DNA of 64,000 nt from Letharia columbiana. Taxonomy: Eukaryota; Ascomycota; Lecanoromycetes; Lecanorales; Parmeliaceae. Under the pieces are notes generated by a model. That model worked only from the letters and a program-made list of their open reading frames with translations, did no database searches and had not been told where the DNA came from. This document shows, piece by piece, positions 1 to 64,000 of this stretch (its first letter is position 1; each line of letters begins with the position of its first letter). The stretch covers positions 1-64,000 of the forward strand of contig NW_023501087.1 of NCBI RefSeq assembly GCF_014066305.1. The letters are read 5' to 3'. The position numbers and the translations under genes were made by a program.

Positions 1-785
1 AAAGCAGATGGTGAATGTGGGCAGGTGATCCCGACGAAAGCTGCCCTTCTATATATTTCTAAGCCAAATTGTCGCCAAAACCCTTCAACCCCTTATACTA
101 AGATCAAAATGGACACATTTGAGAACTATTAGCCTTTGAACGGACGTGAAGTCCGCTCCGGCGCTTCAAGTATACGTCCATTCAAGGTAAGAAAGAGCGA
201 GACGGCCGATGTTTATGGGCCTGCTCCTCTCAATACCGGCAAACACTGCGCAAGCAAACAGTCAATCAGGAGTTGACGTGGCATAGATATGGATTAGCTC
301 CCCTTCTCGACGGTAAAAGCGGTTCTTTATGGGCCCACGTTATTCTCGGAATTGCCGTTTGCGAAGCCAGCGTAATTCGCTAACAATGCCGGGATAAAAC
401 TTCCTGTTCACGTCACAAAATACACATTCAATGCATTGAATTTCGCAAGACTCTTCTCGGATAAATGTAATGTAGATGCGGCCCGAGCAAGCGGTGAAAG
501 ATCCATCGATCTCGTTGGAGGTCGGGATAAGATCGACATGGCTGAATGATCGATTCAATCATGCAGGGACGGAGAAGCTACCTTATCTTATCTTCCGAAG
601 CAGCGTTATCTTAGCGCTTGATCTAAAGTCAATGACGAGCAGTTGCATGCAGGGAACCGCAAAAACATCCAACTCGCCTGAATGCTTGCATCGAATCTCA
701 ACAGTGCCGATCGAAGCATTCTCCCTTCCAACCATGAAGACCCAGACGATGATCCCTTGACCACACCCCCCTCACCGGCGCAACG
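1..785. other. 5' intergenic stretch, no gene seen
   Basis: Only short overlapping open frames on both strands, without family resemblance or splice continuity. The last 100 bases before 786 are pyrimidine-rich and probably belong to the promoter and leader of the TLC-domain gene. Confidence 0.5.
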
Positions 786-1711
786 ATGCGGGACCCCATC
801 CCGGCTCCCCGCTCCCTCATCCAGTTCACCAACCCCTTAGCGCGGACACTCTCCCTCCGCACCCTCCCCCTGCACGCCCACGAGATCCTGCCCGCCTTCA
901 CCATCTACGCCTTCCTGGACGGCTACCTCTTGCCCCTCGCCTCGCGCCGCCTCTGCCCCGGAACCTACCCCGGCCTCGACCCGCGCACCCGGGTCAACTG
1001 GAACGCCCGCGTCGTTTCGCTCCTCCAGTCAAGCTGCGTGAACGCGGCCGCGCTGGCCGTGATCCACTTCGACCGGGAGCGCTGGGCGATGGGACCCCGG
1101 GAGAGGGTCTGGGGCTACACGGGCGCGAGCGGTATGGTCCAGGGGTTCGCGGCCGGGTACTTCCTGTGGGATGTGGCAACCAGCGCGGCGGACCTGGACG
1201 TGCACGGGCCGGGGGCGCTGATGCATGCGGGGAGCGCGTTGGCGGTGTCGTTGTTGGGATTCGTGAGTGCTGAAACTGGTCGGAGGGTGGGAAGCGAGGA
1301 GGGGTGAGGCTGACTGGCGCCCAGCGGCCGTTTTGCAACTATTACGGCCTGAACTTCATCCTCTATGAGTTGTCCACGCCTTTTCTCAATGTTCACTGGT
1401 TCATGGATAAGCTCGGCATGACTGGATCCACGGCACAGCTCGTCAATGGGATCGCGCTCGTCACGACTTTCGGGGCTAGTCGCTTGGTCTGGGGCACCTA
1501 TCAGAGCGTTAGGATGTATCAGGACATCTGGACTGCCTTCGAGACGCCTGGAGGCTTGCCGGTACCGCCTTGGCTCGCGGTGGCGTATGTCGTCAGCAAT
1601 ACGACGCTGAGCGTCTTGAACTTCTATTGGTTCGGGAGAATGATTACGACCTTGAGAAAGCGATTCGAGAAGCCGAGCAAGGAAGATGATGAGATCGATA
1701 CTAAGAAATGA
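786..1711 (+). CDS. TLC-domain (TRAM/LAG1/CLN8) integral membrane protein
   Basis: Two exons, 786-1262 and 1325-1711, joined in phase 0 across a 62-nt intron (GTGAGT donor, CTGAC branch-like site, CCAG acceptor), give 287 aa. The protein is hydrophobic with several predicted membrane spans. The order of motifs matches fungal TLC-domain proteins: an N-terminal 'LPLHAHE' stretch, 'VWGYTGASGMVQGFAAGYFLWD' in the middle and, straight after the splice, 'RPFCNYYG...FILYELSTPFLNVHWF'. Splicing restores the conserved 'LGF-RPF' run, which supports the intron. TLC proteins sit in ER or related membranes and act in lipid sensing or ceramide-type lipid metabolism; the substrate here is unknown. The C-terminus is charged and basic, as expected for a cytosolic tail. 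Family assignment is firm, function is not. Confidence 0.88.
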
Positions 1712-2154
1712 TGGCATGAGCGTAGTTGCTTTATAGCATGTATAGACTCTGCTTAATTCGCACATAGACCGGTGGTGGAGAGAAGCAAGTCCATGCCGAA
1801 TTGATCCTCGCTATAATGACTGTTAAAGTCGGCTACTACGTTTTTACAGGCCAATTACCCCCCCCCCCCCAAAAAGTTACAGCCTGAGGTATTGGGTTCC
1901 TATATTCATCCTTACACCGATTTGCAGCTGCGTTTTTCAGAAAACGGTCATTCACGAATAAGAAGTAAGCATTACACCGTGGGAGAGTCTGCTCGTCCGT
2001 GTGAACTTATCGATGTTTCGAGGATCGATCCCGTTTCAACTCTCCATGATTATGTCTTCTCCTCAACCATGCGACCTGCCAAATTCATACACGAGATCCA
2101 AAACGGTGAAAACATGTTTTTGAATTACTTCTTGACCGTAAGAGCACCACCACC
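1712..2154. other. convergent intergenic region with poly-C run
   Basis: Shared 3' region between the TLC gene (plus) and the secreted-repeat gene (minus). It contains a C homopolymer of about 13 bases at 1857-1870. No other feature seen. Confidence 0.5.
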
Positions 2155-3780
2155 TCATCCCGCATCACTCACACCCACTCCCGGCCTATGCCCAGACACC
2201 AATCCATCCCCCACGATGCCCCTCCCATCCCTGAAAATCTCAAACAGCAACCACCTACTCCTCGCCTTCTTCCCCGTGCACAGAAACTCAAAAAGCCCCT
2301 TCAACACATCGTTCAAGTCTTGCCACGTAACAATCTGCTCGGATTTCGCGACGACCCGCACCCAGACGCTGGAGCCTGCATGACTGTACTGGAAACGGCC
2401 GTTGTTGATCGGAAGGTTCGCGTAAGTGCCGTGAGCGCTGAGAACTTCGTTACGGGCGCCGCTGAGGGTGCTGGCGACGTCCCAGAGGGGGAGGGGGTTT
2501 CCGAGGCTGTTGACGAGGAGAGTGATGGGGGTGCCAGGGACGGGGAGAACCACAGCCCAGGTGTGGGTCGGGTTCGGCAGGGAGGTCCTCGCGTGCGGCG
2601 GGCTGTTCAAAGTGGCGTTCGCGTAGCGAAGCTGAGGGAAAGTCCTTTTGACAGCAGAGGCCGCGATATGGGACGGGATTGCAGGAAGGATGGTTGTGGG
2701 ATCATACTGCAAGGACCCGTGGCCGTGTGGTCGCTCGAAGGGATAGATTTCGAATTCAAACTCACACGCCAACAGATGATGCGCACCGATCAAATCGCGG
2801 CTGATGTCATGGAGGATTTGGTCCAGGAGGAGCCAAGAGATGGCGTTGTCGGCATAGGCCTTGATACCGATTGAGACATCGCCGCCGCACGCACGATACT
2901 GGAACAAGCCGTCAGGGAGACCATCGTGTGGATGAAGTTGGACGTTAGTACGTATGCTCTGTCGTGCGAGTCTCAAGCACATGGATATTGTGGATTCGGG
3001 AATGGTTGGGCCGAAGAAATGGTACGAGAAGACAATGCTTCTCTCGTCCGGGATATGTGAGAGCATGGAACCATTCCAGTTGGTCAGCGCCGGCTTCGAG
3101 ATGCTCAACATCGGTAGCTGCTCGGAAGTCTCGTTGACAGCTCGTTTTACAACATCATTGCTTTGAAGACCTGTATACCACAGCGATCCGTGGCCTACCC
3201 TGCCCTTACTCTGAACGTCAATCTGAAACCGCATTTCGCACAGCGTCCCGAGTTGTGACATGAAGTACTGTATACCCAAGAGAAGCTGCTCCAACAAAGA
3301 CCAAGTTACTTGCTTTGCACCATACTGGTGAATATTAATCTCCAACTTATCGCGACGCTGCCGGAAAAAGCCGTGCGTGATAGACTCTGTCGGACGGAGA
3401 CCCACATTCGTCGCAATCTCATCGATGGCGAGTTTCACGGCCTCAACCATGGTTATAAAGCTGAGTGGGCGGCCAGGAAATGTGAACGTCAAATTGATCA
3501 GTGTGTCAGGAACATGGAAGTGGAGGCTGACTGTAGAATTCTCGGGAAGAGACAGTGAGTAGTTTGCATTTGACAATTCAAGAGCAATAGAGTTGCTGGG
3601 TAGTGAGGATAGCGTCGGTGAGGGGTTTGATGCCGGATCGGATGACAGCACAGAAATAACGATGTGTTGGTTCACAGTCCTGTTGGCGGCTGGTAACGAC
3701 ACCGCAAGCAAGACCGGTCTTGCGGTTGGAGCGCTGAGGCATTGTGGGAGGATCGAAACAAGCGCCCACACCCTACGCAT
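2155..3780 (-). CDS. Secreted protein with three tandem ~110-aa domains
   Basis: Single exon, 541 aa, starting at the ATG at 3780, where a classical signal peptide begins (MRRVWALVSILPQCLSA, cleavage near residue 17). The body holds three copies of one domain, at roughly residues 100-215, 250-365 and 405-520. Each copy has a hydrophobic strand, an 'I/V...A...I' helix, a Gly-Phe-Phe/Phe-Gln-Tyr turn, a second amphipathic block with 'W-x-L-L-x-Q/D' and a closing 'R/P-x-G-H-G-S-L-x-Y'-like motif. The third copy is the most diverged and ends '...GRGIVGDG'. There are many N-glycosylation sequons. I do not recognise a named family; it looks like a fungal extracellular protein that grew by internal duplication. 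It is convergent with the TLC gene. Confidence 0.75.
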   Translation of the reverse strand: MRRVWALVSILPQCLSAPTARPVLLAVSLPAANRTVNQHIVISVLSSDPASNPSPTLSSLPSNSIALELSNANYSLSLPENSTVSLHFHVPDTLINLTFTFPGRPLSFITMVEAVKLAIDEIATNVGLRPTESITHGFFRQRRDKLEINIHQYGAKQVTWSLLEQLLLGIQYFMSQLGTLCEMRFQIDVQSKGRVGHGSLWYTGLQSNDVVKRAVNETSEQLPMLSISKPALTNWNGSMLSHIPDERSIVFSYHFFGPTIPESTISMCLRLARQSIRTNVQLHPHDGLPDGLFQYRACGGDVSIGIKAYADNAISWLLLDQILHDISRDLIGAHHLLACEFEFEIYPFERPHGHGSLQYDPTTILPAIPSHIAASAVKRTFPQLRYANATLNSPPHARTSLPNPTHTWAVVLPVPGTPITLLVNSLGNPLPLWDVASTLSGARNEVLSAHGTYANLPINNGRFQYSHAGSSVWVRVVAKSEQIVTWQDLNDVLKGLFEFLCTGKKARSRWLLFEIFRDGRGIVGDGLVSGHRPGVGVSDAG

Positions 3781-4330
3781 CGTGGCTTTAGAGCCCGGGG
3801 GCAACTTTCAAGGTTTCACGCTTTGATGAATTGTGAGATAGACAGAATCCTGTTTTGCCCGACCATCTTCCAAGAAAAAGGTTCAATGGCACGAGACTGC
3901 GAGACGGGAAGCCATAGTGCTCCATCGCGTAGTACGTTATCTTTGGGTGGCGACTTGCGATGGTCGGAAGCCGGGCCATATCCGCTATCAGGGAAGCTCA
4001 CAGAGTCTAGCTGGCTGCCATATCTGTTTGTGCGGGGGTTTGATTCACAAATGATAAGCATCTCGCACATCTTCTTGAGGAGCAAGTGAAATCTGGTCGA
4101 CTTTAGATGAGCTTGAAGTGTCAGGGGGCATGTCAAGACCTCACACTAGATCCTAACATTTTACACTTTCAACCGCCTATAAAGATGCATTCACCATCTC
4201 GTCTGGTGTCAAATGCTGGTAAATTCCGCACTCGCAGCGAACTCGGTTATACTTCCACTTGTCCATGTTTGGGCAACGGACACGCTGGCAGATCTTTGTG
4301 TAAACCTTCTTCTTTTCTAGAGTGTTTTTA
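3781..4330. other. intergenic, no gene seen
   Basis: Upstream region of the secreted-repeat gene and downstream region of the BTB-like gene. Open frames on both strands are short and mutually overlapping; none looks coding. Confidence 0.45.
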
Positions 4331-5191
4331 TCAGCCATGCTGGCTACTTGAATCGTGTACTTCGGAATCTGAGCCGTGATTGTCTCCCTCCAGCAGGTCT
4401 TTTATATCCTCCATGTGCTTCGCCCCAAAGGCTACGACGACATCGCGAAGGCCGCGATCACTATCTGGAGTAGTCGCGTATGTGGTACTTGCGACCCCGA
4501 GTACAGCTGTGAACTCGTCGCCTTTTCCTTCTTTGCCCTTCATGGCTGGTTCGAACCTCTTCAAAGCCTCTTTCTCAAGGTTCTTGATGTCGTACTGGTA
4601 GCCCAATGCATACATTTGGACATGAGTGTGGAGCTCAGAGATAAAGGAGGTTTCTGTGCCTGCTGCAAAGTTTGACTGGCTTGCAGAGTAGTTGTAGGTG
4701 TAGAGGTGTTGTATGATTCGCCAAACTAGGAACGGGTCATTATCCTTGAGCTCGATACGCTTGGTAATCCCTTCCCGTCCAAAGCCTTAGTTGCGCTGTC
4801 ATTTGGGAGCTTAAACTGTTGAAATAAGCCACCTGTAAGAACAACCATCTAACTTGCATCGGATACAAATACTGGCCCAGGGGGGTCCGGAGATAGAATA
4901 ATTGATGCAACCTACACATCACATACCTGATTTTTGACATAAACGCAACCATGCCTGGAAAGGCCCATTGCACATGGTACCCAAGACTTTTGACCCAAGC
5001 TGAAGAGCGAAGCTGTGCACCTTTCTGGTCATATCCCCGTAGACTGTAGTCACGTCCGCGCCTTCGGTGGTCTTATAGAGGCTGTGAGAACATGAGAGAC
5101 GGATTTAGATTAGAGACTCACAGTAGGATTGGTCTCCCCATCGGAGCTCAATTAGGCGACTACTCAAAACGATTGTGTTCGATCCTGCCAT
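4331..5191 (-). CDS. BTB/POZ-domain protein, 5' end possibly broken
   Basis: The minus strand reads as a fungal BTB protein. An exon near 5081-4927 encodes 'LYKTTEGADVTTVYGDMTRKVHSFALQLGS'-type BTB strands. A 141-nt intron (4926-4786) joins it to an exon that continues through 'GITKRIELKDNDPFLV', 'HLYTYNYS' and 'MYALGYQYDIKNLEKEAL' and stops at 4331. This is the usual BTB order (SD-[VL]-T..., VH, L-x-DDP, YLYT, YALADKY). An upstream ATG at 5191 opens 'MAGSNTIVLSSRLIELRWGDQSY' and is followed by a good GTGAGT...CACAG intron, but the phases do not match: exon 1 leaves one overhanging base where two are needed. Either a small exon or alternative start is missed, or a one-base change has broken the gene. 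BTB proteins of this type are mostly Cul3 adaptors or of unknown role. Confidence 0.55.
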
Positions 5192-6026
5192 TGTTTGCTT
5201 TACAGACGCGTCGATCAAGAGTCTAGCGGGAACAACTATTTGGAGGGACTCGGTCCAGGACCGACCGGAGCGTCAGGAGAGTGTCGATGCAAATGAAGAA
5301 CATGGTTGAGTTTTCACTGTGAATCTAGGCGTGGATTTGAAGTTAAGGCGAACGTGAATATGAAAGTGAATAATTAATGAGGCGAGCAAGCTTAGGCAGA
5401 ATAAGTGTTTGCAGGTCATGTGATATATAAGCATCAACGCGTTTGACAAAAGGTGAAGAAGGGCCAAATGATCGGACTTACAGCGTAGCCTTTCAGTCAG
5501 ATAACCCTGGGCTTGAAAATCTTTGGGGAAGTTTGATGAACCTTGACCAAGCCCAGAGCTCGTTTTCAAGAGATCCGTTGAGGCTCAGTTGAATAGCCGC
5601 GTGTATGATGGGCTCTGAGTTAAATGATGCAGTGCCTTTGCCGTTGAGCCGTTGTCGCTATATTGCCTCGATGGCAGAATCGTTCCTAATTTAAACTCTG
5701 CCTCGGCTTCCATTCGATTCCACCGTAAGCTCATTACCTTCTTCTTGAAATCATATTTATACCGGAATTCGCGAGCAGAAAAAGCGGAACGGCTAATGCA
5801 GGTTTCAATTGTAGTTTCAAGAATGTGGCCCTGAATGGAACCGGTGTCAGTCTATAGAGCCTGTCTCACCGTTCGTCTGTGACAGGTTGCACCTTCCCCT
5901 CACGCCACCTTCTCAGTCAACGCATTCTGGAATCAAATGAGGCAGGCCAAAGCAACCGAAGGAGACTCAGGAAGGAGGGCAGGTCTTGTCAGTTATGGCG
6001 TAGAGGAGCTTGGAAGGGTTGGTGGT
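5192..6026. other. intergenic, no gene seen
   Basis: Moderate GC with only short frames. Nothing with family resemblance on either strand. Confidence 0.45.
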
Positions 6027-6733
6027 CTATGTTCTTGACGTAACATACGAGCCCGTCAAGCGTGGCAAAGAGGCCGCCATTTTGGTGGACGCAGAGCTCA
6101 GGGTGAGGGTAGCAGAGGGCAAAGTAGATTGGGCAGTGAATTGAAGCATACTAATAATCATTTGCGCGTATACGAAAGTATAGGTCGGCCAAGTACGTGA
6201 AGAGGAACGCTGAACGATGTCCTTATGCCCAGCGATAGCGAGTGATAGAAAAAGCGCCACGCGGTCGGTGGAAAGACCCATGATCTGAAAGTGGAGAGCC
6301 ATCGTAATAGACAAGCAGCTAGTCGTGGTATTGTCCTCCATTTCTGCCCAGGTCGGCATCTGCCCAGTGCAAATGTTACTGTACCTTCTAAACCTCGTCT
6401 CAAGTGTCCAGCCTAATCTGGATTGACACTCAGTGGGGCGGAATCCCTGAAAACTCAGTGAAAAGCCCGGCGGCAGCGCTTATCGCGCTTAAAGCTAGAA
6501 TCTCAAGCATTGGCGGAAGTCCAAAATCCTTTCTTATCGGTCATCAACGCAGTCAAGCTTGGAAGAAATCCAGCGTACCCACTAGCGGCGGACAAGATGT
6601 ACACATTGTCTGGTCGCACGATGCCCGATCCTAACATACGAGTACGGCCGTATTTCTTCTCTACTAGCATGACATCAGTGATGAGGTTCTCTATATCAAT
6701 TCGCCATGCCATCGTCTTAAATCCATGTTGCAC
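6027..6733 (-). pseudogene. possible degraded membrane-protein gene
   Basis: Read on the minus strand, 6733-6503 encodes 76 aa, including 'GRTRMLGSGIVRPDNVYILSAASGYAGFLPSL'-like sequence. After a one-base shift, a hydrophobic stretch 'LEILALSAISAAAGLFTEFSGIPPH' follows, then another hydrophobic segment (6359-6027) with 'FQIMGLSTDRVALFLSLAIAG'. The pieces lie in order on one strand but in different frames with stops between them, and I see no convincing introns. This could be a decayed transmembrane gene or chance. I do not recognise a family. Confidence 0.22.
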
Positions 6734-6889
6734 GAAATACTCTCACTTGGAATGAATCGTCTTATCTCTTTTAACACGAATCCCCTGTCGCATAGCTAAT
6801 CGCTTGTGCTGAGATATCCCCAAAAGAATGGCGAAATCAAACGCCGATTTGGTTTAGATCAATGCCTTCCATTTGCCATAATCTGTTAC

Positions 6890-6896
6890 TATATAA
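6890..6896 (+). promoter_or_regulatory. TATA box with CT-rich leader
   Basis: TATATAA is followed by a pyrimidine-rich stretch (CCTCTTCCTTCTACTCTTCT) and then ATGs at 6964 and 7038. This is the layout of a strong core promoter in filamentous ascomycetes. A 22-codon upstream frame (6964-7032) precedes the candidate gene start. Confidence 0.5.
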
Positions 6897-7037
6897 ACCT
6901 TATGATGCAAGCCTCGTTTGTTTTGCCTCTTCCTTCTACTCTTCTCAATACACTTGACGCTTATGCATGCAGCTACCGTTAGAAACCCAACTCCCATCAA
7001 CCTCGATAATTCTGCAAAAACGCACTCCTAAATCGCA

Positions 7038-7436
7038 ATGCTCTTCAAGGCGACCAATCCAGAACTCAGCGCAGTGCGGACCTTCAATGACCCTAGACGC
7101 CACGCAGTGTCGTATCTGCTGGTCCATGTCCATGCCATGGTCTCCCTGGCGTTAGGAAGCTTCAATGGTAGTATGCCAGGATTGAGCTTCATGGCCAAAA
7201 GCAACCCCAACGTTGGGATCACAATTTCAGGCGATGAGCTTGGGGAGACTATACCTGCTGCCAGCGACGCCATCACCGACCTCACGCACGAAATTGGCAC
7301 GCACCCAACGGAGATCGACATAGCGATCGCCGGGAACTTAGTTTTTACATCCGGTTCGGCGGAGCACAAGTCGAATACCGCGCGGTACATATTTTCAGCG
7401 TTCAGTCTCTCGCTGATGGTGGGTTTTTCGGAGTGA
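7038..7436 (+). CDS. Small hypothetical protein behind a TATA promoter
   Basis: A 132-aa frame starts with G at -3 (GCAATG), 142 bases downstream of a TATA box. It has no signal peptide and no cysteine. The sequence alternates hydrophobic and polar residues ('LVHVHAMVSLALGSFNG', 'EIDIAIAGNLVFTSG', 'RYIFSAFSLSLMVGF') and could form a beta-rich single domain. I recognise no family. A long minus-strand frame overlaps it completely, so coding potential is uncertain; the promoter layout is the main reason for preferring the plus strand. Confidence 0.4.
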   Translation: MLFKATNPELSAVRTFNDPRRHAVSYLLVHVHAMVSLALGSFNGSMPGLSFMAKSNPNVGITISGDELGETIPAASDAITDLTHEIGTHPTEIDIAIAGNLVFTSGSAEHKSNTARYIFSAFSLSLMVGFSE

Positions 7437-8113
7437 GGACGTAAGTGTGGCTTCATCGAGGTTGACATGCACTTTGCGGAACAGGTAAGTATACTGAGAA
7501 GGACTCTGGGCATTAGTTCTCTCCTTGTGAGCGGCGCGACGAGTTGAGACAAGGCGAGGAGATGTCTGACTGAGGAGAAGATGAGTATGTAACGCGACGA
7601 CGACGGCTGTGCATCTCCTTTTTGCGGCAGTTTGCATGATTGCAATCCTAAAATCGCGCACTAGGTTGGGAGATCACTCGCTGGCGTATGTTGATGCCAT
7701 TGCCAGCAAAGGATACTCATTCACGCCGGATTTCTCCGTCTTTTCAGGGAAGGGCTTCGCATGACGCATCAGAATCCCCCCGTTCCCCCAAAAAACAGCA
7801 CGGCGCGCCTTCCTTCATAGACCAAAAGCTATACACTTCGGCAGCTTTCTCCCATATGGCTGTACGATCGCGATATTTCATCGCACTTTGTTCGCGCTCG
7901 AAAGAGCTATGCGACAGTTTAGCGAGCGCATTCGGAAACGGAAACGGAAACGGAAGTATCCTCTCGTTAAAAAAAGCGCAAGTGCGGTTGTTGCGCATCC
8001 AATTTTCCCGAACACCGATGGAACAAACCTCTACTCGAAGCATTCCACCTTTCTTTACTTCTTTCTTCCTTCAATCCCCATCTCTGCTTCTCCAAAGGAA
8101 GAAATCAACAACC
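7437..8113. other. intergenic, promoter of the small secreted protein
   Basis: Contains a short GGAAAC tandem at 7930-7950 and a pyrimidine-rich leader from about 8045 to the ATG at 8114. No separate gene supported. Confidence 0.45.
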
Positions 8114-8701
8114 ATGCATCTCCCCCTCCCCTCCCTCACCCTCTCCCTCACCCTCCTCATCCTGACCCCACCCTCCCTCCCCCTCACCCTCCCACCCCCT
8201 CCCACCCTCACCAACACGACCCTAACCGGAGCCCCCATAATCGGCCAGCCCGTCTGCCGGCGCCAGCCGGGCGGCTTCACCCTCGTCGTCTGCGCGCGCC
8301 TGCTCACGGGCCTCCGGACCCTGCCCGACTACAGGAAGCGAGAGATCTGGTCCGAATACGCGACGGGCGCGCACCGGCTGCCCGTGGTGTTCGTCCAGAC
8401 GGACGCCGCGACGGGGCGGACGTGCCACCTGAGCATGGACCTGTACGGGCCGGGCGTGCCGGCCACGGCGTCGGAGACGTTCTCGCTCGAGGGGGCGCAG
8501 GGGGATCTGAACGGGATCTACTTTGGTTGCTTGAAGAAGTACGGCACGGCCGGGTTCGCGAGGATCGGGCTGCACGGGAACGTTGCGGCGTTGTTGGGGC
8601 CGCCGTTGGGGGAGGGATCGGAGGAGGGAGGGTTGGCGGCGTTAAGGAATGGGACGAGGGGTGCGAGGGTGATGGATATGACGGAGGTTGGTGAGAGCTA
8701 G
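8114..8701 (+). CDS. Small secreted protein with four cysteines
   Basis: 195 aa from the ATG at 8114 (context ACCATG). Residues 1-23 form a Leu/Pro-rich signal peptide. The mature part has four cysteines, in 'QPVCRR', 'LVVCARLL', 'RTCHLSMD' and 'YFGCLKK', probably two disulfides, and one obvious domain of about 120 aa with 'REIWSEYATGAHRLPVVF'. The tail is Gly/Ala-rich and probably disordered. The open frame extends further upstream, but without a signal peptide and through the leader, so the ATG at 8114 is preferred. The base composition is strongly GC-biased compared with its flanks. No family recognised; it looks like an extracellular or effector-like protein. Confidence 0.7.
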   Translation: MHLPLPSLTLSLTLLILTPPSLPLTLPPPPTLTNTTLTGAPIIGQPVCRRQPGGFTLVVCARLLTGLRTLPDYRKREIWSEYATGAHRLPVVFVQTDAATGRTCHLSMDLYGPGVPATASETFSLEGAQGDLNGIYFGCLKKYGTAGFARIGLHGNVAALLGPPLGEGSEEGGLAALRNGTRGARVMDMTEVGES

Positions 8702-8901
8702 CGTTTAGAAGGGTGTTCGTCGAAGTGTTTCTGTGAGATTTGAAAGTAGGTGGCACAATTGTTCTATGTTCCTATTGTCATACATCAGGCGTACACTGTG
8801 TTGTACAAAGCACATCTCGCAATACCATGACATTAGAGTTAACCAAAAGGCAAGGGAATAATACGCCCACCAACACCATGTCGATTCATACAATTTGCCC
8901 G

Positions 8902-9904
8902 TCATTTCTGCTGCTTGAGTCCAAAGTATATTGCCACAGCCAACCCAACGATAGCAAATATTGGACTGATGACCGTAGCAATCTTTGCCCACTTACTCAG
9001 CCCGCTCTTGTTGACAGGAGCCCCTGGTTGGGGCGAGGCGGTCGAGCCCTGACACGAAAGGGGCCTATATTGTTGCTTCGGGTACTTGTGCGCCTGGTGG
9101 ATTTTCCAGGCCATGAATAGAAACCACAGGAACACTAGACCACCGACCAGAGCAACAACCGCCCCAACGATCACTACTGTTCTCGTTGTTGTACTTGAGA
9201 AGGTTGATGATGTGGCTGTTTGCGATGGAAGTGGTGCCACTGGGGTTGTGGAGGTATCTGAAACGGGGCGGGTAGTGACGCCCGCCAGAAGATCGGTGGT
9301 TGAATGAGGCAGCGATGTGGTTGTAGCGGTAGCAGAAGCTGGAGTTTGAGCCGCAGCAGGCGTCGACGGGCTCGCAAACCCGGCCTCCGCTGAGAAGAAG
9401 GCGGTGTAGGTGAAAGGTAGGAGGCCACAGCCAAGAAAGACAGTTTCACCAGCGTTAAAAAGATATTGCCCAACGTCAGGTGTCGCAGATGGACTTTTCC
9501 ATTAGTCCATACGTTCAGCTTTAAAACCAGCATTTTGTAGGGCTTACCAACACGCTGCTCCAGGGCCACATCCTTCCTCAGAAGGCCAATACCCGTATCC
9601 GTATATTGTCGTGACGGGGTCATTATCAATACCAGAACAGTACCCTACAGCAGGTGACGAGTCTGTTGCCACCATGCATGGTGTGCCGACGGGACAGGAG
9701 ATAGTGCTGACTTTGTACCTCTCAGCCTTGCGATTGGACGAAGAGGGCGCCCAGGAGCATACTTAGACCACCGAGCGAGTAGTAGCCGCAAATGTTCTCG
9801 GCAGCCTTGCGTTTAGCAACTTGCGGCGCAGGTGTAATGAAAGGGGGTAGGACAAGAGTGGACGCGCACGACGAAAACAGCGCAATGGGCAATAGAAAAC
9901 GCAT
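8902..9904 (-). CDS. Cysteine-rich surface protein with Ser/Thr stalk and membrane anchor
   Basis: Three exons on the minus strand, 9904-9763, 9710-9548 and 9493-8902, with introns of 52 and 54 nt. All junctions are GT...AG and in phase, giving 298 aa. Layout: signal peptide (MRFLLPIALFSSCASTLVLP); a 'TPAPQVAKRKAAENICGYYS' start typical of fungal cysteine-rich ectodomains; a Cys-rich block ('ISCPVGTPCMVATD', 'GYCSGIDND', 'EEGCGPGAACC', 'FLGCG'); a Ser/Thr/Pro/Ala stalk; a transmembrane helix ('TVVIVGAVVALVGGLVFLWFLFMAW'); a Lys/Tyr-rich stretch; and a second hydrophobic helix near the C-terminus. This architecture is common among fungal plasma-membrane glycoproteins and wall sensors. The role is unknown. 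The splice model is well supported because all cysteine motifs come into one frame. Confidence 0.8.
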
Positions 9905-10640
9905 GTTTTTCTTCAATTCCCAGCTGTATAGCAACGAGGAAGCGCGAGCTAGAACAAAATTGAAAAAGGAAGATTTAGGGAAGATTTGGGGGGAGAGCGC
10001 GGGTTTTAAGAAGAGGCTGGGACTAGAAGGAGATGCTGTTGATAACCCGTGACTTGTTCTGTGCATTGGGACGAGGCTGAAGATATCTACAGCGGATGAG
10101 GAAATGTAAGCGTTCCGTTTTTGGAAATGTAAGCCAGCAGGATGCATGAAGGCGTTCACTTGGCATTGATGTACCCCTGATCAATCAATCCTTGGGGCCA
10201 ATGGCAGGATTCACGCAAGATGGGTAGCGACAGACAATGGCGGCACGGGTGTCTCGTCGAGGAATGGCATGCGTTTTTGGACAGACCTCGTCTATTGTAG
10301 AAGTTTTAAGAAAGCAGCTTACCATTTACGCAGGTCACTGTGGCTTTGCCAATCGGCCTAGGTCAGCATACTCTCAGGAGTCAACAAGTATCGGAGGACC
10401 ATCCGCTGCCCTCATACAGCAGTGTGCGGGTATATTCTAGCATTAGGCGAACCCGAGGTGGCAGCTGGATCGCTTTCATATTGATTGCCTTAGGGACCTG
10501 CGTCTGAGCAGTGGCTGACTTCAACTAACGCTTGGCTGCTGTGTCTTCAAGCCCAGCTCTTAGAGACTACTTCGTTCCATGGAGCCTGGAGGATAGCTTA
10601 GTATTACTGTACGTTATTGGTGGTGTAGGAGTAATATTCG
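9905..10640. other. intergenic, left border of the RIP island
   Basis: Promoter of the cysteine-rich surface gene, then ordinary-GC sequence without a supported gene. It ends where AT-saturated sequence begins. Confidence 0.5.
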
Positions 10641-10643
10641 ATC

Positions 10644-10665
10644 TTGATTGATTGATTGATTGATT
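10644..10665 (-). repeat. (AATC)n tail, probable 3' end of the LINE
   Basis: Five or so GATT units on the plus strand, which read AATC on the minus strand. They mark exactly the border between normal and RIPped sequence. Short tandem tails are typical 3' ends of Tad1-like LINEs, and the LINE here is read from the minus strand. Confidence 0.5.
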
Positions 10666-13579
10666 ACATCATACTACCCTGAAGTCTTACCCTAGTAGCC
10701 GACTATGCGAGTTACGTAATCTATCTAATCCTTTCGGCCAATCATATAATCTTAAATAAATAAGACTATATAAGTTATCGTTATAATTCTATATCTTACT
10801 ATCCTTAATTCTTAAAAAGAGGTATATTCTATATCGCTAAGACCCTTTTATCTTAATCGTATTCTTCTTTTTAACCGCCTACTCTAGTAAATTCTTATTA
10901 TTAATCTTTATTAAGGGCTTAATATTATTTAATAAGTTTAATACTTCTTATAAAGTCCGTCGTTATAGAGGCGTAGTGTAACTTTATTAGCATATTCTTA
11001 TAAGTAATAACCCTCTCTTTTATCTTCCTTCTTTCTTTAGCTTATTATATTCCTCGCTTCTTATTAAATAATCTATATTTATAAAGAATATATTAAGTCG
11101 TCTACTTCGCTTTATACTTATATTCTTTATTCTCTATATTCGATATCTATCGATTATAAAGAAAGGCCTTAAGACCTATTTTCTTAATTCTTATTTACGT
11201 TATTAGCGATATCTTAGCGCGCTTAACTCTTAAATATAAAAGTTATATTTATTTTAACGATGTTAATTAGATTCTTCTAAGAATACCACCTCGCTTCTTA
11301 TTAATCTATTCGATAATTTATTATTCTATTACGTAATCTCTAATAGCTATCTTAATTATTAATATTATTCTTATTTATATAATTAATAATTAAGCTATTT
11401 TATTAATATTTACCTCTACTCTTTTATTATAAATTACTCGCTCTCGCTAATTAGTAATCTTCTTCGTCTCTCTATTTATCTATTTATTATTATCGATATT
11501 AATATATATCGAAATCTAATATAATTCTATTACTATCTCGAGATATCTTAGCGAATTAATAATCTATACTACTTATATTATATAGATCTATCTTAAATAC
11601 TTACTCGAGTCTTCGATAGTTTAAATTAATACTTAATTATTCGTATTTACTATAATTTTACTAAGTTATAACCTTATTTAATATATAACTATTATAATTA
11701 AAGCTTAAAGAATATTATATAATTTCGTTAAGTATATTATATATTAGTCGCTTAAGTCTAAATAGATATTAAAAGTAGAATTAATATCTAATAATATAGC
11801 TAAAACTCTCATCTTTTTATTAATCTCGCTATTGTCTATATATATTATTATATAACTTTTATTAATCGATCTTTTAATTAATTCTTTAGCGGCTTTTTTA
11901 GTCTTATAAATTATTATTTTAAAAGACTCTTAATTAAAAGCGACGCTAAAAGAGCGTAATTTCTTAATCTTATTAATATCGCTATATTATTCTTTAAATC
12001 TATTAATATATCGCTTTAGTAAACTTAATTTCCTATTCTTTTTAGATTTTCTTTTAAACTTTTATTACTCGAATTATAACTTAATAATCTCGCTATATAT
12101 TAAACTAGTAGCGATTTATAAAATAGCTTTCGAGATAATCTTATCTAGCTATTATTTAACTAATAGAAAATACGCTTTTATATCGAATACTAAAATAAAT
12201 ATAGCCTTAAATACTTTAATTATCTTTCTCTCTATCTAAGATTAAATCCTTTATAACGATAAGAGATAAGTTTTATTATAATTAATAATATCTTCGGGCT
12301 AATATTATATTAAGTAGTAATACGTTATTTATAGAATAATTATCATCTAATAGAGCTATCTTATACTCTTATAATTATTATCTTATATTAATTTAATAAT
12401 TCTCGCTAATATATTAATACTTTTAATAGTTTTAGATTAAATCTTCTTATTATAATAACTTTATAGAAGTTTAAAATTAAAATTTCGACTTCTAGATAGC
12501 GAATAAAGCGTCTCGCCTTAATATATTATCTCTTATTAAATTATAGAAAATAATCTAAGCTAAATCTCTATTTTCTATTAAAATATAGTAATTAATATTT
12601 ATTAAGATTAAACTTCAATTTATATCGTAACGCCTACTTTATATAAACTTCGTTATAGATTTTATAAAAAGCGTTATAATTTTCCTCGATAGAGTCTTCT
12701 ATTATTAAAAGATCTATATCATCTATAAAGTCGATAACTATCGTTTCTAAGTCGACGCGATTATTATATTTATTAATAAGATCTAAATTATAGAAGAGAT
12801 AAAGTATAAGCGATAACGATAATTCTTAAGAAATTTTAATTACTATAGAAGTCTTTAATATAAAGTATTCGCTTATTTTTAATATTATTATTCTATTAAA
12901 TAAGAACGATTCTATCTAATTAACTACTCTTATATTAATTTTTCGCTTTCGAAGATTATAAAGTAGTCGAGAATAAGAGACTTTATTATATATATCTAAA
13001 ATGTCTAGTAATAATATCGTAATTACTTTATTAGAGTTTTAGATCTAATATATTCTTTCTAGAAGATAGTAAATATTATATTTATATAATCGCAATCTAC
13101 GGCCTCTTATATATATAACTAGTAGAAGTCTATATATTTTCGCAAGATATACTATTCTTCTAGTAAGAATAAATTTTATTACCTTTTCTATAATATTAAG
13201 TAAAGCTATTAATCGATATCCTTTAAAAATCGAATAGTTCTTATTCGACTTTAGAAGAATAATTATTATTAATATTCTAAAGTACTCTAAGTAGTAGTTA
13301 TTTATTATATATATATTAAATATTCTATATAGATAAGAAAGTAACGACTTTAGAATCTTTTTAAGAATTAGATTAAGAATCGCGTTTTTCTCTAAGGCTC
13401 TCTTCAACGATACTTACGTTATAGCCTTTCTTATCTTATTTATAATAATTATACTTATTAGATAGACTTATAAATACGCTATATCGACGTTAATATTATT
13501 TAACTTTATCTATATCGATAATAAAAAGAACGTTCTTATAAGAAGATCTATCTTCGAGTCTAATTCGTTATATTCTTAT

Positions 13580-15150
13580 ACTAATCGAAAAGATATAGTT
13601 ACTGGCCGGAAAGGTATGGTATGGTATGGGATATTGACCTGCCATACCATACTCTGGCATGGTACGGGTTATTGAGATTTGCATGATCCCATACCTGGTA
13701 TGGTATGGGATCTTGGCGGTATATCCCACGGTATGGTATATCTGTGGTATCATACCATGGAATGGTATATGTATGGGATATCCCGACTGGGATTTCTATA
13801 TTTAGAAGTATAAGTAGCTATTCTGATCATCATTCTGGCCAACCATGGCTCCCTATCATCTACCTGACTGCCACTACCATGACTCCACTACCATGCCTAC
13901 CATCGAAATATGGCCCCCGCGCATCCCAGCCACCATGTTTTCCAGCTACCTAATTTTGTACTATATTTAGAACCTGGCCCCGGAGAGGTTCTGGAGAATT
14001 GATCGTCCGTTCTACACATCACATACCTGACATTCTAACAGCTACCACTACCATGGCTATCACTATCATGGCTATCACTATTTATTATTAAAATAGCCTA
14101 CTATCATATGGTAGCCATGTAGTGGTGTTTGGGGCGGCCATTGGTAGGGGCGGCCATGGTAGGGGCGGCCAGTAAGGGGCAGCCATGGTAGTGGCAGTCA
14201 TGGTAGATGATAGTGGTAGCTATGATACCGTGGGATATACCGCCAAGATCCCGAACCCATACCAGAAAAATGGTATGGTATCCGACCCTACCCATACCAT
14301 ACCCGGGTATGGTGTGGTATCACTTGGTATGGAATATCCCATGGGATATACCATACCTTTCCGGCCAGTAGATATAGTATATCTTATAAAATATTTCATA
14401 TTAAGTAATATTATACTATACTCGAGTATAGTATAAGTAGGGTCGAATATTATACTATTTTTCTAATATAGATTCGAGATCTTAACGGGATATTCTACGG
14501 TATAATATATCTATAGAATCATATCATGATATGAAATATATATGAGATATTCTAGTTGAGATTTCTATATTTAGAAGTATAAGTAGCTATTCTAGTTATT
14601 ATTCTAGTTAATTATAGCTATTACTATTATAACTATTACTATTATAGCTACTACTTACTATTATAACTATTACTTACTATTATAGCTATTACTATCGTAG
14701 CTATTACTACTATAGCTACTATATAATAATAGACTATTTTAATAATAAATAGTAGTAGCTATAATAGTAGTAGCTATAATAGAGTTATAATAGTAATAGT
14801 TATAATAGATAGATATAATAGTAGTAGTTATAATAGTAGTAGCTATAATAGTAGTAACTATAATAGTAATAGTTATAGTAATAATAGTTATAATAGTAGT
14901 AGCTATAATTAACTAGAATAATAACTAGAATAGCTACTTATACTTCTAAATATAGAAATCCCAGTTAAGATATCTTATATATATTTCATATTATAATATA
15001 ATATTACAGATATATTATACCGTAGAATATCTCGTTAAGATTTCATATTATATTAGATATGAAATTATATAAATCTTAATAACTTATACTATACTAGAGT
15101 ATAATATAATAGATTAATATTCTATACCATATCATACCTTTCCGACTAGT
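13580..15150. mobile_element. MITE copy B (Mutator-like), RIPped, split by copy A
   Basis: The left end ACTAATCGAAAAG (13580) and right end CTTTTCCGACTAGT-like sequence (to 15150) are inverted repeats. They are flanked by an exact 10-bp duplication, ATATTCTTAT (13570-13579 and 15151-15160). Without copy A and its duplicated site the element is about 792 bp. The interior consists of imperfect TAGCTA/ATAATAGTAGTAGCTATA repeats and has no coding capacity. A 9-11 bp duplication plus long inverted ends is the hallmark of Mutator-like elements. Confidence 0.85.
13601..14369. mobile_element. MITE copy A (Mutator-like), intact composition, nested in B
   Basis: 769 bp bounded by ACTGGCCGGAAAGGTATGGT and its inverted copy (22 bp match). 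It is flanked by AGATATAGTT (13591-13600) and AGATATAGTA (14370-14379), a 10-bp duplication with one mismatch. It lies inside the left end of copy B. Unlike its surroundings it keeps CCATGG, GGCCG and other C/G-rich words, so it was not RIPped. It shares 'TTTCTATATTTAGAAGTATAAGTAGCTATTCT'-type interior sequence with B and C. It has no open frame of note. The mobilising transposase must lie elsewhere in the genome. Confidence 0.88.
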
Positions 15151-16384
15151 ATATTCTTATTTATCTTTATTAAATAGTAAAGAGAGATACATCTATATTA
15201 TAAGTTATTTTCTAATTTACTTAGTCTTTTTCTATATTATTTATAATAACTTATACGCTTTTACTATAAACTCTCTAAACGCCTTTCTAATAGTTCTCTT
15301 AATTAGATTATTTTTAAAGTTCTTAATAACTTTATACTTATTCTATACTTTCTTTAAAAATATTATTCTCTAGCTTCTTTTTAGTAATTTATAACGCTTT
15401 TATACTTTCTTATATTCTAATATAAATTTCAATCTAAATTATAGCGATAATCTAATAATCGAAGTAAACTTCTTTATAGCCGCTTAAATAGAGTTAATAA
15501 TAATTACTATTTAATAATCGATACTATCGTTAATAAGATTTTTATTATTTCTCGAGGAATTAACTAGATACTCTTTCGATACTATAGCTCTAGCGAATAT
15601 CTCTCTTAAAACCTCGATATCTAGTTTATTAAAGTTTCGGCGTATTATTAATACTAACTCTATTACGATTAGCTTAAACTTTATAAAAATTAGAAGATAG
15701 TTAAATTCGCTTTTAAAATTATTTTTAATATTATAATTAATAATATTTACTATTAGTATTAAAGTAGCGAATAATAGATCTATTATTATTTAATAGTTTT
15801 TTTTATATATTATTATTTCTACTAATAATACTTATTTTATAGCGAATTCTTTCGCTATAAGTATTAGTTCTTCTACTCTCTTATTAATATAAGTATTTAA
15901 TTCCCTTTATATCGTATAATAAAGATTAAAGTCGCTTAATATAATCTATTCGTTATTCTTAGACTTTATAAGCGTCTTATATAATTTATTAAGTTCGTCT
16001 ATTTATTAGTCGTCGAGATTATAGATATTATATATATATATATTTCTATTATTTTTAAACTTAATATTAAGAGTATAGAGGTTCGATAAGTAATATAATA
16101 AGTATTATTACTTTAATAATATTCTCTTATTAATATAGAAATATACTCGTATATTATTATAGTAGAGATAGATTAAGTTAAATCTATCCTTTAGAGAATA
16201 ATATAATATATTTATATAAGTAAAGGCCTATAAATTAAATTCATGAAGTTGAATTTTTCATTTTTCTAAGTTAAATAGAGTTGGATTTTTCTAAGTTAAA
16301 TGAAATTTTAGCCCTAGCCCTAAGTCAAATCGAACTCTAATCGCTTGCTGTGCGTTTTTAACCTACTTCTACTACTATAAAATT

Positions 16385-17560
16385 AATTTAATCTATATAA
16401 TATATAGGCATATATGTGCGGAGAGAGGCGCGCTAAGGTTTAATTAGAAAGGTGTATTAAGTATAAAGGATTGATCCGTAATAATTACCCAAAAAATAGA
16501 GAAAGGCCATATTCTTATGGCAAGAAGTATCGAAATACCGGAAAGAAATGGAGACAACGTGCTAATTAGTGGTGTGAATCTCACAATATCTTCTGCCGCA
16601 GTGAAATTTTCGAATAATGAAATAGCTGTAGACATCGGATGGTCTCAATTCGTTCAAATATGCATTGGAGAGCATATGACGTGGGATCTTGGAGAGCTGA
16701 GCCGTGTTCTTGGTGCTGGGGGCCTTGTTGCCGCTTGGTTTCTCCGCAGTGTTCTCCATAGTGTTCTCCGCAGTATTTTCCGCATTTGCCTGTTGTAGTT
16801 CCTTCTCTTACTCCTTAATGTAGTGGGGATGACAGGCTAAGTTGCAGTGGTGTTCTCCGCTTGCTAAGTGATAATTTGATATGGAACCCGTGGAGAGTAT
16901 ATAATGTGGGATCTTGGAGAGCTGAGCCGTGTTCTTGGTGCTAGGGGCCTTATTACCGCTTGATTTCTCCGCAGTATTCTCCATAGTGTTCTCCGCAGTG
17001 TTCTCCGCATTTGCCTATTGTAATTCCTCCTCTTACTCCTTAATATAGTAAGGATAATAGACTAAATTACAGTGGTATTCTCCACTTACTAAGTAATAAT
17101 TTGATGTGGAATCGTAGAGAGCATATAACGTGGGATCTTGAAGAGCTAAGCCGTGTTCTTAGTACTGAAGGCCTTATTACCGCTTGATTTCTCCGCAGTA
17201 TTCTCTATAGTATTCTCCGTAGTATTCTCCGCATTTATTTATTATAGTTTCTTCTCTTACTTCTTCTCTTATAGAGTATTAGATTAAGTAACTAGCTAAG
17301 TAGCTAATTAAGTAAATAACTAATATAACGTAAGATCTTAAAGAGCTAAGCTATATTCTTAACGATAGTAGTCTTATTACCGCTTAGTTTCTTCGTAATA
17401 TTCTTTATATTTACCTATTATAGTTTCTTCTCTTACTTCTTCTCTTATAGAGTATTAGATTAAATAGCTAGTTAAATAGCTAATTAAGTAGATAATTAAG
17501 TAACTAACTAATAATCTAACTAAGTAAATTATTAAATTAATAGAGTAAATAGTATTAACT
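16385..17560 (-). mobile_element. Degraded relative of the BIR-carrying LTR element
   Basis: 16388-16440 aligns with the LTR at 61.6 kb (shared 'GCAGATATGTGCGG'-like and 'CTACGCTA'-like words). 16520-16620 aligns with 61735-61860. 16671-16800 aligns with 62095-62215 (shared GTGGGATCTTGGAGAGCTGA). On the minus strand, 16759-16562 still encodes 'MENTAEKPSGNKAPSTKNTAQLSKIPRHML', matching the C-terminal part of the BIR ORF. The 'GTGGGATCTTGGAGAG' segment recurs at about 16680, 16906, 17130 and 17330, a tandem unit of roughly 225 bp, and AT content rises from unit to unit. I do not see the BIR domain itself in this copy. Confidence 0.7.
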
Positions 17561-17830
17561 AAGTAGCTAGTCGAGTATCGCTAGCTTAAGAGAAGTATAT
17601 AAAAGAGAACGATAGCTATAAATTCGTTTAGACTCTTTTTAAGAGTCTTTTAACGCGTTTATAAGTAGGTAGACGCGTCTTAAAAGATAGTATCGCTAAG
17701 TTAAAAGATATTATCGCTGACTTAGAAGGAGTATATAGAAGAGGATATATTCGTTCGAGCTCTTTTTAAAGATCTTTTAACGTATTTATAAGTAGTAGTA
17801 AATAGCTATTAAACTCGCTTACGGCCTCGA
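17560..17830. repeat. RIPped ~120-bp tandem duplication
   Basis: Two similar units: 'AGAAGTATATAAAAGAG...TCTTTTAACGCGTTTATAAGTAGGTA' and 'GGAGTATATAGAAGAGG...TCTTTTAACGTATTTATAAGTAGTAG'. They are diverged by C-to-T/G-to-A changes and non-coding. Confidence 0.45.
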
Positions 17831-17884
17831 TTACTAGTAATAGCGAATTCGTCGAGAGATAATCTAGAGGCGTTAGTAGAGGCT

Positions 17885-18675
17885 ACTAGTCGAAAAGATA
17901 TAATATATTCTATAGAATATTTCATATTAAGTAATACTATATCGTACTCGAATATAATATAAGTAGAGTCGAATATCATTTCATTTTTCTAATATGAATT
18001 CGAAATCTTAGCGAGATATTTTACGATATAGTATATCTATGAGATTATATTATAATATAAAATATATATAAGATATCTCGACTAAGATTTCTATATTTAG
18101 AAGTATAAGTAGCTATTCTAGTTATTATTCTAGTTAATTATAGCTACTACTATTATAGCTACTACTATTATAGCTATTACTATTATAGCTATTACTATTA
18201 TAACTATTACTTATTATTATAGCTATTACTATTATAGCTACTATATAATAGTAAACTATTTTAATAATAAATAGTAATAGCTATAATAGTAATAGCTATA
18301 ATAGAGTTATAATAGTAATAGATATAATAATAATAAATATAATAGTAATAGCTATAATAGTAATAGCTATAATAATAGTAATTATAATAATAATAGCTAT
18401 AGTAGTAATAGCTATAGTAGTAATAGCTATAATTAACTAGAATAATAATTAGAATAACTACTTATACTTTTAAAATATAGAAATCTTAGTCGAATTATTT
18501 TATATATATCTTATATTATAATATAATATTATAAATATATTATATCGTAGAATATCTCGCTAAGATTCTATACTATATTAGATATGAAATTATATAAATC
18601 TTAATAATCTATACTATATTAGAGTATAATATAATAGATTAATATTCTATATTATATTATATCTTTTCGACTAGT
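17885..18675. mobile_element. MITE copy C (Mutator-like), RIPped
   Basis: 791 bp with ends ACTAGTCGAAAAG and CTTTTCGACTAGT. It is flanked by AGTAGAGGCT (17875-17884) and AATAGAGACT (18676-18685). These two 10-mers differ only by two G-to-A changes, which RIP would produce. The interior is collinear with copy B (TAGCTATTACTATTATAG-type repeats). Confidence 0.85.
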
Positions 18676-18685
18676 AATAGAGACT

Positions 18686-21180
18686 CTAAGAACGAGTAAA
18701 AGAAATATATATGCCTAAAGCGTTTAGTAACGTTTCCGCGAGGGGTATCGAGGATAATTATATTCATATTAGTAAATTAATAGAATTAATAGAATGATGA
18801 AAGAAAGAAGAATAATTATATAAATAGGTGGAAGGATTATTATCCGATCTCGAACGCGTCTGGTATAGCTATTATAACTATTATATTTAAATATTTATTT
18901 AACTTATTAATAGTAGGCTAAACTTTATTATTTTTACAACGTTAGAAAGCGCACACTGAGCTCTATAATTTACGAAATTATAAAGAAATAGCATTCGTAG
19001 AGACTAGTTATTTTAGAGTGTAAAACTTCTATATATAAATTTTTAATAAGAGAGCTCGAGAGGGCTAGCGGGCTAACTTAGATAGTCTAGTTAAAAGACG
19101 TAATAATCTCGAATTTATAATTAACTATATATATAAATTCAAGGTTTTCTAGTTTAGCTCTACCTTATTCTATTATATATATTAATTAATATTTCTTTAA
19201 AGCTTCTAAATTACTACTATATTAATATTATAGATCTTTTTATTATCGAAGAGTTCTACTATAACTATTTTAGATTTTCTTATATTATATTATAGTATTA
19301 ATAACTAACTAAGATATACTATTATTTCTCGATATTATTATTAATATTACTTACTCGCTTCGTCTAGTCTATAGAGTCTATATCTTCTTTCTAAGTATTC
19401 TTCTTTTCTTAATCGTTAATAGATCGTCATCGAATATATCTCTTTTTATTCTTATTAACGAGAATCGTAATTCTCTTATTACTACTCTTTTAACTTAGAG
19501 ACTATCTAGCGTCCTCGAAGTTATTAATTTCCCTTATCGCTATATTATTCTTATATCGTTTAACTTCGTCTACTACTTTAAAGAGCGATTTATTTCTAGA
19601 TAAGACCCTTATTAATAATATAGAAGTATATCTTCTTTTACTCGACTAGAGATTTAATATAATAGTTCTTTCGAGATTTAATCCTCTAATTCCTTTTCTA
19701 TTAATTATTCTATCTCTATCTACTAGCCTATCGCGCGTAAATATTAACCTTAAAAAAAATTCCTTATTTCGCCTACGATTAAACGTATTCTAAAAGTAAT
19801 TACTTAATTAATCGCTTATTTAATAGCTAGTCGATATCTTCTTCGTTATTATAAATCGTAAAGAAGTTTATTATCTCGCTATTCTTATTCTCGCTATCTC
19901 CCTCTTCTTTACTATATATATCTTATTTTAAGCCTTATATAATCCCTCGTAAACTGGGTATTTACGAGTATCGGCCTATATAATCTTTATAATAATACTT
20001 CTCTAAGTATTTTCTATATACTAAGTAATTCTTTTTAGAATATATAATCGATAGATAATCGTATTTCTAATATACGAAGTATTACTTCAATCTATACTAC
20101 TTATTATAGACGTAATAGCTATATAATTTCTAAACCAATAACTAGATCTTCTTCTAGTACTTTATTTTCTTTCTCTAGAGATATTAATTCGATAATTAAT
20201 AAACTCTTATTATAACTCTCTTTATTCGCGCCGAACTAGTCTAGCTATATTATATCGAGGCTTAGCGTATTAACGTTCTTATTCTAAATTCTTTTAATTA
20301 TTATAGTTATATCTTTAATATCGAATATATTAATCCTTACTTTATAGAGTAAAAGACTATATATTTTAATAATTACTCTCGCGCTATTATTTATCTTTAA
20401 AGTCTAATCCTTACTTTTTCTTAATTTATTCGCCTTCTTCTTATTTATAATTATAATATATATATCGCTACTCGCTAGCCTTCTAGTCGTTCTAATAGAT
20501 TTTCTTATAATATTTATATTCTTTATATATTTATTAATTATCGTAATTATCTCACTCGATATCTTTCTCTTTAATACTTTACTTATTATCTCATCTTATA
20601 ACTTTATAATAATCTCATTTAACTTATTATATAATACTTAATCTTATTTTAATATTACTAATAATATAATAGAAATTTCTTTAATAGTAGAGAAGAATAT
20701 CGAGAATTAGCTTAGTACGCTAGCGTAGCTAGCTATCGATATATTACTTCTTAAACTAGCTATCTAATACTTAATATATATAATCTTTTTCTTTATATTA
20801 CTATCTCGATTACTTAAATTAATAACTAGTTTATATACTTCGTCTAAGACTATCTAGATTTTAAATTTATTATTTATTCTTTTTATAAATATTACCGCCT
20901 TAAGAATAATAACTACTTCGTTTATTAATAATTTCTAGCCTTTATTTATTATTTTTAATATAATATTTATCGATAACTTTAATATAAATGCGTACTCCTT
21001 AAAATCGTAGCTATTATAGTTTTATTAAAGCTAGCTAATCTTATTCGATATAGTTATAAGAGTATAGACGTTCCTTAAAGCTAATTAAAGAGGTATTAAT
21101 CTTACTAAGTACTTTAAATATATATATCTACTTTCTATAGCTCAATAATATAGCATAAGCGTTATGCGAAAGTTTCTTTT
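18686..21180. mobile_element. RIPped transposon sequence, possibly the LINE 5' part
   Basis: Heavily AT-converted, stops in all frames. Around 20.0 kb a minus-strand frame reads 'YSKKNYLVYRKYLEKYYYKDY'. If TAT/TAC codons are former TGT/TGC, this could be a zinc-knuckle region of a LINE ORF1, but this is inference. Nothing else identifiable. Confidence 0.35.
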
Positions 21181-21800
21181 TAATATTCGATCTTGCCCAC
21201 CAGAGAGTTCTAGATCACCAATACACATTGGAGCTAAACAACTTTGGGTCTAGCCGCTGCTGTCACTGAAGGCGCTTTCGCTTGCGATTATGTTGCCCAA
21301 AACATCTGCTCGCCACGTGGTCTGATTCGATGCAACCTCCTCGCAATCTCCAGCCAGTCTCTCAGTATCATTCACCGTTCTTCCTTCTACACTCTTCACC
21401 ACGGGCAACAACATCAATGAGGCTTTATCCAGAAGATCCTGAGCTGCTCGATAACACCCAATTCCATATCAGGGAAGCATGTTTCCATAACCCTGTCCCG
21501 TTCGAGAAGAACGGGCTCGTCTTGCGCCATCTGGCGCTTATGAAGAGCTCAATGGGCTTTGTATGGCCGAGGACGCCAGTTCTATATCTCTAGGGACTGT
21601 AGTGGGCAAAAAGGATGACGCCTACCAACGGATGCCCAATTGGAAAGCCTAGGTATCGAAAGAAAGAGTGTGCAGCAGCGTGGACTTGACGAAAGCATCA
21701 TGTATGAATCCTTTGATGTGGAGGCCTATGTACAAAAGAACGATCAGTCTACGCAATCAATCTTATTGCGTTCCTCTCCCCACAACCACGAGAACACACT
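21181..21800. other. intergenic at the right border of the RIP island
   Basis: Base composition returns to normal. A 103-aa plus-strand frame at 21282-21593 and others overlap; I see no family resemblance or promoter layout. Confidence 0.4.
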
Positions 21801-22727
21801 TCATCTCTCCTCCAACATCTTCCCTCCCGTCAGTTCCTCACCAATCTTCTTCATCCTCTCCCTGGTAGTAATCTCATTCCCCTCCGCGCTATCCAACGCT
21901 GTCTGCCTCCCAGTCTTGTTAGCCTTCCCTAACAACTCCTGCACCGTCTCCGGGAATCCCAGATTCCAAATATTTAGTCCCTCACTACTATCGGTCCTGA
22001 ATTGGCTATTATCATCGAACGCCCTGTCAACCACCTCGTCCAGCTGCTTGCCTGTTGTAATGAAATCACCAGCATTGACGTAAAGAGTGTGTAAGGCGTT
22101 TCTCCGGGCCTCTTCCCGCATGGCTGCCATATCGGCGACATTCTGGCTCATGACCGCGAGACGACCGGGGCGCGTGGGATCAGGAAGCGCGCGGTGTTTT
22201 GTTGGCTGTTGAGTTGAGAGGACTGAGGGGTTGGTGAGCCGAACATCTTTGCGTTCAGGGGCGTAAAGACGCTTTTCTCTAATCCTGGTATTTGCGGCAC
22301 TTATTATACTCCTCCTTCGATCAGATTCCTGTCTCCTCTGATGCAGCTCTGCCAACCCTTCCCGAAGATTTCGCCGCCGTAGCTCCGATTGACGGGCTTT
22401 CCAGCTCACGAATTCGTCGTCTGATCTGGTGGTTTTATCTTCAAGGGGTTCGGGGGTGACAGCGGCGAAGTATTCCGGAGAGGCTCTGGGTATCTTCCCC
22501 TCTTTTCGCCGATGGAAAATATCTCTGGGAGGAGGAAGGACGCCTTTCATGCGTACGGGGAAGGGTTGTTTTGGTTGGACGAGGCGTGGGACTTCAATGA
22601 ACTTGGGCGACTCCGGGGGTATTTGAGCACGGGAGGGGGAGGATGTGCTAAAGCCGGGTGATTTGGTGTGGTGGATACATTGCCGTGGTCTGAGGCAGCG
22701 TTGTGTACCCACAGCTCGAGGAGGCAT
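21801..22727 (-). CDS. PET123: Mitochondrial small-subunit ribosomal protein mS26 (PET123 type)
   Basis: Single exon, 308 aa, ATG at 22727. The N-terminus is basic and Ser/Pro-rich and would serve as a mitochondrial presequence. The middle holds 'GVLPPPRDIF', typical of the family, followed by a long Arg/Glu-rich helix ('ELRRRNLREGLAELHQRRQESDRRR'). The C-terminal third, 'TRPGRLAVMSQNVADMAAMREEARRNALHTLYVNAGDFITTGKQLDEVVDRAF', matches the conserved region of fungal Pet123/mS26, with the usual [FY]-I-x-T-x-x-[EQ]-L-[ED]-x-x-[VI] pattern. It is a structural protein of the mitoribosome small subunit. It is divergent from NOG2, with 235 bp between the start codons, so the two probably share a bidirectional promoter. 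Confidence 0.82.
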   Translation of the reverse strand: MPPRAVGTQRCLRPRQCIHHTKSPGFSTSSPSRAQIPPESPKFIEVPRLVQPKQPFPVRMKGVLPPPRDIFHRRKEGKIPRASPEYFAAVTPEPLEDKTTRSDDEFVSWKARQSELRRRNLREGLAELHQRRQESDRRRSIISAANTRIREKRLYAPERKDVRLTNPSVLSTQQPTKHRALPDPTRPGRLAVMSQNVADMAAMREEARRNALHTLYVNAGDFITTGKQLDEVVDRAFDDNSQFRTDSSEGLNIWNLGFPETVQELLGKANKTGRQTALDSAEGNEITTRERMKKIGEELTGGKMLEER

Positions 22728-22962
22728 GATGGCTTACAATGATGGAGCGTTTATTTGATGCTGTTAACTTTTCGATTTGTCCAAATCAAGATCAGGGCGC
22801 GGACGGGGAAATGTTTTGCCTAGCGCATAAAAGGAAAAGTCCGCACTTCGAACTCATTATGATCAATATTACACAACAGCAGCTTTGAATGGCACTAGGG
22901 ATTAGGCTGGGTACCGCCAACGGCAAGAAGCAACAGCAGTAAGCTGCCCCTAGACGATCAAG
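22728..22962. promoter_or_regulatory. short divergent promoter, mS26 / NOG2
   Basis: 235 bp lie between the two ATGs, with no other gene. The spacing implies a shared regulatory region for a mitoribosomal protein gene and a 60S assembly GTPase gene. Confidence 0.6.
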
Positions 22963-25218
22963 ATGGGTACCGGCAAAAAAGAGAAGATGAGGAAGGAGAA
23001 GCAGGGCAAAGTGGGAGACGGAATGGCAAATGTAAAGGTCAAAGGAGAGAATTTCTACCGGACGGGCAAGCAGGCCAAGACGTTGAACATGTTCAAAGAT
23101 GGGAAAGCGCAGCGGAATGCCAACGGAAAGGTCACAAAAGCAGCCAGCTTTCAAAGTCGAGACAAACCGAAAGCCCGTGTCGAGCCCAATCGAAAATGGT
23201 GGGTCCCCTGTTTGGATTGAAGACTTCTTAATCTTCACCATGATCTAGATTGTAACACATGCTCCAAGATCATTTTGCTCTTTGAACTTATTTCGTCGAC
23301 TCAAACCTCATCTCAAAGAAGCGGCGCTGACTCCGAAAACATAGGTTTAACGCCACACGGGTCATTTCTCAGGACGCCCTCAACAATTTTCGGGATGCAA
23401 TGCAAGAAAGGGCTTCGGATCCATATCAGATTCTCCTCAAATCCAATAAGCTACCAATGAGTTTGATAAGAGATGGCAAGGGCAAGAACGGGCTGAAGCA
23501 GCACCAAGCCAAGATCGAGGTGGAGTCAGCGCCTTTCGGTGATACTTTTGGGCCAAAGGCACAGCGGAAAAGGGTCAAGCTAGGAGTCGGGTCCTTGGAA
23601 GATCTTGCGGGAGAGTCGACAAAAATGCATGTGACGTACCTGGAACGCCTGGAGCAAGCCAAGCTGCTGAGTGGGACATCTGGCTCGGAAGAGCAGGCTG
23701 GTGAGGCCGCACCAGAAGACGCAGTCCTTTCCACAGCGAAGGAGCCCATATTCTCGAAGGGTCAAAGTAAAAGAATATGGAACGAGCTATACAAGGTCAT
23801 TGACTCTTCGGACGTTGTTATCCATGTCCTAGATGCACGGGATCCTTCGGGCACGAGGTGTCGGAGTGTGGAGAAGTATATTCGCGAAGAAGCACCTCAT
23901 AAGCACTTGATTTTCGTTCTAAATAAATGCGATCTGGTCCCAACAGGTGTTGCCGTAAGTAGTTGCATTCCCTCTGTCGTTGCCAAAGAATTATCACTCT
24001 TCCCCTTGCGGCGCACCACCTTTCCAATCGTCAAGTCAAGAGGCTTTCCTGCACTTTGTGCATTATCACCATGGACTGTTACTCTGTTACGCGTTGGATA
24101 TATCAACCCCCTTTCCGCCGCGTCTGACCTTTGGGTCTTGCGTAGACTGCTCGCCGTCTTGGGGAGCTGGTCAACAGGATCGGGGAATGTTGCGTTTGAG
24201 TTGAAGACCTCCGCTGCTACACAATGGTGGACAAATGGAGGTTTTCTTAGTAATGCTTCATACATACATTCAAGAAAGGATGTTATGCAACGTATTTAGC
24301 TAACCGTCCTCTTAGGCTTCATGGGTGCGCGCACTATCCAAAGATTACCCAACTCTCGCCTTCCATGCGTCGATAACCAACAGCTTCGGCAAAGGAAGTC
24401 TAATTCAACTCCTTCGGCAATTCTCGTCCCTCCACTCCAATCGCAAACAAATTTCCGTCGGATTCATAGGTTACCCCAATACCGGTAAATCTTCGATCAT
24501 TAATACCCTTAGGAAAAAGAAAGTCTGCACGGTAGCTCCGATCCCCGGAGAGACCAAAGTTTGGCAATATATCACATTGATGAAAAGGATTTACCTCATA
24601 GACTGTCCAGGCGTTGTCCCACCAAGTAACAACGATTCTCCCGAAGACATCCTCCTCAGGGGAGTGGTACGGGTGGAGAACGTCGAGAACCCCGAACAGT
24701 ACATCGCCGCCCTCCTCAAAAAAACAAAACCGCAGCACATCCAGCGTACATATGACATTGGAGGGTTTGAGACAGCCACAGAATTCTTAGAGCTGCTGGC
24801 CAGGAAGGGCGGGAGGTTACTAAAGGGTGGAGAGGCAGACGTTGATGGAGCTGCGAAAATGGTTTTGAATGATTTTGTGAGAGGGAAGATACCCTGGTTC
24901 ACGCCTCCGCCACTGGTAGAGGGGCAGGAAGGGGGAAAAGGCGTCGAAGGTCGGAAAGGGGTGTTAGGCGAGATGGGCAAAGTCAGCATGGCGCGGGAAG
25001 ACGACGCTGCCACTGAAGGTGCGGATGTCGAGATGGAAGGGGTGGATGAGGATGGAGATGAGGACGAAGAAGAATTCGAAGGCTTCGACGAGCAAGAAGA
25101 TGAGGAGATGGACTCCTCGGAAGAAGAGTCATCATCAGCAGACGAGCAGGACATCGAGCAGAATATTGCTGGACAGATTCCCACGACAGCCGGCGGAGTA
25201 GCACTCGAAGCTGGCTGA
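22963..25218 (+). CDS. NOG2: Nucleolar/nuclear GTPase NOG2 (60S subunit assembly)
   Basis: Three exons, 22963-23198, 23345-23954 and 24316-25218, give 582 aa. The 146-nt intron splits the codon of the conserved '[16 protein letters not shown]', and the 361-nt intron falls after '[13 protein letters not shown]'. It is a circularly permuted GTPase: G4 'NKCD' (about residue 276) precedes G1 'GYPNTGKSS' (about 336) and G3 'DCPG' (about 380). The N-terminal '[17 protein letters not shown]' and the '[16 protein letters not shown]'-like segment are family signatures. The C-terminus is an acidic tail of Glu/Asp/Ser. Nog2/Nug2 binds pre-60S particles in the nucleus and its GTPase activity licenses export. 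The large second intron is unusual in this gene-dense window. Confidence 0.95.
23955..24315 (+). ncRNA. Large NOG2 intron, possible snoRNA host
   Basis: 361 nt, about six times the usual intron here. It has a good donor (GTAAGT), a GCTAAC branch site at 24298-24303 and a TAG acceptor. A 10-bp stem pairs 24203-24212 with 24237-24246 (one G-U pair, 24-nt loop). In Saccharomyces cerevisiae the NOG2 intron encodes the H/ACA snoRNA snR191. I could not identify clear H and ACA boxes at the right distance, so this is a suggestion by synteny only. Confidence 0.3.
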
Positions 25219-26509
25219 TGCGCCCAGATCTTCTAGATCAATCGAATAATTTGCGTTGATACCTCATCTCCGTCGCTTCAGCCCTTTTAGGTCTGCAACA
25301 CGATACACTAATATGCAGCTATGCTGCTTACTGCCTCCGATATGTAATATGCCTACTGACCAATGGTAATGCGTACTTCAAATACTCGCATCAGTCCGTA
25401 CATTGCCGGATACTAACGCGCAGATCCTTCCGCTGCAGGGCGCCTCGACATCCGCATCCGAGCGACGTTTTGAAGAGATCTTCTCCCGTCGCAAAGGCTA
25501 CCTGTCGCTATTGATACACGATACCCCTTTTTGGAACCCTGTGCCTGTTTCTGCCACCGTAGCTGCGGTGCTGTGAGCAAGCGAGCCCTGGCAGTCCACT
25601 TCTCCCCACAACATCTTCGTGCAACCGTCTTTCATGGCTAGAGGGTCTGCTCCGGTGCCGTTGCCGTTGTCATTGATTTAATTGGGCCACTTCTTCGTCG
25701 AGGGTGTCTCGGAATCTTCTATTTTCATCATTTCGCTGGGTTTTCAAGACAATTGACAACGTACAATATACAAAGCCCGCCGCATCGGCCGGATCTGTAT
25801 TCGCCCAACCCCAACGCCAATGAATTATGTTGGACACTCATTTTCGGCCAGACTAGTGGTGATACCAGCCCTTGCAAAAGCCTTAAAGAATTGTAAGTTC
25901 CCGCTGAGATCTGTGTATTCTGCTGCGTCTGGCGAAAAGTCTAAAGGGTTCAAAAACACAAGTCCTCAAAATCCGAGCCTACCACTAATCTGCCTTTCTG
26001 CCGTGAGAAAGAGCCATTGACTGACAGGCCACCACATATCATCACGTGCCAATGCTTAAGCTTGACTCCTACCCTCCAATGGAATCACGGTGCCAAATTT
26101 GAGGTAAGGTGAACCATTAAAATCACCCCGTCATTGATTCCATGACCCTGTTGCCCCGTCTCACCACACAACGCGCTTCTTCAGGGCTCATAGAGCTATA
26201 TTTCTCACGTCCCCTGAACTACTCGTCTGAGGCTGTCTTGAAAATTCAATTCGCAACAGAGGACGTCTGTTCACAGTCGCCGTGCCTTCCTGCGTGGATC
26301 CGCCGTCAGACACAGCGGTTCGATTGGATATGAAGATTCAATCCGGTATACCGCGAGGACTGTTTCCATGCTAAGCCCTGACTCGAGAACGTATAATGCC
26401 TTGGCAGATGTTCCAAGGTCTTAGGTAGGGGGGTGTGTGTGTTTTTCATTGTGAGTTGATTGTATCATGTCACAGCATGACTCCGACGCCAATCATGCGA
26501 GAACCGAAT
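25219..26509. other. intergenic, no gene seen
   Basis: 1.3 kb with only short frames of 60-120 codons on the plus strand, lacking family resemblance. No repeat or RNA gene recognised. Confidence 0.5.
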
Positions 26510-27079
26510 TCATGCGCGTCGCTTGCATATATCAATTTTGGAATAGCTGGCATGGGACACTGCCTTGCAACAATTTACTTCAGTTGGCTTCTGTCGTTCG
26601 AGCCATTCGATGACATATGCAGTCTCGCTCTCAATCCGACCCCAAAAGTATCGAGGGGTCAGTGGGGCGGTATCCAAGCCCGCAGCGTCCGAACATTGAA
26701 TAGCCGACTTCACAAAATCGTGAGCCACGGTCATATAGTAATGAACCAGCATGGACTCTGGATAAGTCTTCGGAAAGTACGGCGACACTAGCTCCTCGAT
26801 ATCCATTTGAAGGGCGATCATTTTTCCATATTTGTAGACGAGATAAGAATGCACACTGAAAATCAGGTCTCTGAAAACCTTGGGATTCTCGAACAATGGC
26901 TCGTGAAATCTGACTGGAGAACGGCACAAGTGGATGAGCCAGGTAAGTTGGTTCGGACATTCAAACTGTCCAGTCATAGAATGACACCTTCTTGAGGCAA
27001 TTGACACAGCCTTCTTGTCAATAAATGTCAGATAGCTGGCAACCTCAAGGAACAGCTCGAGTGGCAAACATTCAAGCAT
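26510..27079 (-). CDS. F-box-like protein, short
   Basis: 189 aa from the ATG at 27079. The N-terminus, 'MLECLPLELFLEVASYLTFIDKKAVSIASRRCHSM', has the F-box layout (LP-x-E-[LI]-x-x-x-[IV]-x-x-[YF]-L, then a hydrophobic helix). The remainder is a cysteine- and aromatic-containing region without recognisable repeats, as in many short fungal F-box proteins with unknown substrates. The open frame continues upstream to 27172 but without an ATG. F-box proteins link substrates to SCF ubiquitin ligases through Skp1. The assignment rests on the N-terminal 40 residues only. Confidence 0.6.
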   Translation of the reverse strand: MLECLPLELFLEVASYLTFIDKKAVSIASRRCHSMTGQFECPNQLTWLIHLCRSPVRFHEPLFENPKVFRDLIFSVHSYLVYKYGKMIALQMDIEELVSPYFPKTYPESMLVHYYMTVAHDFVKSAIQCSDAAGLDTAPLTPRYFWGRIESETAYVIEWLERQKPTEVNCCKAVSHASYSKIDICKRRA

Positions 27080-27520
27080 GTTATTTATGATGTGATTCGA
27101 GGAGTAGATCTGACCTTGAGCGTTCAGCAGACGAAGATAAGTCCCCTTCGAAGCAAGGGTCGATGCGTCCAAATGCTTTGGCTGGCCGGCAAAGATCTGT
27201 TATATACCTTGCTTCAAATTGTAGTAAACAGCGATGAGCAGCTCCGGTGAAGGTTTTTTTAAACATAAAAACCGCCTGAGAGGAGAATATAAGATTACAT
27301 ACCAGAGATAGTCCCAGCCTGTGAAGTAGGCCTTGACGCAGGTAGACTTGGCGCTTAGCGCTTGATGCGCCTAAACTCGAGTTCCTCCAAGTAATTGAAG
27401 AGAACGGGATTTCTTACGGAGAGAATTGATGATCACGCTGTGCAGTATAGACTTCTTCAAAAAACAAAGCACCTCGCCTCCCACCGAATCCCCCAACTAC
27501 TTCCTTCCACCTCCGCAGAT
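27080..27520. other. divergent intergenic region
   Basis: Promoter space between the F-box gene (minus) and CHP1 (plus). No other gene seen. Confidence 0.45.
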
Positions 27521-28237
27521 ATGTCGTTAGGTCCTACAGGCGCAAGCCTGAACCCCGAGCAGGCCGAAAACTTTGAAGATGTACGCTCGCACCTCTTTGA
27601 GGCTGTGATCTCATGCCGTACTGACAAGTGAATAGATGGAGAAACAATTTGCTGTGAAAGGTCCGCCTTTCAAAGCGCCCTTAGACCTCAATCGCCGATT
27701 CCCACAATGCACAACCACTGGACTGACGAAGAGGTCATACAGCGGTGCAACACATGACTACATACTGGGCGATACTTGAGAAAATGAGAGGCTCGAAGCT
27801 ACGGCTTACAAAAATGGATGATGAGATCTACGAACACTTCAAAAATGAATTTCCAGAATTTGACCCAAAAGAAACGATCGACGAGGACAAGATGAAGAGC
27901 AAGGAGGGCAAGGAGCGATGGCGGAATTTCATGATGACATATGAAAAGACTGTGGAGGACTACAACTTTGGCACAATGCTGAGATCGAATCCAAAGTTCG
28001 AGTATGGCGAGAAGGAGACAATCTTTGGTTTGCTGGCCGTGGTTCCGATTCAACGGGCAGTCGGCTAATAAAAGAATCCCAGCTATGCGAATGCAGTTCT
28101 ACGCCATCGAGATCGCGAGGTAAGTCTGTAGGGTATCCCGGTCTTGATTTTACCTGACCTGGTGCAGAAATCGTAAGGGTCTGAACGACTGGGTATACGA
28201 GCAGGCGCACCCCAACGAAGACAGCAGCAAAACATGA
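27521..28237 (+). CDS. CHP1: PBDC1 / Chp1 family protein (eEF1A nascent-chain chaperone)
   Basis: Five small exons, 27521-27580, 27636-27660, 27743-28027, 28083-28119 and 28168-28237, with all four introns GT...AG and in phase, give 158 aa. The assembled protein reads through the family core: 'AENFEDMEKQFAVKAVQHMTTYW', 'SKLRLTKMDDEIYEHFKNEFPEFD', 'RWRNFMMTYEKTVEDYNFGTMLRS' and 'MRMQFYAIEIARNRKGLNDWVYEQA'. These are the conserved blocks of PBDC1 (yeast YPL225W). In yeast this small cytosolic protein acts on nascent eEF1A at the ribosome and protects it during biogenesis. The length matches the family. The 25-nt second exon is easily missed by automated prediction. Confidence 0.9.
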
Positions 28238-29076
28238 TTTCTCAATTTGTCTACCGTTACGATGTTACGAATGAAACATCGATTATAGAGTGTATGATAA
28301 CATCGATTTTTCGGAGATTTCATGATGTCGAGCGCACATTACTCGACCTCAGAGCCTTTCAACGAGACGTGTCTCCTGTCGGTTCAACAGCCTTCATCCT
28401 TTCACAAAATCAAGTCTCCTTGATCATGAACTGTTCCAATCAAAAGGTACATATGTTCTCATCATAATACCGATCTTCTTTGCCCCTCACCTGCTTTCAC
28501 ATCGTCCGGTTTCAGGCCTCACCCTCGCTTCAAGTATGATCGGCAGTGGTGTTACCATCATTTAGACACTCTTCATGAGACCAAGTTGCTGAAATACTAC
28601 TATCCAATGAGTGGGCGTCGTGTGACACTTGGACCCTTTGGGCATCAGATTCGCCATAGCGGAGATGCTGAGGCTGACCGGAGCTGTACTGCCCATCCTC
28701 TCATCATTCGCTTGACTCATTCGCTTGTTTTCTCTTCTTTGATTATCATACTTATCATCATTTCAGTGAAAATCTCCAACATTACTTTCAAATACTGAAT
28801 CCTTGATTTATGATTGTTTTGAGGAGTGACCAACATTCCGCGCTAAAAGAACAATACTAAGGGTTGATACCAATTTCCCGGGCACAACGCATTGTCAGGT
28901 ATGCTCGCAGCTATTATCCTATCTTTGCTTTCCTATTATCATCCCTCATCATTGCAATACAACCCGGCAACTTCAGCTGTACGATCCAGAATCCAGAATC
29001 ATGTATCTTCCTACTCCGAAAAGCTATCAGCCTTCTGTAACAGCATCAGCGGGTAACAAATCTTCTTTCTATACTA
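28238..29076. other. intergenic, promoter of the ABC transporter
   Basis: Downstream region of CHP1 and upstream region of the transporter gene. Only short frames; none supported. Confidence 0.45.
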
Positions 29077-32000
29077 ATGCGGTATACGAAAGCCTCCGAA
29101 GACATTGCGATGCAGATCGATGTCGAGTGTCCCGACGATCTGGAAGCCGACGACGAAGAGAACAACTTCGCAAAGCACGCAAGCTGGCGTTCCCTCTTCA
29201 ACTTCACTTCGAAATGGGATACTCCACCGCTCCTTCTGGCACTCATCTTTTCGATCGCCGCAGGAATCATCGCACCGGCGCTGGCAGTATTCCTGGGCAA
29301 GATCTTTGACCTTTTTACGAACTTTGGGGCGGGTGAGATCAGCGGATCTGATCTGTTGAAGAAAGTATCTGCAAACGCTATCGTTCTAGTTGCACTAGGC
29401 ACTGCAAGTGGTTTGTTGCATGCGGGCTACTTCACGGTTTGGCTGGTATTTGGTGAGCTCCAGGCGAAGCATGTACGGGAAATGCTCTTCGACAGCATGC
29501 TAGAGAAGGACATGGGTTGGTACGATATGCGCACAGATGGCATCGATACTTTGGTATCACGACTTCAGACGTGAGTGCAAATGCATTATATTTTACAGAG
29601 GTGAGCTAACATCCAGTACAGACACGTCCGAGACCTCCAGCTGGCTACCTCGCAACCATTGGGCTTTGCAGTGCAGGATGGAGTCACCACACTCGCAGCT
29701 CTGGGCCTAGCTTTCTACTACTCTTGGAGTTTGACCCTCGTTACTCTATCTACTGTCCCGGTTCTTGCAGTCGCACTGGCTTGGAACTCAGCGCGGATGC
29801 AACCAAGCATTGAGGCGCAGACGAAGGAGCTTACCAAGGCTTCCAAGATTGTCAACAACGCACTTTCAGCCATCGACACAGTCAAGTGTTTCAATGGACA
29901 AGACTTTGAAAGGTGGCAGTACAGAGAAGCGGTCAAGAGAGCCGCCAGATACTATCTCTATCAAGTACAAGCCAACGCCCTCCAGATCGGTGGCCTTCGA
30001 CTCATCACTTTGGGCATGTTTGTTCAAGGCTTTTGGTTTGGAAGCCATCTAGTCCAAACCGGGCAGAAGAACCCAGGCGATATTCTAACAGCGTTTTGGG
30101 CATGTCTGATGGCGACACAAGCTTTCGAACAGATCCAACCGGAGGTCATTGTGCTTGAGAAGGGAAGAGCAGCCGGAGCTACCCTTAAGTCCATCTTGGG
30201 TCAAATGGAAGTGGGACTCGAGATCGCGAGGATGAGCGGCAGGACCGTTCCCCTTTTCTGCGCCGGAGACATTGAAGTCAGAAACGTATGTGGAAAGCCC
30301 CGTCTCTTAAACGCTTGTTAATCAAAATTAGGTTTCTTTCTCTTATCCCTCCCGACCCGACCAGCCCGCCCTGAGCAGCGCCAGCTTCTACTTCCCTGCC
30401 GGCGAGACGACTTTCATTGTTGGTAGGAGCGGCTCTGGGAAAAGCACATTGGGGAATCTTCTAATGCATTTCTACAACGTCGAATGTGGAGAGATACTGA
30501 TAGATGGACACCCAATAAATAATCTCGACATCAATTGGCTACGCAACAATGTCACTCTTGTCCAGCAGCAAAGCGTGCTGTTTAATGAATCAGTCTTCAA
30601 AAATATTGCCTTTGGTCACAGAGATCATGGCAGAGTCAGGAAGGAAGAAGTCAAAAGAGCAATCGAAACTGCGTTGCTGCAACATACAATCAGCGATCTG
30701 CCACAGGGGCTAGATACTGTGGTAGGGACTGGCGGCAGTGCCGTGAGTGGAGGGCAAAGGCAAAGAGTATCCATTGCAAGGGCACGACTGCGCGACACGC
30801 CCATCTTGATTCTCGACGAAGCGACCAGTGCTCTGGACCATATCAGCAAAAGCCTGCTTGTTGAAGGAATCCGCGAATGGCGCCAGGGCAAGACTACGAT
30901 CGTTATAACACACGACATGTCACAAGTCCAAGATGAAGACTATGCCTATGTACTTGATAGCGGAGTCGTCATTCAAGAAGGCTTCAAGAACACCCTGGAA
31001 AAGAGCGACCTCGGACCCTTCCAGCAGCGGGAAAAATCAATCATTAACTTCCCAGCCACGCAAGCGCGGTATCGGGAACTATCGCAAGGACTTCGTTCGA
31101 GCTCGTGTCCTGCGCGCGTCGCTCCTCTAACGAGGAAGAAGTCTGAGATTTCAATGGTGACCCAAATCCAACCAAAGAAAGGCCTCGTCTCAGCTATGTT
31201 GAAACCACAACCGGAGAACGTGCGACGCCCATTGCAAGCATTCGTACCAGCATCACCCCCAACGAGTACGCGGCAATTGTCTGTGGCTCGTTCGAAGTTC
31301 CAACATCATCAACGCGAGATCTCACAGCAGAGCGATATTTCGGGGCCTATCTCTCCCCTATGGGTACATGATGTGAAGGCGGTCGAGATGACCAGGAGGG
31401 AATCCGATGTCTTGGATATCAAAGCCTATGCAAAACAACAAGAAAGCGCACTCTACTCTTCAGTGGCTTCACCCAGGGACCCAACTCGCAAGCGAAAGCC
31501 GCCCAAGGCGGAAAAGCCACGCCCCATAGCTCCAATGAAGAAGATTTTGATGACTGTTTGGCCTGCGCTGACATGGGAGAAACGCATGGTCTTGGTACTG
31601 GGTTTCCTCTGTGCGGGTGTCCACGCAGCAGCAACACCGACATTCTCCTGGGTCTTTTCGAAACTCCTCGCGACATTCTATCTCGCCGACCACAGAGAGC
31701 GTTCGCACATGGCACGACAATGGTCGCTGATGGTGCTCGCGATAGCGGTCGTTGACTCTTCGGCGGCGTTCTCGATGCACTTTTTGCTCGAGTACTGCGG
31801 TCAGGCCTGGATCGACACCCTACGAATCGAAGCCTTCAAACGCGTTCTCGACCAACCCCGATCATGGTTCGAAAAGGATAGAAACAGTGTTTCCCGGCTC
31901 ACTGAATGCCTAGACCGCAGTGCCGAAGAGATGAGGAATCTGTTGGGCCGTTTTGCAGGCTATGTATTCGTCGCCGTCACCATGGTGACCATGGCTATCA

Positions 32001-33286
32001 TCTGGAGCCTCGTCCTAAGCTGGAGACTCACCCTGGTGGGCCTTGCATCCGCGCCTTTCATGTACGTCGTCACTCGCACCTTCGAAACCGTCTCCGGCCA
32101 CTGGGAAAACAGAAGCAATGACGCAGCCACAGCTGCCAACACGGTCGCCACCGAAACATTCAGCAACATCCGCACCGTACGAGCCCTCACCCTCGAAGGC
32201 CACTTCCGCAAAAAGTACGCCGAGGCCATCTCCACGGCCCTCAAAGTAGGACTCAAGCGCTCCGCCTACTCCGGCTTCTTCTTCGGACTCTCCGAGTCAG
32301 GCATCCTGTTCGTGACCGCCCTGATCTTCTACTACGGCGCCATCCTCGTCTCCACGGGCGCACACACCACCGAGACCATCCTGACGGTCTTCACCATGCT
32401 CCTCTTCAGCATGTCCCAGGCCAACAACATCATAGCCTTCGTCCCCCAGATGAACTCCAGCCGGGACACCGCGACCCGTCTCCTCCGCCTCGCGTTCCTC
32501 CCCCACAGAAGCTCGCACGAAGGCACGGGCCACATCCGCCTTTCGCACCCCGGACCCATCACCTTCACCGACACCACCTTCGCCTACCCCGCCCGGCCCG
32601 ACCACCCGGTCCTCTCCTCCCTCAACCTCACCCTCCACCCCGGCACCAGCACCGCCCTCGTCGGCGCCTCCGGCTGCGGCAAATCCACCATCGCCAGCCT
32701 CCTCCTGGCCCTCCACCCACCCGACTCCGGCACCCTAACCATCAACCACGTGCCCATCTCGCACCTGCACACCCCGACCCTCCGCACCCTCATCGCCCTC
32801 GTCCCGCAGCAGCCCGCCCTCTTCGCCGCCACCGTCGCCGCCAACATCGCCTACGGCCTCCCGGAGTCCTCCCCGCTCGCCTCCCCGCCCTCGATCCGCG
32901 CCGCCGCCACCGCCGCCCGCGTCCACGACTTCATCCTCTCCCTCCCGCAGGGCTACGGCACGCCCGTCGGCGCCGGCGGCGCGGGCCTCTCGGGCGGCCA
33001 GACGCAGCGCATCGCCCTCGCGCGCGCCCTCGTCGGCCGGCCCGGGCTGCTGGTGCTGGACGAGGCGACGAGCGGGCTGGACGGGGAGACGGCGGCCGAG
33101 GTGCGGGAGACGGTGCGGCGGTTGGCGGGGTGCGGGGTGGGCGTGCTGGTGGTGACGCATCAGCGGGCGATGATGGAGGGGTGCGGGGAGGTGGTCGTGT
33201 TGAAGGACGGGAGGGTGGCGGAGCGGGGCGGGTTTCGGGAGTTGGTGGGGGGGGGGGGAGTTGACGCGGTTGATGGGGGGAGTTAG
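29077..33286 (+). CDS. Full-size ABC transporter, ABCB / Ste6 type
   Basis: Three exons, 29077-29570, 29622-30285 and 30332-33286, with introns of 51 and 46 nt in phase, give 1370 aa. The layout is TMD1-NBD1-TMD2-NBD2. NBD1 has Walker A GRSGSGKST (about residue 417), signature VSGGQRQR (about 523) and Walker B LILDEATSALD (about 543). NBD2 has GASGCGKST (about 1163), LSGGQTQR (about 1270) and LLVLDEATSGLD (about 1291). Both sites therefore look catalytically complete. The linker of about 180 residues between NBD1 and TMD2 is long and Ser/Arg-rich. The half-to-half organisation and the sequence around 'CFNGQDFERWQYREAVKRAARYYLYQ' resemble Ste6-type a-pheromone exporters. A role in farnesyl-pheromone export is the best guess, but multidrug transport cannot be excluded. 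The 3' third is much more GC-rich than the 5' part. Confidence 0.9.
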
Positions 33287-34029
33287 GGGGAAGGGGGGGG
33301 TGAGTTTTTACGGAAAGTATGGGACTTGGATGGGTTCTGGGATGGATGCGCTTCGGTTTGGAGGGAAGGGATCATCTAAGGTGCATTTAGCAGGGGGTAA
33401 ATATTGATATCCGGGTAACTTATGGGAATGGGCCATCTGCTGGCATCTGGAAGAGCAATTCAGTCCAACCGAATCCTCTGTCTTGACAAGTAAACCCCTT
33501 GCTCTAGCCATAGTTTATATGCATCCTCAGAGCTTCGTCAACGCAAGAGTGCCTCACCGAAAATCTTGCCAATGGCATCATCACATGTTTGCCGACATTC
33601 TTCTAGGAGCAGTCTCAGTATCAGTCAATTCATCACCTTCGACACAGCCATCAATGGTGTAGTCATAATCAAATCTTCGTGCAGGAGAACATGTTGATTA
33701 TTAGAAGCGTTGATCGATTCATGTGGGCTCTAACGATATACCGCAGACTTTGCAAGATTTCATTCCTCGGCCATTCTCCATGCAGCTCCTCTGTCCATCG
33801 AATCCGTATCGTAAACGCTCTGCTCTGCTCTGCTCTGCTCTGCTCTGCTCTGCTCTGCTCTGCTCTGCTCTGCTCGAGGCCTCGAGAAGCTCGGATCTGC
33901 ACCTTCCTTTTCGAAACGCCACCGTTTGTGCTGCAATCATCATAGATCTCCGAGCAAGCAAGCCAAGCCCAACCGATCGCTCCCTCGCTGAATCGCATAT
34001 ACACTTAAAACACCAAAATTCCACCGACA
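33287..34029. other. intergenic region
   Basis: Between the ABC transporter and the minus-strand membrane-protein gene. The only notable feature is a pentanucleotide repeat (listed separately). Confidence 0.5.
33817..33875 (+). repeat. (GCTCT)~12 pentanucleotide microsatellite
   Basis: 59 bp of perfect GCTCT units. It lies in non-coding sequence about 150 bp downstream of the stop codon of the minus-strand membrane-protein gene, and would therefore be in or near its 3' end. Confidence 0.95.
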
Positions 34030-35412
34030 TCATCGCTCTTGGTCACTGTGTTCTGCGGGCGTTCCTATTACCGGCGTAGCAGCAGGCGTACTCCCTGTAA
34101 TCTGAATTGCCGGCAACCTCTCCCCAACCCTCAAGCTCGGCAACCTTGGCACACCCTCCCCCCTCCCGGCCACGGGACTCGTATAAGGCGGCGCGTCCTC
34201 ATACTCCGGTGGTTCGCCCATCGGTGGGGACGGTTCACTACTTGTCCCTACGCTCGGCGTACGCATGGTCGGATCACTGCCGCTACCGCTTCTATCCTCC
34301 GACGAACTCTGGGGCGTCATGTCCGCGAGTTCGCTATCGGTCGTCATGACGGATTCCGCAGAAGCGGCTCGAGCATGGGAGTGGAAGCGGTGGGTAGGGA
34401 GGTGGAACAGGGAGCTGCGCCGCGAAGATGAGGCGTTGCGCTGGTCACCGCCCATGCTTGCTGCAGAATCGAGAAGAGGGCGATGGTCTGATTCGACACT
34501 ATCGGCTCGTAACCTCGAGCCATCATGGCGTGCGAGACCTAGCTCAGCATAGCTAACGGAGCTGACACGGCGGTCGTTGCTAGAAGCACGGGCCTGGTGG
34601 TCTGCTATCATTGAGCTGGCGCTGGCAGCTGCGATGGGCAAGCTGGTTGTGCTACTGCCTGCACTCGCAGAACTTCCAGCACGGGCTCGAGCGCGTGCTT
34701 CACTTTGGAGACGGAGTTGTTCGAGACGTGCCCAGTCGCCTGCTTCTCTCGCTTCCTGACGTTCTCTTCGACGGTCGTTGCGTTCATTGATTTCCTGTCG
34801 CCGCGTTTGTCGGATCTGGTAGAGTGATTCCATGTCCTGCTCTCTTCGCTCTTCTTCCTCTTCTGCTGTTTCTGGAAATTCGACAACAGTGTCCACGCCA
34901 CCGCGTTCGCCTTCACGAGCTATGAGGCGTTCATGGGGGTGAGGTGTTGGGTGATAGGGAGGAAGCGTCATGATGCTGCGAATGGAAGTGTTACGATTGA
35001 CGCCATCGTTTGGCGGAATCTCGGCCAGAGAATGCATGGTAGATTCTCTCGTTGATGTATTGGTTGCAACGTATGAAGTCTCTTGATCCTGTATGCTCCT
35101 GGCGCCCGACTTCTTCTTGAACGGAAGTAGGCGTCCAGCCTTGTTCGTCCAAGAGCGCCATCTCGGGTCCTTCTTTGGGCTGGTGGAGTAGTTAGGAGGC
35201 CGTCGCTTTGCAACATAGACGTAGACTGCTATTAGTATGAAAGTGAGGGCGACTGCGATTGCTATGCCCTGCGCTGCGAGTCAGCCCCCATTTTCAAGGT
35301 TGTGCAGATTGCTTGTGGAACATACGATAACAACAGGTTTCGTCGAGCCCGATTGCAGACCCGTTGGCTTGGAAGTATTAGTCGCCCTCGCGGCGAGAGG
35401 AGCGACGGGCAT
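34030..35412 (-). CDS. Single-pass membrane protein with PY motifs
   Basis: Two exons, 35412-35326 and 35268-34030 (57-nt intron, phase 0), give 441 aa. A short Ser/Thr-rich extracellular or lumenal N-terminus is followed by one transmembrane helix at about residues 29-49 ('[20 protein letters not shown]', split from the N-terminus by the intron) and a basic stop-transfer 'KRRP'. The cytosolic region has an acidic/Arg-rich predicted coiled coil ('[28 protein letters not shown]') and a long Ser-rich disordered tail. Three PPxY-type motifs (LPPY, PPEY, APPY) could bind WW domains of a Rsp5/NEDD4 ubiquitin ligase. Such one-span PY proteins include ligase adaptors, but that role is inferred. Family conserved among filamentous ascomycetes as far as I can judge; no name known. 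Confidence 0.75.
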
Positions 35413-36294
35413 GTTGAAGCCAAGAAGCTTCGGTTCGGCCGCCGAGTCAAGGCGGCCAAGGAAAGGATCCCCGGTGATGGGCGCTGTTACCTTACTGATT
35501 GAGGTGGGACAATGGCAGCACTGTTGAATTGTGTCAACTCATAAGGTGTCCTCTCTGTCTCTCTCTCTTTTCAAAATGATTAAAATTGATAAGTAGGTCT
35601 GGTAGAGCTGTTGGATGATGTTGTTACTCGTCCAGACCTGAATTCGTTCGTAAAGAAACAGGGAAACTCAACGGTCGGGCATAGAGTAAGCTTGCGTAAG
35701 GCTGAGATCAGCCAGTGAATCCAGCAATATTCAAGATCTCAAGTGTACACTCAATGATTGGATGGCCAGAATTACACTCGATATCTATTCACCCTGCGTG
35801 TTATCCTTTGTTTTTGACTTATTCTTGAAAGCTGAGACTGCCCAGTTCACAAACGCATCTGTTCGGCGGCTACATGCAGCTACGGAGGATTGTTTCACTC
35901 GCAAAAATATACAGATATCTCGCCATACATGCGAACTTATTCACTGCCTCTGTTCGCTAATTTGTTTGCCCCATCCCAAGGTCACCATTGGAGCGTTCTG
36001 CTTCCGTATGGTCCAAAGCATCGTACGCTGCCTGACGGTTTGCCGCTTTGGGCCCTGGTAAGTCCTATGAGCTTGCTTGCGATCGTGCACTTGAGCCGGT
36101 CGATGTTGTCTCTCTGGGGCTCATCTTTAGAGGATTGGAGTAGCACTTGTGGCTAGCATGTGTCAAGCACGTTGCAAGATGGGTTAAATTCCCATGAGTT
36201 TCAGCAATTGATCGGCGCGCGCTGGGTGGAGTGATTCGGCATGTCTCGAATTGTACAGCCTTCTGCCGCATGGATGCTTGGGAACTCGATGGCT
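35413..36294. other. intergenic, no gene seen
   Basis: Promoter of the PY-motif membrane protein and 3' region of the FBXO31-like gene. A CT-rich run (CTCTCTGTCTCTCTCTC) lies at about 35550-35568. No supported frame. Confidence 0.45.
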
Positions 36295-38014
36295 TCATTC
36301 GGTCAGACAGTCATCGATGTTAACTCTTTTATAGAAAGAGATGTGGCCGAAATCCTGCAAAATGGATTAGCGAGAGGGAATGACACAGTGGTCACAGATA
36401 TACTCGACTCACCTCCCAATATTGTGCCAGAGAGTCATGAGAGATCATGATCAACTGCGACGATATGAATCTGTCATCCCGATACCCTCTTCCAGCGATA
36501 TGACCCCAGCTTCTGACCGTTCTTGCTCCGTCGAACATTTGCTCTTTTGCTACACGTATTAGCCCATTCGGTCCGATATCCTCCGCAATCCAGGTATATT
36601 CTCCTCTAGGAACGTTAATGTCGCCCGTCAATTTGATGGCCTCTAGTCTGCCCGAAGGGCCTTCCGCAGCTGAGGCTTGAGCGTCTGGGTGTGCAAGGCT
36701 ATCATCCTGAGTCGTTGTGGTTCCTTGCGCTTCTTTGTCAAACCCATTCCCAAAATCTTCCATTGGTTGCCGTGTAGAGGGGCCTCCAGTCTCCACAATA
36801 TGGTCCGAAGGAACCAAAATCTGGCTCTCTATAGCTTCCGCTGAACGCCGGACACGGTCTGGGTCTTGCAGCCCCATATCGGCATCAGCCATTGCCATAG
36901 CCATGCCTTGCGGCAAGGAGCCTGTCGATGGTGTCCTAGAAAGGGCCATGGGCGATTCAACATCACGCTGTAACACGAGTAGGAACTCGCAGCCGTGGCC
37001 CGAATAGTCTCCAACCCAAATCCCCTGCCACGGCTTTTCCTTAGTAGGCATGTAAGACTCCTCAAGCAGCGTACTGAAAGTCATGACTTCCTCTGCCATC
37101 CGCACTGCGTTCAAAGGCTGTATCAAATTGGAAAACTCCAGCCATTTCCGTATTCTGAAGGTTCGGTCACTCATGAGATCCAACGTCTGAGGCCGATGTT
37201 CCTCTGTTCGGAACTTGGTTGCAGATTCATTGCGTACTCGGTCTTTCGCGGGAATGTTAGCAGGTGGCCAAAGCGCCATGGCGGTGGTTTGTAGGGCTTT
37301 GGGGATTGGCCGGCAGAGAGATATCATTGAGCAGATGCCGTGCGTTGTTCCCGTCTGCATGGCAACTTCCTTCTGCAACCGGTTGTCATTGTAATGGATA
37401 CCTGTGTTAAAACCAAGCTTGATCACTGGATCATCGAGCCACAGCCTGACCCTAGGGTTGAAGGTGTGAATGATAACCTCACGGTTGTGCGCCCATGTCT
37501 CATAAGTATGAGCCCCATGCTCTGCAAGAAGCCGAAAGGCCTCGATGCAACCATTTTGACTATTGTAACGTGCCAGTATCAACAGCCCGTTGTTGGGGAC
37601 ATCGGCAAACCATATCTTGTTCTGGACCAAGAACCAGTAGGGATGATTGGCAATGTAGACCTCTCTCCAGCTCTTCGCTGGCGATGGAGACTCGAGAGCG
37701 CCAGAGCCAGGTACGTTATTCCGAACGAATGGCATCCATAGAAGATCATTGAGGGCGTGGGAGCGTAGGAGACCACAAGTGCGTGACAAGCTGGCGAGGG
37801 AAGCAGGAGGGAGGAAGGCGAGGATGTGACTGATAATCTCAGCAGGTAGAGCTTCGAGGTTTGAGGTCCGCGGAGTCATGGTATTGCGAGGATCGAGGTG
37901 CACTGGTTCGATTGCTTCAGGTGTGGCGGTCGATTCTTTGACGATGGGACCAGAGACGGTGGATGATGGTAAGGATGTCGAAGGGGACTTCAAGAGTGCA
38001 ATGATGCTCTCCAT
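36295..38014 (-). CDS. F-box protein, FBXO31-like
   Basis: Exon 1 is 38014-36413 and exon 2 is 36354-36295, separated by a 58-nt intron (GTGAGT...GCAG, phase 0), for 553 aa. The F-box is at residues 52-98 ('LEALPAEIISHILAFLPPASLASLSRTCGLLRSHA...LW'). The C-terminal half has the FBXO31-type pattern 'WQGIWVGDYSGHGCEFLLVLQ', 'GRLEAIKLTGDINVPRGEYTW', 'GHIAGRGYRDDRFISSQLIMISHDSLAQYWE', and after the splice 'DFGHISFYKRVNI'. Without the second exon the protein would end in a nonsense tail, so the intron is well supported. The predicted role is substrate receptor of an SCF ubiquitin ligase. An insertion of about 140 residues with low complexity sits between the two conserved C-terminal blocks. Confidence 0.88.
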
Positions 38015-38869
38015 CTTTGGGATGATTGTTCAATGCCCAGCTAGCAAGAGTCCAACATTCCAAGTCTGCTCCGCGAGCCGGCAAAATAATGACGATAGTA
38101 AAAAGGTGAAAAGAAGGCTTTCTCGCTTATGTGTTCTAGCGCAATCTTCCGCGAGGCCACAGATTGCTCTTGCCTAAAGCTCATTACGATGCTTGACTGC
38201 ATGGCATTCATCTTCATGAATAATGATGTGATTAACGTGAATGACGAGACTTTATGCGGCTGAGTTGCAATTCTAGGAAGGTGGCATACGCTCCAAACTT
38301 TGGTACAACGGAAACATACTTTAGCCCAAGAGTACCTAGGTCCTAGAGGGTAAGGTACTTTACCTGACCACTGACCCCACCCCAGATCCCCATAGCTCAT
38401 GCCAGATTCGCGGCAATCTGCATCCATGATACGAGACATATACATGCTCCTTCTTCAAGGAGACAAGCCGACTACATCATCTGCTGCCAGGCGAGCCGAG
38501 GTGGAAGATGAAGTGCGATAAGTTGTACCTTCGTATTAAGTATCAGCGTGACAGCCAATACCTCCCAGAAAACGGAACGAGAAGCTAAGAACCCAAGCAC
38601 TAGCGATTTAGGTTCAAGTCACGAGATCCAATCGTTCTACGCGCCAAGACTTCTTCTCAGACGCGCCGTTGTTGAGCCTTACAGGGCTTAGGCTTTGTTT
38701 ACAAACATCAAGGTATGACTGCAGCCTACAAAGCTTCGAGCTCCATCTCCAGCACTCCTTTGTTTACCACAGCTGTTTTTGCTGTTGACACTTGCTCAAC
38801 ACGCGATCCTTTTGCTCAAATTCATGCTCTTTCTCTCTCTTTTCCTTCCTTCCTACATCTCCAGAGCCA
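38015..38869. other. divergent promoter region
   Basis: 855 bp between the FBXO31-like gene (minus) and the coiled-coil gene (plus). The last 60 bases before the ATG are CT-rich (TTTCTCTCTCTTTTCC). No gene seen. Confidence 0.5.
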
Positions 38870-40900
38870 ATGCACAATAGCCGCCTCGCAATGGCAATGA
38901 ACACTCCTCAAGTCGAAGTGGTGGACATCACAGACGACAGACCTCTAGCTGTTCGTCGAAAGCGACGCATCAGTACTGGGCTTGTGGATCCCGTAGACAT
39001 ACCGAAGTTGGAGCCAAGTGTCGAAGTTGAAGAGAGCTCTCGAGAGGCTCCCAAGACGCCCACCAAGTCCAAGAAACGAGTGCGCTTTTCGGACCCAGGT
39101 CCCGAGCTTTCAGCGCCATCTACATCCACCGGACTCACCCCTTACCTCAAGCGAACAACCTTCACCCCACGGGCTCAGGGACCTTCAACGCCACGGCTAC
39201 TGGCCGCCGGCACAAGACGTCTTTCGCTTCCCGTACAATTATCGACGTCACTACCATCTCCATCCCTGTCACCGTCACCAGGCCCATTTTCAGGCGAATT
39301 TCAATTCGCCCCGCTGCGTCAAGTACTCGATAACCGGCTGAAGCGGCGCTTAAGGAGAAACAATCTGAGTGGTGAGATCAATGACATAGACGAGGAAAAG
39401 AAATCAAAAAGGAAGTTGGAGCAAGAGATACAAAGCCTCAAGGATGAGCTGGCAGTGGCCAAACAGTCCGGCAAAGAACACAGCGATGGATCGGACGGAG
39501 AAGCAGCGGGTGCTGAGAGAATCCGAGAGTTGGAGCAACAGCTGGTCGAGCTGAGGAGAGAGATGCGCGAGCGATCAACAACTGCTGAACCTGTCGCTGG
39601 GAGTGATGACCTCCCGGACACGGTATCATCGCCTATGGAGATCTTTGTTGACAACGCAGATGAAGATTTTATTGCAACAAATTTCGACGACAATGGAGCT
39701 CTTCAAGACCAGACCCCGGTCGGAGTCCTGCAGCCTGTCAACGAAGCGGGAACTCAGGTCGCACTGCCTTCGCCCACTCACACTGAGACATTCCGTTTCG
39801 CTAGGATTTCACTGGAGTACCTCTTTCCCGGAGAAATCGCGCTTGGTCTCATTCCCGAGGACCCAAAGCCATTGCTCGACGTCATGCTCGACCGCATGCG
39901 AACTCTAAAGGCTCAAGCCTTTATGGCAGAAGGTTCATTGAAAGCTACCGAAACCCAAGAATCAAATTTGCGAAACCAATTCAATGCAGTGCTTGCACAA
40001 TTGGACCGTGCACGTGTCTATGCCGACGACTTGAGCAAGCGTCACTCAAACGAAAAAACCAGAGCCGACAATGCGCAAGCGAGAGTGAGCATGCTGGAAA
40101 CAAGCCTCCAGAACACGTCGAGCAAGGCGACGGACTTGGCAAGGGATGTTGACGAGAAAGAACGCTCAATTGGAAAGCTTCAGGACGCGCTTGAATCTTA
40201 CAGAATCGAAGTTGGCAAGCTTGAAATGCTCGTCACTAGAAGCGAAGGCGAACATGATACAGCCATCTCTCAGCTGCGCTCCGAAATGGATGAAGCTGTT
40301 GCAGACCTTGAGTGTCACGTCGCCGCAGAGACTAGGGGAAGACGTGAAGCTGAGCAGGAAGTGCAGGAGAGGAATGTGAGAATCAAAGAGCTCAAGGTTC
40401 GCGAGCAAGAACTTCAGGCCGCGGTCAATGAGAAGCAGGAAGTCATTCGGGAGACCGAGGCAGTCTTCGCTGAGGAGAGGACTGGAAGGGAGCGAGAAGT
40501 TGGCGGGCTGAATGTGACGATTGGGCAACTGAGTACTGACCTTTCGGAATGCAAGGCCAAAGTGGCCGCCGCCGAGGAGAAGCAACAACTGCTGATGAGA
40601 AAATTGCAAGAAGAGCGTGACGCAGGCTTGCGTGCTGTTGAAGCTGTGCAGACTGAGCTCGCAAGCTGCACGGAGAAAGCCGAGGGAGTCAAGATTGCTC
40701 ATGTGAAGGACGTGCAGATGAGGGGAGCCGAGGTGACGGAGCATAAAGGTCTCCTAACCCCTGTCAGTGTGACGAGATTCAGAGATGTGGAGGGCTATGT
40801 AGAATTCAGACGTGGTAAGAAGGGAAAGCGACCTGACAGTGGGATTGGAGTCCTGGAGGAGGACGAGGATGAGGATATGATCATGGCTGATGATTTGTAA
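38870..40900 (+). CDS. Coiled-coil protein of unknown function
   Basis: Single exon, 676 aa from the ATG at 38870; in-frame ATGs at 38891 and 38897 are equally possible starts. The N-terminus is disordered and basic with 'VEVVDITDD', which resembles a SUMO-interacting motif, and 'KKRVRFSDP', which resembles a PP1-docking RVxF. A short globular block, 'ISLEYLFPGEIALGLIPEDPKPLLDVMLDRM', near residue 320 is followed by about 250 residues of heptad coiled coil. The C-terminus has 'GLLTPVSVTRFRDVEGYVEFRRGKKGKRPDSG' and an acidic end. The composition suggests a nuclear or chromosome/spindle scaffold, but no named family is recognised. Confidence 0.78.
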   Translation: MHNSRLAMAMNTPQVEVVDITDDRPLAVRRKRRISTGLVDPVDIPKLEPSVEVEESSREAPKTPTKSKKRVRFSDPGPELSAPSTSTGLTPYLKRTTFTPRAQGPSTPRLLAAGTRRLSLPVQLSTSLPSPSLSPSPGPFSGEFQFAPLRQVLDNRLKRRLRRNNLSGEINDIDEEKKSKRKLEQEIQSLKDELAVAKQSGKEHSDGSDGEAAGAERIRELEQQLVELRREMRERSTTAEPVAGSDDLPDTVSSPMEIFVDNADEDFIATNFDDNGALQDQTPVGVLQPVNEAGTQVALPSPTHTETFRFARISLEYLFPGEIALGLIPEDPKPLLDVMLDRMRTLKAQAFMAEGSLKATETQESNLRNQFNAVLAQLDRARVYADDLSKRHSNEKTRADNAQARVSMLETSLQNTSSKATDLARDVDEKERSIGKLQDALESYRIEVGKLEMLVTRSEGEHDTAISQLRSEMDEAVADLECHVAAETRGRREAEQEVQERNVRIKELKVREQELQAAVNEKQEVIRETEAVFAEERTGREREVGGLNVTIGQLSTDLSECKAKVAAAEEKQQLLMRKLQEERDAGLRAVEAVQTELASCTEKAEGVKIAHVKDVQMRGAEVTEHKGLLTPVSVTRFRDVEGYVEFRRGKKGKRPDSGIGVLEEDEDEDMIMADDL

Positions 40901-41429
40901 ATTTGCAAGCAAGCAAGCGGTAATATTGTGGCAGGAGTTCTGAGCTTCTGTACATTGTACGCATCTTTCTCAGCTCATAGTACAAACTATCCACTCACCA
41001 ATGGCCTCGATCACAATCATCAAAAGTTGATGTTTCTCTTGATGTGTCAGGGGTGAAATTGATGCCAGAAGTTCAAGGCATCACGTTCATTCCTCGTAAG
41101 GCTGATATATTGGCGTCTAGAGGTAGGCCCACTCTACGAAGGTAATTTAATCTGCCCTGGACCTATCCACCATTAAGCCAAATAGATTGGCAAATATGCT
41201 TTCAATTCCATTTCCATTTGGCCCTGTCCTCTAGCTGTACGACAACCTTTACCTCGCCCTCACCAGCCAATCATCCCAAAACTCCATCCAGAAACAAAAA
41301 ACCGCCTACCTACCTACCAATTACCCTTTCCCTCTTCAGCGCACACCCTGCGCCATTCCCCGTCTAACTACCTAGACCTCGCCGCACTCCCCAATCCAAC
41401 CCGAACATCTCCAGCCCACCACCACAACC
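40901..41429. other. intergenic, promoter of MRPS8
   Basis: CT- and CA-rich leader from about 41230 to the ATG. No other gene seen. Confidence 0.45.
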
Positions 41430-42085
41430 ATGTCCCTCGTCCTCCTCGCCCACGCCTGCTCCCACCTCCAAAACGCCTCCAAGGCGCGCCTCGGCCTGAC
41501 CTCCCTGCCCTCCACGACCCAACTGCACACCCTGCTCCTCCAGCTGCAGAAGTGCGGCTACGTCAACACGGTCGTGGTCGGCGGGCCCACGCCGCCGCCG
41601 CCGAGCGCGTTGGCGCCGACCATGAGTGCGAACCCGGAGGCGAGGAGGGAGATCGGCGGGGGGGGCACGTTGCGTTTTGGGGGAGGGGTGACGTGGGGAG
41701 GGAGGGAGGAGGAGGGGAGGGGGAAGGGGAAGGGGAAGGGGAAGGGGGAGGGGAAGAGGGGTCCGGGAGCGGCGATGTGTGGGAGCCGGTTACGCAGGAG
41801 AATGTCTCGTCGCGGCGGTTGTGGGTGGGGTTGAAATATTACAACAGCCGGCCCGTGCTGGAGAAGATGCGGTTGGTGTCGAAACCTACGCGGCGGGTGT
41901 GGATGCCTATTGGGGATATAGAGGCGTTGGTGAAGGGGGAGAGGAGGGGGTATGTGAATGGTTTGAGGGGCATCGGGGAGAGCATGTTTGTGACGACGGA
42001 TCGGGGGATTATGGAGGCGAGGGAGTGTGTGGAGAGGAGGATTGGGGGGATGTTGCTGTGTCGGGTTAATCCTGTGTCCTGGTGA
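41430..42085 (+). CDS. MRPS8: Mitochondrial ribosomal protein uS8m, frame broken in a G-rich tract
   Basis: The N-terminal frame from 41430 reads 'MSLVLLAHACSHLQNASKARLGLTSLP...LLLQLQKCGYVNTVVVGGPTPPPP', and a second frame ending at 42085 reads 'WEPVTQENVSSRRLWVGLKYYNSRPVLEKMRLVSKPTRRVW...GESMFVTTDRGIMEARECVERRIGGMLLCRV'. Both are clear uS8m halves and lie in the right order, but in different frames. The switch must occur within the low-complexity GGGA/GGGGAAGG tract at about 41645-41775. I see no convincing intron there, so the simplest readings are an insertion/deletion in a G run (sequencing error) or a real mutation. The product is an essential small-subunit mitoribosomal protein, so error is more likely than loss. 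Confidence 0.85.
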
Positions 42086-42434
42086 AAAGGGAAAGGGGGG
42101 CAATAGATTCATTCGAGTATGGTGTTAGCGTTGCCTGGGTTGCATTGGTCGATGTCTCGAGTGTACAAAGAGGAAGAATCTTCCATGCTGAGGTTTGCAG
42201 GCCAAAGACACAGCTGCAAACCGAATATTACAGAGCTGATTGATTAACGCACGAGGGCAAGCTTATTAATTGTACATACTGCCAGCTTTCAAAGCTAGCT
42301 ACGCTCCGGTGAGATGCCATTAAATGCACCGTGGTATAGAACTCCAAGCCCTCAGCTTATGTTCTCAAACGCTAGAATCTCAGACCTGCTGCAAACGACG
42401 GGACCAGACCGCCGAGACCAGCAGCAATTTCGCA
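42086..42434. other. convergent 3' region
   Basis: Between MRPS8 and the minus-strand disordered-protein gene. Nothing else seen. Confidence 0.4.
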
Positions 42435-44090
42435 TCATTGCGATGGAAGTGAAGCAGCAGATGCCAAAGCAGCGTCATCAATGCCGTTGTCTACTCCAGT
42501 TGTTTTTGGGGCTTCGCTGGAATCAGCCGGGGTTTGTACCGGTGGTGATGGAGCTAAATCCGTTGGCTGACCCCCCTTCGTTTCGACATTCTCGCTCTTC
42601 GCTTTCTCACTTCCATCACTTTGTCTTATGTTCCTTACCCCGTTAGTCTTCTTGGGTGGGGTTTTGGCTTCCACCTTTTCGTGCGTTTTCTGGGATGAGC
42701 TCTGAGTTGGACGCATCATTCTGTCCAGGAAACTCCCTTCCGGGGCCTTTGAGCTTACGCTACTCAGCCGCGACTTTGGCTTATCTTTTGCCTTTTCTGC
42801 CGGCTTCGAGCCGGCAGGCAGCGATGTACGAGCCGGCTTTTGCCGCAGCGATGTTGGATTCGAGGGGACGCGGTCCCTGGGTTTGGTTGCAGCGGCCGAT
42901 GCTGCGTCGAGTTTGGCGGCAGATGCGGCGGTTGATGCAGTAGCCGAGCCAGGTAGTCGGACAGGACGTGTTGGGGACTTTGGACGCGGCTTAGTGAATG
43001 ACGGTGGGGATGTGGGACCTAGTTTCTTCCCTGGCTTCTGTGCGGGCTTCGACGCCGCTGCAGGGGCTTTTGGTACCACAGATGGCCGACTTGGTCTTTC
43101 AGCAGTCGTACTCTTTGCATCCTTAAGGACATCGTTCTTTGGCTCTTTCGAAGCAGCTGACTTTGGTGATATCTTTTTGGTGAGCGGTTGCTTGCTAGGC
43201 GTTGCTGTATTTTGGGGTGTAGTGGGCGTGGGGATTGTGGACGTTTGGGTCTTGTTCTCGGCCTTTGCCTTAGTGGAGGTTGCTGGCTGAACAGCTGATT
43301 TCTTTCCAATAACAGAAGGACGAGAAGCTATCTTGGGTTTGGACTGCAATCCAGTCTTTTGTGCCGGAGACTCCTTTGGCTTGCCGTTGGGCGTTGGAGT
43401 GCTAGGGCCGTTGGCCTGTTGTTGCGAAGATTGCGTTAGCTCAGCAGCCGCTTCATTTTCTCGGGCGTTCGACGCTTCGCCCTTGTTTTCATCTTGCTCG
43501 AACGGTGACCCTTTCAGTATAGACCCCAACGGCGACGCTGCCCCATCTAGAGCAGCCCCACCGGAGACTGCAGCTACTTCCTTTGGATCTGATGGTAGCA
43601 TAGCAGCAGTATTGTCTTCCGCAGTAGAATTTGGCTTGTCCGGATTGGCAACCGAAAGGACACCATTCATTATTCCCGACTTCTTTTGAGGTGTGACGTC
43701 CTTTTTCGGAGAAATCTTGGGTGTCGTCTGTTTAGGCGTGTTCACCTGCCTTTGGGTAGCTTTTTGAGGGGTCGACTCAATGCCATTGGGCTTCGGCTTT
43801 TCCACCGCCCCGTTCATTGTAGATTCTGCGATCCCGTCACCATTTACTACGTCACCCTCATTACCCAATTCTTCAGATGCATTGTAGTCCCCCATCTCTC
43901 CACTAGGCTCGACAGCAATAAAACTCGTTCGAACTTTCGAGATAGGACGTGAGGCGTCGCCTGTCACGCTCAACGATGCAGCTGGAGAGCGGCCGCGGGA
44001 AGGAGGGGAGGTGGATTCGTCCTTTTGTTCGAATTTTGCCCGCAAGGAAGCAACACCGCTTGGTCCGCTTGGTGAGATGCCTGCTGACAT
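42435..44090 (-). CDS. Large intrinsically disordered Ser/Pro/Lys-rich protein
   Basis: 551 aa from the ATG at 44090 ('MSAGISPSGPSGVASLRAKFEQK'); the frame continues upstream but without an ATG. Nearly all of the sequence is low-complexity Ser, Pro, Thr, Lys and Ala, with repeated 'TPK', 'KSP' and 'KPA' words. Two short blocks look conserved: the N-terminal 'VASLRAKFEQ' and 'GSFLDRMMRPTQSSSQKTHEKVE' in the C-terminal third. It has no globular domain, signal peptide or membrane segment. Fungal proteins of this type are often annotated as mucin-like, but it is intracellular by appearance. Function unknown. Confidence 0.7.
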   Translation of the reverse strand: MSAGISPSGPSGVASLRAKFEQKDESTSPPSRGRSPAASLSVTGDASRPISKVRTSFIAVEPSGEMGDYNASEELGNEGDVVNGDGIAESTMNGAVEKPKPNGIESTPQKATQRQVNTPKQTTPKISPKKDVTPQKKSGIMNGVLSVANPDKPNSTAEDNTAAMLPSDPKEVAAVSGGAALDGAASPLGSILKGSPFEQDENKGEASNARENEAAAELTQSSQQQANGPSTPTPNGKPKESPAQKTGLQSKPKIASRPSVIGKKSAVQPATSTKAKAENKTQTSTIPTPTTPQNTATPSKQPLTKKISPKSAASKEPKNDVLKDAKSTTAERPSRPSVVPKAPAAASKPAQKPGKKLGPTSPPSFTKPRPKSPTRPVRLPGSATASTAASAAKLDAASAAATKPRDRVPSNPTSLRQKPARTSLPAGSKPAEKAKDKPKSRLSSVSSKAPEGSFLDRMMRPTQSSSQKTHEKVEAKTPPKKTNGVRNIRQSDGSEKAKSENVETKGGQPTDLAPSPPVQTPADSSEAPKTTGVDNGIDDAALASAASLPSQ

Positions 44091-44764
44091 GACTGAAGCA
44101 TCAAGCACTGTTAGCAAATGCAATGCTGGCAACTGTGGTTGTGGGGTCCAGGTAAAAAGTGAGGCATGGTTGGGCAGAGTTGCATTAGGCCTAAGCGCGT
44201 CTTGAGGAATGGAATGTTTGCTGACAGGCGGAATAGACTCACAATTCTCGGACTAAATGAGCGTGTCTGCTTTGATTGTGCAAACGTGTTCTGGCTTGCT
44301 AGAGAAACGGTGACTGAACTGGAGCTCGAGCAAGTTGCTTAGGGGTTTAAAAGGAGTGTTTACATATTATTTTTGAAGGTGATTAATCAATCTTGTTTCC
44401 TCGCTACGCCTTCCTCGTTGGGAATGAACTACATCCTATTTTAAGGTTTTCCTACCACATTTGTTCAATTACAATCGTCATATTGTCACAACTGGTTGGA
44501 ATTCCTCTTCCAACGACAACATTCTTTGGGTCCCTGCACCGTCCAGCATATCCAAGACTGGGCCCTGCCTCCGCCAATTACATGCTCTAGACAAATCGTC
44601 GAGTCTTTCGAAATGGTCCAGCCATCGAGTAGCCCAAGCGGCAATTTCGATATATCATACCACTAGAAGAATCCGTTATCCAAACGACAATGGCTTCTGT
44701 CCTTTACTTTCTTGATCATCGAGGTGCTGAAGAGCTTGTGGGTCACATAGAGTATTCGGCTGTG
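44091..44764. other. intergenic region
   Basis: Promoter of the disordered-protein gene and 3' region of the polyQ gene. Short frames only. Confidence 0.4.
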
Positions 44765-44966
44765 TCAGCCTATTTTCTTCTCCAATTTTTTGAAGAAGCG
44801 ATTGACCTTCTTGTCAACATTTTCCACACCGTGCTCGAGTCTGCCTTGCGGCTGTTTTGACGATTTTGACGGCTTGCGCCCATGAGTCTCTTCTTCTGTC
44901 GGTCTGTACACTTGACTATGAACATCGTATTCATTACCTTCATTGTGATGGTGGTGATGGTGCTGC

Positions 44967-44998
<32 letters not shown>

Positions 44999-46487
44999 GC
45001 TGTACTGGTAATTAGAATAACCGCCCATTGGTGGCTCATGCCCAGGTGGAGTGTAGTCAGCGTATTGCGGGTGCAGATGCTGCAAAGGCTGCCGGTTGCC
45101 GGCCACATAAGAGTCTCCGAGAATCTCGGTGGCAGGAGATTGTAAAGGCGCGCTATCTTTCCCATAGAATGGAGCCATCGAGTCTTGAGGAGGGGCACTA
45201 AATGTTGGAATAGTTTGCTGAGAGTGCACTGAGGCGGAGTTTGATGGGCTTTGAGGAGGTGCGGCAAACGAAGGGGTTGGTGTGTACGGGCTGACAGAGC
45301 CCCTACCGCTCTGTGGTGGAGGGGGTGGGAGTGACGACACGCTTGACGCTCTGTAGTTTGCCAACGATTGCGAGTTCGCATAGCCAGCGGAAGGATGTGG
45401 AGAAGCGAGAGAGGGTGTGTGGGATTGCGCTGGTTGAGGACTAAACAGGCCAGATGATTGATGACCGTATTGAGGGCGAGACATCGAGCTTTGAGGAGAA
45501 GCTGCCTGTGTATGATCTCGCAAGGCAGCAGCCGCAAGTCCTGTGCCTGCTTCAGCATCAACGGGTGGTGGGGTTTTTTCGCGAAGCTTGATGGGCTCTG
45601 GCGCTGGAGGGGCAGCTGGATTGTAGGCGAGTGGCTGAAACATCGTTGGAATCTGGGCTTTCGGTGTATCTTGAGGCTGGAACGCTGTTGGGATTTGCGC
45701 CTTTGGGGTACCTTCCCGATTTTCCTCTCTGGAGGTGCCTATGTTCAGCGGAGTTACTACGCCTGCTGACTCTGTCCTTGAGTTGCGCGTTTGCCCATTA
45801 CGGTAAGCTGGGTCCTGAATTGCAACATTCTCGAGCTTCTGTACCACAGGGCTCATTACTTGGTCGTGGGACGCGGGGGTGGGCGGTACATCGACAATAT
45901 CGATCTGGTCGACTTCGAGCTTCTTTCTGGCCAATGTAACAAACGTATTCGCATCCTCCGCTGTCCAGAAATAGATGTCGAGAGTGTGAAGTCGGAAAAG
46001 GTACTTCCCCTCGTTGCGAGGATCGGTGTTCGGGAGCCTCCAGTGATGTTCCGGTTGCTGTACAAGCGATGCTGTCCCGTTATGATGACTGCCGTAGCCG
46101 TCGACTACGATGGTACACAAGGTAGGATGTTTGTGCGACTGGCGCAGAGTTGTTGATTCCATAGCTGCAACCATGAAGACATTCAGCTATCTCACCTCCC
46201 CTACAGTGGCATGTATCGCCGGGACTCACAGCCAGTAAAAGCATCCTGTTCTGGCTTGCCAACATTGTTGGCTACCTCCAGTCTGCCTCCATTACCGCTC
46301 TTATTGCCATAGAGGTAAAGGTACGATCCTTTATCGAACCGATGGGCTGCTGGCCGTGGCGTAGGGGCGCTAAAATAGTAATGCACATCGGCAAAACTGT
46401 GTAAGGTCAGTACATCAGCTCATACAGAGATCTACCGGAGGGCTCATACACTGTCAACAGACGCTGTTCTCCTTCCTGTGCTGACAT
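44765..46487 (-). CDS. PolyQ/polyH protein with a conserved N-terminal domain
   Basis: Three exons, 46487-46450, 46396-46230 and 46164-44765 (introns of 53 and 65 nt), give 534 aa. All three junctions restore one frame: 'QRLLTV-FADVHYYFSAPTPRPAAHRFDKGSYLYLY' and 'DAFTG-SMESTTLRQSH'. Residues 1-170 form a probable globular domain with 'LYLYGN', 'TIVVDGYGS' and 'YLFRLHTLDIYFWTAEDANTFVTLARK', reminiscent of a PH-like fold. Then follow 300 residues of Pro/Ser/Gln-rich sequence, including a tandem 'TPKAQIPTAFQPQ/TPKAQIPTMFQPL' repeat and a run of about 12 Gln followed by 6 His (CAG/CAT tract at 44947-45000). It ends in a short basic amphipathic helix 'KKVNRFFKKLEKKIG'. Function unknown; it could bind lipids or act in transcription. 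Confidence 0.75.
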
Positions 46488-46999
46488 TTCTTTAGATTCG
46501 GCCCCGAAAGATTTGTTCCAGTTCCTGTCCCTTGTACACAAGCTTAAGTCTCCTAACCGCTATATCAAGTATGCCTATCATGAGCAGCACAAGTAGAAAA
46601 GAAAGAGCATCAAACGGAGCTCCTCCTCCAGCTCCGCCGATTCCTTGGCATCCTTCCGATTAGATAGCCAAGCGCGCGCGACTCCAGCCTTACAACATAG
46701 AAATTCGCACACTTTCCACTTCCACTTCTCCTTCTGTAGCAAAGTACCAAGAAAACCTGGGCCTCTTCTTAAAGCATGTTTGTATTTACGAACTGTGCCC
46801 ATACAACCAACTAGGTAGTCTACAATGAAAGATTGTTTGACCAACGAATACTTCCCACAATCCTCTGTCACTTTTGCTCGTTCTTCAAGTATCAATCACC
46901 TTATGCACAGGCCTGTTAAGTCGTTGAGTTGCGGTGTGAATAATTCCCTCCACAACCGCGCCAGCTATCAAACTCACATCTATAGCAACGAGAGAAACA
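46488..46999. promoter_or_regulatory. divergent promoter region
   Basis: 512 bp between the start codons of the polyQ gene (minus) and the DDX60-like helicase gene (plus). No other gene supported. Confidence 0.5.
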
Positions 47000-49900
47000 A
47001 TGGACAAATCTCAAGAAACGAGTGTGACGGAGCGAAATGTAGCATTGTTGGAATGGTATCTTACCTTACCTGTTTTAACGACAGTGGTTTTGAGGCTCAC
47101 ACTGCCTTTTAGGTATGGACGGCTTTCGGTCAGGAGAGTCGATCTCGTGGGCGATTATGCTGGACAAGAGTTGTTCCTTCTCGAAGGAGATTCGCTTTTG
47201 CTACGATGCTTCAGCAATGCAGACCTGGATCTTGATCGTAAGTTGCAATGAATAGATCAGTCGGACGATTGGTCTTCGGACAAGCTGATGTCGGACTCGA
47301 AATAGGCGGGTTCCAGCTTCTTCACGCTGTCTACGCTGTTGAATATTTCTTACAGGGGTTGATCCAGCGGAAATGCAACTTTCACGTTGTCTTTTTCGAC
47401 AACCATAGAGAACTCTGTCTCCCACGTGGAGTCCCAGTCATTGATAGACCAAAGTACCTACTTGCCAGAGCTGCCATTCAGAGACATCTCAGTGTCAATC
47501 TCCGACAATCACACCCAGCTCTTGAGATTCATTCCTTTGCATCAGAGCAAGACACAGCATTTCGAGCGTACTTGAAGGCGACAGGCATCTACTTTGTGAT
47601 GTGTCACGATGGCGCAAATCCAGTCCCACTATCGACCGACCCATCGTTACCAGGGGCAAAGGAGAAGATCAGGCCGAGATCGACGCCCAGGAAACGTCGC
47701 GAAAGGTTGCATTTCGAACCATGATTTGTTGGCTGATAAATGAAAGTTACAATGTCGCCCTTATCAATGGATTGGAATGGGCGGACACAAAGGTAGCTTG
47801 TGTCTGCAATTTGAAAGAAAGTTTTCACCCACTGACTCCATCCAGGTGATGAGTATGGTGGTGGAAGGTGGGCGTAAAGCGAGATTCAACTTCGAGTACG
47901 AAGAAACTGTCCCTAGCCTGTCAAGTCCCAATGATCATGGTAACGTCCCCTTCCTGGAGCAAGCCATGGTCAAACTTGATCTCAAAAGTCAGGGAAACGC
48001 TATAACAGGGATACACAAGTGCCAATGCAAGTCTTCTCAGGCGGTCGACATCACTCGAGCTTCCACTGAACGTGAATTGCTGACTGTTGTCACTCTTGCT
48101 CAAATGCTCGAGGACGACCTCGCCGTGAGAGACCTTGCGACACACTTTCTTGCCCATACTGCTCTGATAACATCATTACGTCTTTCAAACAGGCGGCAAC
48201 CAAAACAGAAATCCAATAGTGAAGAACAATCTCGGCTACAGTCCTTCATCGCCAAGTTTTCGAGAGTGTCAAGCACTCTGATTGCAAGCGGCGCTTGGTC
48301 AGAAGCCATGGAAGCTGGAACAGTACCATGTGATGTTTCCGATTTGATCGATGGTCGACTATTTGAGGCTGTCACGATGGGTGAGAGTGAAGGGGGTTCC
48401 CCTCACCAGCCGACCGCAAGCTTTGAACATCTCGCCCGCAATCTATGCACATTATCCGGCTTTCACCTGAAAATGCCTACGAGCTTGCAAAACATTACCT
48501 CACATGCTAACGAGATCAATGGCTCGAGCTCGGATGCTCTTGCAATCCTGCCGTTCTCTAACCCGGTTTTCGATAAGCATCTAACATCGATAAACCTTCG
48601 TGTCGCACCGCTCAAGTCGTCCGACCGGCAGTCCGGGCGAATTTTCCAAGAAGTATCGCATTGGCATAATGCGAAGAGACGTCTTGATCCAAAGCAGGGT
48701 CAGCAAACACCTGCATCCGCAAAGGATAAGGCCCGTAGTCTCAAGCGGGATCAGCGTTTCATGGCCGAAATGCAATCCTACGCTGCCAGTCTGACAAACG
48801 CTGCTGGAAAGGCTTTGGAGCCAGAGATAGTCACGGTGTCGGATTCTAAGGGTGTCAAGGCTCAAGTTGCCAAAGAACATGACAGTACAGGAGCAGCCAA
48901 CAAGAGATCCTTGGGGGCAAAAGCCACTGCAAACCGCAAAGGTGCTAGTAAGAAGGCCATGATGAACGATATTGCCGCGAGCAAAGCGGTCAAAGATAGC
49001 GAGACCGAGGACAAGTTGTTCGCGGCGTGGAGAACCGTGAGGAACAACCTGGAGTCTGAGCGCAGTCTCCAGTCAAAGTACCACAAAATAAAGGCCTATC
49101 TGCGGGACCTCTCTGATCAAAAACGTAAAATCCTCGAAGCTGAAGTGCAATTCCATCTCTTAGTGATCTTATTCGAGATATATCGAACCCTACACAAGAG
49201 TGCAGATGCGCAAACCACATTTTCGTCGTCAAAAGAAGAGCTCTTTGGAGTGATCTCGCTGTTATGGGATACTTCTCGCAGGATCGCCACGCTTGACAAC
49301 CTGACGATCACTATTGCAGAAAGCCTCAAAGGGATCATCAACGCTCTCAACTTGCCAGATCCGGGGGTGCCCACCGTGAAGATCGACCGAAAGCTGGCTT
49401 TTGATCCGGGGCTTCTGATGCCTAAAGGAAACGAACTCGCGATAGACTTGGAAGGCCAAGACTTTCAGCTCCTGCATTGTGGTCCATACATGGACCGAAA
49501 CCTTGATTCAGCACCAGACTCGAGAGTGCCATTCCACCCAGATGGCTGGCAACGACGGGTTCTGGACGACTTGGATGCGCAGAAGAGTGTCTTTGTGGTC
49601 GCTCCTACAAGTGCCGGGAAAACGTTTATCTCTTTCTATGCAATGGAGAAGATTTTGAGGGGCAATGACGAAAATGTACTGGGTATGTCTCGGAAAAGTC
49701 CTGTGAATGTATATTGCTGACGAGTTAGTATATGTCGCCCCTACCAAAGCACTTGTCAACCAGATTGCTGCCGAGATACAAGCACGCTTCAAGAAGAGCT
49801 ATAAGCATGCCGGAAAATCAGTCTGGGCAATCCATACACGGGATTACCGAATCAACAATCCGTCGGGTTGTCAAATTCTCGTGACGGTACCACACATTTT

Positions 49901-52900
49901 GCAGATAATGCTACTCGCTCCAAGTAATGCCAAATCATGGTCACCCAGGGTAAAATACATCATTCTCGACGAGATACACTCGATTGGCCAAGCAGAAGAC
50001 GGTGTTGTTTGGGAGCAGTTGCTGCTCTTGGCACCATGCCCCATCATTGCTCTCTCCGCTACAGTGGGCAACCCGGAGGACTTCAATTCCTGGCTTACCG
50101 CGACTCAGCGATCGTCAGGTTTCGAAATGTCCATGATCACCCATCAACACCGATATTCAGATCTACGGAAATTCATGTTCAGTCCTCCAAAGCGGTTCGC
50201 GTTCCGTGGATTGGCAGACCGCCCCTCATTTGCAACATTAGGTCTTGACGGCCTACAAGGTCTGGCATACATTCATCCTGTTGCGAGCTTGATCAACAAG
50301 TCGCGGGGCATACCCGACGATCTAAGCCTCGAAGCTCGCGACTGTCTGTCGTTGTTCCAATCCATGTCTCGGCACCAGACGAAAGAATTCCCTATCGATC
50401 CGGCTTTGAACCCTTCACATAAGGGGTCACCTAAAATCATCAGGAAAGCAGATGTTATTGAGTGGGAGGCTTCTCTCAAGAATCTACTCAAGGTGTGGAT
50501 GGCGAATGATCAATCGCCTTTCGACAAGGTGCTTGAGGATCTCGGCCGCGCAATGGATGTTACTAGCACCATTGAGAAGCAGTCGTTGAAGGGTACTGTA
50601 CCTAGTGAGTTGGAAAAAGACATGGTGGCAGTTAATCCAGAAGATTTGTATGCCACCACTTTACCTCTTCTCTGCAAGCTCCATGAGAGGGATGCACTTC
50701 CAGCGATCTTCTTCAATTACGACAGACATAGATGCGAGGGCATTTGCCAGGCCGTCATACAGCAATTAATAGAAGCAGAGGTACGCTGGAAGGAATCAAG
50801 TCCCGTGTGGAAAACTAAACTCAGCGGCTTTGAAAGGTGGAAATCCGAACAAGCAAAGATGGCTGGCAAAAGACCGGCAAAGAAAGTTCCGTCAAGAAAA
50901 GGAAAGGGAGATGGCGATGATGATGATCCATCATCAAAGATGGACAAAATCCAAGACGCCGCCAGCGATGAAGCGAATCCGTATGCCAACTTCGATCCTG
51001 ATGCGCCAGTTGATGGCTTTCACTTCGCAGCGAGACAGAAAGCTGAGGCCTCAGAATTGAACATGTATTATGGTCAGATGAAATGGAGAGGTTTGCCTTC
51101 TTGGCTGACGGACGGATTGCAGAGAGGCATTGGTGTCCATCATGCTGGTATGAATCGCAAGTATCGTCAAGTCGTCGAAATGCTATTCCGCAAAGGATAT
51201 CTACGAGTTGTTATAGCCACCGGAACGCTGGCACTTGGAATCAACATGCCCTGTGCCACGGTCGTGTTTTCAGGAGATAGCATCTTTCTGACGGCATTGA
51301 ATTATCGACAGGCTGCTGGACGTGCAGGGCGTCGGGGATTTGACCTGCTTGGAAATGTTGTCTTCCAGAACATAAGCCAAGGCAAGATATGTCGCCTTTT
51401 AAGCTCTAGGCTGCCGGACCTCAACGGCCACTTTCCCATCACAACGACGCTGGTTCTACGACTGTTCTCTCTGCTCCATGACTCCGACGACTCTCAATAC
51501 GCGGTGAAGGCCATTAACTCGCTCCTTTCACAACCGCGGCTCTATCTCGATGGGCCGGCTTTCAAAGACCAAGTACTCCATCATCTCAGATTCTCGATTG
51601 AGTACCTTCGAAGACAGGATCTTCTCAGCTCCCAAGGAGCCCCAATCAATTTCGCAGGCCTGACCTCACACCTCTACTTTACCGAAAATTCGAGCTTCGC
51701 TTTGAACGCTCTCATCAAGGGTGCGTATTTTCACGAGCTGTGCTCTGAGATAAACACCAAGGAGTCTCACGTTGTTCGCATATTGATGGTCGTAATGGCT
51801 CATCTCTTCGGTCGACGTCCATGTCGAGAGGTAAATCATTTGATTGTTTTCCTCAAAGATTGGAGTTGCTGTTACATGCTGACTCGCGCTTCAGGCTGAT
51901 GAAGAGTACATCGAGAACATTGTGAAACGATCTCCATCTATCGTCTTTTTACCACCCTTGCCTGCACAAGCTGCTCATATCCTTCGCGCGCACAACGAAG
52001 ATACTTTGCAGGTCTTTACGACATACGTTAGGACATTCGTAGATCAGTACGTCAAAGACGATGACCGCAAGCTGCCACTGACGGGCATCGAGGCTGGAGG
52101 CGCCAACGACAATGTCATTTTCTCTGGCTCCCTGCCTCCCACCAAAGTCAGGTCGGCTTTCGTTGCTCTGTCTGGCCACGGCGACAAGTTTGAGAGCATT
52201 TCAGATCTCTGCCGTACGACCAGAAGCGGTGTGTTTTTGGAGGAAGCGGTTATACCGCATCTGGATGTCTATCCGGACGAGTCCAAGACCCCTCTCAATG
52301 CATGTAAGTAGCGAACAGCCACCATCATTCTTTGGAGTAGTGCTTGGCTGACCATGTCTGCTTCTGTCTTTAGACCTGTATGATTTCTTCATGCACGGTG
52401 ATCTCGACGCGTTGGAAAAGGCAAACGGCGTTAAGAAATCGGACGTATGGTTCCTTCTTAACGGTATGAGCCTGTCCAACAGTGTCCTTCCATGCGCAAG
52501 TACCATTTGACTAACGGAAACCACAGACTTCTCTCTCGTACTCGCCACCATCTGCGCCTCACTAGCCAATTTTCTCAAGCTTCCTGAGTCCGATTTGAGT
52601 CTCCTCGACGTAATCGGAGAAGGCGACGAGAACAATAACCTGGAGGATGATAAATTTGGCGGGGACTCCACGACAGATACTGAGAGCACCACAGGCTCAA
52701 CAGCAACCACTGACACAGGGAGAACATCCGTCACTACTGCTTCCTCGTCGAGCAGCAAGCCAAAGCCCAAAACGAAAGTGGCTGAGGCATGGGATGATTC
52801 AGATGCCGACGAGGCAAGCGAGCCGGAGGGAACGAATGTGGCTTTAGACAATGACCCAAGCAAAGAAGAATTGGAAAAGGGTTTCCTCAACGTCTACAAA

Positions 52901-52957
52901 GCCATGACGAAGTTACGAAGTGAATTTGACACGAAATTCCGAAAGATTTTCGCATGA
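47000..52957 (+). CDS. DDX60-like Ski2-family DExH RNA helicase
   Basis: Nine exons: 47000-47055, 47113-47237, 47306-47622, 47673-47792, 47846-49682, 49729-51830, 51895-52303, 52374-52463 and 52527-52957. All introns are GT...AG and in phase, and total coding length is 1828 aa. Residues 1-200 have a PIN-like look ('YAVEYFLQGLIQRKCNFHVVFFDN', 'KVAFRTMICWLINESYNVALINGLEW'). The helicase core has Walker A APTSAGKT (about 790), the DEIH box in ILDEIHSIG (about 897), SAT (about 927) and motif VI QAAGRAGRRGFD (about 1346). The 'PCATVVFSGDS' and 'GVHHAGMNRKYRQVVE' segments are Ski2-like. The C-terminus has an acidic, Ser/Thr-rich stretch before a final helix. Human DDX60 is an interferon-induced factor in antiviral RNA handling and stalled-ribosome control; the fungal role is not established. 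The fourth intron boundary (47623, GTCCCA donor, 50 nt) is the least certain. Confidence 0.92.
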
Positions 52958-53631
52958 GTGGCATGATTGCGCGGTCCACAAACGTACTTTCTATAGACAG
53001 ATAGGGGCCAGATTGCGTTCTTAGCAATTCCAGTGGATACCATTGACCCAGACCTTGACTGGAACGTTGGTGGCTAACGTTCGAGGCGTGCCTCGTGATG
53101 GCCGGGGTGGAGAACCGCTGCTTCAGCATTGATTTTCACCCTTCATCGGGTGTTGCAACCCCCGACAGCCATGAGAAAGCAAGATGCGTCAAATGTTGAA
53201 AGGTCTGAAATGCCGAACAAATGACGCATTGTGAATGGTACCAGACTTCAATCGAACGCCACCGACTCCATCTCTTCCCGTTGGCCAAGGGCACATTGCG
53301 AAAGTAAATTATGTTCAGGACGAACGATCCTACAACATCAGAAGGCCTGGCCAAAAGGCGATTTGTGTCTGCTGGGAACCTGATGTGCTATTCGCAAGAT
53401 ATACAACATAGAATGAGATGTGTATCATGAGTGACCGACGCCGGAGATACCTCCGTTCAGGCACACATCGCACGAATGATGTAATTGCACGTGATAATCA
53501 TAGCCTTCATCTATCGTAGAGTAGCATCAATGCGACTTTGGTACCATGCTCCCCAGCAAACACCAAGGCTTCCGGCACATAGTGTACATAGTTACAACAT
53601 TCAACGCCTTCCCTCCACCGCAGAGCAGACA
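52958..53631. other. convergent intergenic region
   Basis: Between the helicase gene and the minus-strand conserved gene. Short frames only. Confidence 0.45.
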
Positions 53632-54367
53632 TCAAGCACCCTTAACCCCCGCGTCCTCCTTCCCCTTCTTCATCTCCTTCCTCGTCAATTCCACCTCCAG
53701 CACCCTCCTCTTACTGACCTTGCCCTTCAAGCCATCATCCTCCCGATCGAAATACAGCGCCCACGTATCCGGCTTCTCCTTCACCGCCAAGAAGCCCTCC
53801 CAGCCTTCAAACGTCACCCTCCGGTCGATCTTGGTGCAATTCCAGGGTCCCACGACGTGGTCTCCGACTTCGATCTTGTTCCCGTATTTCACCTCGTTGG
53901 TGTCCTTGTCCACGTAGATCCAATTGAGTTGCGGGGGCCCGGGGCCGATGGTGGAGACGAGGCCTTCGCCTTGCCAGCCCCAGTTGTGTTGGGGGTGAGG
54001 GAGGTAGTAGCCTGTGAAGGGGTGGCCGGCGGGTTCTTCGAATTCCAGGTCGTCTTCGAGGGGGACGTCGAGGTCCTGGGCTATTTGGATGTAGAGCTAC
54101 AGGGCGAAAGGTGAGTGGCTGTGATGTCCTTCATTGGATGCATGTGACGTGGGGCAAAGGGAGGCGCACCTTGTGGTTTTTCAGCACCACCATGCCTCCA
54201 TTGATCTGCGCGCTTTGCGACGACGTCTTCACGCACGACGCAATTAGATTCGTCTTCTGTCCGCGATGCTTCTCTTTGGCATTCTTGTTCTGCCCTGAGC
54301 GGACTGCTTCCGTGGTGCCGATGATGGCGGGGCATGCTGCTATTGCTGTCAGGAGTCCTAAGACCAT
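53632..54367 (-). CDS. Conserved fungal protein of unknown function
   Basis: Two exons, 54367-54170 and 54096-53632, separated by a 73-nt intron (GTGCGC...GTAG, phase 0), give 220 aa. The N-terminal helix 'VLGLLTAIAACPAIIGTTEAVRSGQ' is hydrophobic but has an in-frame 'RSGQNKNAKEKHRGQKTNLIASC' that is conserved in many ascomycete hypotheticals. Exon 2 starts 'LYIQIAQDLDVPLEDDLEFEEPAGHPFTGYYLPHPQHNWGWQGEGLVSTIGPGPPQLNWIYVDKDT' and continues with Trp-rich motifs to a Lys-rich end. It looks like a small folded domain rather than a membrane protein. No function known. Confidence 0.82.
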
Positions 54368-54871
54368 GATGGTTTCGTTTCACCGAACGTCACGAATGTT
54401 GCTCATGAGGGTAAACAAACATAACATGGTCTATTACTTCGAGATGATGGGAGAACATCCGGTAATGATTGGTCAGCATCGCTACCGATCATCATTGGGT
54501 CCAGAGCTGCAGAATGAAATCGTTGTCGCAATTTGCCCCCACATAATCTAATCAGGGTTTCGGAGGGGTCATCGGGAAGTGAGAACAACGCCTCAATTGC
54601 GCCTTTTCAGAAAGCTTGATTGGGTACAATGTCACGAGCATCGCATGAGTCCAAAAGCAAGATTCCAGGGGAAGAAGAAACTCTGGGAAGCTTGGAAGAG
54701 CCGAAGAGGAGGCTGGTAATTGCTATAATATCCCTCACGTCCACCTTCCACCACTGATCCCCATCCATCTACCATTTCGATCAAAGTCTCTCAATCACGC
54801 ATCATCACGCCTGCTCTCAAGCATCTATCATCTTTCGCGTCAGTGTCGGTCAGTGAACTCCAGCGAGAACC
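54368..54871. promoter_or_regulatory. divergent promoter region
   Basis: About 500 bp between this gene and the duplicated-exon gene. A TATAATA at 54724-54730 and a CT-rich leader (54740-54840) face the plus-strand gene. Confidence 0.45.
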
Positions 54872-55462
54872 ATGGCTCAAAACCCCCTCCCAAGCTCCAG
54901 CCCAAGAACCAAGCTCCCACCAAACAGTAACCCTCACCCCCAATTTCCCCCCACCACCATGACGCGCAAACCCACACTAACCGGCAGCGTCTCATTCAGA
55001 GCGGACCCCGAGCCCGACATGTCCTCCGACAACGAAGACCAAGCCACCGGCGGGCGCAAGCCGCAGCCGAACCAAGAGCTGCAGAAGCAACCGCCGCAGA
55101 CCCAGCAAGCCAACCGCAACCAATCCGCCCCCTCGACCCAAGACCAAGGCCTGCAGCAGCAAAACGAAGCCCTGCAGCAGCAACTCATGGCCCTGCGCCA
55201 GCAGCAGTCCCAGCAACCCGAGGTCAAGGGCGGCCGCATCGCCCCCGTCCGGCAGTCGCGCATCCTGGACCGGGCGCCGAGCGAGGGGGCGAAGAACTCG
55301 AGCCTGAAGATCCAGATCGAGTTGGACCTGGAGGTGGAGGTAGATCTCTACGCGAGGGTGAAGGGTGACATTACTATTGGGCTGATGTGAACCGTGTTCG
55401 TGTGGGGGTAGGTGGATCTCTACGCCAAGGTCAAGGGCGACATCACACTCGGGCTGCTGTGA
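54872..55462 (+). CDS. Gln/Pro-rich conserved fungal protein with a duplicated last exon
   Basis: An unspliced reading ends at 55390 (172 aa, C-terminus VDLYARVKGDITIGLM). A GTAGAT donor at 55340 and an acceptor ending at 55411 define a 72-nt intron. Removing it replaces the last 16 residues with VDLYAKVKGDITLGLL (55412-55462), again 172 aa. The two ends are near-identical copies with a stop after each. The N-terminal 140 residues are Pro/Gln/Ser-rich and disordered; the C-terminal 'SLKIQIELDLEVE-VDLYA[RK]VKGDIT[IL]GL' is the conserved core, an amphipathic beta-rich motif seen in short fungal proteins of unknown role. Which form is used cannot be told from sequence. Confidence 0.72.
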
Positions 55463-56797
55463 GTCTTTCGAACATGTATGTACCTGCGGCTCACCCTTCG
55501 CCTCCGAACCCAATGGGATCAATTAGTGACGATTGGGTGTAGGACGGATTCGTGAAATACAAACTGGTGCTATGGTTTTCAATTTCCGCGCAGTGGGTTT
55601 GGTGAAAAGGTGGGAGGCAAACGGTGTTTCTGGGGAGTTTGACTACAGTCACGCAAATCGTTCAAATGTTCCGCTATGTACCCACTTGCTTTCTTCTGTC
55701 GTATATCTTTCGACCAGGGTGTCGATTGCGCTGTAACGGAGTCTTCCAGACCAATATGTTGACACCGACCTCTCCACCAATGTGAATTACGAGTAATCTC
55801 CCGGTGTTTATCCGAAAGCTTGGCATTCATTTTCTGTCGTCCGCTCTTTCTTTGTGCAACATCCTCATGCTGCCTCAGCCCCTCACATCAAATTTTGACA
55901 CTCTGACAGCATTGGTGGAGTCATCGTCTCTGAGAGCCAGCATCGATGTGCATCCCTATCCCAGGGTCGTTTGGTGCGATATTCACATGGTTTCAAGGTT
56001 TCGCCTGAATATCCGCTTTGGCCTCATTGTTGCCTATTTCGGCCGTTTGCCGTCTCTTCAACCCTCCAACCAGCCAGGACTTAGTTAGCATCATGTCCTT
56101 GTGGTAAATTCATCCAGGAAGGTGACACAGCTTTCAGAATTGCACAAATATATCTCCACTTCCTCATCCTCAACACTTCGATTTTTGTCAACACTAATGT
56201 GACACAGACATTAATCGATCTCTTCCCCAGCTCCAGTCTCCCCCAGCTTTACACCAAGCCTGAACAGTACATCAGGATCCGCAGCCCGAAACGAGTAGAT
56301 GAAACGCCTTTTGACAAAAGGCGATCGGGCTCGCTCTGGTCCACACCAGAGATCAACTGGCTGGGCATCCTCGTTCAAGACGATTCTCCTATCGATGAGG
56401 TCTTCTCTCCAACAACCAAGCTGTCTGGAAAGATTGTTCAATACATGGCGGGATGAGGGTTCTCTTGGTCCATCAAACATCTATTCTCTCCCGTACTGAA
56501 TCCCTTCCATCACTGATCATCGATTATGCCCAATCGCTCAATTTCGATATTATCGACCTCAAGTATTGCTGTCTCCTGAAATGTCCCCGGCCCTTTGTCT
56601 GCCATGCCATTCCCAGCTGAGCATTTGGGTCAGCGACGCGAAGTGGTGCCTTTCGAGCGGAAGGCTCCACATTCTCTCTATGGGCACCAGCACCGACGTC
56701 TTCCATGGTGATATCCCCTTTTTTGGGTACGGTCCTCGTGCCTTGGATATTCGAGCTCGCTCCACGTTGTGCCTTGAAACTAGCTGTGTGTAGTACT
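55463..56797. other. long intergenic region with weak minus-strand frames
   Basis: 1.3 kb. Minus-strand frames at 56211-56480 and 56524-56706 have no family resemblance and may be leftovers of the downstream end of the duplicated gene. Nothing firmly supported. Confidence 0.35.
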
Positions 56798-57849
56798 CTA
56801 TGGAGCAGGGGCTTCTCTGTTCGTCTGACTTTGGCGTGAGTTTTCGTGGGTGCTTTGGGTTGGGAGCGTTGCGCTGCTACTCGATAAAATCAACACTGAT
56901 GATGAGTGTGTCAGGGATCGGAGGATGCTAACCTTTGGATTTCACTCGGCCCTCTAGGCGCTTGTTACCGTAATCCCAAATCCACGCAATCATTCGCTGC
57001 CGCGAAACCAAATCGCCGACATAAGGGCCGCGAGCAGGGAAATCTAGAATCTTGAAGGATCCAATCTTCTGATCGAATGCATACATGGCGACGATACCGT
57101 GATCGGTAGTTGGTTGTATCCGGAGGCTTCTGAAGGGGGTTCCCTAAACAGTCGTTGGCTTTTCGCCCGTGGTAAAACTAAAATCGGCTTACCTTGAAAT
57201 CAACATGCCACTTCTCCAGGTTCGTGTCCCTATGTAGCAGTGGCATGCGGAATTGAAATCCTTCAAGCATATAATACACGCCTAACGCCAGGTTCTTGTC
57301 CTCAAAACTAGCTTTAGCTCTTCTTATTCCACTGCAACCCGCATCACTGTTGTCTTGCGCAATCGCATTGTACGTCTCAACATCCAGTAGTGGAAGCATG
57401 GAACCGCTCTTGACTTTGGTCAATTGACGTTCATACCCGTAGTTCCAAATCCACTTGAGCATCGCTACCCAATTTTGAGGGTAGTCCAGGATCTCGAATG
57501 GTTCCACGTGCTTTCCGGAGGCATAGATATAGATTAAGGTCGTGGAGCCAGGTTATAGACGGAGGCTACGAAAGGGGGAATCCTGCCCTGATGTTCAGAG
57601 ATCAGCTGGATAGTCAGCGAGATAGTCACATACCCGAAAATAGATATGCCACTTCTCGAAGTCTATCTTGTCATGGTGGAGCCGCGCTTCAAAACTTGAC
57701 GGCCATATATTAAACAAGACCGATAAGCCGTCCTTCAACTGTCGCCACTGCCCCAGCTGCTGCTTGGCGGCGGGAATTCGGTATGGGTCTGTATCGTCGT
57801 CGGGGCGCAGAAGCACGTTGAGTTTATTGTCGCCTAAAGGCCGGAGCAT
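56798..57849 (-). pseudogene. Internally duplicated gene interrupted by a nonsense codon
   Basis: Exons 57849-57634, 57582-57193 and 57143-56933 join in phase 0 (introns 51 and 49 nt). The encoded sequence is one domain twice. Unit 1: 'FEKWHIYFR | DSPFRSLRL-stop-PGSTTLIYIYASGKHVEPFEILDYPQNWVAMLKWIWNYGYERQL'. Unit 2: 'LEKWHVDFK | GTPFRSLRIQPTTDHGIVAMYAFDQKIGSFKILDFPARGPYVGDLVSRQRMIAWIWDYGNKRL'. Both carry an intron at the same place. In unit 1 the codon matching CAA (Gln) of unit 2 is TAA (57555-57553), a single C-to-T change that stops translation after 81 codons. The domain is unfamiliar. The 3' end after 56933 (to a stop near 56798) is uncertain. It may be a recent pseudogene, or the stop may be a sequencing error. 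Confidence 0.55.
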
Positions 57850-58737
57850 GGTGAAACGTGGCTGTCGTATTTTTGAGAAGAAGCGGAAGTGATGAGTTCT
57901 GGGAGAAGCTCATATATACTTTAGTAATTGTAGAGGTCGTAGCAACGGCGCGCTTGACGCGTCTGCACGTGACATTATTCAGGGAGCCAGCCAATCGACT
58001 CAAGTACCTACTCCGTTTCTTCCAGTGTCTCCTGATCCTCAAGTGAATTTCTGACGACGTGAATAAGTCTGCCCACGTCGAGTTTCCCTGCCAAAGATGC
58101 AAACCTTCGAGGTCAAAATCCATCACGCGAGCTCGAAGCAATATTTAATTTGCACTACGCTCAGAGAAAGTCATAAGCAAGAGCAATCGACGTCCAAGAG
58201 GCCGCATGTCAGAGCCAAAGCGCCAATTTTATGGTATCACGCTGCATGGGCGACTTATGCTGCGAGAATACCTGAGAATACTCATATCTACAGACTAGGT
58301 TCACCCAGTGACTGGTCAGACCTGCATTGCCAACAGAGACTTTTTTTTTGATCTGATGGCAATGCGTTCAAGTCTTCCGGTTTGAGACGCTTGACTACGC
58401 AGCTTTGTGTGTTCTCCGGAGCCTGGCTCCGTCGCGATGCTAGACGGGAGGTGGGTGATTAGCGCGTGCTATTGAAATCAATAACCGCTGTGTTCAGGGT
58501 CGCCGTCGGAAACGTACCGGCCATATCTCACGTTTTGGTCCATCAATGCCCGTTGTCAGCGTTGTCGAATATCAGCTTCGAGGTAGTTCTGGAGCATTGT
58601 TTGGCCCTCTACTTCTGAACACCATGAGCTTAACATGCCTCTCACAGCTAAGTCTATTAGCCGCATGATTCAAGATGACAGTACATCTGGACAGATGACC
58701 ACTCGCCAACGCTGAAATCAACTAATAGACGATGTCA
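57850..58737. other. intergenic, no gene seen
   Basis: Between the duplicated gene and the rhodopsin-domain gene. Short frames and a T9 run at 58341-58349 only. Confidence 0.45.
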
Positions 58738-60295
58738 TCACCCCTCACCCCCAAGCTCCTTAACCCTCACCGTCTTCACTGTCATAACTTCTTCGCTATG
58801 CCGCGATTCCCACAGTCCATCCTCAAGACCCCTACGTCCAGCCCTCTGACTATATCTTCTAAAATCAGCCGCCGGCGGTAGCGTCGGCAAAGTATTCTCG
58901 GGCATGACGAGGTACTCCGCTGCCCTTCTTGCCAAAATTGGGCTTTGTACCTTCGGACTCTGCTCGAAGCCATAGATCTCATCCGCAGTCTGTGAGAATT
59001 GGGACGAGTGCCACAGTGCCGTGCTTGATCCGCCGAAGAGTCTACGTCCAACAGCTTGGACTAGTGGGCGGAGAACGGGTAGACAGGCACAGATGATGCC
59101 GACACTAATCTCGACATTGGACCATATGATGGGGTCCACCGTGCTCCCTGTTATAGGTTAGCTCTGAAATTTGATTATTCGCTGGTTACGGGGTTTGGAT
59201 AGCGCGCAGTGTGAGACAAGAGATGGCATTGCTTACATGTGATATCAGTAATGTCCACGTTAGCTACAGTGTACGCTCTCGCGATACTGGCGCCGCATAT
59301 GCTAGATTCATGTTGAGCGACAGTCCGGCATTAATTTTAGCGTCCTACTTACAAGGCTCCCAGCAAGAAAATACCACTCAACGACGCCTTTGACTTCCTC
59401 GACATCTGAAGCGTCCAAACGATAGAAAGCGGCAACGCCAAGATCCAGAAGTCCAGGATAACGTTGATCACCGAAGTGGCAATCAGATAGGCATTGAGAT
59501 TGTTACAATGCTCCATCATCTCTATTGCATCGATGGACCATGCAATGTGTATCGGCTTGCATTGAAAGACTGCCGGCAAAATGGTCGCCATGCACCAGCT
59601 AAGAACAATGGCTTCGGTGATGTATATTACGTGTCTGAACCATTTGCGAGCTCCGAACAAGCGGAGGTAGAAGAGTAGGATGGAGATTTTGATGGCAGTG
59701 ATGGTAATGGGGTAGTGAATTTCGCTGACATAGACGTCCTTCTCGATCGTCAGCTCTAGGTCTCTGTTGTTCAATGGGTCAAATTGCCCTGAACTGCTCC
59801 GACACCTGATAAGGTGTCACTGTCTGGACGTGCCGTCCCATGCCATTGTGGATATCTTCAAGCGGGTCAGATCCCGGAACGTCTACCAGGTGGAAAGTGG
59901 GTCTTGCCAATGAAGACTATTGCAGATGACCCAAAAGATAGCACCTGCAGTAATTTAGACCCGTGGAGACGGTGTCTTGAGGTGACCTACCAGGCTGATC
60001 ACAATGAAAGCATCGCTGGATTACCGTCAGTATTGTCTATTTGAGGGGCGATATCGAGCCTTAATAAACATGTTTCGAGAGTACAAACTCTCAAGACATG
60101 TCCAAGACTCAAGATTTGGAATAAAGGGGGAAATATGGACTCCGGAGATACGTACTCCCACCAGAAATTCGCTGCTGAAATACGCCGGGATAACAGACGC
60201 AGGCCGACGGTGAAGGAAGACAAAACAATGAAGATCACGCTGAATGCAACGATTGATGGAGCGCGGTTTTCATTTACGTCAGTCATGCCGATCAC
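58738..60295 (-). CDS. PTH11-like rhodopsin-domain membrane protein
   Basis: Minus-strand exons carry the fungal rhodopsin-domain (PTH11-like) order. 60295 on: 'APSIVAFSVIFIVLSSFTVGLRLLSRRISAANFWW'. 59763-59353: 'VYVSEIHYPITITAIKISILLFYLRLFGARKWF', 'FQCKPIHIAW', 'CNNLNAYLIATSVINVILDFWILALPLSIVWTLQMSRKSKASLSGIFLLGA'. 59286-59237: 'FIARAYTVANVDITDIT'. 59147-58738: 'WSTVDPIIWSNVEISVGIICACLPVLRPLVQ' and a polar tail. Junctions 59353/59286 and 59237/59147 are GT...AG and in phase. Junctions between 60160 and 59763 could not be resolved because phases do not match in the obvious model. Seven membrane spans are expected. Such proteins are surface receptors or sensors; the ligand is unknown. Upstream sequence to about 60700 may add a CFEM-like exon. 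Confidence 0.72.
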
Positions 60296-60700
60296 GCCTT
60301 GTCCTACTCTTGCAAGAAATACCAGGATGTTTTCTGATCATTGAAAAGAGACGGCTGAAGCAGGTATTGTTGAGAGAAAGAACGTACGGATCTTGCGAGG
60401 TCAACGTCTGTTTTACCACGCACACCAACTCGAGCAACAATGAGAAAGCAGCAGACGTGCATGAAAACAACCTTGCAGGAACACTAAGATACTGTCCAAG
60501 CCATATTGCGAAGTGCTTGGTCCAACATTGCCAACATTTAGGCTTGCTGGCAGAGTGGGGCATTATGCAAGGCTGGGACGGCGAGCCGTGAGATGAATTC
60601 GGTTTGCGGCGGCGCAGCGCCCAAAAAGCAAGGCAGAGAGTGGGAAGTGAAGAAGACGGTGTAGGCACTGGATATGGATTCATTGCCTACACTATACCCT
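60296..60700 (-). other. possible 5' exons of the PTH11-like gene (CFEM-like)
   Basis: Cysteine-containing minus-strand sequence ('LPCFLGAAPPQTEF...PALHNAPLCQQA', then 'SCTSAAFSLLLELVCVVKQTLTSQD') sits directly before the rhodopsin-domain exons, where CFEM domains occur in some PTH11-like receptors. The frames are broken by stops, and I could not make a continuous splice model. Low confidence. Confidence 0.2.
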
Positions 60701-60914
60701 CTGATCTCCCCATTTTGTGGTATTACCTGTGCGAGTAGCTGGGCCCAACGGTTCACACTCAGATTCGGACTCAGGCAGATACCTTACTGGCCCTGGAACT
60801 AGCCCTCGTAGGGTGGTGCTATTGCCACTCCACTACGGGAGCTGCCGGGCAAAGAGTCATCTCTAATTGAAGAAAATAAAAAGCACCCAGCCGCAACACC
60901 TTATTATGTACCAG

Positions 60915-60960
60915 CGCCATTAGGAATCGAACCTAATACGAACTAAATACCCCCAACAAC
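60915..60960 (-). tRNA. tRNA-like 3' fragment (T-arm)
   Basis: On the minus strand a perfect T-arm is present: TTAGG - TTCGATT - CCTAA, followed by GGCGCTGG and, about 40 bases later, a T-rich stretch that could end Pol III transcription. The 5' half of a tRNA is not seen, because the sequence upstream (higher coordinates) turns into homopolymer. It is either a truncated tRNA gene or a tRNA-derived repeat. Confidence 0.35.
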
Positions 60961-60974
60961 ACGACCACAACCAA

Positions 60975-61522
<548 letters not shown>

Positions 61523-61548
61523 GAATTATATTTATAACTTTAATTATT

Positions 61549-61690
61549 TGTTAAGGAATCATTATGATTTGACTCATATATGTGTGTGGTGTAAAAGATG
61601 TTGATTAATCTATGTGGTCTGCAGGCAGATATGTGCGGTGCCAAGCCTACGCTAGTGGCCCTATGAGTATGCCTCAGGCATCTCATGACA
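61549..61690 (-). repeat. LTR, downstream copy (3' LTR of the minus-strand element)
   Basis: 142 bp, TG...CA, 141 of 142 positions identical to 62761-62902. The one difference is A at 61568 versus G in the other copy. Confidence 0.92.
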
Positions 61691-61875
61691 ATTGCCCACA
61701 AAAAACAGAGAAATGCCATGTCCTCATGGCAAGAAGTACGCATGCATGAATGAGTGAGTTTTCGAAATGCTGGAAAGGAATGGAGAGACCAGGCCAATTA
61801 GTGGTGTGAATCCCACGAGTTCTCCTGCCGCAGTGAAACCCCTCGAATAGTACCGGAGCAAGACATCAGACGGTT

Positions 61876-62898
61876 TCAATTGTCCAAATATGCATCGTCC
61901 GATGTTCCTCTGCAGAGACCCAATTGGCCATAGTGATTTGGCTGTGACCGCCGCAGTAGGTCCTTCTCTTGTATCGTCATTGCAGTGATGTACCACAATG
62001 TGATATTGCCCAGGCATGCAGAGATAGCAGGCCAAATTGTAGTGTCGTTCTCCTGCTGAGTGGTGGTTTGACGTGGGAGCGTGGATAGCATATGACGTGG
62101 GATCTTGGAGAGCTGAGCCGTGTTCTTGGTGATGGTGGCCTTGTTGTCGCTTGCTTTCTCCGCAGTGCTCTCCGCAGTGCTCTCCGCAGTGTTCTCCGCA
62201 ATTGCCTGTAGTGGTTCCTCCTCTTGTAAAGTACCAGACTGAGTGACTGAGTGAGTGGCTGGCTGATCGACTTGTAGAGACCTTCTCGTATATTGCTGGC
62301 GAGTCTTCTGATTCCGATGCTTCTTTTTCTGCTGTGTTGCACGTACAAATGGACACTCCGGGGATCGAGTAGCGTGGAAATCGAATGGACTACCGTCACT
62401 ATACCAGTCACAAGGATCAAGACCGCATAGTGAGCACACAGTGAGATCCGGAGATGGAAAAGTAGGGTCGTATTCTCGACGAAAGCCAGCACGGGCTACG
62501 GTAGAGGCACTTGGACACACGTGCGGCCATGACGTGAATGAGGCGAGTCTCTCAGCGTATGAATTCATAATATCGATATCGATAGGCCTATCAAAAGGAT
62601 CGATGTGGGCGTGGGTTTTGTCAAAAGGTACTCGATGACGCGAGTGTATTGGAGGTCCGGCTTGGAGCGTCACACTATTAGGTGTTGATGTGGGCTTTGC
62701 GTAAACGTCTGATATGACGCCTGGATGTCCTATGAAGTAGGGCCAGGTGTTGCTACCAATTGTTAAGGAATCATTATGGTTTGACTCATATATGTGTGTG
62801 GTGTAAAAGATGTTGATTAATCTATGTGGTCTGCAGGCAGATATGTGCGGTGCCAAGCCTACGCTAGTGGCCCTATGAGTATGCCTCAGGCATCTCAT
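61876..62898 (-). CDS. BIR-domain protein encoded inside an LTR element
   Basis: 340 codons are open from an ATG at 62898 inside the LTR; an ATG at 62568 (M111) starts directly at the domain. Residues 111-190 form a BIR domain: 'MNSYAERLASFTSWPH' start, 'LARAGF'-like 'VARAGFRREYDP', then C155-x2-C158-x16-H175-x6-C182 with W165 between ('VCSLCGLDPCDWYSDGSPFDFHATRSPECPFV'). That is the canonical zinc-binding spacing of inhibitor-of-apoptosis and Bir1/survivin proteins. A Lys/Arg-rich segment (possible nuclear signal, 'QKKKHRNQKTRQQYTRRS') follows, then Gln/Glu/Thr-rich sequence with a 12-bp repeat encoding TAES. The C-terminal third matches the degraded copy at 16.6 kb. Captured host gene or element-own function is unknown. 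Confidence 0.82.
   Translation of the reverse strand: MRCLRHTHRATSVGLAPHISACRPHRLINIFYTTHIYESNHNDSLTIGSNTWPYFIGHPGVISDVYAKPTSTPNSVTLQAGPPIHSRHRVPFDKTHAHIDPFDRPIDIDIMNSYAERLASFTSWPHVCPSASTVARAGFRREYDPTFPSPDLTVCSLCGLDPCDWYSDGSPFDFHATRSPECPFVRATQQKKKHRNQKTRQQYTRRSLQVDQPATHSVTQSGTLQEEEPLQAIAENTAESTAESTAEKASDNKATITKNTAQLSKIPRHMLSTLPRQTTTQQENDTTIWPAISACLGNITLWYITAMTIQEKDLLRRSQPNHYGQLGLCRGTSDDAYLDN
62746..62760 (-). promoter_or_regulatory. primer-binding site of the LTR element
   Basis: Minus strand: LTR end, spacer AT, then TGGTAGCAACACC. TGGTAGC is complementary to a tRNA 3' end (GCUACCA), as in elements primed by initiator-Met-type tRNAs. The exact tRNA is not determined. Confidence 0.55.
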
Positions 62899-62902
62899 GA
62901 CA
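62761..62902 (-). repeat. LTR, upstream copy (5' LTR of the minus-strand element)
   Basis: 142 bp, TG...CA, adjacent to the primer-binding site. It contains the first ATG of the BIR frame at 62898. Confidence 0.92.
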
Positions 62903-62907
62903 TTATT

Positions 62908-63944
62908 ATAGAGAAAATAGCTTAGAGCTACTATATTCTTCTTCGGAAGTATATATATTATTTAAATCTTACTTAAGAGAATCTTATAATTATTAAAATA
63001 AGTCGATAGAAGTAGTCGATATAATATAAGAAACTTCTTTTATTTATTAGCGAGATTTAAAAGAATTAAGATCTTTTTAGAATCTCGAGTTTTTATATAG
63101 CGATTAATAAATATATAATTAAGAAGATAAAGTGTATATCTTATTCTATTATAGCTCTAGATTAGTTAATTAAAGAGAAATATAAGCTCTTTATAATTAG
63201 TAATAAGAGCTATATCTATAATTACGTATAATATTTTCCGATATAAAAATTAGAAAATAGGCTAGAAACTAAAGAACTTAAAGAAATATTAGCTATAATA
63301 TTTAAATTAGCTACGAATACCCTTCTAAAGAATATTATTCTCTTTATAAATAACTATTTTACTTATCTAAAGCTGGTTATAGCTCTAAGAGATAGAAGAA
63401 TTATAATATATAAAACTATAAAGTCTACTTAACGAGATCTTTTAAAATTACTTATAAAGATAAAATAGATATTTACTAAGAATATTTCTTACGAAGTTCT
63501 TACTATAATAGTTTAAGATAATATTCTTATAATAGTCTAGTAAGATAATAATCTTATTTTAGAACTTACTACTAGATATAGTATTCGAGAGATTAATAAC
63601 TATATCTTTAAAAAAGGAAATATTCTAGTAAAATTAATATAAATACTGTATTACTTTATCTGCTTTTAAGAAGAATAAGAAGAATATCTAGAAGAAGGAA
63701 TTTAAGATTTTTAAGCTTTTTTACTATTATAATAAGTATATAGAGGAGATAAATCGATTTAATACATTAGTAACTATATATATTTCTTAGCGAGTCTATA
63801 ATTGTAATTGAATACCCTTATTCTACTAATATTTAAATAGAGTCTTATAAATACTTTTAAGCTCTATAAATTAATAGGGTTATTTAAGAGTATTAGAAAT
63901 TTCTTAAAAGTGTAATAGTAGAGTTGTTGAAAGAAGGAGATATC
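62908..63944 (+). mobile_element. RIPped retroelement, 3' part
   Basis: AT-saturated sequence with stops in all frames and the same depletion of CpA/TpG as the first island. It is followed by a purine-rich tract (AAAGAAGGAGA, 63930-63940) and TATC, the place of a polypurine tract before a 3' LTR. No protein family could be read. Confidence 0.5.
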
Positions 63945-64000
63945 TGTCAGGACCAGCATAGATGCGATATTAGTATGGGTGAGGTAGAACTAGGATAATA
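63945..64000 (+). repeat. possible start of a 3' LTR, cut by the window end
   Basis: TGTCAGGACCAGCATAGATG begins right after the purine tract and the TATC. TGT is the usual LTR start and the composition becomes normal. Only 56 bases are visible. Confidence 0.4.

Follow-up and report, generated by a model that had tools for sequence, protein, structure and literature searches.

A BIR domain in the reading frame of a short LTR element of the fungus Letharia columbiana

Non-autonomous LTR elements are usually viewed as passive cargo, and TRIMs are non-coding by the usual definition. TRIMs resemble the element reported below in their length, their LTRs and their missing pol. TR-GAG elements of plants and, from a lichen alga, RLG_Kyoko (PMC12542154) are LTR-bounded and pol-less, carry a Gag-derived ORF and are presumed to be mobilised in trans. 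The giant Gypsy LTR elements of planarians named Burro encode a BIR domain along with Gag, so the presence of this domain in an LTR element is already known; Burro (PMC6431247) exceeds 30 kb, possesses RT and integrase, and has numerous further domains in an ORF1 polyprotein of 4,873 aa.

The Letharia element is 1.35 kb long in comparison with Burro, and no pol was found in it. Unlike a TRIM, its 1354 bp hold an ORF, a part of which appears constrained. Set against TR-GAG and RLG_Kyoko, its Gag is probably reduced to a short remnant, its N-terminus is a BIR of host type, its host is a fungus, and several N-termini seem to be exchangeable. The literature searched contained no report of a BIR-bearing LTR element or of a similar gag-only element in fungi, which agrees with the initial annotation of this DNA, where no described fungal LTR family of such kind was known.

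Letharia columbiana is a lichen-forming ascomycete of the Parmeliaceae. Its genome assembly has 52.2 Mb in 161 contigs, and the window (the whole stretch of 64,000 nucleotides that was analysed) lies on contig C52 (407,219 bases). The LTR element occupies 61549-62902 (1354 bp). The minus strand is taken as the sense strand, since ATTGGTAGCAACACC adjoins the inner side of the 5´ LTR of that strand. The boundaries are as follows.

61544..61548, no strand: target-site duplication TTATT, left copy
61549..61690, minus strand: LTR, 3´ in sense, 142 bp
62746..62760, minus strand: primer-binding-site-like ATTGGTAGCAACACC
62761..62902, minus strand: LTR, 5´ in sense, 142 bp, one mismatch against the other LTR
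62903..62907, no strand: target-site duplication TTATT, right copy

Features of an LTR retrotransposon recognised initially (LTRs, a short target duplication and a primer site) were all found. An 18-base pattern of the primer-binding site, searched with at most two mismatches, occurs at 43 genome sites, against one for the reversed control. The acceptor-stem pattern search for a primer tRNA gave 7 matches per strand versus 6 for the control and identified no tRNA. Where a polypurine tract would precede the 3´ LTR, the sense strand shows only a T/G-rich stretch. Thirty related loci were found in the genome and 14 of them, having two near-complete LTRs, were excised; loci with two partial LTR matches (L016, L019, L022, L024-L026, L029) were left out. 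Five-base duplications flank 13 of the 14 excised copies, the one without being L003. Two copies, L004 (C8:1016401) and L008 (C2:353902), have identical 8-base flanks, TAAGATAC / GATACTCT, as if each were inserted at one and the same position of a repeat.

The element has a TpA/ApT ratio of 0.65 and is free of a RIP signature, whereas its right-hand flank reaches 1.33, a strong signature. This contrast would fit an element that was inserted recently next to DNA degraded long ago. Within the window, the AT-rich blocks 10001-22000 and 62903-64000 have TpA/ApT indices of 1.16-1.33, and 2-kb steps other than 10001-22000 and 62001-64000 range from 0.42 to 0.83. The DNA adjoining the element at 61132-61520 contains very long A runs of 69, 30 and 244 bases; 61001-61530 is 87% A, which may be an assembly artefact or a genuine tract.

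The internal region has 1070 bp and the following coding features.

61876..62568, minus strand: likely coding region, 230 aa plus stop, with BIR, basic tail, T/Q/E-rich linker and probable Gag remnant
62267..62574, minus strand: exchangeable N-terminal cassette, from comparison with L013, L015 and L017
62344..62550, minus strand: BIR domain (PF00653)
62272..62343, minus strand: basic tail RATQQKKKHRNQKTRQQYTRRSLQ, common to the proteins P0014 and P0017
61930..62058, minus strand: probable Gag capsid remnant (hhalign, Gag profile)

The BIR domain is genuine. The profile comparison proposed at the outset matches PF00653 to residues 117-185 of the 340-aa frame with 39.9 bits (E 6.5e-10, cut-off 22.9), and the zinc ligands C-x2-C-x16-H-x6-C are exactly as first described in the window copy, with x15 in place of x16 in L002-L005. 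Among the PDB sequences matched by the domain are survivin/BIRC5, BIRC6, NAIP and XIAP, and the best protein match to the whole 340-aa frame is HO173_009757 of L. columbiana itself (99% identity over 84%). Structure prediction gave a low-confidence model of the BIR ORF (pLDDT 46, from 7 sequences), which was set aside. The initial start of the ORF at 62898 lies in the LTR and has to be revised. In P0003, P0004, P0005 and P0009, which are annotated or predicted relatives, the first residues are MNSYA, corresponding to 62568 in the window, and in L002-L006 and L008 a stop closes the frame at most about 32 codons upstream of this methionine. The ORF thus likely starts at 62568, giving 230 aa, rather than at 62898.

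Behind the BIR, the ORF probably ends in a short capsid remnant of Gag. Its C-terminus resembles a stretch of about 43 residues of Gag capsid (hhalign E 2.6e-4, probability 42), which is weak for each single protein. Gag profile positions 223-266 match the remnant with E 0.0065, and the best of 860 shuffled sequences reached E 0.33. The related gag-only element L078 has a full Gag and its protein is predicted to adopt the capsid fold; in P0014, which has the BIR and the basic tail, nothing matched the Gag remnant. That the C-terminus derives from Gag is weakly shown. It had been stated that the element has neither gag nor pol. As to pol this stands, for the three largest minus-strand ORFs gave no match to it; as to gag it probably does not, given the likely remnant and the gag-only relatives.

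Related elements bearing pol with open frames do exist, and one on C3 is a candidate autonomous partner. At C3:1386516-1390127, Gag similarity and RT belong to the same open frame, which has 2335 aa, and C3:1385661 holds a primer-binding-site-like sequence two mismatches away from the pattern. In the 281 bases read upstream of that site, no similarity to the LTRs of the BIR element was found beyond about 20 bp.

A profile search of the genome gave 17 BIR matches, 11 in element copies and 6 at four other loci, listed here from that search.

C25:552748-553270: two BIRs, Bir1-like by our own reading
C25:181455-181886: two BIRs (L032)
C69:47924: single-BIR frame
C1:2096798: one BIR with an in-frame stop

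That the element is repeated, as claimed initially, is borne out by young copies in the genome, with BIR in 11 LTR-bounded ones, the window copy included. With a 99-aa segment, tblastn found at least 24 places. At least 13 are young copies (98 or 99 residues matched with 82-100% identity), of which C9:429289 and C126:24185 were absent from the profile search matches. It had been suggested to test whether multiple copies keep the frame, and among the matches listed 8 of the 13 young copies, window copy included, have a BIR segment without a stop, while it is interrupted in the remaining 5. The frame is thus not broken in all other copies, which had been named as a refuting outcome. The same search returned one short fragment, the host gene on C69 (45%) and at least nine diverged relatives of 30-47% identity with 4 to 10 stops each; eight of these nine matches cover the basic tail up to its end. 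All nine have the appearance of old relatives degraded by RIP.

When the window copy is compared with the intact L002-L006 and L008, dN/dS amounts to 0.10-0.17 over 98-99 codons; because L002-L005 are identical in the BIR segment, these are three distinct comparisons, all including the window copy. In the dN/dS comparison suggested in the initial annotation, synonymous changes are thus in excess. Versus the stop-bearing L007, L009, L010 and L011, values of 0.11, 0.25, 0.42 and 0.22 were obtained with stop codons set aside. A test in which the same base changes were dropped on random positions gave P of 0.0002, 0.0004, 0.0080, 0.0018, 0.0134 and 0.0002 for the six possible pairings of L001, L002, L006 and L008. 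In total, 8 of 10 pairs have P<0.05 in the BIR segment, with L001-L010 (0.068) and L006-L007 (0.63, three changes) as exceptions; the pairs have a common history and are non-independent tests. L012 and L014, which are without a second LTR match, were left out of the selection tests. From the linker through the remnant, P<0.05 was reached in 7 of 44 pairs, all involving L015, in a region where repeats make the alignment uncertain.

The pattern suggests that the BIR domain is kept functional in element copies. Since pairs are significant in the BIR segment and generally not in linker and remnant, the constraint lies in the BIR and its basic tail, with no general signal behind them. Seven of the copies bounded by LTRs have a BIR without a stop, and in two of these, L002 and L008, a frame shift precedes the Gag remnant. 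As their frames do not continue into the remnant, fusion of the BIR to it may be unimportant.

Three of the 14 excised copies (L013, L015 and L017) are without BIR, the other 11 having it. The similarity of these three to the window element ends at sense nt 326-328 and returns at 637; in the window element, the BIR start codon is at nt 335 and its basic tail runs as far as nt 631. From nt 637 to the end, L013 is 95.7% identical to the window element, with at least 99% identity in 8 of 9 steps from nt 750 on. The cassettes of these two are unrelated, while that of L013 is 95-100% like the cassette of L017. The type of leader is independent of the cassette: in L008, BIR follows a leader of the L013 type, and in L017 the cassette of L013 follows the leader type seen in the window element. 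At the level of sequence, these comparisons show the BIR segment to be one of several cassettes that occur at the N-terminal position, bounded by the same pair of junctions. In contig C36 of the assembly (G000:C36:108125-110006 and 517433-518927), there are many short, close-set matches to the element linker, resembling an expanded array.

Regarding the source of the domain, the nearest host BIR among those compared is the single-BIR gene L033 (HO173_011276) with 48% identity, followed by L031a and L032b with 33% each. The comparison with host Bir1 proposed initially gives 33% and 27% for the Bir1-like L031. In the tree, element BIRs, P0017 and L033 are grouped (94/99), with 74/65 for element BIRs alone; several other rows of this tree are long branches. 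L033 differs from the element in its 3.2-kb locus without a match to the element LTR, in another C-terminus and in having no such basic tail, and a protein search with it returned only L033 itself. The initial idea of a captured host gene is supported in so far as a single-BIR host gene is the nearest of the host BIRs compared.

Relatives occur in Letharia lupina and on other contigs. P0017 and P0014 have a BIR (47% and 84% identity) followed by a similar basic tail. In P0095, a BIR (52.3 bits) precedes what we read as a C2H2-like motif, and a Gag region (E 2.1e-52) comes next; its BIR is 25% identical to that of the window, and the test for a second capture gave an AU p of 0.147. In the two-BIR host frame L032 (C25:181455-181886), a C2H2-like motif likewise follows by eye, as it does ahead of Gag in P0095. 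The annotated L. lupina proteins P0011, P0012 and P0013 begin like the BIR cassette and pass from ...SPDLT into the basic tail with the zinc core missing, either by annotated introns or by deletions.

We suggest, with a probability of roughly 0.4, that the element is a young, non-autonomous, gag-derived LTR retrotransposon, encoding a small protein in which a BIR-basic adaptor that serves the element is joined to the linker and the probable capsid remnant. We lowered this weight slightly, from 0.45 to 0.42, because L002 and L008 shift frame, and passed the difference to the survival and passenger alternatives below. In such an element, the N-terminus of Gag would have been replaced by BIR and basic tail, reverse transcription and integration would be provided in trans by another element, and cassettes might be swapped by template switching between co-packaged RNAs. 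The BIR could bind a host protein to which element RNA, particle or nucleus-bound complex would be brought, which is the least certain step, and the basic tail might bind RNA or direct to the nucleus. A broader notion, in which one backbone with reduced Gag changes its host-interaction modules by swapping the N-terminal domain at fixed junctions, including a selected BIR recruited from the host perhaps more than once (P0095), is possible but on the whole doubtful.

The protein could instead act as an IAP-like survival factor that damps the cell death or stress response of the host, so that carrier cells survive and the Gag remnant is a leftover. Confinement of constraint to the BIR segment and the frame shifts ahead of the remnant in L002 and L008 accord with this, and the review of Burro mentions extra domains linked to apoptosis and ubiquitination (PMC6431247). 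No RING or UBA match was found in the frame, however, where BIR is the sole Pfam domain found. Moreover, to our knowledge fungi lack caspases, fungal Bir1 acts in chromosome segregation, and the pocket positions of IAPs are presumably only partly kept in the element BIR. We regard a survival factor as unlikely, if worth serious consideration.

Chromodomains steer integration in chromoviruses, and the BIR might similarly tether the element to chromatin, by reading histone H3 or by binding the chromosomal passenger complex, to steer integration or segregation. The tail is basic and two-BIR host genes are present, one of them Bir1-like by our own reading. Survivin K62, E65, D71, E76 and H80, which we take to be residues of the H3 pocket, nevertheless align to L, C, G, F and R in the element BIR, and the nearest host sequence is L033, not the Bir1-like L031. 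Because the pocket positions are not kept, we disfavour H3 reading of survivin type, and the whole tether appears quite improbable.

Slightly more doubtful still is that the BIR is a captured host fragment without function for the short element. Constraint is not general in the part that follows it, and the nine diverged relatives are riddled with stops, but the synonymous excess among four distinct intact sequences and the retention of the domain in P0017 at 47% identity oppose a neutral passenger. Repeated fresh capture from a selected host gene, whose constraint would be that of the donor, could draw on the related L033 (45-48%), yet it is highly improbable, as among the matches listed for this assembly no locus exceeds 47% identity once the 13 young copies and a fragment are set aside, and the compared copies have in common a basic tail that L033 is without.

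Taken together, a domain derived from the host seems to benefit an element of 1.35 kb, whose sister elements hold other sequences at the same place. It would represent a second, distant case beside Burro of a BIR in an LTR element with Gag sequence. The gain of a retroelement from a captured host domain thereby becomes testable in a system small enough for expression of the whole protein.
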